The position numbers and the translations under genes were made by a program. A stretch of DNA of 47,334 bases. It comes from Rhodospirillales bacterium. Its GTDB lineage: Bacteria; Pseudomonadota; Alphaproteobacteria; Rhodospirillales; UBA2165. The DNA lies in assembly GCA_012960465.1 (NCBI GenBank), contig DUBF01000231.1, forward strand, positions 593 through 47,926, given 5' to 3'. The notes beneath the pieces were generated by a model. That model saw only the letters and a program-made list of their open reading frames with translations, was not told the DNA's origin and made no database searches. Below, piece after piece: positions 1-47,334 of the stretch (positions within the stretch are counted from its first letter, which is position 1; the number at the start of each line of letters is the position of its first letter).

Positions 1-81
1 GTTAAAGATTTCATCTAATTCAACGGAGAAACTATCTTTGAGACCATCACCACAATGAAGATATTCAGTTAGATATTTCAT
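1..81 (-). CDS. Possible partial CDS running off the left edge
   Basis: An open minus-strand frame starts with ATG at 81 and runs for 27 codons to the window edge without a stop. It begins MKYLTEYLHCGDG and is acidic. No clear ribosome binding site precedes it and I recognise no family. It would be divergent from the gene at 406. Only the amino end is visible, so this may be chance. Confidence 0.3.
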   Translation of the reverse strand, partial: MKYLTEYLHCGDGLKDSFSVELDEIFN

Positions 82-405
82 ATTGAAGATTGTAAACAAG
101 AATCATCAAAGAAGAAAACTATCCAATAGAAGTATAATTATAATGATGATGATTCAATGATGATAATGATCTTAGTTTTATTATCCAAGAAGACCATCTT
201 TACAGCAGTTAAGAGGTATTAAGAAGGAGGAGAATAAAAGATAACGACCATAGTAATTCTTCTTGTTAAGAGGTGGATAAGAAGCATTATCTTAGTACTT
301 TCTTCTTTTCCTCTTTGTGTTCCCTAGTATCTCTATCATACGTGAACTTTTTTATATTCTAGTGCTGATATCCTCTATTATACTGGTATTGGGGGATAAT
401 CTGAG
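82..405. other. AT-rich leader with repeated purine-rich motif, no gene
   Basis: No convincing ORF is seen. The stretch is low in complexity: runs of GATGAT/AATGAT around 140–175 and purine-rich patches. A motif TTAAGAGGT followed by AAGAAG occurs at 209–226 and again at 266–284. A GGGGGAT ribosome-binding-like run at about 391–397 precedes the ATG at 406. The stretch could hold the promoter of the downstream gene or an iteron-like control region; the repeats are what I see, the role is a guess. Confidence 0.4.
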
Positions 406-1797
406 ATGGAAAGAGACCTTCAAAATAGCAGACCTTTTAATATGCACCTTGTCTGCACGCATACAGGGGCTGCAGATCTTATGGATCAGATAATCCAGCA
501 GTATTTTCCTGATGATAAAAGCAAAACCCTCAATAAGAACTTAGGTGTTCTCCTGCTGGATCTCTATGCAACATGGTATGAAGATCCGGACAGTTGTTTG
601 GCTGTCTATATGTCCCAGAGGTTCTATAAAGCTAAGAGCCGTTACAATGCCCTGAGTATCAGTCATCAGATTATTGATGTAATAAGGGTTCTAAATGATG
701 CAGGACTAATTGGATTGTTTAAAGGACAGCAATCAACCATAAAAGGTAAGCCCGGAAGACTCACCCGAATATGGGCAGATCCACCCCTGATTAAATTATT
801 CGAAGATGTTTCTTTCTCCATGAAAGACATCCATCAGATTGAGAATAAAGAAACCATCATCCTTCGAGATGAAGAAAAGAACGATATGGAATACGAGGAT
901 ACTCCAGACACAAGACGTATGAGGGCTGTTGTGGAGGCTTATAACAACCTTCTGGACCGCACTTTTATTGACATACCAGAGCTTAAAACTGCGGTCTTGG
1001 AAGCTACTGATGGAAGCTCAGTACGTGTCAGTCAGCAGAATAAGTCGGTATCTCGTATCTTCAGCCGGTCCAGCTTTGATCTGGGGGGAAGATACTACAA
1101 TGCTTGGTGGCATCTAATATCCAGCTTCTGGAGAGAGAAGATCCTTATTAATGATAGTCCTACTGTTGAAGATGACTACAGCGGAATGTTAATTGCACAA
1201 CTTTATGCTGCTCAGAATAAACAAATGGAAGGGGATGCATATTCCCTTGGACTGGAGGAAGAACATCCTTTTGATAGAACCATCCTCAAGAAGATCATTC
1301 TATTAGCTATTAATAGTGAAAATCTAACATCTGCCGTAAAGGATGCATCTTACCACATCCGTAAAGAATGGAAGGATGTTGTCTTTACAAACAAACAGGT
1401 CAAAGAGGTTATTGAATTCTTTAAAGCGAGACATCCTTTGATTGCAGACCAGATTGCTTCGGATGCTGGTATTCGCTTGATGCGACAGGATTCGGATATT
1501 GCTGAGATTATTATATCCCAGTTCACTGAAGAAGACATTCCCGTCTTAACCATTCATGATTCATTTATTGTACCGTGGGGACAAGAGGATAAGCTGCGAG
1601 AAAGAATGTATGCAGCATTTGAGAAAGTAACAGGGGCTAAGATCACCAAGATCACTCGAGATGGTATTGATATGACCACCTTTGATCGGGAGAGATATCG
1701 ATCACCATCCCACCGTGCTGATGTGATCAATCAGCTTAATCCTTTTAGGACGGATGGATATAAAGAACGTATGAGAAAGTTTGAGAAGAGTAATTAG
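406..1797 (+). CDS. Uncharacterised protein with single-subunit polymerase-like palm motifs
   Basis: A 463-residue protein with no signal peptide or membrane segment. The C-terminal half carries a spaced motif set resembling the palm of T7-type RNA polymerase or family A DNA polymerase: DDYSG at 256–260 (like motif A), R291 with K295/K296 and a following AIN (like motif B), and HDSF at 384–387 (like motif C). A conserved-looking LGGRYYNAWW precedes them at 226–235. I recall similar hypothetical proteins with DYSG and HDSF motifs in other Proteobacteria and mobile elements, but not a name or a proven activity. The N-terminal 200 residues are helical-looking and lack exonuclease motifs. GGGGGAT lies about 10 bases before the ATG. 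The setting (repeats, no core neighbours, tRNA nearby) suggests a mobile element. Confidence 0.75.
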   Translation: MERDLQNSRPFNMHLVCTHTGAADLMDQIIQQYFPDDKSKTLNKNLGVLLLDLYATWYEDPDSCLAVYMSQRFYKAKSRYNALSISHQIIDVIRVLNDAGLIGLFKGQQSTIKGKPGRLTRIWADPPLIKLFEDVSFSMKDIHQIENKETIILRDEEKNDMEYEDTPDTRRMRAVVEAYNNLLDRTFIDIPELKTAVLEATDGSSVRVSQQNKSVSRIFSRSSFDLGGRYYNAWWHLISSFWREKILINDSPTVEDDYSGMLIAQLYAAQNKQMEGDAYSLGLEEEHPFDRTILKKIILLAINSENLTSAVKDASYHIRKEWKDVVFTNKQVKEVIEFFKARHPLIADQIASDAGIRLMRQDSDIAEIIISQFTEEDIPVLTIHDSFIVPWGQEDKLRERMYAAFEKVTGAKITKITRDGIDMTTFDRERYRSPSHRADVINQLNPFRTDGYKERMRKFEKSN

Positions 1798-1803
1798 ATG
1801 GGA

Positions 1804-1838
1804 GACGATCTAGACCCTGTTATTTTTGTAATGATGTG
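1804..1838 (+). repeat. Direct repeat copy 1
   Basis: A 35-bp stretch that recurs at 2230–2264 with three mismatches, including 21 contiguous identical bases (core AGACCCTGTTATTTTTG). It begins six bases after the stop codon of the polymerase-like gene. Copy 2 stands in the same relation to the next gene. Confidence 0.85.
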
Positions 1839-1850
1839 ATCCATATCACA
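1835..1850. promoter_or_regulatory. CRP-type dyad TGTGA-N6-TCACA
   Basis: A perfect TGTGA-N6-TCACA dyad matches the CRP/CAP consensus core. It lies upstream of the GTG start at 1912. Two TATAAT hexamers follow at 1883–1888 and 1892–1897. For the first, transcription would begin near 1895, placing the dyad centre about 52 bases upstream. Binding by a CRP/FNR-family regulator is inferred; no such gene is in the window. Confidence 0.5.
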
Positions 1851-1911
1851 CTCGTTAACCCAAAATTTAAGCGATACTCTTTTATAATAATTATAATCAG
1901 GGGTGGTTTGA

Positions 1912-2217
1912 GTGAATAGTTCAAGCATATTATCAAATGCAGTATCCGGTATGCATGCAAGCTCTTTGCAGCTTCAAGCTACGGCTAATAATATTGTTAA
2001 TGCTGGTCTATCCAACTACAAAGCAGTCCAAGTTAAAGACACTGTTCCAAAAGCTAATACTATCCCAGACAATCTTAGAAACACTAAAGATATAACTCCT
2101 AACCTAGTTAATGAGATGGTTAACTTAATCCAAATTCAACACTCATATACAGCTAACGCAAAAGTAGTTGAAACTTCTGAAGAGCTTGTTGGATCCTTAT
2201 TAGATATCATGGCCTAA
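1912..2217 (+). CDS. Short FlgC-like flagellar rod-family protein
   Basis: A 101-residue protein with both ends of the flagellar rod/hook family. The N-terminus carries LQATANNIVNAGLSNYKA (the ANNIANxxTxGYKA signature, about residues 21–38). The C-terminus carries EMVNLIQIQHSYTANAKV (about residues 69–86), followed by the usual LLDI ending. FlgC is normally about 135 residues, so the middle is shortened; small rod-like proteins of this size are known in some bacteria. It starts with GTG after a GGGGTGG ribosome binding site. No other flagellar gene is in the window, so it is an orphan, and its role in a flagellum is unproven. Direct repeats flank it. Confidence 0.8.
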   Translation: MNSSSILSNAVSGMHASSLQLQATANNIVNAGLSNYKAVQVKDTVPKANTIPDNLRNTKDITPNLVNEMVNLIQIQHSYTANAKVVETSEELVGSLLDIMA

Positions 2218-2229
2218 TGATTTAACGAT

Positions 2230-2264
2230 GACGATCCAGACCCTGTTATTTTTGTAATTATCTG
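2230..2264 (+). repeat. Direct repeat copy 2
   Basis: Second copy of the 35-bp repeat at 1804–1838. It begins 13 bases after the stop codon of the FlgC-like gene. The two copies are 426 bp apart and bracket that gene together with its promoter, a cassette-like layout. Confidence 0.85.
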
Positions 2265-2293
2265 GCCTGACTTATTTATATATCTAAGCCTCC

Positions 2294-2317
2294 CTAAATT
2301 CTTTGGGTGGGGTCATC
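2294..2317 (+). terminator. Weak hairpin downstream of the FlgC-like gene
   Basis: CCTCCCTAAA-TTC-TTTGGGTGGGG can fold with one mismatch and two G-T pairs. Only TCATCTT follows, not a real T run. It could be a weak terminator or chance. Confidence 0.25.
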
Positions 2318-2341
2318 TTAATCCTCCAGAGATCTGAATAT

Positions 2342-2398
2342 CCTGAGACTGTGACTGCTAATTAATTATCGGCCTGGCACAATTGTGGCACAGTCAGG
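2342..2398. repeat. Inverted repeat enclosing a 10-bp palindrome, upstream of tRNA-Pro
   Basis: CCTGA-GA-CTGTG at 2342–2353 pairs with CACAGTCAGG at 2389–2398 (10-bp arms, two bases bulged). The loop contains the perfect palindrome CACAATTGTG at 2378–2387, and GGCACA is repeated directly on both sides of ATTGT. It lies about 105 bp before the tRNA. It could be a protein site or a folded element; no function can be assigned. Confidence 0.45.
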
Positions 2399-2503
2399 TA
2401 CAAAATAACCCTGTTAACTCCTTGATTAGATGTCGTGACTGACTTACATTACTTAGGTGTTGAGCCTTGAATTTTATAGGGTAATTAAGGTTTTTTAATG
2501 TGT

Positions 2504-2580
<77 letters not shown>

Positions 2581-2786
2581 ATAGAAACCAATGGCTTAGC
2601 TGGAAACGGCTAGGTTATTTTTTTAATTTGGTAACATTTGTTGGTTATTTTGGGTTATTTTTGATCTCGATTACTGCAATGTAGCAAAGATTTTGGTGAG
2701 TGATGGTAAAATGGAGGTTGTTGCTTTCATCGGATTGCTAGCTGAACTCTCGCTGTACCGAAACTACTGGTTTTCCGTATGGGACC

Positions 2787-2910
2787 AATGTCCGCTTTGG
2801 GTCATAAACGGGCTCTTTTTACTTTGCGGGATTATGTCTGCTTTAGGGGGTAAAGCAGACATGAATTTAAAGCCGCTAGATGTCTGCTATTAGCCAAAAG
2901 CGGACTCATT
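2787..2910. repeat. Array of three ~47-bp palindromic repeat units
   Basis: Three related units start at 2787, 2834 and 2880, each with an ATGTCYGCT core. Unit 2 is a perfect 12-bp hairpin (ATGTCTGCTTTA, loop GGGGG, 2834–2862). Unit 3 is an imperfect dyad (GTCTGCT/AGCGGAC, 2882–2905). From memory, the TGTCCGCTTTGGG type of unit is dispersed in other Alphaproteobacteria, where it yields spurious short ORFs containing MSALGGKAD; that peptide appears in one frame here. I see no gene in 2581–2943 outside these repeats. Confidence 0.75.
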
Positions 2911-2943
2911 TCTTGTATAGCGAAGGACCGCGGTTTGATTTTA

Positions 2944-3978
2944 TTATTCCGAGTTACAAAAGCTCGCGTGCTGGTCCATGAGATCCGGGATGGTGGTTTG
3001 TTCTCGTCTGCCGAGGCCGCATTCCGTGGCGATACCGAACCGTTCGATGGCCGATGATGCAGCCGCTATTCGACGTTCCGTTCCGCCTTGACCACCAGTC
3101 TGATGGAGCAGTCCCAGATAAAGCTCGGTATCATTTCCCAAGTTCAAGTTCTTCAAAGGGGCATAGTATGCTTCGTCGTCCCGTTCTTTCGGGACGGGGA
3201 AATGTATCCACGATATCGGACGGGCAACCTTCCGAGCGACACCATTTGCAACGTCAACGAGATGCGCGGTATCTTCAGGCTCGCAGAAATGCTTGTGCCC
3301 GGAATCGCCATAGCAAAGGTGAATACCGGCTTCAACTCCCGGGGGTACTAGATCAACCAGTCCGGCTAGACGAGAGGTTATTTCATCAAGAAGTGTCTCA
3401 CCGATATGGTTCTCCGACAGCCCCTCCAGCAGAGAAAACTCGCTAACTGCTTCCCATTGGATAGACAGTTTTTCGGCCGGTATTGTATTGATCATCTTGT
3501 CAAATTCTTCACCCAGAGCGCGGCTGTATGCTTGTTCAAAGATATTCCTTGATTCCGGGGCCACATAAAAAGTAGCCACAGATAATGGCGTTGGAAGCCC
3601 GACCATAAACCGTTTGTCATCCGGGATGATGCCATCTGCCTCCAGTCGTTTATAGGTTTGATAGGACTCGATGGCCGCATCGCCATAGCCTAGGTTGGGG
3701 AATTCAATCTCATCGGGAGTCGATATGCCCTCAACCACTTCGAAAGGTGGAAAAGGAACATAAATATTTTCAGCTTCCTGCTGGCGCATTTGCGGGCTCT
3801 GGCCAATGCGTTTGTTTTGCCAACGGATCCAAGTATCCCGCTCTCCCACCTCGCCGTCCGGCAAACGTTTCAAGTGCTCGCCCAGGTGGGCCATAGATGT
3901 GCGAAACATCTCTTCCGCACTGGCAAAAGGGCCACTTCCTACAAGATGAGCACCAAGAATTTCAACAGATTCGGTCAT
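2944..3978 (-). CDS. MetE-like (cobalamin-independent methionine synthase fold) methyltransferase-family protein
   Basis: A 344-residue protein of the UROD/MetE-like barrel superfamily. It is far shorter than full MetE (about 750) and resembles only the catalytic half. Likely zinc ligands are visible: H220 and C222 in IHLCYGD, and C320 in ATECGLGRR. The QWEAVSEFSLLEG segment at about 174–186 fits the substrate barrel. The start is secure: AAGGAGATTT lies just before the ATG. Family members move a methyl group to a thiol, but this subgroup has no assigned substrate. The gene is conspicuously GC-rich (one sampled line is about 60% G+C, against about 35–40% in most of the window), which suggests transfer. 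It stands alone on its strand after the repeat array. Confidence 0.75.
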   Translation of the reverse strand: MTESVEILGAHLVGSGPFASAEEMFRTSMAHLGEHLKRLPDGEVGERDTWIRWQNKRIGQSPQMRQQEAENIYVPFPPFEVVEGISTPDEIEFPNLGYGDAAIESYQTYKRLEADGIIPDDKRFMVGLPTPLSVATFYVAPESRNIFEQAYSRALGEEFDKMINTIPAEKLSIQWEAVSEFSLLEGLSENHIGETLLDEITSRLAGLVDLVPPGVEAGIHLCYGDSGHKHFCEPEDTAHLVDVANGVARKVARPISWIHFPVPKERDDEAYYAPLKNLNLGNDTELYLGLLHQTGGQGGTERRIAAASSAIERFGIATECGLGRREQTTIPDLMDQHASFCNSE

Positions 3979-4036
3979 AATTAAATCTCCTTCAAAAGCG
4001 GTACGGAATAGGATGAGCGAGTAATCAAAATCTTTG

Positions 4037-5047
4037 TTAAGCGGCCATTCCTAGGTTGTTAATATCTCGCTCGTCCCAGAGTTTTCTAGCCATAGTTAAT
4101 GCTTCCTTATGTCCGCTAGTTTTTCTTAGCGTTTCGAGGGCTATGGCAGTGGTTCCAATAATAGCTCCTATAGCATATTCATCTTTATCACTACCGTCCC
4201 AAACGTTTTTTAACCTTTTTAAGTCTATATTCTCGTCAAGAGGTTGCCGAGATTTGTCTAAAATTGGTGGCCATATGAAGGAATTCAATTTGCCTTTATG
4301 CACAGTCGAAACTTCGGTTGGCTTATTTGGACGACATTCTATTTCACCGCCGTCTCCGCGAAAGACAGCCATGTGGGGTTGATTTAATAGTTGAGCTGTA
4401 AGTTGGTGTGTTTGCATAAACCCCCGATGGAAAATTCCTTGTAACAAGCATGAAGCATTAAACGGATTAATTAACCTGGCAATGGTGTGAACCGGGGATC
4501 GCAGGCCAAGAACTGATTTCAGTTCCATAATTTCTTTTAGTCGTGGCGAAATATTCTCAAGGGGCAAGTAAGCAAAGTTATTTTTGCCGATTTTAGTTGC
4601 TGCATCCTTAAGTGACTTAGCTATGGGTAAGCCTAGTGCTTCTATTGCATCCCGAGTATAAATACGGCCCGTCGTATGACCCTCAGTTCCATGCATAAAA
4701 ATACTTGTACCATTATGGCTAAGCATTAATGCCGAGAGCAAAAACCAGGGTAGTTGTCGCCGCTTTCCAGCATAGGAAGACCAATCAAGATCAACCTTTA
4801 CCGGTACATTTGGTAATTCAAGAGAAGAGCGAACGCTGCGCACAAAGCCAGCGATTTCTTCAGGGGTTTCCTCCTTAAATCGAAGTAACATGAGAAAAGC
4901 TCCAAGTTGTTCTGCCCTAACATCTCCTGCCATAATCATATCCATGGCAGTTTTGGCCTCTTCCTGGGTGAATGGCCGAGACTTGGTTTTACCTCTGGCA
5001 AGTATTCGTACGTATTGTGCGAATGAATGTTCTATTTTTTCAACCAA
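4037..5047 (-). CDS. TrpD2/YbiB-like glycosyltransferase family protein
   Basis: A 336-residue protein related to anthranilate phosphoribosyltransferase, of the YbiB (TrpD2) type. The N-terminal helical domain has FTQEEAKTAMDMIMAGDV and FLMLLRFKEETPEEIAGF, typical of the glycosyl-transferase family 3 N domain. The barrel has the YAGKRRQLPW region (residues about 92–101), HGTEGH and VLGLRSPVHT in place of TrpD's usual motifs. YbiB proteins bind nucleic acid and are not tryptophan enzymes; no trp genes are nearby. The frame begins at a TTG with no clear ribosome binding site, so the exact start is uncertain by a few residues. Confidence 0.8.
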   Translation of the reverse strand: MVEKIEHSFAQYVRILARGKTKSRPFTQEEAKTAMDMIMAGDVRAEQLGAFLMLLRFKEETPEEIAGFVRSVRSSLELPNVPVKVDLDWSSYAGKRRQLPWFLLSALMLSHNGTSIFMHGTEGHTTGRIYTRDAIEALGLPIAKSLKDAATKIGKNNFAYLPLENISPRLKEIMELKSVLGLRSPVHTIARLINPFNASCLLQGIFHRGFMQTHQLTAQLLNQPHMAVFRGDGGEIECRPNKPTEVSTVHKGKLNSFIWPPILDKSRQPLDENIDLKRLKNVWDGSDKDEYAIGAIIGTTAIALETLRKTSGHKEALTMARKLWDERDINNLGMAA

Positions 5048-5217
5048 TTGCTATAAATCCATTCTTTTCTGACTGGGTTTTAGATTAGCATTTCAACTTA
5101 AAATAATAATAGTCTTATTTTTTAAATTACTGATACAAAAAAATATTTAATAAAACTATTTTAAATAAGGCGCTGATAAGATGGAGATTTACTATAACTA
5201 TAGCAAATTAATCAAAA

Positions 5218-5427
5218 CTATATCCAACCCAGTGTCCTACAATTTCCGGCGATAATCATTAAACACGTTATTATATGCAATGCTATCCAAAAGGTTCGCA
5301 TTGCTAACGCACGTTTAACTTCTAATTGAGTAATGGGGAGGAACTCGGGTTTATCGTTATCAGTATTCCCTATTGGCATACCCACGGTTCTCGCCCACAT
5401 ACGCAAGAACTTTCTCTGTCCACTCAT
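5218..5427 (-). CDS. Small single-pass membrane protein, conserved-looking hypothetical
   Basis: A 69-residue protein. The basic N-terminus (SGQRKFLRMWARTVG) is followed by a charged stretch and one hydrophobic C-terminal segment (about 46–62, TFWIALHIITCLMIIAG) that could span the membrane. AAGGAAAT lies at good spacing before the ATG, which supports real translation. I do not recognise a family. It lies 170 bp upstream of the TrpD2-like gene on the same strand; that gap is AT-rich and shows nothing else. Confidence 0.6.
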   Translation of the reverse strand: MSGQRKFLRMWARTVGMPIGNTDNDKPEFLPITQLEVKRALAMRTFWIALHIITCLMIIAGNCRTLGWI

Positions 5428-5503
5428 TAAAAATTTCCTTTTTTTTGACTATTTATAGAACCAGTGTTCCAATTATTTTTTTAAATATTTACCACTGCTT
5501 ATT

Positions 5504-6223
5504 TTACATTTGACCAAATTCGATAAGTAATTTCTCTTTTATGTTTTCGTACATAATTAGATCATGTTTATTTATAGACATGATGTGCTCAATTAGTTCC
5601 GGCGTGATATGCACATTTATATTTTTAACATTACGTTTATCGTATTTTACGGGTTTCCATCCAAATTTACTGGAGAGAAGGGTTATTGACTTATCAAAAT
5701 ATTCAACCAAACCAATGCCTGAAAATTTTTCTGATAGGTTTTCCAGGGCTCTTTCACTAATGGGGTAGTTAGATTTTTTCCGTAAAGTTTTTGAAACCAA
5801 CATTTTACATTGATAATCACTATAGTTTTCTGGATTGGTTTTAATACTTTCTAGGAGAGTTTGAATGTTGCCATTACGATCTTGCAGCCGCTCTGGATGG
5901 TTAATAACCCACTCCTTATAGTGAGATATTGTCCGGGCTATTGGGTGACGGAGAAAGGTAATATATGTTGATGGAAACGAGAAGCGCTGATGCAGGCCAA
6001 AATGAAAATGACCTATAAGTGCTCTGTAACTTGGATTGACAATAAGAAGGGATTCTAGATTATCTAAAAGCTGTTCAGAGTTTTGATTATAATAAGTAAG
6101 AACATTTTTGTAACCATATTGCTCATCAACTATTTGCCTCAATGTTGTTCCTGCTGTTTTTGGAATGTGCAGGAAAAAATAAAATGGACTCAAATTATTT
6201 TCTTTCATAAATTTTATATACAT
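5504..6223 (-). CDS. Sulfotransferase family protein
   Basis: A 239-residue protein with the two PAPS-binding signatures of sulfotransferases. The 5'-phosphosulfate loop is FLHIPKTAGTTLR near the N-terminus (about residues 17–29). The 3'-phosphate site is TFLRHPIARTISHYKEW (about 79–95). HIPKTAGTT is typical of the carbohydrate (HS2ST-like) group in bacteria, which sulfate polysaccharides or other surface molecules. It stands alone and is AT-rich. An alternative start six codons in is possible (MKENN); neither has a clear ribosome binding site. The acceptor cannot be predicted. Confidence 0.85.
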   Translation of the reverse strand: MYIKFMKENNLSPFYFFLHIPKTAGTTLRQIVDEQYGYKNVLTYYNQNSEQLLDNLESLLIVNPSYRALIGHFHFGLHQRFSFPSTYITFLRHPIARTISHYKEWVINHPERLQDRNGNIQTLLESIKTNPENYSDYQCKMLVSKTLRKKSNYPISERALENLSEKFSGIGLVEYFDKSITLLSSKFGWKPVKYDKRNVKNINVHITPELIEHIMSINKHDLIMYENIKEKLLIEFGQM

Positions 6224-6392
6224 TATTATTACATTTATAAATTACCTTCCAGCAAATAAACTATATTTGGAATTAATAATATACCGTAATATGGTATCTT
6301 TGATTTAATGCAGAAATATTTTTTAAAGAAGTAGTGGTTAGAAATCTTCTTCTTTACCTCCTCAGGCTTACCTGAAATATTAAATAAAAACG

Positions 6393-6410
6393 TTCAATAT
6401 TTAAATTGAA
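6393..6410. promoter_or_regulatory. Dyad TTCAAT-N6-ATTGAA before the Rieske gene
   Basis: A perfect 6-bp dyad with a six-base centre ends seven bases before the ATG at 6418, where a repressor could block initiation. A second small dyad, TCAGG-CTTA-CCTGA, lies at 6362–6375. Both are short and may be chance in AT-rich DNA. Confidence 0.3.
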
Positions 6411-6417
6411 AGTATAA

Positions 6418-6753
6418 ATGGAAAAAACCGAAATTTATAAACTTGATGATTTGTTGAATACAGATGCAAGGGGCCTAGTAGCTCTCGTTGGGGGTAAACA
6501 GCGGAATATATTTGTGGTGCGAAAGGGAGATCAGGTTTTTGCTTATTTAAATTGGTGTCCTCATAATCAAGTGTTGATAGACCAAATTCCTAATAAATTT
6601 TTTAATGCAGATAAATCTTATATACAGTGTTCTAAACACGGCGCTTTATTTGGAATTGATAATGGCCTGTGTATCGAAGGGCCTTGTGAAGGCGAACGAT
6701 TAAAATCTTTGGATACCGTTATTGAAAACGGTATAATTTATCTTGTTGAATAA
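6418..6753 (+). CDS. Rieske [2Fe-2S] ferredoxin-like protein
   Basis: A 111-residue stand-alone Rieske domain. The cluster ligands are clear: CPH (C-x-H, about residues 48–50) and CSKH (C-x2-H, about 71–74), in the usual WCPHN and CSKHGALF settings. Such small Rieske proteins pass electrons to ring-hydroxylating oxygenases or to other reductases. The region around the gene holds no oxygenase. A two-subunit oxygenase that lacks its own ferredoxin lies far away at 41426–43262, and a link is possible but unsupported. Confidence 0.88.
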   Translation: MEKTEIYKLDDLLNTDARGLVALVGGKQRNIFVVRKGDQVFAYLNWCPHNQVLIDQIPNKFFNADKSYIQCSKHGALFGIDNGLCIEGPCEGERLKSLDTVIENGIIYLVE

Positions 6754-6799
6754 TTTTAACTTCTACCGACTATTAACATTCAAAAATATGTTGGGTCTG

Positions 6800-7066
6800 T
6801 TACTTTTGCACTAATGCCTGCCGTCCCGCTTGGGTCAATCTACATACTAACCAATCGGGTTTGATTGGATTATTAAACCACGGTTCTGCCCAGCCTTTTT
6901 TCAAGCAAGAATTGATAGTTCGCGAACTAATTTTTTGTCCATCACTATCGAACAGTGGAAGTTTTCCCCCAGCTTGATCTAAACCTCGCTGTAACCATTT
7001 AATTTGAACGTTGGTCGGTCCGTTAACTAAGTTGGTTTCTGAGGTCTCAAACTTCTTTACGTTCAC
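6800..7066 (-). CDS. Conserved hypothetical, winged-helix-like small protein
   Basis: An 88-residue soluble protein. The segments IKWLQRGLDQAGGKLPLFD, GWAEPWFNNPIKPDWLVCR and LTQAGRQAL give a helix–turn–wing look, with the closing LTxAGR often seen in winged-helix proteins. I recall similar small alphaproteobacterial proteins but no assigned function. It is convergent with the Rieske gene (46 bp apart) and divergent from cutA. Confidence 0.65.
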   Translation of the reverse strand: MNVKKFETSETNLVNGPTNVQIKWLQRGLDQAGGKLPLFDSDGQKISSRTINSCLKKGWAEPWFNNPIKPDWLVCRLTQAGRQALVQK

Positions 7067-7154
7067 AGCCTGCCTCCGTTGAACGTTTATGAAATCTTTG
7101 CCATAGTAGATTAAAATACTTAAAAGTCCAAACTAGGAATTAGGGAGCCTTATC

Positions 7155-7496
7155 TTGAATAGGGAAGAAAAAACAAAATTACTATATGTTACAGCAGGTT
7201 CTATAACAGAAGCAGACAAAATAGCTACGAGATTAGTTGAAGAAAAACTTGTTGCGTGTGCTAATATTTTAGGAACTTCAACTGCCATCTATCAGTGGGA
7301 AGGAAAATTAACTAAAGAGAAAGGGGTTATTCTTATCCTTAAAACTACAGCTAAATTAGTTCAGAAATCAGTGAAAAGAATTATCGGGTTACATAGTTAC
7401 GAATGCCCCGCCGTTATTGTTCTAGATATCCAAGATGGAAACAAAGAATTTTTAAGTTGGATTAACAATGTTACCAACCCGAACTATGAGGGGTAA
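7155..7496 (+). CDS. cutA: CutA1 divalent-cation tolerance family protein
   Basis: A 113-residue CutA protein, the family's normal length. It shows the ferredoxin-like fold pattern: YVTAGSITEADKIATRLVEEKLVACANI at the start (A-x-x-A-x-x-L and the ACAN motif), IYQWEGKL in the middle, and HSYECPAVIVLDI before the last helix. CutA1 forms trimers and is linked to metal tolerance, though its exact role is unsettled. It starts with TTG after AGGGAG. It is convergent with ispDF, 42 bp away, with no terminator visible between them. Confidence 0.92.
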   Translation: MNREEKTKLLYVTAGSITEADKIATRLVEEKLVACANILGTSTAIYQWEGKLTKEKGVILILKTTAKLVQKSVKRIIGLHSYECPAVIVLDIQDGNKEFLSWINNVTNPNYEG

Positions 7497-7538
7497 TATT
7501 CTGGCTAGATAAAATTTTGATGGGAAAATGAAGAAAAA

Positions 7539-8717
7539 TTAAATTTGGACCCCAGCAACCGCTTGAGCTGCAATTCCTTCTCCTCTTCCGGTAAAACCAA
7601 GTTGTTCTGTAGTTGTGGCTTTAATATTAACTTTATCGCAAGTAATTTCTAAAATTTTTGCTATATTATTCTGCATCTTATCTCTATAGCTATTAATTTT
7701 AGGTCTTTCACAGATAATTGTTAGATCTATATTTATAATATTTCCATCACGTTGGTTAATTTCATTACCTGCACGAGTTAAAAAAATTTCTGAAGCACAA
7801 TTTTTCCATTTAGGATCAGATGGTGGAAATATTAAACCTATATCACCTGCACCAACGGCGCCAAGAAGCGCATCTGTTATTGCATGCATTGCAACGTCGG
7901 CATCAGAATGTCCTTTCAGTGATTTATTAAATGGAATTTTAATCCCACACAATGTAACTGATTTCCCAGTTTTGAAACTATGGACATCGGTCCCAATGCC
8001 AATCCGTATAATCTTGCTTTCTTTATTTAAATTTAGGAGTTGTTTACCCCTCACTAAATCTTGGCACGTAGTTACTTTAAAGTTTTGTGAGGATCCTTCG
8101 ATAATTTTGACTTTAACCCCATTTGCCTCGGCAATCGCAGCATCATCAGTCAGCGCAAGGCCTTTGGTAGCTTTGTGAGCCGCCATGATAGTCTCATAAT
8201 TGAAACCTTGTGGGGTTTGTGCTTGCCATAAATTTGTACGATCAACTGAACCTATAACCGTATTATTTTTAACACGTTTAAGGCTGTCTTTAATTAGAAG
8301 GCCAGGGATCGAAGCTAAATTGTGATCTTCAAGGGAGGTAAGTAAGGCATCAATAATGTCTCCAGTAAAAAATGGGCGAGCCGCGTCGTGGATAAGAACA
8401 TATTTTGGATTGATATCTTTATAACTTTCTAGACCGAGGCGTACGGACTCTTGGCGTTGATCTCCACCAAATACAGGTTCAAGTAACTTTATGCCTTTGG
8501 TCGCTTCCGTATATAATTCTATGTCGTCTGGATGAATGACGACCCTTAAATGTTTGATGCGAGGATGAGATCCCAAAATATTTAAGCACCTGGTGAGCAA
8601 GCTTAGACCGTTTAGTTTCACATATTGCTTTGGTATTTCCCCTCCAAATCTGTTTCCGCGTCCGGCGGCAACTACTAAGGCAACGCAGTCTAATGATACT
8701 TTGTTTGATAAATTCAT
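7539..8717 (-). CDS. ispDF: Bifunctional IspD–IspF enzyme (MEP isoprenoid pathway)
   Basis: A 392-residue fusion, typical of Alphaproteobacteria. The first about 230 residues are IspD (MEP cytidylyltransferase): VVAAGRGNRFGGEIPKQY nucleotide loop and HDAARPF. The remainder is IspF (MECDP synthase): GTDVHSF and HSDADVAMHAITDALLGA metal ligands, GDIGLIFPP, and TTTEQLGFTGRGEGIAAQA at the end. The two domains catalyse steps 3 and 5 of the MEP pathway to IPP and DMAPP in the cytoplasm; IspE, which acts between them, is encoded elsewhere. ATG start at 8717 with no strong ribosome binding site. Confidence 0.96.
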   Translation of the reverse strand: MNLSNKVSLDCVALVVAAGRGNRFGGEIPKQYVKLNGLSLLTRCLNILGSHPRIKHLRVVIHPDDIELYTEATKGIKLLEPVFGGDQRQESVRLGLESYKDINPKYVLIHDAARPFFTGDIIDALLTSLEDHNLASIPGLLIKDSLKRVKNNTVIGSVDRTNLWQAQTPQGFNYETIMAAHKATKGLALTDDAAIAEANGVKVKIIEGSSQNFKVTTCQDLVRGKQLLNLNKESKIIRIGIGTDVHSFKTGKSVTLCGIKIPFNKSLKGHSDADVAMHAITDALLGAVGAGDIGLIFPPSDPKWKNCASEIFLTRAGNEINQRDGNIINIDLTIICERPKINSYRDKMQNNIAKILEITCDKVNIKATTTEQLGFTGRGEGIAAQAVAGVQI

Positions 8718-8833
8718 AGTTTTTAACTATTCCAGTCTTTAGAAGTTATTAAAGCTTGCATTAACAATGCTAGAATAGAACATAGATTTTGCAAGTATTT
8801 TGCGCCAACGACAATCTTTGGTTATAAAACTGT

Positions 8834-9634
8834 ATGAATATTTTCCTGCTTCAAGTAACCGCCTTTTTAACACTCATTCCACCCTCTTTACTTTATTTGA
8901 GGCGTGAGGCTAAAAAAGATTCTCTTTTTTGGTCGGTAATTTTGGTTGCTCTTTGCGGCACCTTACTATGGGTTTATATCCAACAATCAGAGGGTTGGCG
9001 CACTGGCCTTTCTGCGGCTTTATGGTTAACTATTTCAGCATGTCTAATAATTTATATTATCATAGCCAACGTTACGGATGATGCTTGGCGCCTAACTAGT
9101 ATATTATTCCCCTATCTTTTATTACTTGGATTACTGGCTATTATATGGAACCAAGTTCCCGAACAACCTTTTTTAGGTAATATTCCTTTAGCATGGATTG
9201 GAACGCACATTTTAGTTTCTCTTGGGACCTATGGACTGCTAACGTTAGCTGCGTTGGCAGCATTCGCTGCTGCGCTTCAAGAGCGGGCATTAAAAACTAA
9301 AAAACGAACTAAATTAGCACGCCAATTACCATCCATTGCAGCCAGTGAAAAACTTGTGGTAAATTTATTAATCGCTTGTGTCATCGTGTTGAGTATCGGG
9401 CTGACTACTGGGGTAGCATCTTTGTATATATCAACTGGATACTTTCTGTCATTCAACCACAAAACAATTTTAACGCTCATTGTTTTTGTAATTGTTATTT
9501 TTATACTGTTTGTCCATTTTAACACTGGAATACGTGGACGACTGGCTATGAGGTTTGTATTATTAGCATATTTATTGCTGACTCTTGGCTACCCAGGTGT
9601 TAAATTTGTGAAAGATATTTTGCTTTCTTCTTAG
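8834..9634 (+). CDS. CcsA/YpjD-type cytochrome c assembly membrane protein
   Basis: A 266-residue polytopic protein with about eight hydrophobic segments. It matches the YpjD/CcsA-like inner-membrane family: a tandem N-terminal pair of helices, HILVSLGTYGLLTLAALAAF in the centre, FNHKTILTLIVF and a final GIRGRLAMRFVLLAYLLL helix. The full haem-handling WWD motif of true CcsA is not evident, so it is more like the YpjD branch, whose role is not settled. It is divergent from ispDF (116 bp) and about 90 bp upstream of dusB. Confidence 0.8.
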   Translation: MNIFLLQVTAFLTLIPPSLLYLRREAKKDSLFWSVILVALCGTLLWVYIQQSEGWRTGLSAALWLTISACLIIYIIIANVTDDAWRLTSILFPYLLLLGLLAIIWNQVPEQPFLGNIPLAWIGTHILVSLGTYGLLTLAALAAFAAALQERALKTKKRTKLARQLPSIAASEKLVVNLLIACVIVLSIGLTTGVASLYISTGYFLSFNHKTILTLIVFVIVIFILFVHFNTGIRGRLAMRFVLLAYLLLTLGYPGVKFVKDILLSS

Positions 9635-9726
9635 GCAAATTTAAAAATTTACTTTAAAATTATATTCTTTTTAATTGCATTTTATCCATTTTCGCCTAAT
9701 AAATACGCAAATTATAAGGATTAATT

Positions 9727-10713
9727 GTGAAAATCAAGATAGGTCCAATTGAACTTGACAACAATGTAATTCTTGCACCAATGTCAGGTGTCTCCGATAT
9801 GCCTTATCGAAGATTAGCAAAAAGAAATGGTGCAGCTTTGGTCATCTCAGAGATGATTGCAAGTCAAGCTATGGTTTATGCAAATAGAAAAACTATGAAA
9901 ATGGCTAGTAATTGCGCTGAAGAGTTTCCAATGGCAGTTCAATTGGCCGGATGCGAGCCGAAATTAATGGCAGAAGCTGCAAAACTAAACGAAGATCGTG
10001 GTGCCGCAATTATAGATATAAACATGGGTTGTCCGGTAAAAAAGGTTACCAAGGGTCATGCTGGCTCAGCGTTGATGAAAGATGAAAAACTTGCTGGTCA
10101 AATAATCGAATCTGTTGTTAAAGCTGTCAAATTACCAGTAACTCTAAAAATGAGAACAGGCTGGGACGAAAATTCAAGAAATGCTCCAATATTAGCTAAA
10201 ATAGCAGAGGATTCTGGCGTCCAAATGCTAACAATCCATGGAAGAACGCGTAACCAATTGTATCGCGGTAAGGCTGATTGGAGTTTCATCCGAAACGTAA
10301 AGAAAGCAGTTTCTATTCCTGTGATAGGTAATGGTGATGTAACAAAAGTCGATCATGCTGCTGTACTTTTAGAGCAATCTGGTGCTGATGGTGTTATGAT
10401 TGGTCGTGGGACATATGGTCGCCCTTGGTTTATCAGCCAGGTTAATCATTTTTTAAAAACTGGAGAACGTTTAGAAAATCCAGAAATATCAACTCAATAT
10501 GAAATAGTTATCAATCACTATGGAGAGCTAATTGCCCACTATGGCCGAGAGCGAGGTCTAAGAGTAGCTCGTAAGCATATAGCTTGGTACACCAAAGGAC
10601 TTCCGGGTTCAGCCGGATTTAGGGATGTTTTTAATCGGATAAATAATATTGCTGAGGCTAAGTTAGCACTTAATAGCTTTTATTTGCCATTACTTGAACG
10701 CAATGTAGCTTAA
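9727..10713 (+). CDS. dusB: tRNA-dihydrouridine synthase DusB (NifR3 family)
   Basis: A 328-residue TIM-barrel flavoenzyme that reduces uridine to dihydrouridine in the D loop of tRNA. Signatures: LAPMSGVSDMPYRRL at the start, INMGCPVKKVTKGHAGSAL with the catalytic Cys, LKMRTGWDE, IHGRTRNQLYRGKADW, and GADGVMIGRGTYGRPW at the phosphate site. It starts with GTG after AAGGAT. It heads the conserved alphaproteobacterial dusB–ntrBC–ntrYX block; its old name nifR3 comes from this link to nitrogen regulation. Confidence 0.96.
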   Translation: MKIKIGPIELDNNVILAPMSGVSDMPYRRLAKRNGAALVISEMIASQAMVYANRKTMKMASNCAEEFPMAVQLAGCEPKLMAEAAKLNEDRGAAIIDINMGCPVKKVTKGHAGSALMKDEKLAGQIIESVVKAVKLPVTLKMRTGWDENSRNAPILAKIAEDSGVQMLTIHGRTRNQLYRGKADWSFIRNVKKAVSIPVIGNGDVTKVDHAAVLLEQSGADGVMIGRGTYGRPWFISQVNHFLKTGERLENPEISTQYEIVINHYGELIAHYGRERGLRVARKHIAWYTKGLPGSAGFRDVFNRINNIAEAKLALNSFYLPLLERNVA

Positions 10714-10735
10714 ATGCCTATGAAAAGTCATAGTT

Positions 10736-11836
10736 ATGCCCTTTTTTGAAGAGTCTCTAAATATTAAAAGTGATAATATTTTAAACGGCCTCGGTTCTAG
10801 TATCATAGTAATTGATGATCGTTCCAATATAGCCTATCTAAATAGCTCGGCGGAACAATTCTTCGCTGGTAGTCAAACGCAGTTAAAAGGACAAGAAATT
10901 GGTCAATTATTGCCATTTGATAGTCCTCTAATGACTTTAATAAAACAGGTTCAATTAAGTGGTAGCGGTGTTTCTGATTATGGCCTTACGCTTGATACTC
11001 CGCGTATAGTGAAACAATTGATAAACGTTCAAGTTACCCCGGTATTAGATTATCCTGGGTTCGCAATTTTGAATATATTTAAACGTTCGATGGCTGATAA
11101 AATTGATCGCCAACTTACCCATCGTAATACTGCTAGATCGGTATCAGCGATGTCCGCAATGCTGGCTCATGAAGTTAAAAATCCCTTATCTGGGATCCGC
11201 GGCGCTGCACAATTATTAGAACAAGAGGCTACCGGTGGGGATCAGGAATTAACTCAACTAATTTGTGATGAGACTGACCGGATCTGCGAACTTGTTGATC
11301 GAATGGAAGTGTTTTCGGATCAGCGTCCACTTGAACGGAAGTCAGTAAATGCACATAAAGTATTAGAACGGGTGCGTCAAATTGCGCAAAATGGCTTTGC
11401 TGAAAATATCAAGATTATTGAGAAATATGATCCTTCGTTGCCATCCATAAATGGCGATCACGATCAATTAGTACAGATATTCTTGAATCTAATAAAAAAT
11501 GCTGCTGAAGCAATAAATCATGAAAATGGTGAAATTATTTTGAGTACGGCCTATCAGCATAGTGTGCACTTTGCACTACCTGGAAGAGTATCGCGGGCCC
11601 TTTTACCATTGGTTATTAGTGTGCAAGATAATGGGACTGGTATACCTGTTGAACTTCAAGATCATTTATTTGAGGCTTTTGTGACCTCTAAGTCAAATGG
11701 AACAGGGCTTGGCCTCGCTTTAGTAGCTAAAATGATTGATGACCACGGTGGGGTAATCGAATTTGATAGTTATCCAGGCAAAACAGTATTTCGCGTGATC
11801 CTTCCTATGTCTACTAATCCTGATGAAACGGATTAG
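10736..11836 (+). CDS. ntrB: Nitrogen regulation sensor kinase NtrB
   Basis: A 366-residue soluble histidine kinase without membrane segments. It has an N-terminal PAS domain (about 10–110), the H-box [16 protein letters not shown] with phosphorylated H145, the N-box [11 protein letters not shown], and ATP-binding VQDNGTGIP and [12 protein letters not shown]. In this family it phosphorylates or dephosphorylates NtrC under PII control according to nitrogen status. The start lies 23 bp after dusB, and ntrC follows by 17 bp, so these genes are probably cotranscribed. Confidence 0.95.
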
Positions 11837-11853
11837 ATCAAGGAGTATTTTAT

Positions 11854-13293
11854 TTGTCTAACTCAACGATTTTAATTGCTGATGATGATACTGCAATTCG
11901 GACAGTTTTAAACCAAGCTCTGAGTAGAGTTGGTTACGATGTGCGCACAACGGGTAATGCCGCGACATTATGGAAATGGGTTAGTGAGGGTGAAGGGAAA
12001 CTTGTTATAATAGATGTTGTGATGCCAGATGAAAATGGACTAGATTTGCTCCCGCGTATAAAAAAACTTAGGCCAGATCTGCAAGTTATTGTGATGAGTG
12101 CCCAGAATACTTTGATGACAGCAGTCAAGGCCACCCAACGAGGAGCATTTGAATATCTACCAAAACCATTTGATTTGAATGAACTGTTGCTTGTTGTAGA
12201 AAGAGCTCTGCAAACTAAACAAGATAATAGTTGGATAAAATTTTCAGAGACTTCAGCCGAGGAACAACTTCCTTTGATTGGGCGGTCGGGAGCAATGCAA
12301 GAGGTCTATCGTTCATTAGCTCGGTTAATGAATACAGATTTAACAGTCTTAATCACAGGAGATTCTGGAACTGGAAAAGAACTAGCAGCCAGAGCTTTGC
12401 ATGACTATAGCGGCCGAAAAAACTTTTCATTTATAGCCATAAATATGGCAGCTATACCGCGTGAATTAATTGAAAGTGAACTTTTTGGTCATGAAAAAGG
12501 TTCGTTTACTGGAGCCGTCACGCAATCATCAGGCCGTTTTAAACAAGCTGAAGGCGGTACATTATTCTTAGATGAAATAGGTGATATGCCTGCAGAAGCT
12601 CAAACTAGACTATTGCGTGTCCTTCAAGAAGGTGAATACACGACAGTCGGGGGTAGGGTGCCAATACGGACCAATGTGAGGATTGTTGCTGCTACCCACC
12701 GCGATTTAACCCAACTCATTCGCCAAGGTTTATTCAGGGAAGATCTCTACTATCGTCTAAATGTTGTTCCAATCCGTATGCCTTCGTTAAGAGAGAGGCG
12801 AGAGGATATACCTGAATTAGTAAAACATTTTCTGACAAAGTCAGCAGAGGAGGGTTTGCCATGGAAAATGATAGATAAGCAAGCATTGGAACAACTTCAA
12901 GTTTATAATTGGCCAGGAAACGTTCGCGAGTTAGAAAACGTAGTGCGCCGTTTAGCTGCGCTATATTCTGAAGACACTATTGGAATTGACGTTATTGTGT
13001 CGGAACTATCAGATATAGCTAGCCCTATAAGCGAAGCGAGTAAAAGTAATGGTATTAGTGAAGCAGTTGAGTTACATATCCAAGATTACTTTGCTATACA
13101 TAAAGGCACCTTGCCAGCGGGTGGGCTCTATGACCAAATTTTAAAAGAGGTGGAACGCCCCCTTATTACGCATACGCTGCAGTTTACACGAGGAAATCAG
13201 TTAAAATCTGCTAAATTATTAGGATTAAACCGCAATACATTACGGAAAAAGATTCGAGAATTAAATATTCCAGTAACCCGCGTTCCTAAATAA
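11854..13293 (+). CDS. ntrC: Nitrogen response regulator NtrC (sigma-54 activator)
   Basis: A 479-residue activator. The receiver domain comes first (phospho-acceptor D54 in [10 protein letters not shown]). The AAA+ domain follows with Walker A GDSGTGKE, the sigma-54 contact loop GSFTGA at 216–221 (a common variant of GAFTGA), Walker [11 protein letters not shown] and [13 protein letters not shown] Fis-type helix-turn-helix closes it ([19 protein letters not shown]). It starts with TTG after AAGGAG. It drives nitrogen-scavenging genes with sigma-54 when phosphorylated by NtrB. Confidence 0.96.
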
Positions 13294-13350
13294 CCAGTTA
13301 TGATAATAAACTCTAAATATATATTCATTAAGCTTTAGATGAGCAATTAA

Positions 13351-15558
13351 ATGTTAGATGTTCAAACTAAATCGAGATTTAGAACGATGCCTCGTTTGTT
13401 CAACTCGCCGCGTTTAACCAAGGTGCTTGTTATTCTGATTGCTACTTCTTTATGTATATCAGGTCTGGCGACAATTATTATATTATCCGAGTTTTCTCCA
13501 CTTAACCCTAATCTTGGTAGTGTAATTGCCTTACTGAACCTAGATTTAGGTCTAGCAGTATTGCTAGGTGTCGTGCTTGTTAGAAAAATTATTCATACTT
13601 GGTTTAAAAACAAATTTAGTCCAGCAGGTTCAAAACTCCATATAAAAATGGTTATTTCATTTGGTATGGTGGCCATTATTCCTGCGTTACTTGTCGTTGT
13701 GTTTTTGGGTTTATTTCTGAATTTTGGAATAGAAACTTGGTTTAATAAACGTGTGCGAACAGCGGTGAATGCCTCAACGGTTGTTGCGCAATTATATTTA
13801 AAAGAACACCAACAAAATATTCGAGGGATTGCCCTTTCAATGGCGAACGATTTAAATAGAGCTGCACCGAGAATGCGTCAGAATCCTCGATTACTTAAAG
13901 AATTTATAATAACTCTATCGGATTTGAAAAATCTCTCAGAAGCTGTTGTTGTTAATAGTAGTGGAAAAACTCTAGCTCGATCCCAACTTAGTTTTTCTTT
14001 AGGATTCAATTTTTCAAATGATGATTTATTGAAAGGTATCCTTAACGGTCGGCCTGGCGAAGTGATAATTATTACAAATCAGTTTGGTAACACTGTTCGG
14101 GCTGGGGTAAAACTGGAAGCTTTTTTCGATACATATTTATTAGTTGGTAAATTCGTCGATGCTCAGGTACTTCAGCATATAGCTCAAACCACAGGTGCAG
14201 CTGACAAGTATCTCTTATTAGAAAAAAATATATACAATCTTCAAACTAAATTTATGTTTGTCTTTGTCCTAATTGCTTTTTTACTCTTACTATCAGCGAT
14301 TTGGATTGGGTGGTCCATCGCCTCAAAGATCTCAACACCAATTGGAAAACTGATTGATGCAGCAGATAATGTAGGTAAAGGTGATTTGACGACCAAAGTT
14401 GATTATGACAAAAGAAAGGATAAAGATGAGGTCGGGAAACTTAGTCATTCATTCAATCTAATGACCGAACAATTGCGTAATCAGCAGTTTGGGCTTATCG
14501 AAGCAAACCGTCAATTGGATGAAAGAAGGCGTTTTACAGAAGTAGTACTCTCGGGAGTTTCAGCCGGGGTCATTGGCCTCGATAAAAGGGGTTGTATTCA
14601 TCTTTCGAATAGATCTGCGTTCGAATTATTATCCATTAAATTAGAAGAACATGTAGATGAGCCTCTTGGTGTTTGTATCCCTGAAATGGTTAGTTTGCTA
14701 GATGAGGTTATTGCCAACCCAAGCCGTATCGTCAATGGAGAGATTAAATTAGGTCGTAACGGTTGGCAAAAAACTCTAGTCGTATCTATAGCGGCGGAGA
14801 AAATAAAACAAGAAATTATTGGTTTTGTTGTAACATTTGATGATGTTTCCGAATTGCTTTCAGCCCAACGAAAAGCAGCTTGGGCTGATGTAGCCCAGCG
14901 CATTGCACATGAAATTAAAAACCCTTTGACGCCTATCCAACTTTCTGCTGAACGCCTAAAGCGGAAGTATAAGGCAGAAATAAAATCAGACCAAAAAACA
15001 TTTTTGATGTGCACGGATACCATAATTCGACAAGTTAAGGACATAGAACGGATGGTTGATGAGTTTTCTTCATTTTCAAGAATGCCAGAACCCGACTTTA
15101 AAGCTGTGAATCTTTCTGAACTTTGCACACAAAGTGTTTTTTTAGAACAAAATAGATTTCCCGATATCGATTATATAATTAATACTGGAGAAGTAGAAAT
15201 AATTATTTCAGGTGATCGACAACAAATAAGCCAATCTCTAACAAACATTATGAAAAATGCAGCAGAATCAATTATTTATGATTCTAATTTGAAGAAGGAA
15301 ATTAAAGGGAAAATTCAATTGGATCTCTTAAATAAACCTAGTCAGATTTTTATTCATATTTCAGATAACGGGGGTGGATTTTCAGAAAATTTGATAGACC
15401 GGATCTCTGAACCTTATGTGACGACGCGTGAAAATGGTACTGGATTGGGACTAGCCATTGCCACTAAAATAATGGAAGATCATAATGGTGAGATTTTACT
15501 TCGTAATGATAAAAACGGTGGTGCTACGGTAACGTTAGTATTTAATAAAATAGTTTAA
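13351..15558 (+). CDS. ntrY: Membrane sensor kinase NtrY
   Basis: A 735-residue histidine kinase. Three hydrophobic segments are near the N-terminus (about 25–47, 58–80, 98–125). A periplasmic sensing region extends to about 300, then a fourth helix (MFVFVLIAFLLLLSAIWIGW). HAMP (SKISTPIGKLIDAADNVGKG), PAS and kinase domains follow. The H-box is RIAHEIKNPLTPIQLSAERL with H520; the N-box is NIMKNAAESI; the ATP lid is GTGLGLAIATKI. NtrY pairs with NtrX and responds to nitrogen and, in some Alphaproteobacteria, redox signals. It follows ntrC by 57 bp. Confidence 0.95.
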   Translation: MLDVQTKSRFRTMPRLFNSPRLTKVLVILIATSLCISGLATIIILSEFSPLNPNLGSVIALLNLDLGLAVLLGVVLVRKIIHTWFKNKFSPAGSKLHIKMVISFGMVAIIPALLVVVFLGLFLNFGIETWFNKRVRTAVNASTVVAQLYLKEHQQNIRGIALSMANDLNRAAPRMRQNPRLLKEFIITLSDLKNLSEAVVVNSSGKTLARSQLSFSLGFNFSNDDLLKGILNGRPGEVIIITNQFGNTVRAGVKLEAFFDTYLLVGKFVDAQVLQHIAQTTGAADKYLLLEKNIYNLQTKFMFVFVLIAFLLLLSAIWIGWSIASKISTPIGKLIDAADNVGKGDLTTKVDYDKRKDKDEVGKLSHSFNLMTEQLRNQQFGLIEANRQLDERRRFTEVVLSGVSAGVIGLDKRGCIHLSNRSAFELLSIKLEEHVDEPLGVCIPEMVSLLDEVIANPSRIVNGEIKLGRNGWQKTLVVSIAAEKIKQEIIGFVVTFDDVSELLSAQRKAAWADVAQRIAHEIKNPLTPIQLSAERLKRKYKAEIKSDQKTFLMCTDTIIRQVKDIERMVDEFSSFSRMPEPDFKAVNLSELCTQSVFLEQNRFPDIDYIINTGEVEIIISGDRQQISQSLTNIMKNAAESIIYDSNLKKEIKGKIQLDLLNKPSQIFIHISDNGGGFSENLIDRISEPYVTTRENGTGLGLAIATKIMEDHNGEILLRNDKNGGATVTLVFNKIV

Positions 15559-15629
15559 CGTTGGTAACTCAATCAAATTTAGATAAGAATTATTTTTTTA
15601 ATTTTATATAGCGAGTTTTATTTAAATTC

Positions 15630-17030
15630 ATGACTCATGATATTTTAATTGTCGATGACAAGGATGATATTCGGCTCTTAGCTGCTGGTATTTTGGAAGA
15701 TGAAGGACACCAAACACGGGGAGCATGTGATCGCGAGGCTGCATTAGAATCTATTGTGTCTCGCCGTCCTAGTTTAGTACTTCTTGATATATGGCTAAAC
15801 GATCCGTTAGAGGGTATTGAGATTTTAAAAATAATTTGTTCCGAACATCCAACAGTACCTGTTGTAATGATGAGTGGACACGGTGATATAGAAACGGCGG
15901 TATCATCAATAAATCTAGGAGCCTTCGATTTCATTGAAAAGCCCTTTACGGCTGATCGTTTAGTATTGGTTGTAAATAGAGCAATCGAGAACACTACCTT
16001 GAAGCGGGAAAATGCAGAACTCAAGCAACGGGTAGGTGGTGAGATCAATCTCATTGGAACATCAAATATAATAAGTCAATTACGTCAAGCTATCAAACGT
16101 GTTGCTAGCGCTAATAGTCGAGTTTTGATTATGGGTCCAGCTGGCTCTGGGAAAGATGTTGCTTCACGTCTTCTTCATAGGCACTCTGCGCGAGCAGACG
16201 GACCATTTGTTTCAATTAATTGCGCTACTTTGAACCCAGGTAATTTTGAAATAAGCTTATTTGGCCTGGAAAGCTCGGGAGATAGAAAGAGCCCCAGGGA
16301 TATAGGTACTTTTGAACAAGCTCATAATGGCACCTTATTTTTGGATGAAGTAGCCGATATGCCCCTAGAAACTCAAGGCAAGATTGTACGAGTTCTGCAA
16401 GAACAATCATTTCAACGTGTTGGTGGAGCAAATTTTATTGACGTAGATGTGCGAGTGATAGCGGCTTCGTCTAAAGATTTAGCGGAAGAGATGCAACAAG
16501 GTCGTTTTCGTGAGGATCTTTTTTATCGATTGAGTGTCGTACCAATAAAAATTCCACCTTTACGTGATTATAAAGAGGATATACCTGAACTCGCTGATTA
16601 TTTTATGCGCGAGATGGCGATGGCTACTGGGAGAGTTTCAAGGGTGTTTTCAAAAGATGCGCTAGTAAAATTGCAGGTTTATACATGGCCAGGAAATGTT
16701 CGTGAGTTACGTAATGTTATCGAACGAGTTTTAATTATGGCCCCGGGAGAAAAGAACGACCCTATCTTGCCAGATATGATACCTTCAGAATTAAGTGATC
16801 CTGAAGAACTATCCGAGATTGGCCTTGATAGTGCAGAGTTTGCAGGATTGCAACTCCGCGAAGCCCGAGTGATTTTTGAACGAAGATACTTAGAAGCACA
16901 AGTTAGTCGTTTTGGTGGAAATATATCCAAAACCGCGATTTTTATAGGTATGGAACGGTCTGCTCTTCACCGTAAATTAAAGTCTTTAGGATTTCAACCC
17001 GATGAACGTGCCAGAGTGGTGAATGATTGA
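15630..17030 (+). CDS. ntrX: Response regulator NtrX
   Basis: A 466-residue NtrC-family regulator. The receiver domain has D53 (LLDIWLND). The AAA+ domain has Walker A GPAGSGKD and Walker B LFLDEVADMP, then [12 protein letters not shown] and a C-terminal helix-turn-helix (SKTAIFIGMERSALHRKLKSL). The GAFTGA loop that touches sigma-54 is absent: FGLESSGDRKSPRDIGTFEQ stands in its place, as I recall for other alphaproteobacterial NtrX proteins, so it probably does not act through sigma-54. It pairs with NtrY, 71 bp upstream. Confidence 0.95.
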   Translation: MTHDILIVDDKDDIRLLAAGILEDEGHQTRGACDREAALESIVSRRPSLVLLDIWLNDPLEGIEILKIICSEHPTVPVVMMSGHGDIETAVSSINLGAFDFIEKPFTADRLVLVVNRAIENTTLKRENAELKQRVGGEINLIGTSNIISQLRQAIKRVASANSRVLIMGPAGSGKDVASRLLHRHSARADGPFVSINCATLNPGNFEISLFGLESSGDRKSPRDIGTFEQAHNGTLFLDEVADMPLETQGKIVRVLQEQSFQRVGGANFIDVDVRVIAASSKDLAEEMQQGRFREDLFYRLSVVPIKIPPLRDYKEDIPELADYFMREMAMATGRVSRVFSKDALVKLQVYTWPGNVRELRNVIERVLIMAPGEKNDPILPDMIPSELSDPEELSEIGLDSAEFAGLQLREARVIFERRYLEAQVSRFGGNISKTAIFIGMERSALHRKLKSLGFQPDERARVVND

Positions 17031-17091
17031 GACTAATATTAATCTGATAATCGAATGTGTTGTATAAGTATGTAATTGTAATGGGTAACTT

Positions 17092-18468
17092 ATGAAAGTA
17101 ATTATTTGCGGAGCAGGGCAGGTTGGCTACAACATAGCCCGCTATCTAGCTTATGAAGAAAATGATGTTACCGTAATAGATCAATCAGCTGAACTAATAC
17201 GTAAAATAAGTAATACATTGGATGTGAAAGCTTTTACCGGTTTTGCTTCTCATCCAAACGTTTTGGCAAAAGCTGGTGCTGAAGATACCGATATGCTGAT
17301 AGCAGTTACCCAAGCAGATGAAGTTAACATTGTTGCCTGCCAAGTTGCACACTCACTCTTTGGTGTTACGACCAAGATAGCGCGTATTCGTCAGCTAGGT
17401 TATCTAGAGGATAAATGGGCTAATTTGTATTCACGCGACCATGTACCGATTGATGTAATTATTTCGCCAGAATTAGAAATAGCTAATGATATAGCTCGCC
17501 GGCTTCGTGCACCTGGTGCTTTTGACGTGATCTCCCTTGCCGATGATAAGGTTAAATTAACTGGTGTTAGATGTGAAGATGATTGTCCGGTTGTAAATAC
17601 GCCACTGAGACAACTTACTCAACTTTTTCCAGATTTGAATATAATTGTTGTCGGAATAGTTCGAGATAATATTCCGATTGTTCCTACAGCAGATGATTAC
17701 ATGTTACCCGGAGATGAAGTTTATTTAATTGTTGATAGCCAACATGTTACACGAACAATGGCGGCATTTGGACATGAAGAAGCAGAAGCAAATCGTGTTG
17801 TTATTTTTGGTGGGGGAAATATTGGTGAATCTCTTGCGAGCCAAATTGAAACTAACTCTCCATCAGTTAATTTAAAAGTTATTGAGAATAATAAAATTCG
17901 GGCAGAACATGTGGCACGAACTCTGAAACGTTCTGTAGTTCTTCAAGGCTCAGTTCTTGATATGGAAATATTAGAAGAAGCAAATATTGCTGCAACAGAA
18001 ACCGTTGTTGCTGTTACCAATGACGATGAATCTAATATTATGGCGTCGCTATTGGCTAAACGTATGGGAAGTGGACGCGCTATTACTTTAATCAATAGAG
18101 AGACTTATTTGCCGTTAACTCCATCACTTGGGATTGATGTCGTCGTTAGTCCACAAAGTATCACTGTTTCAAGCATCCTCCAGCATGTTCGTCGAGGCCG
18201 CATTCATTCTGCTCATACTATTCGTGACGGCTTTGGAGAAATTATTGAAGCTGAAGCTATGGAAACAACAAGTTTGGTTGGCGTTCCTTTGAAGGAAACC
18301 GAACTACCAGATAATGTTTTAATTGGTGCTATTGTTCGAGCTGACGAAGTAATTGTCCCACGGGGTGAAACTATTATTCAGGCGAATGATCGTGTCATTC
18401 TTTTTGCTGCCGCGGATGCCGTGCGCGATGTCGAGAAGATATTTTCTGTTGGTCTTGAATATTTTTAG
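17092..18468 (+). CDS. trkA: Trk potassium transport NAD-binding protein TrkA
   Basis: A 458-residue peripheral protein with two tandem RCK units. Each has a Rossmann domain (CGAGQVGYNIA at the start, FGGGNIGESLA at about residue 233) and a TrkA-C domain. It gates the TrkH/TrkG K+ channel from the cytoplasm in response to nucleotides. Its place after ntrX is conserved in Alphaproteobacteria. No trkH gene is in the window. Confidence 0.95.
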   Translation: MKVIICGAGQVGYNIARYLAYEENDVTVIDQSAELIRKISNTLDVKAFTGFASHPNVLAKAGAEDTDMLIAVTQADEVNIVACQVAHSLFGVTTKIARIRQLGYLEDKWANLYSRDHVPIDVIISPELEIANDIARRLRAPGAFDVISLADDKVKLTGVRCEDDCPVVNTPLRQLTQLFPDLNIIVVGIVRDNIPIVPTADDYMLPGDEVYLIVDSQHVTRTMAAFGHEEAEANRVVIFGGGNIGESLASQIETNSPSVNLKVIENNKIRAEHVARTLKRSVVLQGSVLDMEILEEANIAATETVVAVTNDDESNIMASLLAKRMGSGRAITLINRETYLPLTPSLGIDVVVSPQSITVSSILQHVRRGRIHSAHTIRDGFGEIIEAEAMETTSLVGVPLKETELPDNVLIGAIVRADEVIVPRGETIIQANDRVILFAAADAVRDVEKIFSVGLEYF

Positions 18469-18487
18469 AAGTAAAGAATAATAATTC

Positions 18488-19342
18488 ATGCCAAGAATTG
18501 CATATGTAAATGGACGCTATACACCCCATATAGGCGCCGGGGTGCATATCGAAGACCGTGGCTTCCAATTTGCAGATGGTGTTTATGAAGTCATATCTAT
18601 TTGTAACGGCCAATTTATAGATATCGAGCTCCATTTAGATCGGCTCGACCGCTCTTTATTCGAACTTGAAATTCCATGGCCCACAACCCGGCGCGCCTTT
18701 AGTGTTATTTTGCGTGAAGTCGTTCAGCGCAATCGAGTTAAAAATGGCAGCGTTTACTTGCAAGTTACTAGGGGATCATCAGATCGCGATTTTGCCTACC
18801 CAGAAAATTTATCACCCAGTTTAATTATATATGCTCGAAAAACACTCCGAGATACCGTTGAAACTGCAAGTGTAGGTTACAAAGTTATCTCCAAACCTGA
18901 TATTCGGTGGAAACGATGTGATATTAAAACAGTCTCATTACTGCCGGCTGTAATGGCTAAACAAGCTGCGGTTAGAAATGGAGCCATAGAGGCGTGGTTA
19001 GTCAATGAACAAGGAATGATAACTGAAGGTACATCGTCTAATGCTTGGATTGTTACACTGGATAAAAAATTAATTACAAGGCCTATAGACAATTCGATTC
19101 TTTCTGGAGTTACGCGGCAAACTGTTCTAAATCTTGCTCAAAAATTAGGTTTAAATTCAATTGAACGGGCTTTCTCACTCGTCGAGGCTAAGGAAGCAAA
19201 AGAAGCATTCTGCACAAGTTCTACAGCGTTGGTTAAACCTATAGTTGAAATTGACAGAGAAAAAATTGGAGATGGAAGAGTTGGTCCAGTAACTAAAGTA
19301 CTTATTGAGAATTATTTACGTCATATGGAAAATCCAACATGA
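18488..19342 (+). CDS. dat: D-amino-acid aminotransferase (class IV, PLP)
   Basis: A 284-residue fold-type IV PLP enzyme. It shows YVNGRYTPHIGAGVHIEDRGFQFADGVYEV at the N-terminus, catalytic K147 in RCDIKTVSLLP, and EGTSSNAWIV with the phosphate-binding TSSN. Family members exchange amino groups between D-alanine and 2-oxo acids; branched-chain or aminodeoxychorismate activities are possible alternatives, but the GVHIEDRGFQFADGVYEV form is typical of Dat. The 4-bp overlap with the HAD gene suggests translational coupling. Confidence 0.88.
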   Translation: MPRIAYVNGRYTPHIGAGVHIEDRGFQFADGVYEVISICNGQFIDIELHLDRLDRSLFELEIPWPTTRRAFSVILREVVQRNRVKNGSVYLQVTRGSSDRDFAYPENLSPSLIIYARKTLRDTVETASVGYKVISKPDIRWKRCDIKTVSLLPAVMAKQAAVRNGAIEAWLVNEQGMITEGTSSNAWIVTLDKKLITRPIDNSILSGVTRQTVLNLAQKLGLNSIERAFSLVEAKEAKEAFCTSSTALVKPIVEIDREKIGDGRVGPVTKVLIENYLRHMENPT

Positions 19343-19989
19343 GACATAGAAAAAATAAACCAGAGGCTATTATTTTTGATTGGGATGATACCTTAGCAGA
19401 TAATTGGCAATCGATACACGGTGCCTTAAATGCGGCGTTAAAGGCTATGAACCAAGAGACGTGGTCGTTAAAGAAAACAAAATCTAACGTTAGACGTTCA
19501 TTACGGGAGAGTTTTCCAGAAATGTTTGGTGATCAATGGGAAGATGCGGCTGACGTATTTTATAAACATATACACTCAACTCATTTGGAAACATTGAAAC
19601 CTCTTTATTTTGCTAACGAGTTATTAGAACAACTCATGAAATCAGAAACGATTCTTGGTATCGTTAGCAATAAAACTGGTGATTTACTGCGGGCTGAATG
19701 TGAACATCTCGGTTGGAATGATCATTTTAATAATGTCATTGGTGCAAGTGATGCTCAAAAAGATAAGCCTGCTGCTGACCCGCTTTTTCTTTGCTTAGAA
19801 GGCTTGAGTATCAAACCAGGCAAAGACACATGGTATGTCGGGGATGCTCCAACTGATTTGGAATGCGCTATAAATGCTGGAGTAACTGGCGTCTTGATTA
19901 AAAATTCTTTTATTACTGCGGATTATGGAGATTTTCCGCCACACTACCATTTTAAAGATTTATATGAAATGGCAAAATTTTTGATATAA
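19339..19989 (+). CDS. HAD-family hydrolase (phosphoglycolate phosphatase-like)
   Basis: A 216-residue HAD phosphatase. Motif I is FDWDDTLADNW (DxDxT nucleophile), motif II IVSNKTGD, motif III lysine in AQKDKPAADPLF, and motif IV WYVGDAPTDLECAINAG. The helical cap lies between about 20 and 90. The overall shape is like Gph, but the substrate is unknown. It overlaps the aminotransferase by 4 bp and lies 113 bp before hfq. Confidence 0.88.
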   Translation: MRHRKNKPEAIIFDWDDTLADNWQSIHGALNAALKAMNQETWSLKKTKSNVRRSLRESFPEMFGDQWEDAADVFYKHIHSTHLETLKPLYFANELLEQLMKSETILGIVSNKTGDLLRAECEHLGWNDHFNNVIGASDAQKDKPAADPLFLCLEGLSIKPGKDTWYVGDAPTDLECAINAGVTGVLIKNSFITADYGDFPPHYHFKDLYEMAKFLI

Positions 19990-20102
19990 TTGAAACAAAT
20001 ACTTTTAATGTTATAGAAGCAGTGTAATATAATATTAGGAAGATCGGTAAAGCGAACCTCCAAAAATGAAAATAGAACAGTCACAAAAAGGGGGATATAC
20101 CC

Positions 20103-20381
20103 ATGGCTGGAAAATCGCAAAACGTCCAGGACGTATTCTTAAATGCTGTTCGCAAAAGTAAAAATCCTTGCACGGTATTCTTAGTTAATGGCGTTAAGCT
20201 TCAAGGAATTATCTCTTGGTTCGATAACTTCTCGATTCTGTTACGGCGAGATGGACATACCCAGCTTGTTTATAAGCATGCAATTTCTACTGTAATGCCA
20301 TCGGGCCCAGTTCAATTGTTTGAGCCTGAGGTAAAAGATCTAGACGAAGATGTCGCAGATTCTACTGCCGAACCTGAATAG
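20103..20381 (+). CDS. hfq: RNA chaperone Hfq
   Basis: A 92-residue Sm-like protein. Sm1 is [41 protein letters not shown], with the Q and FDNF residues of the RNA faces. Sm2 is [13 protein letters not shown]. The acidic C-terminal tail is short, as in other Alphaproteobacteria. Hfq hexamers pair small RNAs with mRNAs. A strong AGGGGG ribosome binding site precedes the ATG, and a small GGG/CCC hairpin could form around it. hflX follows after 11 bp. Confidence 0.97.
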
Positions 20382-20392
20382 TCAGTATTAGA

Positions 20393-21784
20393 TTGGGTTG
20401 GAATTCTGATGATAAATTGCAGTTAACAAGTGGCCGCTGCCTAGTTCTTCATCCATCATTAAAAGTACTGGGCGCCAACGCTGTCGGCGTCTGTAAATCC
20501 TTGCGCGATCCAGAAGGACGCATAGAGGAGTGTATACGTTTTGCTCAAGCCATCGAACTGGATATCATTCATAGTGAAATCGTTGTTGTCAATCGCCCAA
20601 AACCATCCAGTTTGCTCGGTAGTGGCGCAGTCGACCGTCTAGGCGGAGTTATTACTCGTCACGACATTCAAGTGATTATCGTCGATGCAGCCTTAACGCC
20701 TGTTCAGCAACGCAATTTAGAAAACGCCTGGAAAGCAAAAGTGATTGATCGAACAGGGGTAATCCTTGAGATATTTGGTGCTCGAGCCCGCACCAAAGAG
20801 GGACGGTTGCAGGTCGAACTCGCATCGCTCAGTTATCAACGTAGCCGTTTGGTGAGGTCCTGGACCCACCTTGAGCGGCAAAGAGGTGGTTTTGGCTTTA
20901 TGGGCGGTCCGGGGGAACGACAAATTGAAGCCGATCGCCGGATGATTGATGAGCGTATTACCATCCTGAAAAAGCAGCTGATAGACGTTAGGCGCACTCG
21001 ACAACTTCACCGAGATGCGCGCCAGCGAGTGCCGTACCAAGTCGTCGCTCTTGTCGGTTACACCAACGCCGGAAAATCGACTTTATTTAATTCTCTCAGT
21101 AAGGCTGATGTCGTCGCACAAGATCAGTTATTTGCGACGCTCGACCCGACGATGCGGAGTATGAAATTGCCTTCTGGTAGCGACACCATCTTGTCCGACA
21201 CTGTTGGTTTTGTTTCCGATCTTCCGCACGAACTTGTTGAAGCGTTTCGAGCGACGTTGGAAGAAGTATTAGAAGCCGATCTACTGCTACACGTGCGTGA
21301 CATATCCCACGTAGATACTCTTGCCCAAAAGAAAGATGTTGAGTTGGTGCTCAAAAACTTAGGCGTGATGGAAGATAGCGATGTTCCAGATGTTAAACCC
21401 ATCCCAATCATCGAGGTACTTAATAAATCTGATTTGCTGACAGTTGAAGACCGAGTAAATCAGATTACTCAATTAGACCGACACGCCAACCGAATGGTGT
21501 TGGTGTCAGCCATAACGCAAGAAGGGTTTAGCGATCTCCTCAACTCGATCAATATAGAGCTAACGGCACGGCGCAAGGAAGTGACGCTCAAAGTCAATTG
21601 GGAGGAGGGCGCTCTGCTCGCCTGGCTTTATGAGCGAGGCGAGGTGACAGCGCGAAAAGATACGGAAGATTGGGTTGAATTAAAAATTAGGTTAGAGCCA
21701 GAAGACATCGCTCGCTACGAGCAGAAAATACTCTTGTTATCTGATTCAAACCGCTGCAGAAGAAATAGTACAATCTTTAATTGA
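20393..21784 (+). CDS. hflX: Ribosome-associated GTPase HflX
   Basis: A 463-residue HflX. The N-terminal nucleotide-binding domain includes KPSSLLGSGAVDRL and the glycine-rich RGGFGFMGGPGERQIEADRR linker. The G domain has GYTNAGKSTLFN (G1), DTVGFVSDLP (G3) and NKSD (G4), then a C-terminal domain. HflX splits stalled ribosomes and sits next to hfq in many Proteobacteria. The frame starts with TTG; the true start may be some codons later. The gene is much richer in GC than the ntr genes upstream (a sampled line is about 57%, against about 35% in dusB). Confidence 0.95.
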   Translation: MGWNSDDKLQLTSGRCLVLHPSLKVLGANAVGVCKSLRDPEGRIEECIRFAQAIELDIIHSEIVVVNRPKPSSLLGSGAVDRLGGVITRHDIQVIIVDAALTPVQQRNLENAWKAKVIDRTGVILEIFGARARTKEGRLQVELASLSYQRSRLVRSWTHLERQRGGFGFMGGPGERQIEADRRMIDERITILKKQLIDVRRTRQLHRDARQRVPYQVVALVGYTNAGKSTLFNSLSKADVVAQDQLFATLDPTMRSMKLPSGSDTILSDTVGFVSDLPHELVEAFRATLEEVLEADLLLHVRDISHVDTLAQKKDVELVLKNLGVMEDSDVPDVKPIPIIEVLNKSDLLTVEDRVNQITQLDRHANRMVLVSAITQEGFSDLLNSINIELTARRKEVTLKVNWEEGALLAWLYERGEVTARKDTEDWVELKIRLEPEDIARYEQKILLLSDSNRCRRNSTIFN

Positions 21785-21798
21785 CTGATCCCTTAAAT

Positions 21799-21897
21799 GT
21801 AAATTGTGGTAGATGTTAAACAGCAGATTGGTGTTGATTTTTGAGAAGTGCTGGCACTCTTGCAGGCAAATTGGCAATTTACACAATCAAATCTGCT
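21799..21897. other. Interleaved inverted repeats between hflX and the IMPase gene
   Basis: Two inverted repeats are interleaved: GTAAATTG (21799–21806) with CAATTTAC (21875–21882), and AGCAGATT (21822–21829) with AATCTGCT (21890–21897). A small AGTGC-TG-GCACT dyad sits between them (21847–21858). The order a-b-a'-b' is that of a pseudoknot. It could be an untranslated RNA structure or chance. Confidence 0.3.
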
Positions 21898-21963
21898 CAA
21901 CGAGAAAAATTGCTAAATGGGCTTTGAACTGTCACAGTAATCTTAACCCAACAAAGTGATATT

Positions 21964-22764
21964 ATGACCCTAAAAATTGATCCCAAAAAGGTTACCGAGA
22001 TTATTCGGGAGACCGCCTCAGTCGATATTCTGCCGTTCTTTCGTAAACTCAAAGATCACGAGATCAGCGATAAAGAGTCGGGTGAGATTGTCACCGAAGC
22101 GGATGTGCGTGCAGAAAAACGACTGACTAGAGGATTGTTGGCATTGCTTCCGGGCAGCGTGGCCATTGGCGAAGAGGCCGTAGATGCAGATTCTACCATT
22201 GAAGAACGGTTGTTAGGTGAAGAACCCGTCTGGGTAATCGATCCGGTCGATGGCACGCATAATTTTGCCAGTGGTAAAGAATGTTTCTGCGTTATTATTG
22301 CTTTGTGTCACGGCGGCAAAACGATTGCTGGTTGGATCTACGATCCAATTGCCGAAGTTATACATTTTGCCGAGATTGGAAAGGGAGCTTGGGCGAATGA
22401 TCGGTGTTTAAAAATTCCAACACCTCCTATTCGAAATAATATGACCGCATCGCTTGGACAGATCCGTCAAGATAAATTCAAGAAAAATTTATCGAGAGAA
22501 GAAATACCGAAAAACATGCTCAGATATCGGTGTATTGGACGTGAATACACCGATATGGCACTAGGCAAAATCCATTTTGGGGAATATGGTATATTGAAGC
22601 CGTGGGACCATGCTGCCGGCTTACTCATCATTTCCGAAGCAGGCGGATACCACGCCTATATTGAAACTCAAAATCCCTACAAACCAATCCCAACAATAAA
22701 AGAGGCTCTACTCGTCACGACGTCTGAACCAGAATGGTTGAAATTGCGGAAACTCTTTGCTTAA
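21964..22764 (+). CDS. Inositol monophosphatase family protein
   Basis: A 266-residue member of the Mg2+-dependent IMPase/FBPase fold. Metal ligands are seen in AIGEEAVDAD, VIDPVDGTHNFASG and KPWDHAAGLLIISEAGG, in normal order and spacing. The family includes SuhB, CysQ and histidinol-phosphatase-like enzymes; the substrate cannot be told from the sequence. It is convergent with mazG (9 bp between stops) and separates mazG from hflX. Confidence 0.9.
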   Translation: MTLKIDPKKVTEIIRETASVDILPFFRKLKDHEISDKESGEIVTEADVRAEKRLTRGLLALLPGSVAIGEEAVDADSTIEERLLGEEPVWVIDPVDGTHNFASGKECFCVIIALCHGGKTIAGWIYDPIAEVIHFAEIGKGAWANDRCLKIPTPPIRNNMTASLGQIRQDKFKKNLSREEIPKNMLRYRCIGREYTDMALGKIHFGEYGILKPWDHAAGLLIISEAGGYHAYIETQNPYKPIPTIKEALLVTTSEPEWLKLRKLFA

Positions 22765-22773
22765 TTAACATAC

Positions 22774-23583
22774 TTATGATCTCGTTTTCGATTTTTGCCA
22801 GAGAGCTTCCATATCTTCAAGCGTAATGGCATCAAAATCCTTACCCATTTGTGCGAGTGTAGTTTCGATATAGGAGAAGCGCCTTTCAAATTTAGCGTTC
22901 CCGCTCCGAAGAGCAGCTTCGGGATCAATGCCAAGTTTTCGGGCAACATTCACGGCCGAAAACATGACATCACCAAATTCGTCTATGATTTTCTCTCTAT
23001 CTAGTGCAGGTTGCGCTAATTCTTCCGATAGCTCATTTAATTCTTCGTTGAGTTTACCATAAGCACCATCTACATCCGGCCAATCAAAACCAACCCGGGC
23101 TGCCCGTTTTTGTAGTTTGAAGGCGCGGAGCAGGGCGGGCAGGCCTTTGGCGACGCCGTCTAGTACACCTTCCACGTTTCCTTTTTCTTCACGTTCTTTG
23201 GCTTTTTTTTCTTCCCATGCAACGGTTTGCTGATTGGTATCTCCAACCCGGCCACTCCCAAATACATGAGGATGACGCCGTACCATCTTTTTGCTTATCG
23301 CATCAGCAACATCATCGAAAGTAAAATCGCCATCCTCCGAAGCGATTTGCGTATGGTAGATCACCTGGAGTAATAAATCACCGAGCTCTTCTTTTAGCGC
23401 AGATTTATCCCGTTGCTCAATCGCATCTGCAACCTCGTAAGCCTCTTCTATAGTATAGGGAGCAATGGTTTCATAAGTTTGCTCAATATCCCAAGGACAG
23501 CCTGTTTTGGGATCGCGTAAACGCTCCATAACGTATTTAAGGCCTTCAATACTAGTTAAACCTTTGGTTTTCAAATCAACCAT
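22774..23583 (-). CDS. mazG: Nucleoside triphosphate pyrophosphohydrolase MazG
   Basis: About 269 residues with two MazG domains. The first has EEAYEVADAIEQ followed by EELGDLLLQVIYH (EExxE and ExxD metal sites); the second has ELNELSEELAQ and DEFGDVMFSAVN. The DPKTGCPWDIEQTYETI entry motif and RRHPHVFG linker are typical. It hydrolyses NTPs to NMPs and lowers (p)ppGpp or mutagenic nucleotides. The frame is open to 23673, but the extra 30 residues are not family-like, so I place the start at the ATG at 23583. Confidence 0.94.
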   Translation of the reverse strand: MVDLKTKGLTSIEGLKYVMERLRDPKTGCPWDIEQTYETIAPYTIEEAYEVADAIEQRDKSALKEELGDLLLQVIYHTQIASEDGDFTFDDVADAISKKMVRRHPHVFGSGRVGDTNQQTVAWEEKKAKEREEKGNVEGVLDGVAKGLPALLRAFKLQKRAARVGFDWPDVDGAYGKLNEELNELSEELAQPALDREKIIDEFGDVMFSAVNVARKLGIDPEAALRSGNAKFERRFSYIETTLAQMGKDFDAITLEDMEALWQKSKTRS

Positions 23584-23885
23584 TGCTTTTTGTTTTTCCT
23601 GAATAAAGGTAGAAAAAGAATTATTTTTATACAAAATATAATAAAGTTGTACTTTACGGGAATCCATACACAAAAAAAGCTTTAAACACCCACCAAAAAT
23701 AGATCCGGTGAATATTTAGAGAATCCAAATAATCAGAAGAGGAGATCATAAGCATTCCAAGTTATTCTCTAAACCATAATTATAATTGTCGCATAATGTA
23801 TATTATGGAAAGTAATAGTATGATATAAAATTAATGTTTATTATCAATATATTATATCCGTTTCTTTAATAAGATACTAAGGAAT

Positions 23886-24659
23886 TTAAAGCTCCAATAT
23901 CATCCCATCATACGCTAATTCTGCGAACTCTGGTAAACGTTTACTTACCGTTTCATAGTCAATTCTATGTGATAAATGAGTTAAAATAAGTCGATTAGGC
24001 TCTACTCTTTCTGCCCAATTTATAACTTTATCAACATGGGCGTGTGTAATATGAGGTTCTTCCCAAAGTGCACCCACCATCCAGGTATCGATACCATTAA
24101 GTGTTTTAAAGCTTTCTTCGGGTAATTCTACCACATCGGTAGAATAAGCAAATTGGTTAATTCTATATCCCAAAGTTCGCATAAAACCATGATCTTGGTC
24201 CATTACACCTATACAAAAGTCTCCAATTTCAAATTGCTGGCCCACTGTAATATCATTTCGTTTCAGACAAGGTTTGTAGAAAACATTTGTGTCATTTTTT
24301 AGAGGCTCCAGTACATAATTAAAACGGTTAACTATATCAGACCACGTTTTTGCATCGGTATAAGCCGGAATCCATTCATTCATTGCACGGTTGACTGACC
24401 TAAGATCATCTATTCCATTCAGATGATCAGCATGGCCATGGGTATATAAAACTGCATCAATATGTTCTATGTTAGCTGCGAGTAACTGAACTCGAAGGTC
24501 TGGTGAGGTATCAACTAGAATTCTGGTTTTGTCATTTTCTACTACAATCGATGGCCGGGTTCGGTAGTTTTTAGGATTTTTTGGATCTGCGTTACCCCAT
24601 CCCTCTCCAATCATTGGAGTGCCCCCGCTGTGTCCAGAACCTAAAACTCTAATTTTCAT
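23886..24659 (-). CDS. MBL-fold metallohydrolase (PhnP-like)
   Basis: A 257-residue metallo-beta-lactamase-fold protein of the PhnP type. GSGHSGGTPMIGEGWGN opens it, YTHGHADHLNGIDD holds the HxHxDH metal motif, and a later histidine lies in QDHGFMRTLGYR and in ILTHLSHR. Relatives are phosphodiesterases acting on cyclic phosphates or tRNA ends. It follows tatD by 3 bp, a pairing common in Alphaproteobacteria (tmk–holB–metG–tatD–mbl). The 210 bp upstream towards mazG are AT-rich and hold no gene. Confidence 0.9.
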   Translation of the reverse strand: MKIRVLGSGHSGGTPMIGEGWGNADPKNPKNYRTRPSIVVENDKTRILVDTSPDLRVQLLAANIEHIDAVLYTHGHADHLNGIDDLRSVNRAMNEWIPAYTDAKTWSDIVNRFNYVLEPLKNDTNVFYKPCLKRNDITVGQQFEIGDFCIGVMDQDHGFMRTLGYRINQFAYSTDVVELPEESFKTLNGIDTWMVGALWEEPHITHAHVDKVINWAERVEPNRLILTHLSHRIDYETVSKRLPEFAELAYDGMILEL

Positions 24660-24662
24660 TAA

Positions 24663-25448
24663 TTACAACGGCCTTTTTGCTTTTGAAAATAGTTTAAAAA
24701 AGTTATCAGTGGTGACCTCAGCTATTAGTTCAGGTTCTATATTGAAAATTTCTGCGGCTTTAGCTGCTGTATGAGTTACGAATGCTGGCTCATTAGTTTT
24801 ACCCCGATGTGGAACCGGTGCCAAAAATGGGGCATCTGTCTCGAGTAAAATGTATTCTAACGGTATACCTTTAATGGTCTCACGAATATCTTCAGCAGTT
24901 TTAAAGGTTATAATGCCTGATAAAGAAATAGCCATACCGTGATCCACTACACATTTAGCTAATTTTTTACCTGCGCTAAAACAGTGAATAAGCCCGGGAA
25001 AGTAACCGATTTTTTGTTCCTCATTTATAATCTCAATTGTACGCTCATCAGCATTACGTGTGTGGATTATTATAGGTAATTGAGTTTCTCGAGATGCCTG
25101 TATGTGGGTTCGAAAGCTAATTTCTTGAGCTTCGCGAGGTGCGTTATCATAATAAAAATCTAGTCCAGTTTCGCCAATTCCCAAAACTTTTGGATGTTTT
25201 GTTAATTCAACTAGTGAGGTAACATTCGTCTGTGGTTCTGAATCTGATTCGTGTGGATGAATACCGACCGTACATGCAACGTTAGAAAAGGCCTCAGCTG
25301 TAGCTAAAACCGATGAAAAATCGCTAAGTTTAGTGCTAATAGAAAGCATATAACCAACGTTAGCATTTATAGCCCGAGAGATAGTACCTTCGATATCTTC
25401 GACCAAACCCTTATAATTTAAGTGACAGTGGCTATCGACGAGCATCAT
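24663..25448 (-). CDS. tatD: TatD-family metal-dependent DNase
   Basis: A 261-residue amidohydrolase-fold protein. DSHCHLNYKG carries the HxH metal site, GIGETGLDFYYD the glutamate, IIHTRNAD and IHCFSAGKK further ligands, and LLETDAPFLAPVPHRGKTNEP the closing aspartate motif. TatD proteins are 3'-5' exonucleases or D-tyrosyl-tRNA deacylase-like enzymes. It is normally downstream of metG; here about 4.5 kb of other genes separate them. Confidence 0.93.
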   Translation of the reverse strand: MMLVDSHCHLNYKGLVEDIEGTISRAINANVGYMLSISTKLSDFSSVLATAEAFSNVACTVGIHPHESDSEPQTNVTSLVELTKHPKVLGIGETGLDFYYDNAPREAQEISFRTHIQASRETQLPIIIHTRNADERTIEIINEEQKIGYFPGLIHCFSAGKKLAKCVVDHGMAISLSGIITFKTAEDIRETIKGIPLEYILLETDAPFLAPVPHRGKTNEPAFVTHTAAKAAEIFNIEPELIAEVTTDNFFKLFSKAKRPL

Positions 25449-25516
25449 TCTTTTCGTAACAATTGCAATTAAAAATTCCTTTTGACCAAGTGTATTAACG
25501 ACTATAACAAATTACT

Positions 25517-25933
25517 ATGAATGAAACACACACAATCCCGATTTGTAAATTAGATCATATTTCCATCGTTGTCCCAAATTTAGACCTTGCGTCTAAATTC
25601 TACCTGGAAACCTTCGAGTGCGAAGTTTCAGTTCCTATTGACCTACCAAACCAGAAAATGCGAATTGCATATGTAATCTTAAGCAATGTGAAAATTGAAT
25701 TGATGGAGCCTACTGGGCCAGATTCAACTATAGAAAAATTTTTAGAACGAAATCCATCTGGAGGTCTTCACCATTTCTGCCTTACCACCCCGGATACAGG
25801 AACCGCAGCTAAAAAAGTCAGGTTAAAGAATATTCGAGTTATTGGTGAAGGGGTGAGCCACGATGACAAAGATTTATTTTTTATGCACCCAAAGGATACT
25901 CTTGGTTCCTTGATTGAAATTGAAGAAGAATAG
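25517..25933 (+). CDS. Methylmalonyl-CoA epimerase-like VOC protein
   Basis: A 138-residue vicinal-oxygen-chelate protein with two βαβββ modules. Likely metal ligands are the histidine in KLDHISIVV, the glutamate in IELMEP, the histidine in GGLHHFCL and a C-terminal glutamate in LIEIEEE. The length and these motifs match methylmalonyl-CoA epimerase, though other acyl-CoA epimerases or glyoxalases are possible. It heads a plus-strand trio with an enoyl-CoA hydratase and a CoA-transferase (14 bp and 3 bp gaps), which supports acyl-CoA chemistry. Confidence 0.8.
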   Translation: MNETHTIPICKLDHISIVVPNLDLASKFYLETFECEVSVPIDLPNQKMRIAYVILSNVKIELMEPTGPDSTIEKFLERNPSGGLHHFCLTTPDTGTAAKKVRLKNIRVIGEGVSHDDKDLFFMHPKDTLGSLIEIEEE

Positions 25934-25947
25934 AAGGATATTAAACT

Positions 25948-26817
25948 GTGACCTTAAAGACTAATTATAAAGAGATTTTATTCGAAGTAACCGATGATGT
26001 AGCTTGGATTACAATTAACCGTCCGCAAGTACGAAACGCCTTTCGCGAACAAACATTAGATGAGTTAATAGAGGCTATAAAATCGACTAGAGAAGACCCA
26101 TCGATTGTTGCTGCCGTAGTTACCGGAGCTGGAGATAAAGCTTTTTCTGCTGGTGGTGATTTTGATGCCATGATGAAATTAAATCGGGCTAATGCTATGC
26201 ATTGGAATGATCGAATGCTCGGATTAGCTATGGCTATCCGAGGGGTCCCAATTCCGGTAATTGCTATGGTCCATGGCGCTTGCATGGGGGGAGGCCATGA
26301 ATTAGCTCTTTGGTGTGATCTTGTAATTTCAGCAGAAGATGGAGTTTTTGGTCAAACTGGGGCTAAAGTTGGGGCCTGCCCCACCGTTGGTGCCACCCAA
26401 TATATACCGAGATTAATTGGTGACCGTCTAGCGAAGGAGATGATCTTCTTGTGTCGCACCTTCACAGCTGATGAAGCTGTTAAAATTGGTTTGATCAATA
26501 AAGTCGTGCCAAAGGATAAATTAAGAAAGGAAACAGAATCTTGGTGCCAACAGATGAGAGGATATTCGGGGCAAACGTTGCGGGCCACGAAAAAATCACT
26601 AAATTTTGAATCTGATGAATTATATGCTTCCTGGCAACAAGGTATGGAGTTGCTAGCTGAAATCTGGGGATCTGAAGAATCATTGGAGGGAATGAATGCA
26701 TTTTTGGAAAAGAGAAAACCTGACTTTCATCAATTCCGATATGCTCGTAAGTTAAAAGTTGATACCTACTTGGACGATTTAGCAAACAACCGCAATCAAT
26801 CAGCCGAAAAGTTTTAA
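25948..26817 (+). CDS. Enoyl-CoA hydratase/isomerase family protein
   Basis: A 289-residue crotonase-fold protein. INRPQVRNAFREQTLDEL and TGAGDKAFSAGGDFDAM form the CoA pocket and first oxyanion hole, and HGACMGGGHELALWCDLVIS the second. The glutamate of typical hydratases is not obvious: the following segment reads FGQTGAKVGACPTVGATQYIPRLIG, more like naphthoyl-CoA synthase (MenB) or isomerase-type members. It starts with GTG after AGAAGGAT. Confidence 0.87.
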   Translation: MTLKTNYKEILFEVTDDVAWITINRPQVRNAFREQTLDELIEAIKSTREDPSIVAAVVTGAGDKAFSAGGDFDAMMKLNRANAMHWNDRMLGLAMAIRGVPIPVIAMVHGACMGGGHELALWCDLVISAEDGVFGQTGAKVGACPTVGATQYIPRLIGDRLAKEMIFLCRTFTADEAVKIGLINKVVPKDKLRKETESWCQQMRGYSGQTLRATKKSLNFESDELYASWQQGMELLAEIWGSEESLEGMNAFLEKRKPDFHQFRYARKLKVDTYLDDLANNRNQSAEKF

Positions 26818-26820
26818 TTT

Positions 26821-28014
26821 ATGAATAATGGACCTCTTTCGGGCATAAGGATTATAGATCTAACCCGTATTCTTGCCGGCCCGATCTGCACAATGAATTT
26901 GGGAGATATGGGAGCAGAAATACTAAAGGTCGAACAGCCTGAGCGTGGTGATGACACTCGAAGTTGGGGGCCGCCTTTTGTTAAAGGTGAAGCAGCTTAC
27001 TTTTTGGGTATTAATCGAAATAAACGTAGTATGACGCTTAACCTAAGCGAGGAAGAAGGAAAAGAAATATTACGTGAGCTTTTAGTCAATGCGGATGTCC
27101 TTATTGAAAATTTTAAGCTAGGAACCCTTGAGCGCTGGGGCTTTACGCAAAAATGGATAGAGGAAAACGTACCCCAATTGATTCACTGCTCTATTACAGG
27201 ATATGGTAATACGGGTCCGAAAGGGGGAATGCCTGGCTATGACTTCCTGCTCCAGGCTGAGAGTGGTTTAATGAGTATTACAGGTGATAAGGATGGAGGG
27301 CCGGCAAAATTAGGTGTAGCAATCGTTGATGTTTGCACTGGTCAATACGCTGCCATGACTATATTAGCAGCCCTTAATGCCAGAAATAGTACTAAGCAGG
27401 GTCAACGTATTGATCTCTCCCTTTATAATACTAGTTTATCAATGTTAATTAACGTTGCGGCCAACTATCTGATTGGGAATCAGGAACCAGAGCGGTATGG
27501 AAACGGCCATCCGAATATTGTCCCTTATAGTGATTTTAAATGTAGTGATGGCTTTATTGCGATTGCCGTGGGTAATGATAGCCAATTTTCTCGTTTAGCC
27601 GAGTGTCTTGGGCAACCAGAATGGGCGGAAAATGAACTTTATAAGACAAATTCAGGACGGGTCGTTAACCGTGTCGTCCTGGAAAAGAACATTACGGCAG
27701 AATTATTAAATAAATCTGTGAACGATTGGCTAGTTTTGTTTGAATTAAACAATATTCCTTGTAGCAAAATTAATTCTGTAAGCGAAGCCCTTGAAAGCGA
27801 ACAAGCAAAAGCCAGTAAAATGGTTTTGGAACAAAACCATCCAACCGCTGGTAAATTCCGAACGCTAGGCATCCCATATAATTTTTCTAAAACCCCAGCA
27901 CAAATGACCATGTCCCCTCCTCTGCTAGGTGCCGATACTGATGATATATTAATGAAAATAGTTGGATTGGATCCTGCAAGAATCAACAATCTTCGTAAAG
28001 ATAAAATAATATAG
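26821..28014 (+). CDS. CaiB/BaiF (class III) CoA-transferase
   Basis: A 397-residue family III CoA-transferase. It shows the RIIDLTRILAGPICTMNLGDMGAEILKVE opening, GDDTRSWGPPF, NRNKRSMTLNLSEEEG, and the nucleophilic aspartate in GYDFLLQAESG (about residue 140). Relatives move CoA between carboxylic acids (formyl-CoA/oxalate, carnitine, succinyl-CoA/citramalate). Substrates are unknown; the neighbouring hydratase and epimerase suggest activation of a short organic acid. It is convergent with the Gfo/Idh gene. Confidence 0.9.
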   Translation: MNNGPLSGIRIIDLTRILAGPICTMNLGDMGAEILKVEQPERGDDTRSWGPPFVKGEAAYFLGINRNKRSMTLNLSEEEGKEILRELLVNADVLIENFKLGTLERWGFTQKWIEENVPQLIHCSITGYGNTGPKGGMPGYDFLLQAESGLMSITGDKDGGPAKLGVAIVDVCTGQYAAMTILAALNARNSTKQGQRIDLSLYNTSLSMLINVAANYLIGNQEPERYGNGHPNIVPYSDFKCSDGFIAIAVGNDSQFSRLAECLGQPEWAENELYKTNSGRVVNRVVLEKNITAELLNKSVNDWLVLFELNNIPCSKINSVSEALESEQAKASKMVLEQNHPTAGKFRTLGIPYNFSKTPAQMTMSPPLLGADTDDILMKIVGLDPARINNLRKDKII

Positions 28015-28069
28015 TTACAAAAATAATTAAGATATATCGCTGATGTCCATCTTTATCGGGATAGAAAAT

Positions 28070-29065
28070 TTAAACGACCTTTTCCTCAGCCCCTGATTTA
28101 ATTGATCTAACAATTGTTTCTAAGATCTGAACATTATGTAATATTTCTTGATGGGAAAAACGGTAATCGCCGTTACCCATAACCGCATCGGCCCAACTCT
28201 CAAGATTTGGTCGGACCGTCTCTGCCATTTTATAGGTTCTGGTATGAATCTCTTCATCCATTCCACGCCAAATTAAAGTCGCGGGGTCAGGAATGTCAAC
28301 ATTGGAGATTTCTCTATTTTCAATCCAACCGCGATCACCAAAAATACTCATCCGTTGATAAAATGGTGTGGTTGCAAGCGATGTAAGGGAACCCGAGATA
28401 CCTGAATTAAAGAAGAGCTGTACTGTTAAGACATCTTCATTTGGAAAGTCGTCTGAACGATGGAAAAGTTGAGCGTTAATTCTATCGACCGGCCCTGCGA
28501 GGGTTTGCATGAAATCTGTTTGGTGGACGCCCAGGGCGGTCATCATGCCTGCTGGCGCTTGAACTGGATCTTTTCGCCAGCCTTTTGCTGGTGCTTTAAC
28601 CATATTATTATATGAAGCATTAAATTCGAGATGAAGAAGTGTACCTAATTCTCCGGTATCAACAATACGTTTAATTTCCTCAAAAGCCCCTTCAAAGCGC
28701 CGTTCATGTCCAATGCCAATTGTAATACCCTTAGTCTCTGCTTCACTTATCATCAGACGTGCAGCTTTACTTGTAAGCGCAAATGGTTTCTCACAAAAAA
28801 TTTGTTTACCAGCTTTTACTGAAGCTAGGAACATTTCTTCATGCAAGCCATGCGGGGTTGCAATGATAACAGCTTTAATTTGGGGATCTCCAAGGGCATC
28901 ATTGATATGGTTATAGAAAGTAATGCCGTGTTCTTTGGTAAATGCGATACCATGTTCCTCGTCAATATCGACACCTGCAATAATCTTAATTTTTTTGCTT
29001 TCGTTGAGATTTTTCGTAATTGTACCTCCCCACCAACCTAAACCAATTATAGCGGTCTCTAACAT
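28070..29065 (-). CDS. Gfo/Idh/MocA-family oxidoreductase
   Basis: About 331 residues. A Rossmann domain (AIIGLGWWGGTI) comes first, then IIATPHGLHEEMFLASVKAGKQIFCEKPFAL with the EKP lysine, and an α/β domain (GIGHERRFEGAFEEI). It uses NAD(P) on a sugar, inositol or related polyol. The frame is open to 29119, but the ATG at 29065 has GGAG at good spacing and begins right at the nucleotide fold. It is 13 bp downstream of the bicupin gene, so the two are likely cotranscribed. Confidence 0.9.
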   Translation of the reverse strand: MLETAIIGLGWWGGTITKNLNESKKIKIIAGVDIDEEHGIAFTKEHGITFYNHINDALGDPQIKAVIIATPHGLHEEMFLASVKAGKQIFCEKPFALTSKAARLMISEAETKGITIGIGHERRFEGAFEEIKRIVDTGELGTLLHLEFNASYNNMVKAPAKGWRKDPVQAPAGMMTALGVHQTDFMQTLAGPVDRINAQLFHRSDDFPNEDVLTVQLFFNSGISGSLTSLATTPFYQRMSIFGDRGWIENREISNVDIPDPATLIWRGMDEEIHTRTYKMAETVRPNLESWADAVMGNGDYRFSHQEILHNVQILETIVRSIKSGAEEKVV

Positions 29066-29078
29066 AAATCTTCTCCAC

Positions 29079-29924
29079 TTATTTAGTACGTTCTTCAAGA
29101 TCTTTAGTGGTGACATCACCCATATAAACGTAACCAGTATCGGCTACACTACCTGCCTCACAGTAAACCCCTACTACTTCAATTGGATCTGTCTTACTTA
29201 GATTATGGAGCCAATGCTCAACACCTTTTGGTATGAAGTGAAAGTGACCTCCATGAACTTCTACTCGGTCGGAACCGGCACCGGCTAATCCATGACCACT
29301 AATAATATAATAAATCTCATCACAATTTTTATGACAATGTTTTTTATGGATTGCCCCCGGCATGAAACGTGCACGAAATAGTGTGGATGAAGACCCATTC
29401 TTTGCCGAGATTGGCAATCGAAAATCAGTAATTTTCCAACCATCACTTTCATCCATATCTTCTGGGTTAATGTCGTCGATATTAACAATAAAACCATCTT
29501 TTTGTTTAACTTGATTTCTTTCGTTTTTGTTTGTTAACTCATTTGTACTAATAGAACCCGTAACTTCAACACCGGTGGCATCAATATCTTTTGCACCAAT
29601 AAAGAAGCCAACCATCAATGAAGCATCATTAGAGGAATTGGCAAAAAAATGTTCTGTACCCTTTGTCACGAAGCCACAGTCGCCTTGGCGTGCCGAAATA
29701 CGCTGGTTACCAATCCCATACACACCGCTGCCACTTAATAAAATTGAAAGTACATCACAATTATTGTGTCGATATATATGAGGTAAATTTCCAGGCTTAG
29801 AAATGGAATAAAAGGCGGTTGTTGAACTTCCTTGAGCATCGGTTATAGGTGTTAAGAAATCCGACTTTTCTCGATCTTTTCCAAACAAATTCTCCACATT
29901 AATCAAGGGGTAAATTAAGGACAT
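29079..29924 (-). CDS. Bicupin protein
   Basis: A 281-residue protein with two cupin barrels. The N-terminal one has HIYRHNNCDVLSILLSGSG and GTEHFFAN (about residues 49–105). The C-terminal one has HKKHCHKNCDEIYYIISGHG and GVEHWLHNLS (about residues 191–245). The C-terminal metal site has the expected HxH…E…H set; in the N-terminal one the glutamate is replaced by D or V. The function could be a dioxygenase, isomerase or sensor. TAGGAG lies before the ATG, inside a palindrome arm. Confidence 0.85.
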   Translation of the reverse strand: MSLIYPLINVENLFGKDREKSDFLTPITDAQGSSTTAFYSISKPGNLPHIYRHNNCDVLSILLSGSGVYGIGNQRISARQGDCGFVTKGTEHFFANSSNDASLMVGFFIGAKDIDATGVEVTGSISTNELTNKNERNQVKQKDGFIVNIDDINPEDMDESDGWKITDFRLPISAKNGSSSTLFRARFMPGAIHKKHCHKNCDEIYYIISGHGLAGAGSDRVEVHGGHFHFIPKGVEHWLHNLSKTDPIEVVGVYCEAGSVADTGYVYMGDVTTKDLEERTK

Positions 29925-29936
29925 GATATTGAGCTC

Positions 29937-29975
29937 CTACGAAAATAATCAATAAATATTTAAATATTTTCGTAG
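29937..29975. promoter_or_regulatory. Perfect 11-bp inverted repeat over the bicupin ribosome binding site
   Basis: CTACGAAAATA (29937–29947) and TATTTTCGTAG (29965–29975) are exact inverted copies with a 17-base AT-rich spacer. On the minus strand the 3' arm ends in the TAG of the TAGGAG ribosome binding site of the bicupin gene. This could be an operator or an RNA hairpin that limits ribosome access. It lies in the bicupin–metG gap (30015–29925), upstream of the bicupin gene and downstream of metG. Confidence 0.55.
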
Positions 29976-30015
29976 AACGATAGCGGGAAATAGAGCGAGG
30001 GCAACCTAAAAGAAG

Positions 30016-31569
30016 CTAAGAATCTAATTGGTCAGCGTATCTTGGAAATACCCCTTCAGGTTTGGGTAGCTTTGCTCCAGCTTTTAAACGACCTTTAATT
30101 CCATATAGGGAAAAATCTCGACTGGTTTCATTGACCCCAACTTGATCCAACATTTTTCCAGCTGCTTCCGGAACAAAGGGTTGCGTTATCATCGCTAACT
30201 GCCTAATTGCCTCGGCAAGAGTATATAGTACGGTATCCATGCGATCAGGGTTTTCTTTTTTAAGCGTCCATGGCGCCTGTTGATCTATATAATGGTTAGA
30301 GTTACGAATTTCTGTCCAGATACTTTCAAGTGCAGTATGAAATGCTTGCACATTCAAAGCTTCGCGTACGGTTGATAAAAGTCCATCTATACGAGCTAAA
30401 AAATCCTTATCTTCTTCAGTGAAATCTCCTTTTTTCGGAACTCGACCATTGCAGTTCTTATTAATCATCGACAGCACGCGTTGAGCCAAATTACCGAAAT
30501 CATTGGCTAATTCTCCATTAATACGTGAAACCACCGCCGAACGGGAAAAATCTCCATCATTCCCAAAAGGTACTTCGCGCAACAGAAAATAACGTATTTG
30601 ATCAAGTCCATAAGTTTCCATCAATTCCAATGGATCTATAACATTACCCAATGATTTGGATATTTTTTCACCTTCATTCGTCCACCAACCGTGCGCAAAA
30701 ATTCGCTTTGGTGGTTCAAGACCGGCTGCCAGCAAGAAAGCCGGCCAATACACGGCATGAAAACGCAGGATATCTTTTCCAACTATATGAATATCTGCTG
30801 GCCAATACTTTTGATATTCTTCATGAACTGTATCGGGGTAGCCAATCGCTGTTATATAATTGGTTAATGCGTCTAACCAGACGTACATAATATGTTTGCT
30901 ATCACCTGGCACAGGTACACCCCATTTAAATGATGTCCTGGAAACAGATAAATCCTGCAGTCCTCCCTCAACAAAACTTGTTACTTCATTGCGACGAGTA
31001 AGTGGTAAAATAAACTCAGGATTTTGTTTATAGAAATTCAATAGACGATCTTGCCAAGCCGATAATTTAAAGAAATAACTGGGCTCTTCGAGCCACTCAA
31101 CTTCTGCGCCAGTTGGAGCAATTTTTTCACCATCTTTATCGGTAATTAATTCGGCTTCACCATAGAAAGCTTCATCTCTTACCGAATACCAGCCTGCATA
31201 ACTTCCAAGGTATATTTCTCCTGCGCTTATCAAGCGTTTCCAAATATCTTGGCAGGCGATTTTATGACGTTCCTCTGTTGTTCGAATAAAATCATTATTT
31301 GTAAAATTCATTTTATGGGTGAGATCTTGAAAATTTTTAGATACTCTATCAGTAAAGGATTGCGGATCGATCCTGGCTTTTTGTGCTGATTTTTCAACTT
31401 TTTGACCGTGTTCATCTGTCCCAGTAAGAAACTTTACATCAAAACCATCTAAACGTTTGAAACGAGCTAATACATCACATGCTAAAGTTGTATACGCATG
31501 GCCTATATGGGGCGCATCATTTACATAATAAATTGGCGTTGTAATGTAAAAAGGGGAATTTTTTACCAT
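30016..31569 (-). CDS. metG: Methionyl-tRNA synthetase
   Basis: A 517-residue class I synthetase. HIGH is seen as APHIGHAYTTL, TGTDEHGQKVEKSA follows, WLDALTNYITAIGYP is the methionine pocket, and KISKSLGNVIDP is the KMSKS loop. The C-terminal tRNA-binding extension found in E. coli is absent, as is normal for the short alphaproteobacterial form. It charges tRNA-Met. The gene lies 14 bp downstream of holB on the same strand. Confidence 0.97.
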   Translation of the reverse strand: MVKNSPFYITTPIYYVNDAPHIGHAYTTLACDVLARFKRLDGFDVKFLTGTDEHGQKVEKSAQKARIDPQSFTDRVSKNFQDLTHKMNFTNNDFIRTTEERHKIACQDIWKRLISAGEIYLGSYAGWYSVRDEAFYGEAELITDKDGEKIAPTGAEVEWLEEPSYFFKLSAWQDRLLNFYKQNPEFILPLTRRNEVTSFVEGGLQDLSVSRTSFKWGVPVPGDSKHIMYVWLDALTNYITAIGYPDTVHEEYQKYWPADIHIVGKDILRFHAVYWPAFLLAAGLEPPKRIFAHGWWTNEGEKISKSLGNVIDPLELMETYGLDQIRYFLLREVPFGNDGDFSRSAVVSRINGELANDFGNLAQRVLSMINKNCNGRVPKKGDFTEEDKDFLARIDGLLSTVREALNVQAFHTALESIWTEIRNSNHYIDQQAPWTLKKENPDRMDTVLYTLAEAIRQLAMITQPFVPEAAGKMLDQVGVNETSRDFSLYGIKGRLKAGAKLPKPEGVFPRYADQLDS

Positions 31570-31583
31570 TCTAATTTAGGCCC

Positions 31584-32669
31584 TCAGTGATTTGCGGCAC
31601 TTTTTATTGCAATAAAAGTATTTAAGATAACCTGTTTAGAGTCTAAGTTTAGTCTCTTAGTATCATTAATTAGGCGGCCAGTGTTTTCCCATACCTCAAT
31701 CCAACGATCAAGCCTGCGCTTATCATTTTTGGCTAAATCTTTAATAACATTAACTAGCCAACGGCTTATTATATCAAAAGTAAGTTCGGACACTTTACCT
31801 GACTTATCACGATTGAGCTTATCACCTAGATGATGTAAACGTGGGATGTCTAGTTGAGGTAATGTTGACAAAATACCATTCACTTCCCGAAAAATATCTA
31901 ATCCCCCATCTTTTGAAAACTCTAATGCGCGCCCAATGCTGCCATCTGCAATTTCAACTAGTTGGTTTAGATCATCGGATGTCATTTGAGGATTATATTT
32001 CTGAAGAAATTTATTAATTGTTTTTGCGGGAAGCAAATTCAAAGTTAAACGACGGCAGCGGGAATGGATAGTTGGAAGCAATTTAGCTGGATTATTACTG
32101 ACTAGTATAAGCAATGCTCGTTTTGGCGGTTCTTCTAGTGTTTTCAACACAGTGTTGGCTGCCCAAGTATTCAAGTCATCCGCACTATCAATAATTATAA
32201 CCCTCCAACCACCTTCAGCAGGGGTCTTAGATAAAAAACGGGCGATGTTCCTAAACTCATCTTTTTTGTTTCTAACCTCATCAACCCTAATTTCTTTCCG
32301 TTTCTTGCCGGTCTTTTCATCAATACTACGTTCTATACTCAGGAAATCTGCATGCCCACCAGAAAATATTCGGCGACATATAGGGTTAGTAATGTCTACA
32401 GCTAAACTGGTTGGATTAGTTTGAGTTAGATTATCACCAAATAAACCAGCAGTTTTATCTAATGAAGAGTGGCGAGTTAGAACAAACCGAGCAATGCGAT
32501 AGGCGAGTGTTGCTTTACCAATACCCGGGGGACCAGAAATAAGCCATGCATGTGGCAATCTCCCACTATTAAATGAGTCTAAAAACTTAGCTTCTGCTTC
32601 GGCGTGACCGAATAAATCTGGATTAGCAATCGGTAGTGGTATGCTAGCCTCATAATCAAACTCATCCAT
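31584..32669 (-). CDS. holB: DNA polymerase III subunit delta'
   Basis: About 361 residues, a AAA+ clamp-loader subunit. FGHAEAEAKFLDSF, Walker A SGPPGIGKATLAYR, VIIIDSADDLNTWAANTVLKTLEEPP (Walker B-like and the SRC-preceding segment) and TIHSRCRRL are in the usual order. The frame is open to 32747, but the ATG at 32669 overlaps the tmk stop by 8 bp and starts close to the conserved domain, so I prefer it. It works with DnaX and HolA to load the sliding clamp. Confidence 0.93.
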   Translation of the reverse strand: MDEFDYEASIPLPIANPDLFGHAEAEAKFLDSFNSGRLPHAWLISGPPGIGKATLAYRIARFVLTRHSSLDKTAGLFGDNLTQTNPTSLAVDITNPICRRIFSGGHADFLSIERSIDEKTGKKRKEIRVDEVRNKKDEFRNIARFLSKTPAEGGWRVIIIDSADDLNTWAANTVLKTLEEPPKRALLILVSNNPAKLLPTIHSRCRRLTLNLLPAKTINKFLQKYNPQMTSDDLNQLVEIADGSIGRALEFSKDGGLDIFREVNGILSTLPQLDIPRLHHLGDKLNRDKSGKVSELTFDIISRWLVNVIKDLAKNDKRRLDRWIEVWENTGRLINDTKRLNLDSKQVILNTFIAIKSAANH

Positions 32670-33327
32670 CTTCACTGAGACCAAATTTTTTAAAAACCAG
32701 ACGTTGGATTGTTGATTGAATTTCTTCAACGCTGCGAGTTGTATCAATTATTATACAACGTTTCCGATTATTTTTTGCAATATTAAGAAATCCTTTGCGC
32801 AAACGTTCGTGAAAATCAGCACCCATACGTTCATAGCGATCTTCTTGGCCATTATTATTTTTTATTTGTTGGGTGGCACGTTTTTCTGCTCGTGCCAGGC
32901 CTATCTTGACTGGAAGATCTAAAATTATAGTCATATCAGGTTGCATAGTTCCAGCGACAAATTGTTGCAGATTTTGTAGCGCTTTTTTATTCACTCCGTG
33001 TCCATAGCCTTGATAGGCCATCGTCGAATCAGAGAACCTGTCCGTCAAAACCCATAGCCCTTTCTCAAGTGCAGGCAAAATAGTTGTCTTAATGTGATCA
33101 CGGCGGGCTGCACAATGAAGCAACGTTTCTGTTACAGCATCCCAGCGTTCAGGGGGGCCTTCAACCAACAGATTGCGGATTTCCTCTGCGCCCTTTGATC
33201 CACCAGGCTCTCTCGTCTGTATGACATCAATATCAATGGATTTTAAAGTGTCACACAGAAAATTTAGTTGAGTAGTCTTACCACCCCCTTCACCCCCTTC
33301 AAAACTGATGAACTTTCCTCTAGTCAT
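32662..33327 (-). CDS. tmk: dTMP kinase (thymidylate kinase)
   Basis: A 221-residue P-loop kinase. FISFEGGEGGGKTTQL holds the Walker A loop, TREPGGSKGAEEIR the DR(E)-type base-binding motif, and DRFSDSTMAYQGYGHG the dTMP site. It makes dTDP from dTMP. The ATG at 33327 begins directly at the conserved fold; no strong ribosome binding site is visible. It is followed by an overlapping holB, a common pairing. Confidence 0.96.
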   Translation of the reverse strand: MTRGKFISFEGGEGGGKTTQLNFLCDTLKSIDIDVIQTREPGGSKGAEEIRNLLVEGPPERWDAVTETLLHCAARRDHIKTTILPALEKGLWVLTDRFSDSTMAYQGYGHGVNKKALQNLQQFVAGTMQPDMTIILDLPVKIGLARAEKRATQQIKNNNGQEDRYERMGADFHERLRKGFLNIAKNNRKRCIIIDTTRSVEEIQSTIQRLVFKKFGLSEDG

Positions 33328-33371
33328 GGTTCACAACTTGACAGCGGGGATAATTTTTATTTGGATTGTAG

Positions 33372-34502
33372 TCATTCTGACTCACCCCATAATAAATATT
33401 CTACAGCTTTACTCAGCCGTGAAAATAGACCTAACTGCCCAACATTAGCCCCAGAAACGAGAGGTAACTCGATATCTTCGCGGTCTGGAATTTTTATTTT
33501 CAACGTAGCTAGAACTGCTCCCTTTTCGATAGGAGCTGAAACAGGGGTTTTCATAGTAACCGTAACTTTCATTCCACTACGGACCTTACGTGGCAAAGTC
33601 AAAAGGAGGTCTTTTCTAATTACTAAGGGAATAGAGCCTCGATCCCCCATCCAAACCTTAGCTTTAGTTACAGTCTGTCCCGCTTCGAAAAGGGCGTAGT
33701 TATTAAATTCCCTAAAACCCCAGTCCAAGAGCCTTTCTGATTCTCTCGATCGTGATTTTTTTGACGGTAAACCATTGATAACTAGAACTAAACGACGGTC
33801 TTTGCGTACGGCACTTGCAGTAAGACCATATCCGCCCGCCTCGGTGTGACCGGTTTTTAGGCCGTCTGCGCCAATATTTTGATAGATTGTTGGATTACGG
33901 TTCCTCTGTTTAATGCCATTATATGTAAAAGTTTTTTCATTGTAATAGTGATAAAATTCTGGGAAGTTTTTAATTGTTGCAATAGTCAAAATTGCTAAAT
34001 CACGTGCTGTAGTTTCATGCCCAAGTTCAGGCCAGCCACTTGCATTTACAAAATTAGAATTTGTCATGCCAAGTATTTTAGCAGTTGAGTTCAAACTATC
34101 GGCAAAAGCACTTTCAGAGCCTGACAAACCCTCTGCCACAACGATTGCTGCATCATTACCTGATTGTACAATAATTCCGCGAATTAAATCTTCGATTTTA
34201 ACTCGAGATCTTAATCCAACAAACATTTTGGAGCCACGTTTACGCCACGCTTTCTCACTTACTTTATAAGTATCAGTTAACGAAAGCCCGCCATCGTTAA
34301 GTTGTTCAAATAACTTATATATAGTCATAATTTTACTCATGGAAGATGGCGTCATAAGTTTATCAGGATTTTTAGAAAACAAAACGGTGTTTGTGGTCAT
34401 ATCGACCAAGATCGCTTGTTTACCAACTGTTTCGAGTGCATGGCTTGCACTTGAATTTATAAGAATAAAAATAGTTACTAATAAGGCCCGCTTAATTATC
34501 AT
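33372..34502 (-). CDS. D-alanyl-D-alanine carboxypeptidase (PBP5/6-type)
   Basis: A 376-residue serine peptidase, exported by an N-terminal signal peptide (ALLVTIFILINSSASHA). Active-site motifs are in order: SMSK (SxxK, in TPSSMSKIMTIYK), SGN (in VQSGNDAAIVVAEGL), and KTG (in GLKTGHTEAGGYGLT). A C-terminal β-domain follows. It trims the terminal D-Ala of peptidoglycan side chains. dacA, dacC and dacF are possible names. CGGAG precedes the ATG. It lies 44 bp upstream of tmk. Confidence 0.94.
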   Translation of the reverse strand: MIIKRALLVTIFILINSSASHALETVGKQAILVDMTTNTVLFSKNPDKLMTPSSMSKIMTIYKLFEQLNDGGLSLTDTYKVSEKAWRKRGSKMFVGLRSRVKIEDLIRGIIVQSGNDAAIVVAEGLSGSESAFADSLNSTAKILGMTNSNFVNASGWPELGHETTARDLAILTIATIKNFPEFYHYYNEKTFTYNGIKQRNRNPTIYQNIGADGLKTGHTEAGGYGLTASAVRKDRRLVLVINGLPSKKSRSRESERLLDWGFREFNNYALFEAGQTVTKAKVWMGDRGSIPLVIRKDLLLTLPRKVRSGMKVTVTMKTPVSAPIEKGAVLATLKIKIPDREDIELPLVSGANVGQLGLFSRLSKAVEYLLWGESE

Positions 34503-34658
34503 TATAACTCCGACACAAATTTCTACTTTCTTTGAGGCATTATGGCCTACCTAACATATGTTTCTATTACCCTAAAGCCATATTTGCCATAGTATTATTC
34601 TGTGGGTCGACAGAAAAATTCAATGTAGCCTATAAAACAGTATCTGATGGATTATTTT

Positions 34659-35621
34659 TTAATCAACCACAATCCGAGCATTATTAAAGCCTGCTCTGAT
34701 AACGCGTTCTAGCATTTCATCGGCGTTTGCTAGCAGATTGATTGGCCCAGCGCGAACACGAAAGAATTCTTTTCCTTTTATTTTAAAAGAAGTTACACTT
34801 ATATTTCCAAGTTCAGATAATCTAGCGGCTGTTTTATTGGCATAATCAAACCTTGTGAATGCACCGGCTTGTATGTAGATATAGGTCGGTGATATGGGCC
34901 GATTAGTTACCTTTTCTTTTGGGATTGAGGATATAGAAGACTTATCTTTATCCTTTATACTTCTGATCTTTCTAGGTTTATATCTAAGATTAATTTTTTG
35001 ACGTTTTGTGCCAGATGGAGGATCCAAACGACCGCTTGCTACCTGAGGCTTAGCAACATTTATGTCTCTGCGAATTGGAGTTCCAATTTTAGCTAAAGTC
35101 CTACCATTCTTAAGACTATGCGCAAGCATTCGACTTTGGTCAGCAAGAATCTCAACCTTAACGCGGGCCGTCCCTTTCCGATGGAAGCCGAGGAGTTGCG
35201 CTCCTCGTCGTGACATATCAATAATTCGACTAAATGCGTATGGTCCTCGATCATTTATGGTAACTTTGATTGAACGTCCGTTTTCAAGGTTGGTAACCTG
35301 GACAATACTCGGCATTGGTAATGTTTTATGTGCCGCGGTTAAAGCGTTTTGATCATAAGTCTCGCCGTTTGCTGTCATTTTGCCGTCAAAACCAGGTCCA
35401 TACCATGAAGCTATTCCGGTTTTATTATAACTGTAGTCAACAGCAGGATAATACCAGATACCCTTAATTTGATATGGGGAGCCAATTTTATAACGTCCTT
35501 GTTCCGTGGCTGGTTTATCTGGTTGTCCAATTCGTTTCGCTGTGTGAACCAATAACTGTGTCTGAGCGCAGGCGCCAAGAAAAAAAAATGTTATAATTAA
35601 AGTAGTAAATTTTTTATACAA
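34659..35621 (-). CDS. rlpA: Septal ring lytic transglycosylase RlpA, lipoprotein
   Basis: A 320-residue protein. The N-terminus ends in the lipobox LGAC (residues 15–18), so it is probably a lipoprotein. The double-psi barrel has GIASWYGPGFDGKMTANGE, LTAAHKTLPMP and VTINDRGPYAFSRIIDMSRR, including the catalytic-type aspartate. A basic linker leads to a C-terminal SPOR domain (IQAGAFTRFDYANKTAARL) that binds denuded glycan at the septum. It starts with TTG. Confidence 0.93.
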   Translation of the reverse strand: MYKKFTTLIITFFFLGACAQTQLLVHTAKRIGQPDKPATEQGRYKIGSPYQIKGIWYYPAVDYSYNKTGIASWYGPGFDGKMTANGETYDQNALTAAHKTLPMPSIVQVTNLENGRSIKVTINDRGPYAFSRIIDMSRRGAQLLGFHRKGTARVKVEILADQSRMLAHSLKNGRTLAKIGTPIRRDINVAKPQVASGRLDPPSGTKRQKINLRYKPRKIRSIKDKDKSSISSIPKEKVTNRPISPTYIYIQAGAFTRFDYANKTAARLSELGNISVTSFKIKGKEFFRVRAGPINLLANADEMLERVIRAGFNNARIVVD

Positions 35622-35718
35622 GCCAGCCTCGATCTATAGAAGTATATAAAAGTATTATTTGTTTAAAGATTAAACCTTAACAGGCCCTTTCCAAATCATA
35701 TCTTATATGAATTGATTT

Positions 35719-36723
35719 TTAATTTCCGATGCGATCTGCTAGCAAACCAACCGCGATGGCAAAAAAGGTCGAACGATTCCACTTTAATGTAACGTTATAA
35801 TTACTATAAACTATAAAGGGTTGGCCCAGTTCTTCTGTTTTTTTATTCATAGCAATTACAATTGATGCTTGAAGGTTTCTTTGCGGTAAATCACCTCCAT
35901 CTATACGTCTAACACCAAGTTTTTGCCATTCTTCGTTTGGTTTCTTTTCTTTTTTTGTAACAAGGGAGCGATCAAAGTTTTTTGGTAATTTAATTGCTCG
36001 TCCCCAGGTCTGATCTGATTTCCAGCCAGATTTTGAGAGATAGTTTGCTGCAGAGGCAAAGGCATCACCTTTATTATTCCAGATATCCCTTTTGCCATCG
36101 CCGTCATAATCTACGGCAAAATTTTCAAAACTAGAGGGCATGAACTGAAAATTACCCATAGCACCTGCCCAGGATCCCTTCATTTGATCATGACTGATAT
36201 GACCCTGATTTAGAATCCGTAGAGCTCGAAAAAGTTCACCCCTGAAAAATTTGCTTCGGCGCCCATCGAACGCGAGTGTTGCCAATGAATGAATTACTGA
36301 AAAGCCCCCAAAATGTCTCCCAAAGCTTGTTTCCACGCCCCAAAAAGCCATAATGAAGCGAGGTTGCACACCATATTTTTTAGCAATTTTATCCAATAAC
36401 TTTTTATTCTCGAGATACTTTTCTTTGCCACGTTTAACGCGTGAATTCGGGATAACTTTACTTAAATACTTTGAAAAGGTCAGAGTAAATTCTGGTTGTC
36501 TTCTATCCAATTCAATGATCCTGGCAATTGGTTTAAAACCTTTAAATGCTTTTTCGAAGGTATCTTTTCTAATACCTTTACCCAGCGCTTCTACTCGAAG
36601 CTCTTGCAACCAAGTATCTATATTTTCTTTTGCCGTGACCTTGTATGGGCTTAAAATAAGAATAATAAGTGCCAATGAAACTAACGTTATCTTAGCATAA
36701 ATTCCTGGATTACTAAGGGGCAT
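35719..36723 (-). CDS. Lytic murein transglycosylase (MltB family)
   Basis: About 334 residues with a signal peptide (ITLVSLALIILILSPYKVTA). The MltB fold shows FWGVETSFGRHFGGF with the catalytic glutamate, then LATLAFDGRR, SWAGAMGNFQFMPSSFENFAVDYDGDGKRD. It cleaves glycan strands in the periplasm. The frame opens at 36762, but AAGGAA is correctly spaced before the ATG at 36723, and this start avoids overlap with ydcF. Spacing to ydcF is 16 bp. Confidence 0.93.
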   Translation of the reverse strand: MPLSNPGIYAKITLVSLALIILILSPYKVTAKENIDTWLQELRVEALGKGIRKDTFEKAFKGFKPIARIIELDRRQPEFTLTFSKYLSKVIPNSRVKRGKEKYLENKKLLDKIAKKYGVQPRFIMAFWGVETSFGRHFGGFSVIHSLATLAFDGRRSKFFRGELFRALRILNQGHISHDQMKGSWAGAMGNFQFMPSSFENFAVDYDGDGKRDIWNNKGDAFASAANYLSKSGWKSDQTWGRAIKLPKNFDRSLVTKKEKKPNEEWQKLGVRRIDGGDLPQRNLQASIVIAMNKKTEELGQPFIVYSNYNVTLKWNRSTFFAIAVGLLADRIGN

Positions 36724-36739
36724 AATAATTTCCTTAAAT

Positions 36740-37531
36740 TTAAGGTTTTGGATAAAGCTCACTTGTACGACCAGATAACCAATAAAATGTTAACCCAATA
36801 CATTCATGTATAGCGAATGAAAATGACGCTAAGCCAGATATAAGGTTAAATCCAAGTTTAAATTCTGATTTGGATGGTGTTCTATAATCTACTGGATACG
36901 CTAATATATTCCATCGATGTTTTCGAAAGGTAGCCATTGCTCGCGGCATATGAAATGCGGAGGTAATAACGATCCAACGCTGGTTTATTTTTGGTTTTAC
37001 CAAATCCTTTATAAATGAAGCATTTTCTGAAGTATTCCGCGACTGGTTTTCAAAAATGACACGTTCAAGATTCATGTCCAAGGTTTCTAATAGTGGATAT
37101 ACAAAATCTGCCTCCTTAAGTTCTTGCTGCCCAAGAATTCCGGACCCGCCCGAGTAAACCAATTTTGCTTTAGGATAAATTTTGGCAAGCTTTGCAAACT
37201 CCGTTATTCTTTCAACTGCACTATTGATCGAGATTTGCTCTCGATCTTGTGTTAAGTGCTGATCTACAACGCCGCCAAGAACAATAATTCCTTCAATATT
37301 TTTAGGTAAAGAAGTAAACGCGGGAAAACGATTTTCGAGATGATTAACAATAGTCTTGCCAATTGGTAATATAGATATAGAAGCTGCAAAAATAGCAGTA
37401 AAAGTTATAAGAATTCTGAGTGTGTTAAACCATTTTATCCAAGCTAGGAAACATGCTAAACAGATAATAATCAATAAGATATTACCGGGATCAGCCAAGA
37501 GCCAGAGTATTTTTGATGCATAAAAAAACAT
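36740..37531 (-). CDS. YdcF/ElyC family (DUF218) membrane protein
   Basis: A 263-residue protein. Two N-terminal membrane helices (about 10–30 and 37–57) precede a DUF218 domain: IEGIIVLGGVVDQ, LVYSGGSG, IFENQSRNTSENASF and WIVITSAFHMPRAMATF. ElyC is needed for envelope integrity and peptidoglycan assembly at low temperature; neighbours mltB and rlpA agree with a cell-wall role. The reaction is unknown. Confidence 0.9.
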   Translation of the reverse strand: MFFYASKILWLLADPGNILLIIICLACFLAWIKWFNTLRILITFTAIFAASISILPIGKTIVNHLENRFPAFTSLPKNIEGIIVLGGVVDQHLTQDREQISINSAVERITEFAKLAKIYPKAKLVYSGGSGILGQQELKEADFVYPLLETLDMNLERVIFENQSRNTSENASFIKDLVKPKINQRWIVITSAFHMPRAMATFRKHRWNILAYPVDYRTPSKSEFKLGFNLISGLASFSFAIHECIGLTFYWLSGRTSELYPKP

Positions 37532-37605
37532 TATTTGGTGATACCCCTCTTCGTATTTAAGAGCAACCCTTGTTCAATTTTGTTGTGGATCATTGCTTTC
37601 TGCGA

Positions 37606-37631
37606 ATAATAGGTATTTTAAATACTATTAT
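37606..37631. promoter_or_regulatory. Near-palindrome in the ydcF–dehydratase intergenic region
   Basis: ATAATAGGTATTT at 37606–37618 is mirrored by AAATACTATTAT at 37620–37631 with one unpaired base. It lies between divergent genes, about 100 bp from each, where a shared operator would be expected. It is AT-rich, so chance is possible. Confidence 0.35.
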
Positions 37632-37728
37632 AATTCTTATGGCTTTATAGGTTGCAAATTCGTCGGGTGACGGCAATAAGTTGAATAAAGTTATTTAACC
37701 GGTAACAGGCCAAATAGGATTAAGAGCT

Positions 37729-37784
37729 ATGCAAAAAAAAAACTGAAAGATCTACGATCCCAACGTTGGTATGAACCAAATAAT
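37729..37784 (+). other. Likely displaced N-terminus of the dehydratase, broken at an A10 run
   Basis: The frame of the gene at 37785 is open upstream and encodes LKDLRSQRWYEPNN, which resembles the N-terminus of pentonate dehydratases (LRSQEWY). No start codon exists in that frame between the upstream stop at 37686 and 37785. An ATG at 37729 lies one base out of frame, separated by a run of ten A residues (37733–37742). One more A would join them as MQKKKLKDLRSQRWY. Confidence 0.65.
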
Positions 37785-39452
37785 ATGCGGGGCGTTAGTT
37801 CCCGTGCTCGCTCCCGCCAAATGGGGTTTGGTCCCGAAGATATAAATAATAAGCCACGTATCGGAATTATAAACACATGGAGTGACATGAACACCTGTCA
37901 CTCACATTTTAGAAATCGTGTAGAAGAGATTAAACGCGGAGTATATCAGTCTGGGGGTTTTCCTATTGAGCTGCCGGCTATGTCTCTTGGTGAAATATTA
38001 GTAAAACCCTCCACAATGCTTTACAGAAATTTTCTCGCTATGGAGGCTGAGGAATTGATGCGTTGTCATCCTATAGATGGGGTCGTTTTAATGGGTGGAT
38101 GTGATAAAACAACTCCAGCGCTTTTAATGGCCGCACTTTCAATGAATATCCCAGCAATATATATGCCGGCTGGTCCAATGTTACGAGGGTATTTTGCTGG
38201 AGAGACGCTTGGAAGTGGTACTGATGTTTTGCGCTATTGGGCGGATCATAGGGCGGGAATTATTGACGATGAAAAGCTTGAAAATGTTGTTGGGGGAATG
38301 TCCCGTTCTGCAGGAACTTGCATGGTAATGGGAACAGCTGCAACAATGATGGCTATCTCAGAAACTCTTGGTATGACTTTGCCCGGTGCATCGTCAATTC
38401 CGGCTGTTGACTCAGCTCATGCGTTGATGGCATCAGCGTGTGGAAGGCGTATTGTTGATATGGTTTGGGAAGATTTGAAGCCCAGAGATATTATGACAGA
38501 ATCTGCTTTTGATAATGCTACGATCGTAGATATGGCTATGGGGGGATCAACAAATGCGATGATTCACTTAATCGCAATAGCTGGTCGCGCGGGCATCAAA
38601 CTAGATTTAGAGCGTTTTGATAGAATTTCGAAAAAGACCCCTGTGTTAGCTAATATAAAGCCATCTGGTGAATTTTTAATGGAAGATTTTTATTATGCAG
38701 GAGGAATTAGGGCTTTAATGAACTGTCTTGGTGGTCATCTTGATCTATCACAAATTAATGTCACAGGTGGTACACTTGGAGAATCTGTCATGGATCAGCC
38801 AGTTTATAGAAAAGACGTAATCAAGTCTTTAGATGATCCACTCTATCCCCAAGGAGGTACTGCTATTTTACGCGGAAATTTATCGCCTAACGGCTGTGTT
38901 ATAAAACAAACAGCCGCTGATCCGAAGTTTCATCGGCATGCCGGTAAAGCTGTTGTTTTTAAAGATTATGCTGATCTTAATCTTCGGATAGACGATCCAA
39001 ATTTGGATGTCGATGAAAACTCAGTTCTAGTTTTACAAAATGCAGGCCCTATTGGTGCCCCTGGCATGCCAGAATGGGGTATGTTGCCTATTCCAAAAAA
39101 ACTTTTGGAGAAGGGTGTACGTGATATGGTAAGAATTTCCGACTGCAGGATGAGTGGAACTGCATACGGTACTTGTGTGTTGCATGTAGCTCCAGAAGCG
39201 GCAGTTGGTGGGCCGCTTGGTCTAGTTAAAAACGGTGATATAATTGAGATCGATATCCCAGCACGTAGAATTCATCTTGATGTTTCAGATAATGAACTTG
39301 ACCAACGCCGGCTACTCTGGAAACCTCCAATTTATCCTGCAACACGAGGGTATACAGCTCTCTACGCAAAACACGTTACTCAAGCTAATGAAGGTGCTGA
39401 TTTCGATTTTCTCCATTACGGGGATGAAACGCCTGAGCCCTTAATATTTTAA
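37785..39452 (+). CDS. IlvD/Edd-family dehydratase (L-arabinonate dehydratase-like)
   Basis: A 555-residue iron–sulfur dehydratase. Cluster cysteines lie in LMGGCDKTTPALLMA and SAGTCMVMGTAATMM; other motifs are MGGSTNAMIHL, GGTAILRGNLSPNGCVIK and DCRMSGTAYGTCVLHVAPEA. The overall pattern fits sugar-acid dehydratases (pentonate or hexonate) more than IlvD itself, removing water to give a 2-keto-3-deoxy acid. The neighbouring DMT transporter is compatible with sugar-acid uptake or export. The annotated ATG is probably internal; see the A10 entry. Confidence 0.9.
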   Translation: MRGVSSRARSRQMGFGPEDINNKPRIGIINTWSDMNTCHSHFRNRVEEIKRGVYQSGGFPIELPAMSLGEILVKPSTMLYRNFLAMEAEELMRCHPIDGVVLMGGCDKTTPALLMAALSMNIPAIYMPAGPMLRGYFAGETLGSGTDVLRYWADHRAGIIDDEKLENVVGGMSRSAGTCMVMGTAATMMAISETLGMTLPGASSIPAVDSAHALMASACGRRIVDMVWEDLKPRDIMTESAFDNATIVDMAMGGSTNAMIHLIAIAGRAGIKLDLERFDRISKKTPVLANIKPSGEFLMEDFYYAGGIRALMNCLGGHLDLSQINVTGGTLGESVMDQPVYRKDVIKSLDDPLYPQGGTAILRGNLSPNGCVIKQTAADPKFHRHAGKAVVFKDYADLNLRIDDPNLDVDENSVLVLQNAGPIGAPGMPEWGMLPIPKKLLEKGVRDMVRISDCRMSGTAYGTCVLHVAPEAAVGGPLGLVKNGDIIEIDIPARRIHLDVSDNELDQRRLLWKPPIYPATRGYTALYAKHVTQANEGADFDFLHYGDETPEPLIF

Positions 39453-39478
39453 TATTAGATAATTAATAACAGGGTAGA

Positions 39479-40480
39479 TTAGGGCCAGCGCCAATCTGCT
39501 AACAAAACCATAAATTCGGGTAAATTAAAATAAGTTAAAATAAAATTTGTACTAACCGAGAGCGCTATAGCACCAAGTAAAGATGAAAAAATTCCGAGTA
39601 AAACCCATACACCAAATGGTTCATGCTCCCTATTAAATATCCATGCAAAGATGACCTGAAAAATTGTTGTTGTTTGCTGAATTGGTGTTACGACACTAAC
39701 AGGTGCTACAGCTAGTGCCATATACCTTAGCATTTGAGCTATGGCTATCAGGACAGCCGAAAAAGAAAACCAACGTATTGAGGTAATTGACATTGCAAGC
39801 ACATGTCGCATTCTAGATGGTTGCAATATTATAAGTAGTATCACAAAGGCAGCAGCACTATAGGAGACGACACCACCAGCTATGGCAGCAGTTAGATTTA
39901 AATCACCAATGGCTGCTCGAACGAAAACTGGGCTCACTCCGAAGCCCAATGCCGATCCTATACCAAAAATAATACCTTCTGTGTAATTTGGCACAAACTT
40001 TATACGAGATAATGTTTTTTCAGCATTTTGCCGTTCCATTTTCCCTGTAAAGTTTTTGTGATCACGCATCATAATTAAAGGGCCCAACAAAACTAAAATA
40101 ATTCCACATATACGCAGTGGTGTCAGGGTTTCCCCTAAAAATAAAATTGCTAAGGCCAGTGATAGAATAACGCTGAATTGTTGAAGAGGACGAACTAAAA
40201 TACCTCCCATAGCTTTTGTCGCCCGATAATTACAATAACGTCCAAATGCAAAATGAATGGCACCACCTAAGGCTAGTAAAATATAACTTTTAGTTGAAAA
40301 CTCCCAAATTTGAGCAAAAGATCCCACGACAATCGAAATAATTAAAAAAAATGGGAGACCTAACCCGAGAGATATTGACATGCCTTGTATTACGCTACCG
40401 GTGAGTACTCCTCGTCGTATCGTGGCGGCATTCATCCCAAATGTTGCCGCAGATGTTAACGACAAAATTGTGCCTAACAA
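39479..40480 (-). CDS. EamA-type drug/metabolite transporter (DMT superfamily)
   Basis: A 333-residue membrane protein with about ten helices in two EamA repeats, separated by a basic cytoplasmic loop (MMRDHKNFTGKMERQNAEK, about residues 135–155). The second repeat ends the first helix bundle with GSALGFGVSPVFVRA and includes VAPVSVVTPIQQTTTIFQVIFAW. It starts with TTG. The direction and substrate are unknown. It is convergent with the dehydratase gene, 26 bp away, and lies 34 bp downstream of the GST gene on the same strand. Confidence 0.88.
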   Translation of the reverse strand: MLGTILSLTSAATFGMNAATIRRGVLTGSVIQGMSISLGLGLPFFLIISIVVGSFAQIWEFSTKSYILLALGGAIHFAFGRYCNYRATKAMGGILVRPLQQFSVILSLALAILFLGETLTPLRICGIILVLLGPLIMMRDHKNFTGKMERQNAEKTLSRIKFVPNYTEGIIFGIGSALGFGVSPVFVRAAIGDLNLTAAIAGGVVSYSAAAFVILLIILQPSRMRHVLAMSITSIRWFSFSAVLIAIAQMLRYMALAVAPVSVVTPIQQTTTIFQVIFAWIFNREHEPFGVWVLLGIFSSLLGAIALSVSTNFILTYFNLPEFMVLLADWRWP

Positions 40481-40514
40481 ATCAAATCCCTATAATTTAA
40501 ATGTTAAATCCGCT

Positions 40515-41138
40515 TTATTCGTAAGGGCCCCAGGCTCGATCGACTGCAGGTCTTTTCTCTATTGAATCATGCCAACGCTTTAAATGCGGATAATCGTTAA
40601 AACCGATCCATTTTTTATCACCATAAATGTGAACATCAGCAAACATTGATATATCGGCAACTGAAAAATGATCAGCCATATACTCGTTAGATGCTAGATG
40701 CTCATCGAGACATCCAAACATATCGCGCATTACGTTATCATAATGTTTTTTGCCCGGAGGAATATCCTCTGGCGAGCGTATCATAAAGAATCCATATTGT
40801 TGAGCCAATGTGGTGAATTGTGCAGAACCAAAAAATAACCATTGATCGACTTTTAATTGGTTTAAAGGATCTGTCGGATATAATTTGTCTAACATCTTAG
40901 AGCCAATATATTTCAAGATAGCTCCTGATTCACATAATGAAATTTTTTTGCCTTCTGGACCATTATGGTCAACAATCGCGGGTATCTTGTGGTGGGGACT
41001 AATTTTTAAATATTCTGAGTTGAATTGTTCTTTTTTTACTATATTTACCGGCTTTATAGCATATTCGAGGCCACTTTCCTCCATCATATGTCTTGCCTTA
41101 TACCCGTTGTCCGTGATCCAGAAATATAAATCTATCAT
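40515..41138 (-). CDS. Glutathione S-transferase family protein
   Basis: A 207-residue GST. The thioredoxin-like N-terminal half has ISPHHKIPAIVDH with the cis-proline and SLCESGAILKYIG with the E-S pair that holds glutathione. The C-terminal half has the helical FSVADISMFADVHIY with its capping box. The pattern is near the YfcG/YghU (Nu) or Ure2-like group. AGGAG precedes the ATG. It is divergent from the ring-hydroxylating oxygenase genes, 287 bp apart, which suggests joint control. Confidence 0.9.
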   Translation of the reverse strand: MIDLYFWITDNGYKARHMMEESGLEYAIKPVNIVKKEQFNSEYLKISPHHKIPAIVDHNGPEGKKISLCESGAILKYIGSKMLDKLYPTDPLNQLKVDQWLFFGSAQFTTLAQQYGFFMIRSPEDIPPGKKHYDNVMRDMFGCLDEHLASNEYMADHFSVADISMFADVHIYGDKKWIGFNDYPHLKRWHDSIEKRPAVDRAWGPYE

Positions 41139-41162
41139 TACTACTCCTAAGTTTATGATCCG

Positions 41163-41206
41163 TATTCAAGTTTTGAATATTTCTAAGGCCTAATCAACCA
41201 ATTAGG
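41163..41206. promoter_or_regulatory. Two dyads in the GST/oxygenase divergent promoter region
   Basis: TATTCAA-GTT-TTGAATA (41163–41179) and CCTAAT-N6-ATTAGG (41189–41206) are exact dyads whose centres are about 26 bp apart. They lie 25–68 bp upstream of the GST start. A third pair, AAAACTAC (41289–41296) with GTAGTTTT (41337–41344), lies nearer the oxygenase. All fit operators of a dimeric regulator; none is proven. Confidence 0.45.
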
Positions 41207-41425
41207 TCATAAACTGGTAATAAAGATTTGATTTTACTTTAAAAAATAACGTAATAGAAAGTTATGATAGCGGAGAACATTAAATTACAAAACTACTTTT
41301 TAATTTAAAACCCTGTAAAAAACTTTGTAGTTTTAGACTAATGCCTTCTAATTAGGGCTAGCACGGTTCTTTAAAATTTGAGACACTCCAAAAAAATTAA
41401 TTACAATTTAACTGGAGTAGAACTT

Positions 41426-42751
41426 ATGCCATATGATCAGGACTTCGACCTCAGTACACTAGTGGAAGATGATCGCGTCCATAAAGCTTGTTATGCTGAT
41501 GAAGCTGTTTATGAAAAAGAATTAGAAAATATTTTTTATAAATCATGGATTTATATCGGTCATGAGAGCCAGGTTCTGAATGCGGGTGACTATTGGACAA
41601 CCTGGGTAGGCAAGGAACGTATGATCTTATGCCGTGACGATAAGGGTGGCGTTCATGTGCTCTATAATAGATGCCCGCATCATGGCGCGTTAATCTGTAA
41701 TAATCATACAGGTAATTCTGGAAATAAACATGCGTTTCGCTGCCCCTATCATGCGTGGCAATTTAATATGGATGGAAGTCTACGTAATCTTCCCATGAAA
41801 GATGGTTACGAGGGTATTATCGATCTTACAGATCCTCAATTGCAAATGAAACGTGCAGAAAGACAAAGTACATACCGAGGTTTTGTTTTTGCCAGCTTAT
41901 GTAAGGATGGTCCTGACCTGGAGACGTGGCTGGGTGCCGGTGGCAAGTCAGCTTTTGACGATATTTGCAATAGATCTCCTGACGGTGAATGTGAAATTGT
42001 GGCTAACTGTTTCAGAATAATTCAGCATTCAAATTGGAAAACATTTCTGGAAAATCAACTGGATGCCGTACACCCATCTATTACCCATCATTCAACTGGT
42101 GATGCTGCCTCACAAATGCAAAAGGTTTACACTAAAGAAACTGGCGAGGACCCACCAATGGGGTATCAATTTCTAGCTGACTTTGCCCTTCCCTATGAGG
42201 TTTGGGACAGCTTAGACACGATTGGCCATCCTTTTGGCCACACCCAGTTAGCTGGTTATATGGGGCTTCGTCCTCGCGACCCAGTGACCCTCGCCCATGA
42301 AAAAGTTTTGACTGAAGCATATGGCAAAAAGCGAATGGATGAAATTTTATCAACGAATATTCATCATGTCCTTGTTTACCCATGTTTGTCAGTTCAGCCA
42401 CCACTACAACAGTTGCGTGCAGTTCGTCCTTTAGCTGCTAATAAGACGCTTACTGAGATCTGGCACTTTAAGTTAAAAGGAGCCCCCGAGGGAATATATG
42501 AACGCTCCCTCGCCTATTATTATCTCGTAAATTCACCATCAACTATGGTTAACGCAGATGATTTAAATAATTTTCGCGCGGTTCAAGATGGTCTTTCACT
42601 TACAGGAGGTGGAGATTGGGTTAGTTTACATCGTAACGCTGGGCAGGACACTGTTGAAAACGGAATTACAACCTCTATTACCGGGATGAGCGAACAGCCC
42701 ATGCGAAATATGTTTGCTGCTTGGAAAGAATATATGAGCACTGGAGCTTAA
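41426..42751 (+). CDS. Rieske ring-hydroxylating dioxygenase, alpha (large) subunit
   Basis: About 441 residues. The N-terminal Rieske domain has CPHHGALICNN (C-x-H) and CPYHAWQFN (C-x2-H), around residues 77–107. The catalytic domain has NWKTFLENQLDAVHPSITHHS, with D and two H residues matching the mononuclear iron site. The alpha subunit hydroxylates an aromatic ring with O2; the beta subunit follows. The closest recalled groups are benzoate- and cumate-type dioxygenases, but the substrate cannot be told. The frame opens at 41378; the ATG at 41426 follows TGGAG and begins MPYDQDFD, so I use it. Confidence 0.92.
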   Translation: MPYDQDFDLSTLVEDDRVHKACYADEAVYEKELENIFYKSWIYIGHESQVLNAGDYWTTWVGKERMILCRDDKGGVHVLYNRCPHHGALICNNHTGNSGNKHAFRCPYHAWQFNMDGSLRNLPMKDGYEGIIDLTDPQLQMKRAERQSTYRGFVFASLCKDGPDLETWLGAGGKSAFDDICNRSPDGECEIVANCFRIIQHSNWKTFLENQLDAVHPSITHHSTGDAASQMQKVYTKETGEDPPMGYQFLADFALPYEVWDSLDTIGHPFGHTQLAGYMGLRPRDPVTLAHEKVLTEAYGKKRMDEILSTNIHHVLVYPCLSVQPPLQQLRAVRPLAANKTLTEIWHFKLKGAPEGIYERSLAYYYLVNSPSTMVNADDLNNFRAVQDGLSLTGGGDWVSLHRNAGQDTVENGITTSITGMSEQPMRNMFAAWKEYMSTGA

Positions 42752-42752
42752 G

Positions 42753-43262
42753 ATGCCGAAAAATAAGACATTAAATTTTTCTGTCGAAGTACAACAAAAT
42801 GTTGAGCAGTTTCTTTATAAGCAGGCAGATATTCTTGATGAACGTAATTGGGAAGCTTGGCTTGAATTATTTACAAATGATGGCAAATACTGGATGCCCG
42901 CTCACCCTGAGCAGAAAACTGGTGATGGGCTGCCTAATATTTTTTATGAAGATCGTTATCTCATGGACATGCGTATCCGCCGCGTTGAACATCCGTATGC
43001 TCATTCTCAAAAGGCTGGCCATCGTACGAGCCATGTAGTTTCAAATGTTATGATTGAGAGTGAGGATAAGAAAAACGGCAATTTGGTGTGTTCTTCGCGG
43101 TTTCATATGATCGAGTATCGGCTCGAAAAACAGAGATACTTTGGTGGCAAATACACCCATAGTCTAGAGAGAATTGATAATTCCTATCGGATCAAACTTC
43201 AGCGTGTTGACATCGCTAATGTTGAGGGTCCTTTCGACTATGTGATGCAGGTTTGGCTTTAG
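42753..43262 (+). CDS. Ring-hydroxylating dioxygenase, beta (small) subunit
   Basis: A 169-residue SnoaL-like (NTF2 fold) subunit. It shows VEQFLYKQADILDERNWEAWLELFTNDGKYWMPA, DMRIRRVEHPYAHSQ, and RTSHVVSNVMI, the standard pattern for these small subunits, which form the α3β3 core. It starts one base after the alpha stop codon, so translation is probably coupled. No ferredoxin or reductase follows; an FAH-family gene is convergent 64 bp away. Confidence 0.92.
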   Translation: MPKNKTLNFSVEVQQNVEQFLYKQADILDERNWEAWLELFTNDGKYWMPAHPEQKTGDGLPNIFYEDRYLMDMRIRRVEHPYAHSQKAGHRTSHVVSNVMIESEDKKNGNLVCSSRFHMIEYRLEKQRYFGGKYTHSLERIDNSYRIKLQRVDIANVEGPFDYVMQVWL

Positions 43263-43326
43263 AATTACATAAAAATAAAAAGAGGCCGATAACGTTAGTT
43301 TATTTTAATGGTATTAAAATTTATTA

Positions 43327-44223
43327 CTATTCAACAATATTTTTGATAGTACCAATTGGCTCGATTGTTATCTCTACGACGTCATCCTTTTTTAGAAATA
43401 CTGGGGGTTCAAATCCGATGCCAACGCCAACTGGCGTACCCGTAGCGATGATGTCCGCAGGCTTTAGTGTTATTACGGCTGATATGCACTCAATTAATGT
43501 AGGAATATCAAATATTAAATCAGCCACACTAGCTTTTTGCCGGATCTCTCCATTAACTCTCGTTAATAAGTTAAATGTATTTGGATGCCCTGCCTCATCT
43601 GTCGTCACAATCATTGGGCCCATTGGGCAGTAGCCATCTAGACTTTTACCAATAAACCACTGCTTATGTTGATGTTGCAGAGTACGTGCAGTTACATCAT
43701 TAGCGACGGTATAGCCAAAAACATGGTCAAATGCTTTTGCCTTACTAATACCCCTCCCTTCTGTGCCGATGATTACTGCTAACTCGCCCTCATAATCTGT
43801 TGAATTAGTCCTATCCAAATAAGAGGGGATTGGATCTGTAGGTCCGCTGACGCTCGTTGTCGCTTTGGTAAAAATAATAGGATCATCTGGGATAGCGGTA
43901 GTACCTGCTGTTGCATCAAAACCACTGTCATGAAATTCCTGAGCATGTTCGTGGTAATTTCTTCCAACACAAAAAATATTACGAAGAGGTTCTGGGATGG
44001 GAGCTAACAGTTCGAGATCTTTAAGATTTAACTTTGGTATTTCGCCAGACGAGGTAAATGCTGCTGCCACCCTATTTAGACCATTAGAACCCAGTTTGAT
44101 AAAGTCGTTCATATTATTAGGTATATCAGCTGCCAAAAGTGAAAGGTCTATTACTGACTGTCCTTCGTCGACAACCATACCTATTCTCGGCTCCTTAGAA
44201 TTTATAAAACTAATTAAACGCAT
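43327..44223 (-). CDS. Fumarylacetoacetate hydrolase family protein
   Basis: A 298-residue FAH-fold protein. The FCVGRNYHEHAQEF opening, PIIFTKATTSVSGP, DYEGELAVIIG with metal-binding E-x-E, GYTVANDVTARTLQ and GTPVGVGIGFEPPVFLKKDDVVEI are all present. Members cleave or decarboxylate ring-cleavage products (e.g. 4-oxalocrotonate, fumarylpyruvate, 2-keto-3-deoxy acids), which fits a place beside a ring-hydroxylating oxygenase. GGGAAT precedes the ATG. Confidence 0.92.
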   Translation of the reverse strand: MRLISFINSKEPRIGMVVDEGQSVIDLSLLAADIPNNMNDFIKLGSNGLNRVAAAFTSSGEIPKLNLKDLELLAPIPEPLRNIFCVGRNYHEHAQEFHDSGFDATAGTTAIPDDPIIFTKATTSVSGPTDPIPSYLDRTNSTDYEGELAVIIGTEGRGISKAKAFDHVFGYTVANDVTARTLQHQHKQWFIGKSLDGYCPMGPMIVTTDEAGHPNTFNLLTRVNGEIRQKASVADLIFDIPTLIECISAVITLKPADIIATGTPVGVGIGFEPPVFLKKDDVVEITIEPIGTIKNIVE

Positions 44224-44407
44224 AGATTATTCCCATTTAGACGTTAAAAATTTGGTTCTTTTTGCCTTATGAACTATCATTTAGTCAAACATCACTTCAC
44301 TAGTCTTGGGAAAATTTAATACTTGTATTAACATTTTTTAGAGTGATATTTTCTTAAACTTCTTTCTTTATTTAACAACAGAGCTTTTTGAGTTAAGGAA
44401 TTAAATT

Positions 44408-45505
44408 ATGCCAAAGCCGCCATTTAGAGCTGATCACGTCGGTAGTCTATTGCGTCCTCAAGATCTTTCGAATGCACGCCAACAATGGCGAGAAGGAAAG
44501 CTAGAGGCCCAAGGTCTCAAGGTATTAGAAGATGAACACATAAAAGAGATAATTAAATTTCAGGAGGACATTGGGCTCAAGTCGATTACCGACGGTGAAT
44601 TTCGTCGGGACTACTGGCACTTAGATTTTATAGCGGGTTTCACTGGAGTTGAATTGAATCAAGAAACCTATGGTCACGCCTTTTCAGGAGGTGGAACGGT
44701 TGCAACATTTTCGATCAAAGATAAAATTGGAAAACATTCGGGTAATATGCGTGAGCACTTTAATTTTCTTAAAGCTAATACTAAAATGACTGCAAAATTT
44801 TGTATACCAGGCCCGGGTATGACCCACCTCAGAAGTGGTCGCTCCGGTATTAGCGAGGCAGCCTATCCTGACCTTGAAGAGTATTGGGCCGACCTTACGG
44901 CAGCTTATCGCGCTGAAACACAGGAACTGGCAAATCTCGGATGCAGTTATCTTCAAATCGATGATGTTAGTTTTGCGTATCTTTGTGACGATGATTTCCG
45001 GAATGATATCCGACAACGTGGCGATGATCCAGATGATTTGTTAATCAAATATTCTCAAGTTCTAAGTGATGCGGTTGTAGATCGGCCCGATACAATGACG
45101 GTTACCGCCCATATGTGCCGCGGGAATTTTCAAAGTACGTATATGACATCGGGAGGGTATGAGACGGTTGCAGAGAGGCTGTTTTCTGAATTAAAGGTTG
45201 ATGGTTATTTTATGGAATATGACTCAGACCGTGCTGGTGGCTTTGAGCCTTTGCGGTTTATACCTGACAATAGAATGGTGGTTTTGGGTCTTATTACCTC
45301 TAAATCTCCTGAACTTGAAAATAAAGATGATATTAAACGTCGTATCGACGAAGCGGCAAAATTTGTGAATGCTGATCAGATATGTCTAAGTCCTCAATGT
45401 GGCTTTTCAAGTACTCACCACGGTAATAATTTGAGCTCTGATCAACAGGCCAAAAAACTAGAATTAGTCGTTGAAATTGCAGAAGAAGTTTGGGGAGAAA
45501 GTTAA
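44408..45505 (+). CDS. MetE-like (YxjG/YxjH type) cobalamin-independent methyltransferase-family protein
   Basis: A 365-residue protein that matches the catalytic half of MetE. FRADHVGSLLRP opens it, SITDGEFRR follows, and the zinc set is present: H235 and C237 in TAHMCRGN, E270 in FMEYDSD, and C331 in LSPQCGF. YxjG/YxjH-type proteins use methyl donors other than methyl-tetrahydrofolate triglutamate, but this is not settled. Next to a ring-degradation cluster it might take methyl groups from the substrate; that is a guess. TAAGGAA precedes the ATG. Confidence 0.88.
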   Translation: MPKPPFRADHVGSLLRPQDLSNARQQWREGKLEAQGLKVLEDEHIKEIIKFQEDIGLKSITDGEFRRDYWHLDFIAGFTGVELNQETYGHAFSGGGTVATFSIKDKIGKHSGNMREHFNFLKANTKMTAKFCIPGPGMTHLRSGRSGISEAAYPDLEEYWADLTAAYRAETQELANLGCSYLQIDDVSFAYLCDDDFRNDIRQRGDDPDDLLIKYSQVLSDAVVDRPDTMTVTAHMCRGNFQSTYMTSGGYETVAERLFSELKVDGYFMEYDSDRAGGFEPLRFIPDNRMVVLGLITSKSPELENKDDIKRRIDEAAKFVNADQICLSPQCGFSSTHHGNNLSSDQQAKKLELVVEIAEEVWGES

Positions 45506-45578
45506 ATTATATAAAAAAGATCCTTTATTAATAACGTTAGCTAGGCCCTATTTATTCATAATAATTCAATCGTCTGAA

Positions 45579-46355
45579 TTACTTAGTTAGAGCAGGCCCT
45601 GGATCTTCGGAGATATCTTCCATTTGATTTTTGAATTTACCATGCTTGTTGTAATAAGCATCAACCTTCATATGTTTACCAAGAACATAGGGAGCTCCCT
45701 TTAAAAAATCATAAAGTGCGATTACGCCTCCAGTCCACATTGTACGAAACATATGCAACTTTTTACGTGAAGCACGTAAAGTTACTAAATCTGCATTCTC
45801 TACAGTATGTAAACTTTCTCTATCCTCTAGCGCTTCCTTGACCTTATGAGGTGCCGCCCAATTACAACGATAATGAATTTTTCCATCAGGTCGAATTATA
45901 TAAACTACATTTGGCATGGCGCCATAGGCACGATGAAAATCACCGTCATAGTTATCAACCAACACACGTCGGTGCTCGCCATAACGAGGTGCTATTATCT
46001 TCGCCGCTGCAATTTTTTCAGCCATATCTTTATGCTGACTAAGACGTTCACCTGGATGAGCCTCCCTAACATACACGACGACGAATTCAACGTCAGTTAT
46101 CTCCTCCGCAATATCTTTCATATCAGGAATATTTTTGGTGTACATTGAACAAGTTGATGAAGCTGTTTCAACTACGACCCATTTACCATTAAAGTCTGAA
46201 AGTTTAACAAGATTTCCTGTTTTCAAATCGGTTAACGTAAAATCCTGGAGAGGTTCTCCAGCGCGAGGACCGATAAACATATCAAAATTATATTCGCTCG
46301 GCTTAAAACGCTTATTGTTATAAACAGGCTTATTTTTGTTAGTCGTTCCGGTCAT
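45579..46355 (-). CDS. Iodothyronine deiodinase-like thioredoxin-fold protein
   Basis: A 258-residue protein. An AhpC/TSA-like entry (GPRAGEPLQDFTLTDL, residues 29–44) leads to ASSTCSMYTKN with C69, where vertebrate deiodinases have selenocysteine. FVVVYVREAHPGERL (91–105) matches the deiodinase YIxEAH motif, and LVDNYDGDFHRAYGAMPNVVYII then GKIHYRCNWAAPH match the rest of that family. Bacterial relatives exist and are rarely characterised; peroxidase, thiol-redox or dehalogenation roles are all possible. AAGGAGAA precedes the ATG. It stands between the MetE-like gene and a broken SDR gene. Confidence 0.85.
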   Translation of the reverse strand: MTGTTNKNKPVYNNKRFKPSEYNFDMFIGPRAGEPLQDFTLTDLKTGNLVKLSDFNGKWVVVETASSTCSMYTKNIPDMKDIAEEITDVEFVVVYVREAHPGERLSQHKDMAEKIAAAKIIAPRYGEHRRVLVDNYDGDFHRAYGAMPNVVYIIRPDGKIHYRCNWAAPHKVKEALEDRESLHTVENADLVTLRASRKKLHMFRTMWTGGVIALYDFLKGAPYVLGKHMKVDAYYNKHGKFKNQMEDISEDPGPALTK

Positions 46356-46450
46356 TTTAGTTCTCCTTTTTCTAAATTATTAGCTAATCTTTCAAACTTT
46401 TATTAAAAAACTAGTTTTATTATAAATTTTCTATTCATGACAGTACATGC

Positions 46451-47164
46451 CTAAATGGGTGGCATGTATCCGCAGGTTAGACCCCCATCAATTACTAACT
46501 CAGAGCCCGTTATCATTCGAGCCTCATCAGATGCTAAATAAATAATTCCATAGGTTACATCCCTGGTCTCGAGTATCTCTCCTAACGGAATAAGCTCGGC
46601 TAATGTCTTGTAGGTCTCCTGTTGATTACCGACCGTTTCGATAAATCTATTCAATAATGGTGTTTTTATGAAGGTGGGATGAATAGAGTTGCAGCGAATA
46701 TTATATTTGTGGCGCGCACAATGAAGGGCTATTGATTTACTCATGGAACAGACAGCCGCCTTTGCACTACCATAACCCAGTGTCAGTGGATTTCCTAAAA
46801 TTCCTACCGTCGATGAAATATTAATAATTGACCCTGCACCACTATCCTTCATATGAGGTATTGCTAATTTGCATCCCCAAAACACACTATCAACATCTAC
46901 CTCCTGCAACTTTTTCCAATCGGTAAACTCAGTGGATTCTATATCACCACCAATGCTAATTCCTGCATTATTAACCAAAATATTTAATCCCCCAAAAGTC
47001 AGCTGGGCGAGTTTTAAGACTTTCCTCCAATCTTTCTGCCTGGTTGCATCGTGTTTAGCTGAAATAGCCGTAGCGGGGTCTATTTCATTAATTAAGTTGG
47101 CAGTCTCAGTGGCAGTCACCTCGTTTAAGTCGGTGGCAATAACATATGCGCCTTCTTCAGCCAA
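46451..47164 (-). pseudogene. SDR-family oxidoreductase, N-terminus missing
   Basis: A 237-residue short-chain dehydrogenase. NNAGISIGG, INISSTVG, catalytic YGSAKAAVCSMSK and the IDGG ending are intact. The N-terminal TGxxxGIG cofactor loop is absent: the frame begins inside the first helix (…HLAEEGAYVIATDLNE, where position 47164 is TTG, probably an internal Leu) and meets a stop about 24 bases further upstream. Roughly 20 residues are lost. It looks like a 5'-broken gene or a rearrangement junction; without the loop NAD(P) binding is doubtful. Confidence 0.7.
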
Positions 47165-47334
47165 ATGAATTGAAATGCATTGGATTTAGACATAGCACTG
47201 CGGTTCAATACTTCGATCTAACATTTTTTTACCAATTGTGGGCATTGTGGGATCCCGGGATTTTCAGACGCAACATTGAAAAAGTGAACCAGTGTGCTTG
47301 GGGGCTGCAATGCGACACACGCTCCTCTTGCAAA
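47165..47334. other. Right-edge sequence without a recognised gene
   Basis: Beyond the SDR break the DNA becomes richer in GC, with GGGATCCCGGGA at about 47251–47262 and a GC-rich tail. Short open frames exist on both strands; none matches anything I recognise. This may be the end of an inserted or rearranged segment that continues past the window. Confidence 0.35.

Follow-up and report, generated by a model that had tools for sequence, protein, structure and literature searches.

The protein encoded at positions 406–1797 of the 47,334-nucleotide stretch of Rhodospirillales DNA analysed here (the window) belongs to an unnamed palm-polymerase lineage that is linked to compact tRNA-integrated elements. 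The lineage is one of its own within the palm superfamily of the family A DNA polymerases and the T7, N4 and mitochondrial RNA polymerases. At the level of the family, its genes are often found in small elements that integrate at tRNA genes and carry a tyrosine integrase. The family protein probably helps mobile elements copy themselves. Our main reading, to which we give a probability of about 0.5, is that it is a compact single-subunit palm polymerase that acts as a primase or polymerase in replication of the excised tRNA-integrated element; the polymerase or primase activity, its product and its role in initiation are what we infer.

Predicted fold and family of the window protein

The open reading frame named in the initial annotation is present as described (+ strand, ATG start, 463 aa), in a host genome of 3.74 Mb in 245 contigs. 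Searches with the window protein against Pfam, NCBIfam and PADLOC profiles gave no usable match, and the candidate relatives OGG_N (E = 0.059) and alpha-1-syntrophin (E = 0.49) were dismissed as noise. In PHROGs v4, residues 65–413 aligned with positions 80–432 of the 440 in phrog_4756 (E = 1.1e-40), which was the sole family with a strong match and was matched by every member of our alignment (74/74). By sequence profile, we assign the window protein to this unnamed phage family. PHROGs describes it as a phage family of unknown function, whereas the integrated-element relatives found here come from bacterial genomes. Titles and abstract openings of open-licence papers held no description of the family.

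An AlphaFold2 model of the window protein, built from the alignment of this protein and 73 relatives (14 of the 87 loci described below were omitted as partial, frameshifted or cut), had a pLDDT of 92.9 and a pTM of 0.90. The best PDB match by Foldseek was the apicoplast DNA polymerase, apPOL (E = 7.5e-5). VIA-align superposed the model on apPOL (5dkt; Z 14.0, rmsd 3.6, 241 residues aligned), Bst Pol I (4dsj; Z 13.3, rmsd 3.9, 253 aligned) and yeast mitochondrial RNA polymerase (8att; Z 13.3, rmsd 3.8, 249 aligned). The polymerase-like part of the model comprised residues ~145–422, over which palm and fingers resemble those of the family A DNA polymerases apPOL, Bst Pol I and Taq (Z 12–14); the palm fold is likewise common to the T7-, mitochondrial and N4-type RNA polymerases, and the compact size is similar to that of N4 gp16 (404 aa). 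The palm on which the initial annotation had staked its claim is thus found in the predicted structure, which is of the Pol A/single-subunit RNA polymerase type. Among viral protein models, one of the best 11 matches (E ≤ 1.4e-16) was called a DNA polymerase and the rest had no functional name; every one with an organism given was a phage protein. Family B polymerases, AEP primases and reverse transcriptases were not among the best 50 PDB structure matches listed, which is not an exclusion of them, and PDB sequence searches with the window protein and with the family profile returned nothing useful. The structure model and the residue conservation described below together rule out a chance resemblance to polymerases.

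Profile comparisons did not join the family to the established ones. PF00476 was matched by none of the 74 members, and neither it nor any PolB family was among the 15 Pfam families matched by any member at E ≤ 0.1. Matches to PF00940 (2/74 members, best 0.0013), to the RNA polymerase families phrog_2051 (8/74, best 8.2e-4) and phrog_414 (4/74) were weak, and five of the 74 matched the DNA polymerase family phrog_2573. In hhalign, the family profile gave 0.4% against T7 RNA polymerase, 1.3% against Pol I and 11.1% against N4 RNAPII gp16 (28.6% for the palm alone, in the motif C region only), compared with 99.3% for N4 versus T7. We therefore rejected a straightforward T7 RNA polymerase, N4 RNA polymerase or Pol I, as the profiles do not join them and fixed positions differ. 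The family carries the superfamily fold and falls outside full membership of the Pol I, T7 or N4 families.

The initial annotation had also stated that no exonuclease or promoter-recognition domain could be recognised. We likewise recognised no exonuclease, but an N-terminal domain of ~145 residues (residues ~19–165; positions 460–900, + strand) was modelled on its own with a pLDDT of 91.6 and appears, tentatively, to be winged-helix-like. Its best VIA-align score was Z 6.5, below the level trusted for this tool, and the best rows belong to what we take to be largely winged-helix proteins of the eS10, Fur, MarR and PadR types. Foldseek of this domain returned nothing at E ≤ 0.001, with T7 RNA polymerase chains appearing at ~0.2. 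We use winged-helix-like as a working label for what the model weakly suggests, and its presence makes the absence of a DNA-recognition domain an unsafe assumption.

Active-site motifs and sugar-selection positions

Relatives were recruited by the patterns GR..WW, a segment that begins at RIF and stops short of GGR, and HDS[FYA], and conservation of these columns is biased because they served for recruitment; D257, D277, Y279, R291, K295 and N303 were absent from these patterns. The motifs follow one another in the protein as DLGGR (225–229), DDYSG (256–260), DAY (277–279), R291...K295...N303 and HDS (384–386), confirming the order of palm motifs A, B and C (DDYSG, R291...K295, HDS) proposed in the initial annotation. 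A pattern chaining GR with motifs A, B and C matched the real protein and none of 20,000 shuffles; as the pattern was composed after the protein was known, this says only that the motif chain is not an effect of composition.

The DLGGR and GR..WW signature (residues 225–235; positions 1078–1110, + strand, as for all motifs here) contains G228 in 74/74 and R229 in 73/74 aligned sequences, with the Asp of DxxGR in only 28/74. Motif A (1171–1185) contains the putative catalytic D257 (74/74), the DxY motif (1234–1242) D277 (72/74) and Y279 (74/74), and motif B, the O-helix (1276–1314), R291 (73/74), K295 (74/74) and N303 (74/74). Motif C (1555–1563) contains H384 and the second putative catalytic aspartate, D385 (both 74/74), and is a recruitment motif too. 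D257, K295 and D385, whose conservation had been proposed as a test of the polymerase assignment, are thus invariant in all 74 aligned sequences. Where K295 and K296 had both been considered, K295 is the motif B lysine and K296 is not. In a 13-row alignment apart from the 74-sequence set, N303 was present in 11/13 and H262 in 10/13 rows.

Not every copy retains these residues. A paralogue in the host's own genome, on C161, has D257G and N303S, and its counterpart in genome G002 has D257S, N303V, H384N and D385E. Both copies, which belong to the window's genus, have lost catalytic residues yet keep open frames of 634 and 633 codons, respectively, with a dN of 0.22 and a dS of 1.84 between them, dS being near saturation; part of this constraint may predate the catalytic loss. 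These copies may be kept for DNA binding. They raise the possibility that the protein only binds DNA and that its palm is a catalytically inactive relic, which we regard as highly improbable, since D257, K295 and D385 are retained in the window copy, as in every other sequence of the 74-member alignment.

The positions five residues after the motif A Asp and eight residues after the motif B Lys bear on sugar selection. At motif B +8, Asn is present in 74/74 phrog_4756-type sequences, whereas Tyr occupies this position in 11/11 T7-type RNA polymerases, 8/8 N4-type RNA polymerases and 13/13 Pol I sequences (those of the host and its relatives). At motif A +5, His is found in 69/74 sequences and Leu in the window protein, compared to Gly in the T7-type and N4-type enzymes and Glu in 13/13 Pol I sequences. 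Because of the Asn at motif B +8 and the His or Leu at the sugar gate, the protein may not polymerise normally, and its use of rNTPs or dNTPs is unpredictable. The odd residues could equally mean a changed substrate choice or weak catalysis.

The remaining motifs point in both directions. The family A DNA polymerases have GR, the motif A Asp, R-x3-K and HD in common with the window family, but carry Glu and Tyr at the two selection positions and, in Pol I, DIH and HDE where phrog_4756-type proteins have DxY and HDS. The T7-type RNA polymerases have DxY, GR and HDS in common with the family and the N4 types DxY (D569/Y571 in 11/11 T7-type and D113/Y115 in 8/8 N4-type sequences). These shared motifs, the weak matches to PF00940, phrog_2051 and phrog_414 and the place of yeast mitochondrial RNA polymerase among the best structural matches would be consistent with an element-specific RNA polymerase, with a winged-helix-like domain for locating element promoters and a palm that transcribes element genes once induced, much as N4 RNAPII and T7 RNA polymerase serve their phages. 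We consider this unlikely: the hhalign values are 0.4% to T7 RNA polymerase and 11% to N4 RNAPII, the Tyr and Gly fixed in the RNA polymerases are replaced by Asn and mostly His, and a DNA polymerase family, phrog_2573, matches five of the 74 members as well. Furthermore, phage KASIA encodes a homologue together with a primase, a helicase and a separate, large RNA polymerase gene, and phage Barba9A a homologue with a primase and a DNA polymerase. Since these phages encode other replication enzymes or RNA polymerases, the polymerase homologue there must be an extra.

Residence in tRNA-integrated elements

A scan of genome collections confirmed 291 of 314 stretches with relatives, of which 80 were kept; by their titles these are mostly Rhodobacterales and SAR116, with some other phyla as MAG bins. 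Together with seven viral contigs they gave 87 loci, in which ORFs were called and neighbours clustered; a few loci represent the same or nearly the same DNA (L118 and L033; L089 and L021, the latter a plasmid copy). Tyrosine integrases of two kinds formed the most widespread neighbour clusters, one present in 30 loci and the other in 15, ahead of a third cluster in nine. As a raw count, a tyrosine integrase was present in 48/87 loci; in the other 39 it was absent from the stretch examined.

We then asked how often a tRNA gene is repeated across the polymerase gene, counting exact repeats of at least 15 nt that lie between tRNA position 20 and 50 nt past the tRNA end and recur beyond the polymerase gene as seen from the tRNA. 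Such repeats were found for 32/61 tRNAs (both partners included where both element ends were called as tRNAs), whereas segments drawn at random from these loci gave 14/1,220. The repeated part was the 3' end of the tRNA in some loci and the anticodon arm in others. The repeats delimited elements of 2.5–15 kb in 26 of the 87 loci; the 61 loci with no delimited element include many cut by contig ends. A tyrosine integrase was present in 24/26 delimited elements, in 16 of these 24 within ~160 bp of an end. Of the two exceptions, L128 contains a resolvase only, and L049, at 2.5 kb, contains no integrase and may be a chance case. Repeats reached 56 nt in L091 (tRNA-Leu) and L110 (tRNA-Val). The layouts can be minimal: a 3.3-kb element at tRNA-Val (L038) consists of an integrase, one cargo gene and a shortened polymerase with a 57-nt repeat, and a 5.0-kb element (L118/L033) of integrase, polymerase and a caspase-domain protein. 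A locus from the window's genus (L039) has the order tRNA-Phe, integrase, HTH_17 gene and polymerase, with no tRNA repeat found.

Searches for empty sites gave partial evidence for the elements. Among seven genomes in the genus of G255 there was no 450-nt match, and matches in G350 and G348 crossed the junction by 28–39 nt; among 56 genomes of the genus of G310, matches in G400, G360, G401, G390 and G355 crossed the junction by ~62 nt and then ended. In the family of G219, 38 of 59 other genomes matched at least positions 23–250 of the tRNA-Gly side, and many genomes among the matches listed had extra ~52-nt copies of the tRNA end nearby, which indicates an integration hot spot and not an empty site. 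Family-level residence in small tRNA-integrating elements nevertheless stands on the delimited cases, and the polymerase of a small mobile element suggested in the initial annotation is well supported for the family; for the window copy, element ends were not found.

The integrase in 24/26 delimited elements and the family A DNA polymerases among the closest folds would also suit a narrow-use enzyme, either a DNA polymerase for closing gaps left by excision or integration, or a nucleotidyl transferase that needs no template. We think this very unlikely, given that the Glu and Tyr of the DNA polymerases are both replaced, that no exonuclease domain was recognised and that PF00476 matched none of the 74 members.

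Only 997 bp of contig precede the polymerase gene of the window, and this edge leaves the window copy's own element undelimited. A tRNA gene near the polymerase gene had been noted previously and is tRNA-Pro(GGG) at 2504–2580 (+ strand), a possible attachment site. The sequence examined has no convincing repeat of it, the tRNA-Pro region having one 15-nt AT-rich repeat, at 15590. We initially rejected this tRNA because the gene lies on its 5' side and withdrew the rejection, as the delimited L118 and L120 have the same gene-then-tRNA order on the same strand, with the integrase and the other repeat left of the polymerase. With the left side missing from the contig, tRNA-Pro can be taken only as a possible attachment site. 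The gene is followed 3' by a flagellar-rod-like ORF (1912–2217, called by eye) and then by tRNA-Pro, beyond which lie unremarkable alphaproteobacterial genes (ntrX, hflX, dusB and others). The repeat-rich character claimed for this zone is modest, amounting to one 35-nt direct repeat pair and AT-rich, low-complexity-looking upstream DNA. The two repeat copies (+ strand, 91% alike) lie just past the polymerase stop codon (1804–1838) and just past the flagellar-rod-like ORF (2230–2264), and the 26-nt repeat core occurs nowhere else in the host's genome within two mismatches. A non-coding segment at 2228–2394 (+ strand) recurs near two other family copies, on C12 (81%) and G004:C8 (84%), in a different orientation with respect to the polymerase gene; G002:C38 and G000:C166, where no family copy was found, have pieces of it that are shorter and match less well. 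This segment links the window locus to family elements and does not delimit one. The window copy would then be a polymerase gene that remains within such an element, or descends from one, the left end of which lies beyond the contig edge.

The occurrence of the family is patchy and often multi-copy, which fits a mobile gene. It was found in 8/60 genomes of a kinship sample and 23/289 of a class-wide sample, the host's own genome counted in each; this genome has extra copies on C12 and C161 and fragments on C4. By tblastn, relatives occur in 165 phage records (Rheinheimera 115, Vibrio 28, Aeromonas 14 and others), which are distant, none spanning 80% of the query, and in five plasmid records; a viral-contig scan with the window protein alone yielded 0 relatives from 10 stretches. 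A tree made by a quick method from 107 of 115 sequences (the others excluded by name or as <330 aa) placed the window copy apart from the C12 and C161 copies with modest support and several long branches, which suggests separate arrivals.

Elements with comparable features are known. Tycheposons, as described in PMC10872708, are bordered by tRNAs and equipped with a tyrosine recombinase and variable cargo, like the elements of the window family. Charybdis elements (PMC12324425) are a different thing. Pipolins (PMC7385651) are integrative elements with their own polymerase, piPolB, and resemble the window-family elements in both respects; piPolB is a family B enzyme, whereas the window family has a family-A-like fold and no PolB match.

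Neighbouring genes and the proposed role of the polymerase

We scanned 100 of the 139 listed neighbours and considered the best 25 of 93 Pfam and the best 25 of 103 PADLOC families. Restriction-modification-type neighbours were present in L022, L045, L053, L072, L252 and L255, caspase-domain neighbours made up 3/100 and KAP-NTPases 2/100 of those scanned, and AbiE genes were also present. Small satellites usually carry defence-type cargo. These observations are consistent with the defence system considered in the initial annotation, in which the palm would make a phage-interfering nucleic acid, as reverse-transcriptase-type defence systems do. However, no PADLOC model matches the protein itself, homologues occur in phages, and the polymerase is the recurrent element gene while most neighbours change, which argues for core rather than cargo; we judge a defence role to be quite unlikely.

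Replication-related neighbours were few. An RNase H gene lies beside the polymerase gene in 3/114 loci (a few of these loci being duplicates): in L251 (5.3e-44) ~36 bp upstream of the polymerase; in L253 (3.3e-36) 226 bp downstream and ahead of genes for an HTH_17-like protein (a weak match), an integrase and tRNA-Thr; and in L034, where the match is weak (0.0078; tblastn 4.9e-6) and overlaps the polymerase start. The L251 and L253 polymerases are only 27% identical, and the RNase H association therefore probably arose more than once. HTH_17-like genes beside the polymerase were seen at four loci. The L039 gene, AlpA-like, scored 20 bits versus a cut-off of 27, and at C12 and G002:C103 a 79-aa HTH_17 protein precedes the polymerase, the C12 one scoring 26.7 versus 27 bits. 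A conserved upstream partner was not found: among 48 upstream ORFs only three pairs were alike, one of them consisting of polymerase gene fragments.

One locus indicates that the polymerase can coexist with a dedicated initiator. L247 (G163:C14; 20 kb examined of a 21.3-kb contig) contains an 8,949-bp unit (8,841 over part) repeated head to tail, with genes for the polymerase, a RepA_C protein (6e-30), a ParA-type ATPase and a resolvase. We read this as a circular plasmid that was assembled more than once round, or as a multimer. As this plasmid has its own RepA, the polymerase is not the sole initiator there.

For a role in replication of the excised element, we envisage the following. The integrase, assisted in some elements by an AlpA-like excisionase, would release the element from its tRNA gene. 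Once the winged-helix-like domain has placed the enzyme on the element DNA, the palm would make a primer or short strand, which the host replisome or Pol I would extend; RNase H, adjacent in a few elements, would remove or process RNA. This replication reading is favoured by the fold model, the conserved catalytic residues, the tRNA repeats with an integrase between them, the minimal layouts, the RNase H genes beside a few copies, the copy on the apparent plasmid and the absence of any replication family among ten other genes of five small elements compared with the profile families, some small ORFs lying outside that scan. Counting against it are the Asn and the His or Leu at the selection positions, the 39 loci where no tyrosine integrase was seen, the partial empty-site evidence, the RepA of L247, the other replication enzymes of the phages, the paralogues that lost residues and the undelimited loci, as well as the rarity of RNase H (3/114), the small number of HTH_17 loci and the weak winged-helix score (Z 6.5).

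A possible model for the layout is provided by the PICMI satellites (PMC10803314), which combine an integrase, AlpA and a primase, deletion of the primase leading to fewer circular and concatemeric copies. By analogy, some window-family elements, which are small islands alike, carry an integrase, an HTH_17/AlpA-like gene and one replication-type enzyme. PICMI differ in lying beside fis, in having a DUF3987/DUF5906 primase and in being packaged by a helper phage, whereas window-family elements lie at tRNA genes where delimited, have a palm polymerase instead with no such primase match, and have no known helper.

More tentatively, we can picture these observations combined. The family would then be a third, previously undescribed palm lineage, the hallmark of a wide range of minimal integrative elements, with Asn and mostly His as its selection pair, and a self-encoded primase-polymerase guided by the winged helix would start replication of the excised circle. 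In some elements, RNase H would process the primer in the manner of ColE1, the priming enzyme being element-encoded, and the dead copies would be kept by some hosts for another use, e.g. controlling such elements.

To our knowledge, polymerase-encoding elements are few (pipolins, casposons and self-synthesising transposons) and rely on enzymes of family B. A family-A/RNA-polymerase-type palm enzyme as a recurrent gene would give a marker for finding tRNA-integrated elements and would offer an explanation of how islands so small could replicate. It would also offer a compact polymerase with an unusual putative sugar-selection site, and the origin and division of the DNA- and RNA-making family A enzymes would become testable through a lineage that fits neither.

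Repeats and a non-coding segment downstream of the window polymerase gene

Two copies of a 35-nt direct repeat lie downstream of the polymerase gene in the window. The first (1804-1838) immediately follows the polymerase stop codon, and the second (2230-2264) immediately follows the stop codon of a 101-aa flagellar basal-body-rod-like ORF (1912-2217, recognised by eye), which is enclosed between them. Genome-wide, the 26-nt core of this repeat occurred in just these two copies with ≤2 mismatches allowed. A ~170-bp non-coding segment was conserved close to three polymerase-family copies, in the window (2228-2394) and at two further family loci, L027 (16123-16293, minus strand) and L037 (8300-8439, minus strand), and terminates in a CACAATTGTGGCACAG-like stretch. 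This segment may represent an att or origin region.

Integration locus, plasmid-like unit and phage contig

The tRNA-Gly(GCC) locus in the family of genome G219 (L252) is an integration hot spot: among the matches listed, many (untallied) of 60 genomes have copies of ~52 nt from the 3' end of tRNA-Gly in the neighbourhood of this tRNA. Elsewhere, a 597-aa polymerase is encoded together with RepA_C, ParA and a resolvase in a ~8.9-kb unit present as a head-to-tail repeat (L247, G163:C14), apparently a small plasmid. A 5.2-kb IMG/VR contig (L043) carries a phage terminase large subunit and a family member on opposite strands.

Partial copies and paralogues lacking catalytic Asp

On contig C4 of the window's own genome (L029), two polymerase-gene fragments (1-470 and 2368-2772, minus strand) flank a multicopper-oxidase-like ORF, recognised by eye; they are a decayed or rearranged copy. 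One element (L060) contains the gene twice (7974-9494 and 14369-14800), the second copy being only the N-terminal part (143 aa), with a start sequence identical to that of the other. Two long paralogues, from the window's genome (L028, 9523-11427, 634 aa) and genome G002 (L036, 9771-11672, 633 aa), have lost catalytic Asp with their reading frames still open. These frames appear to be maintained under purifying selection.
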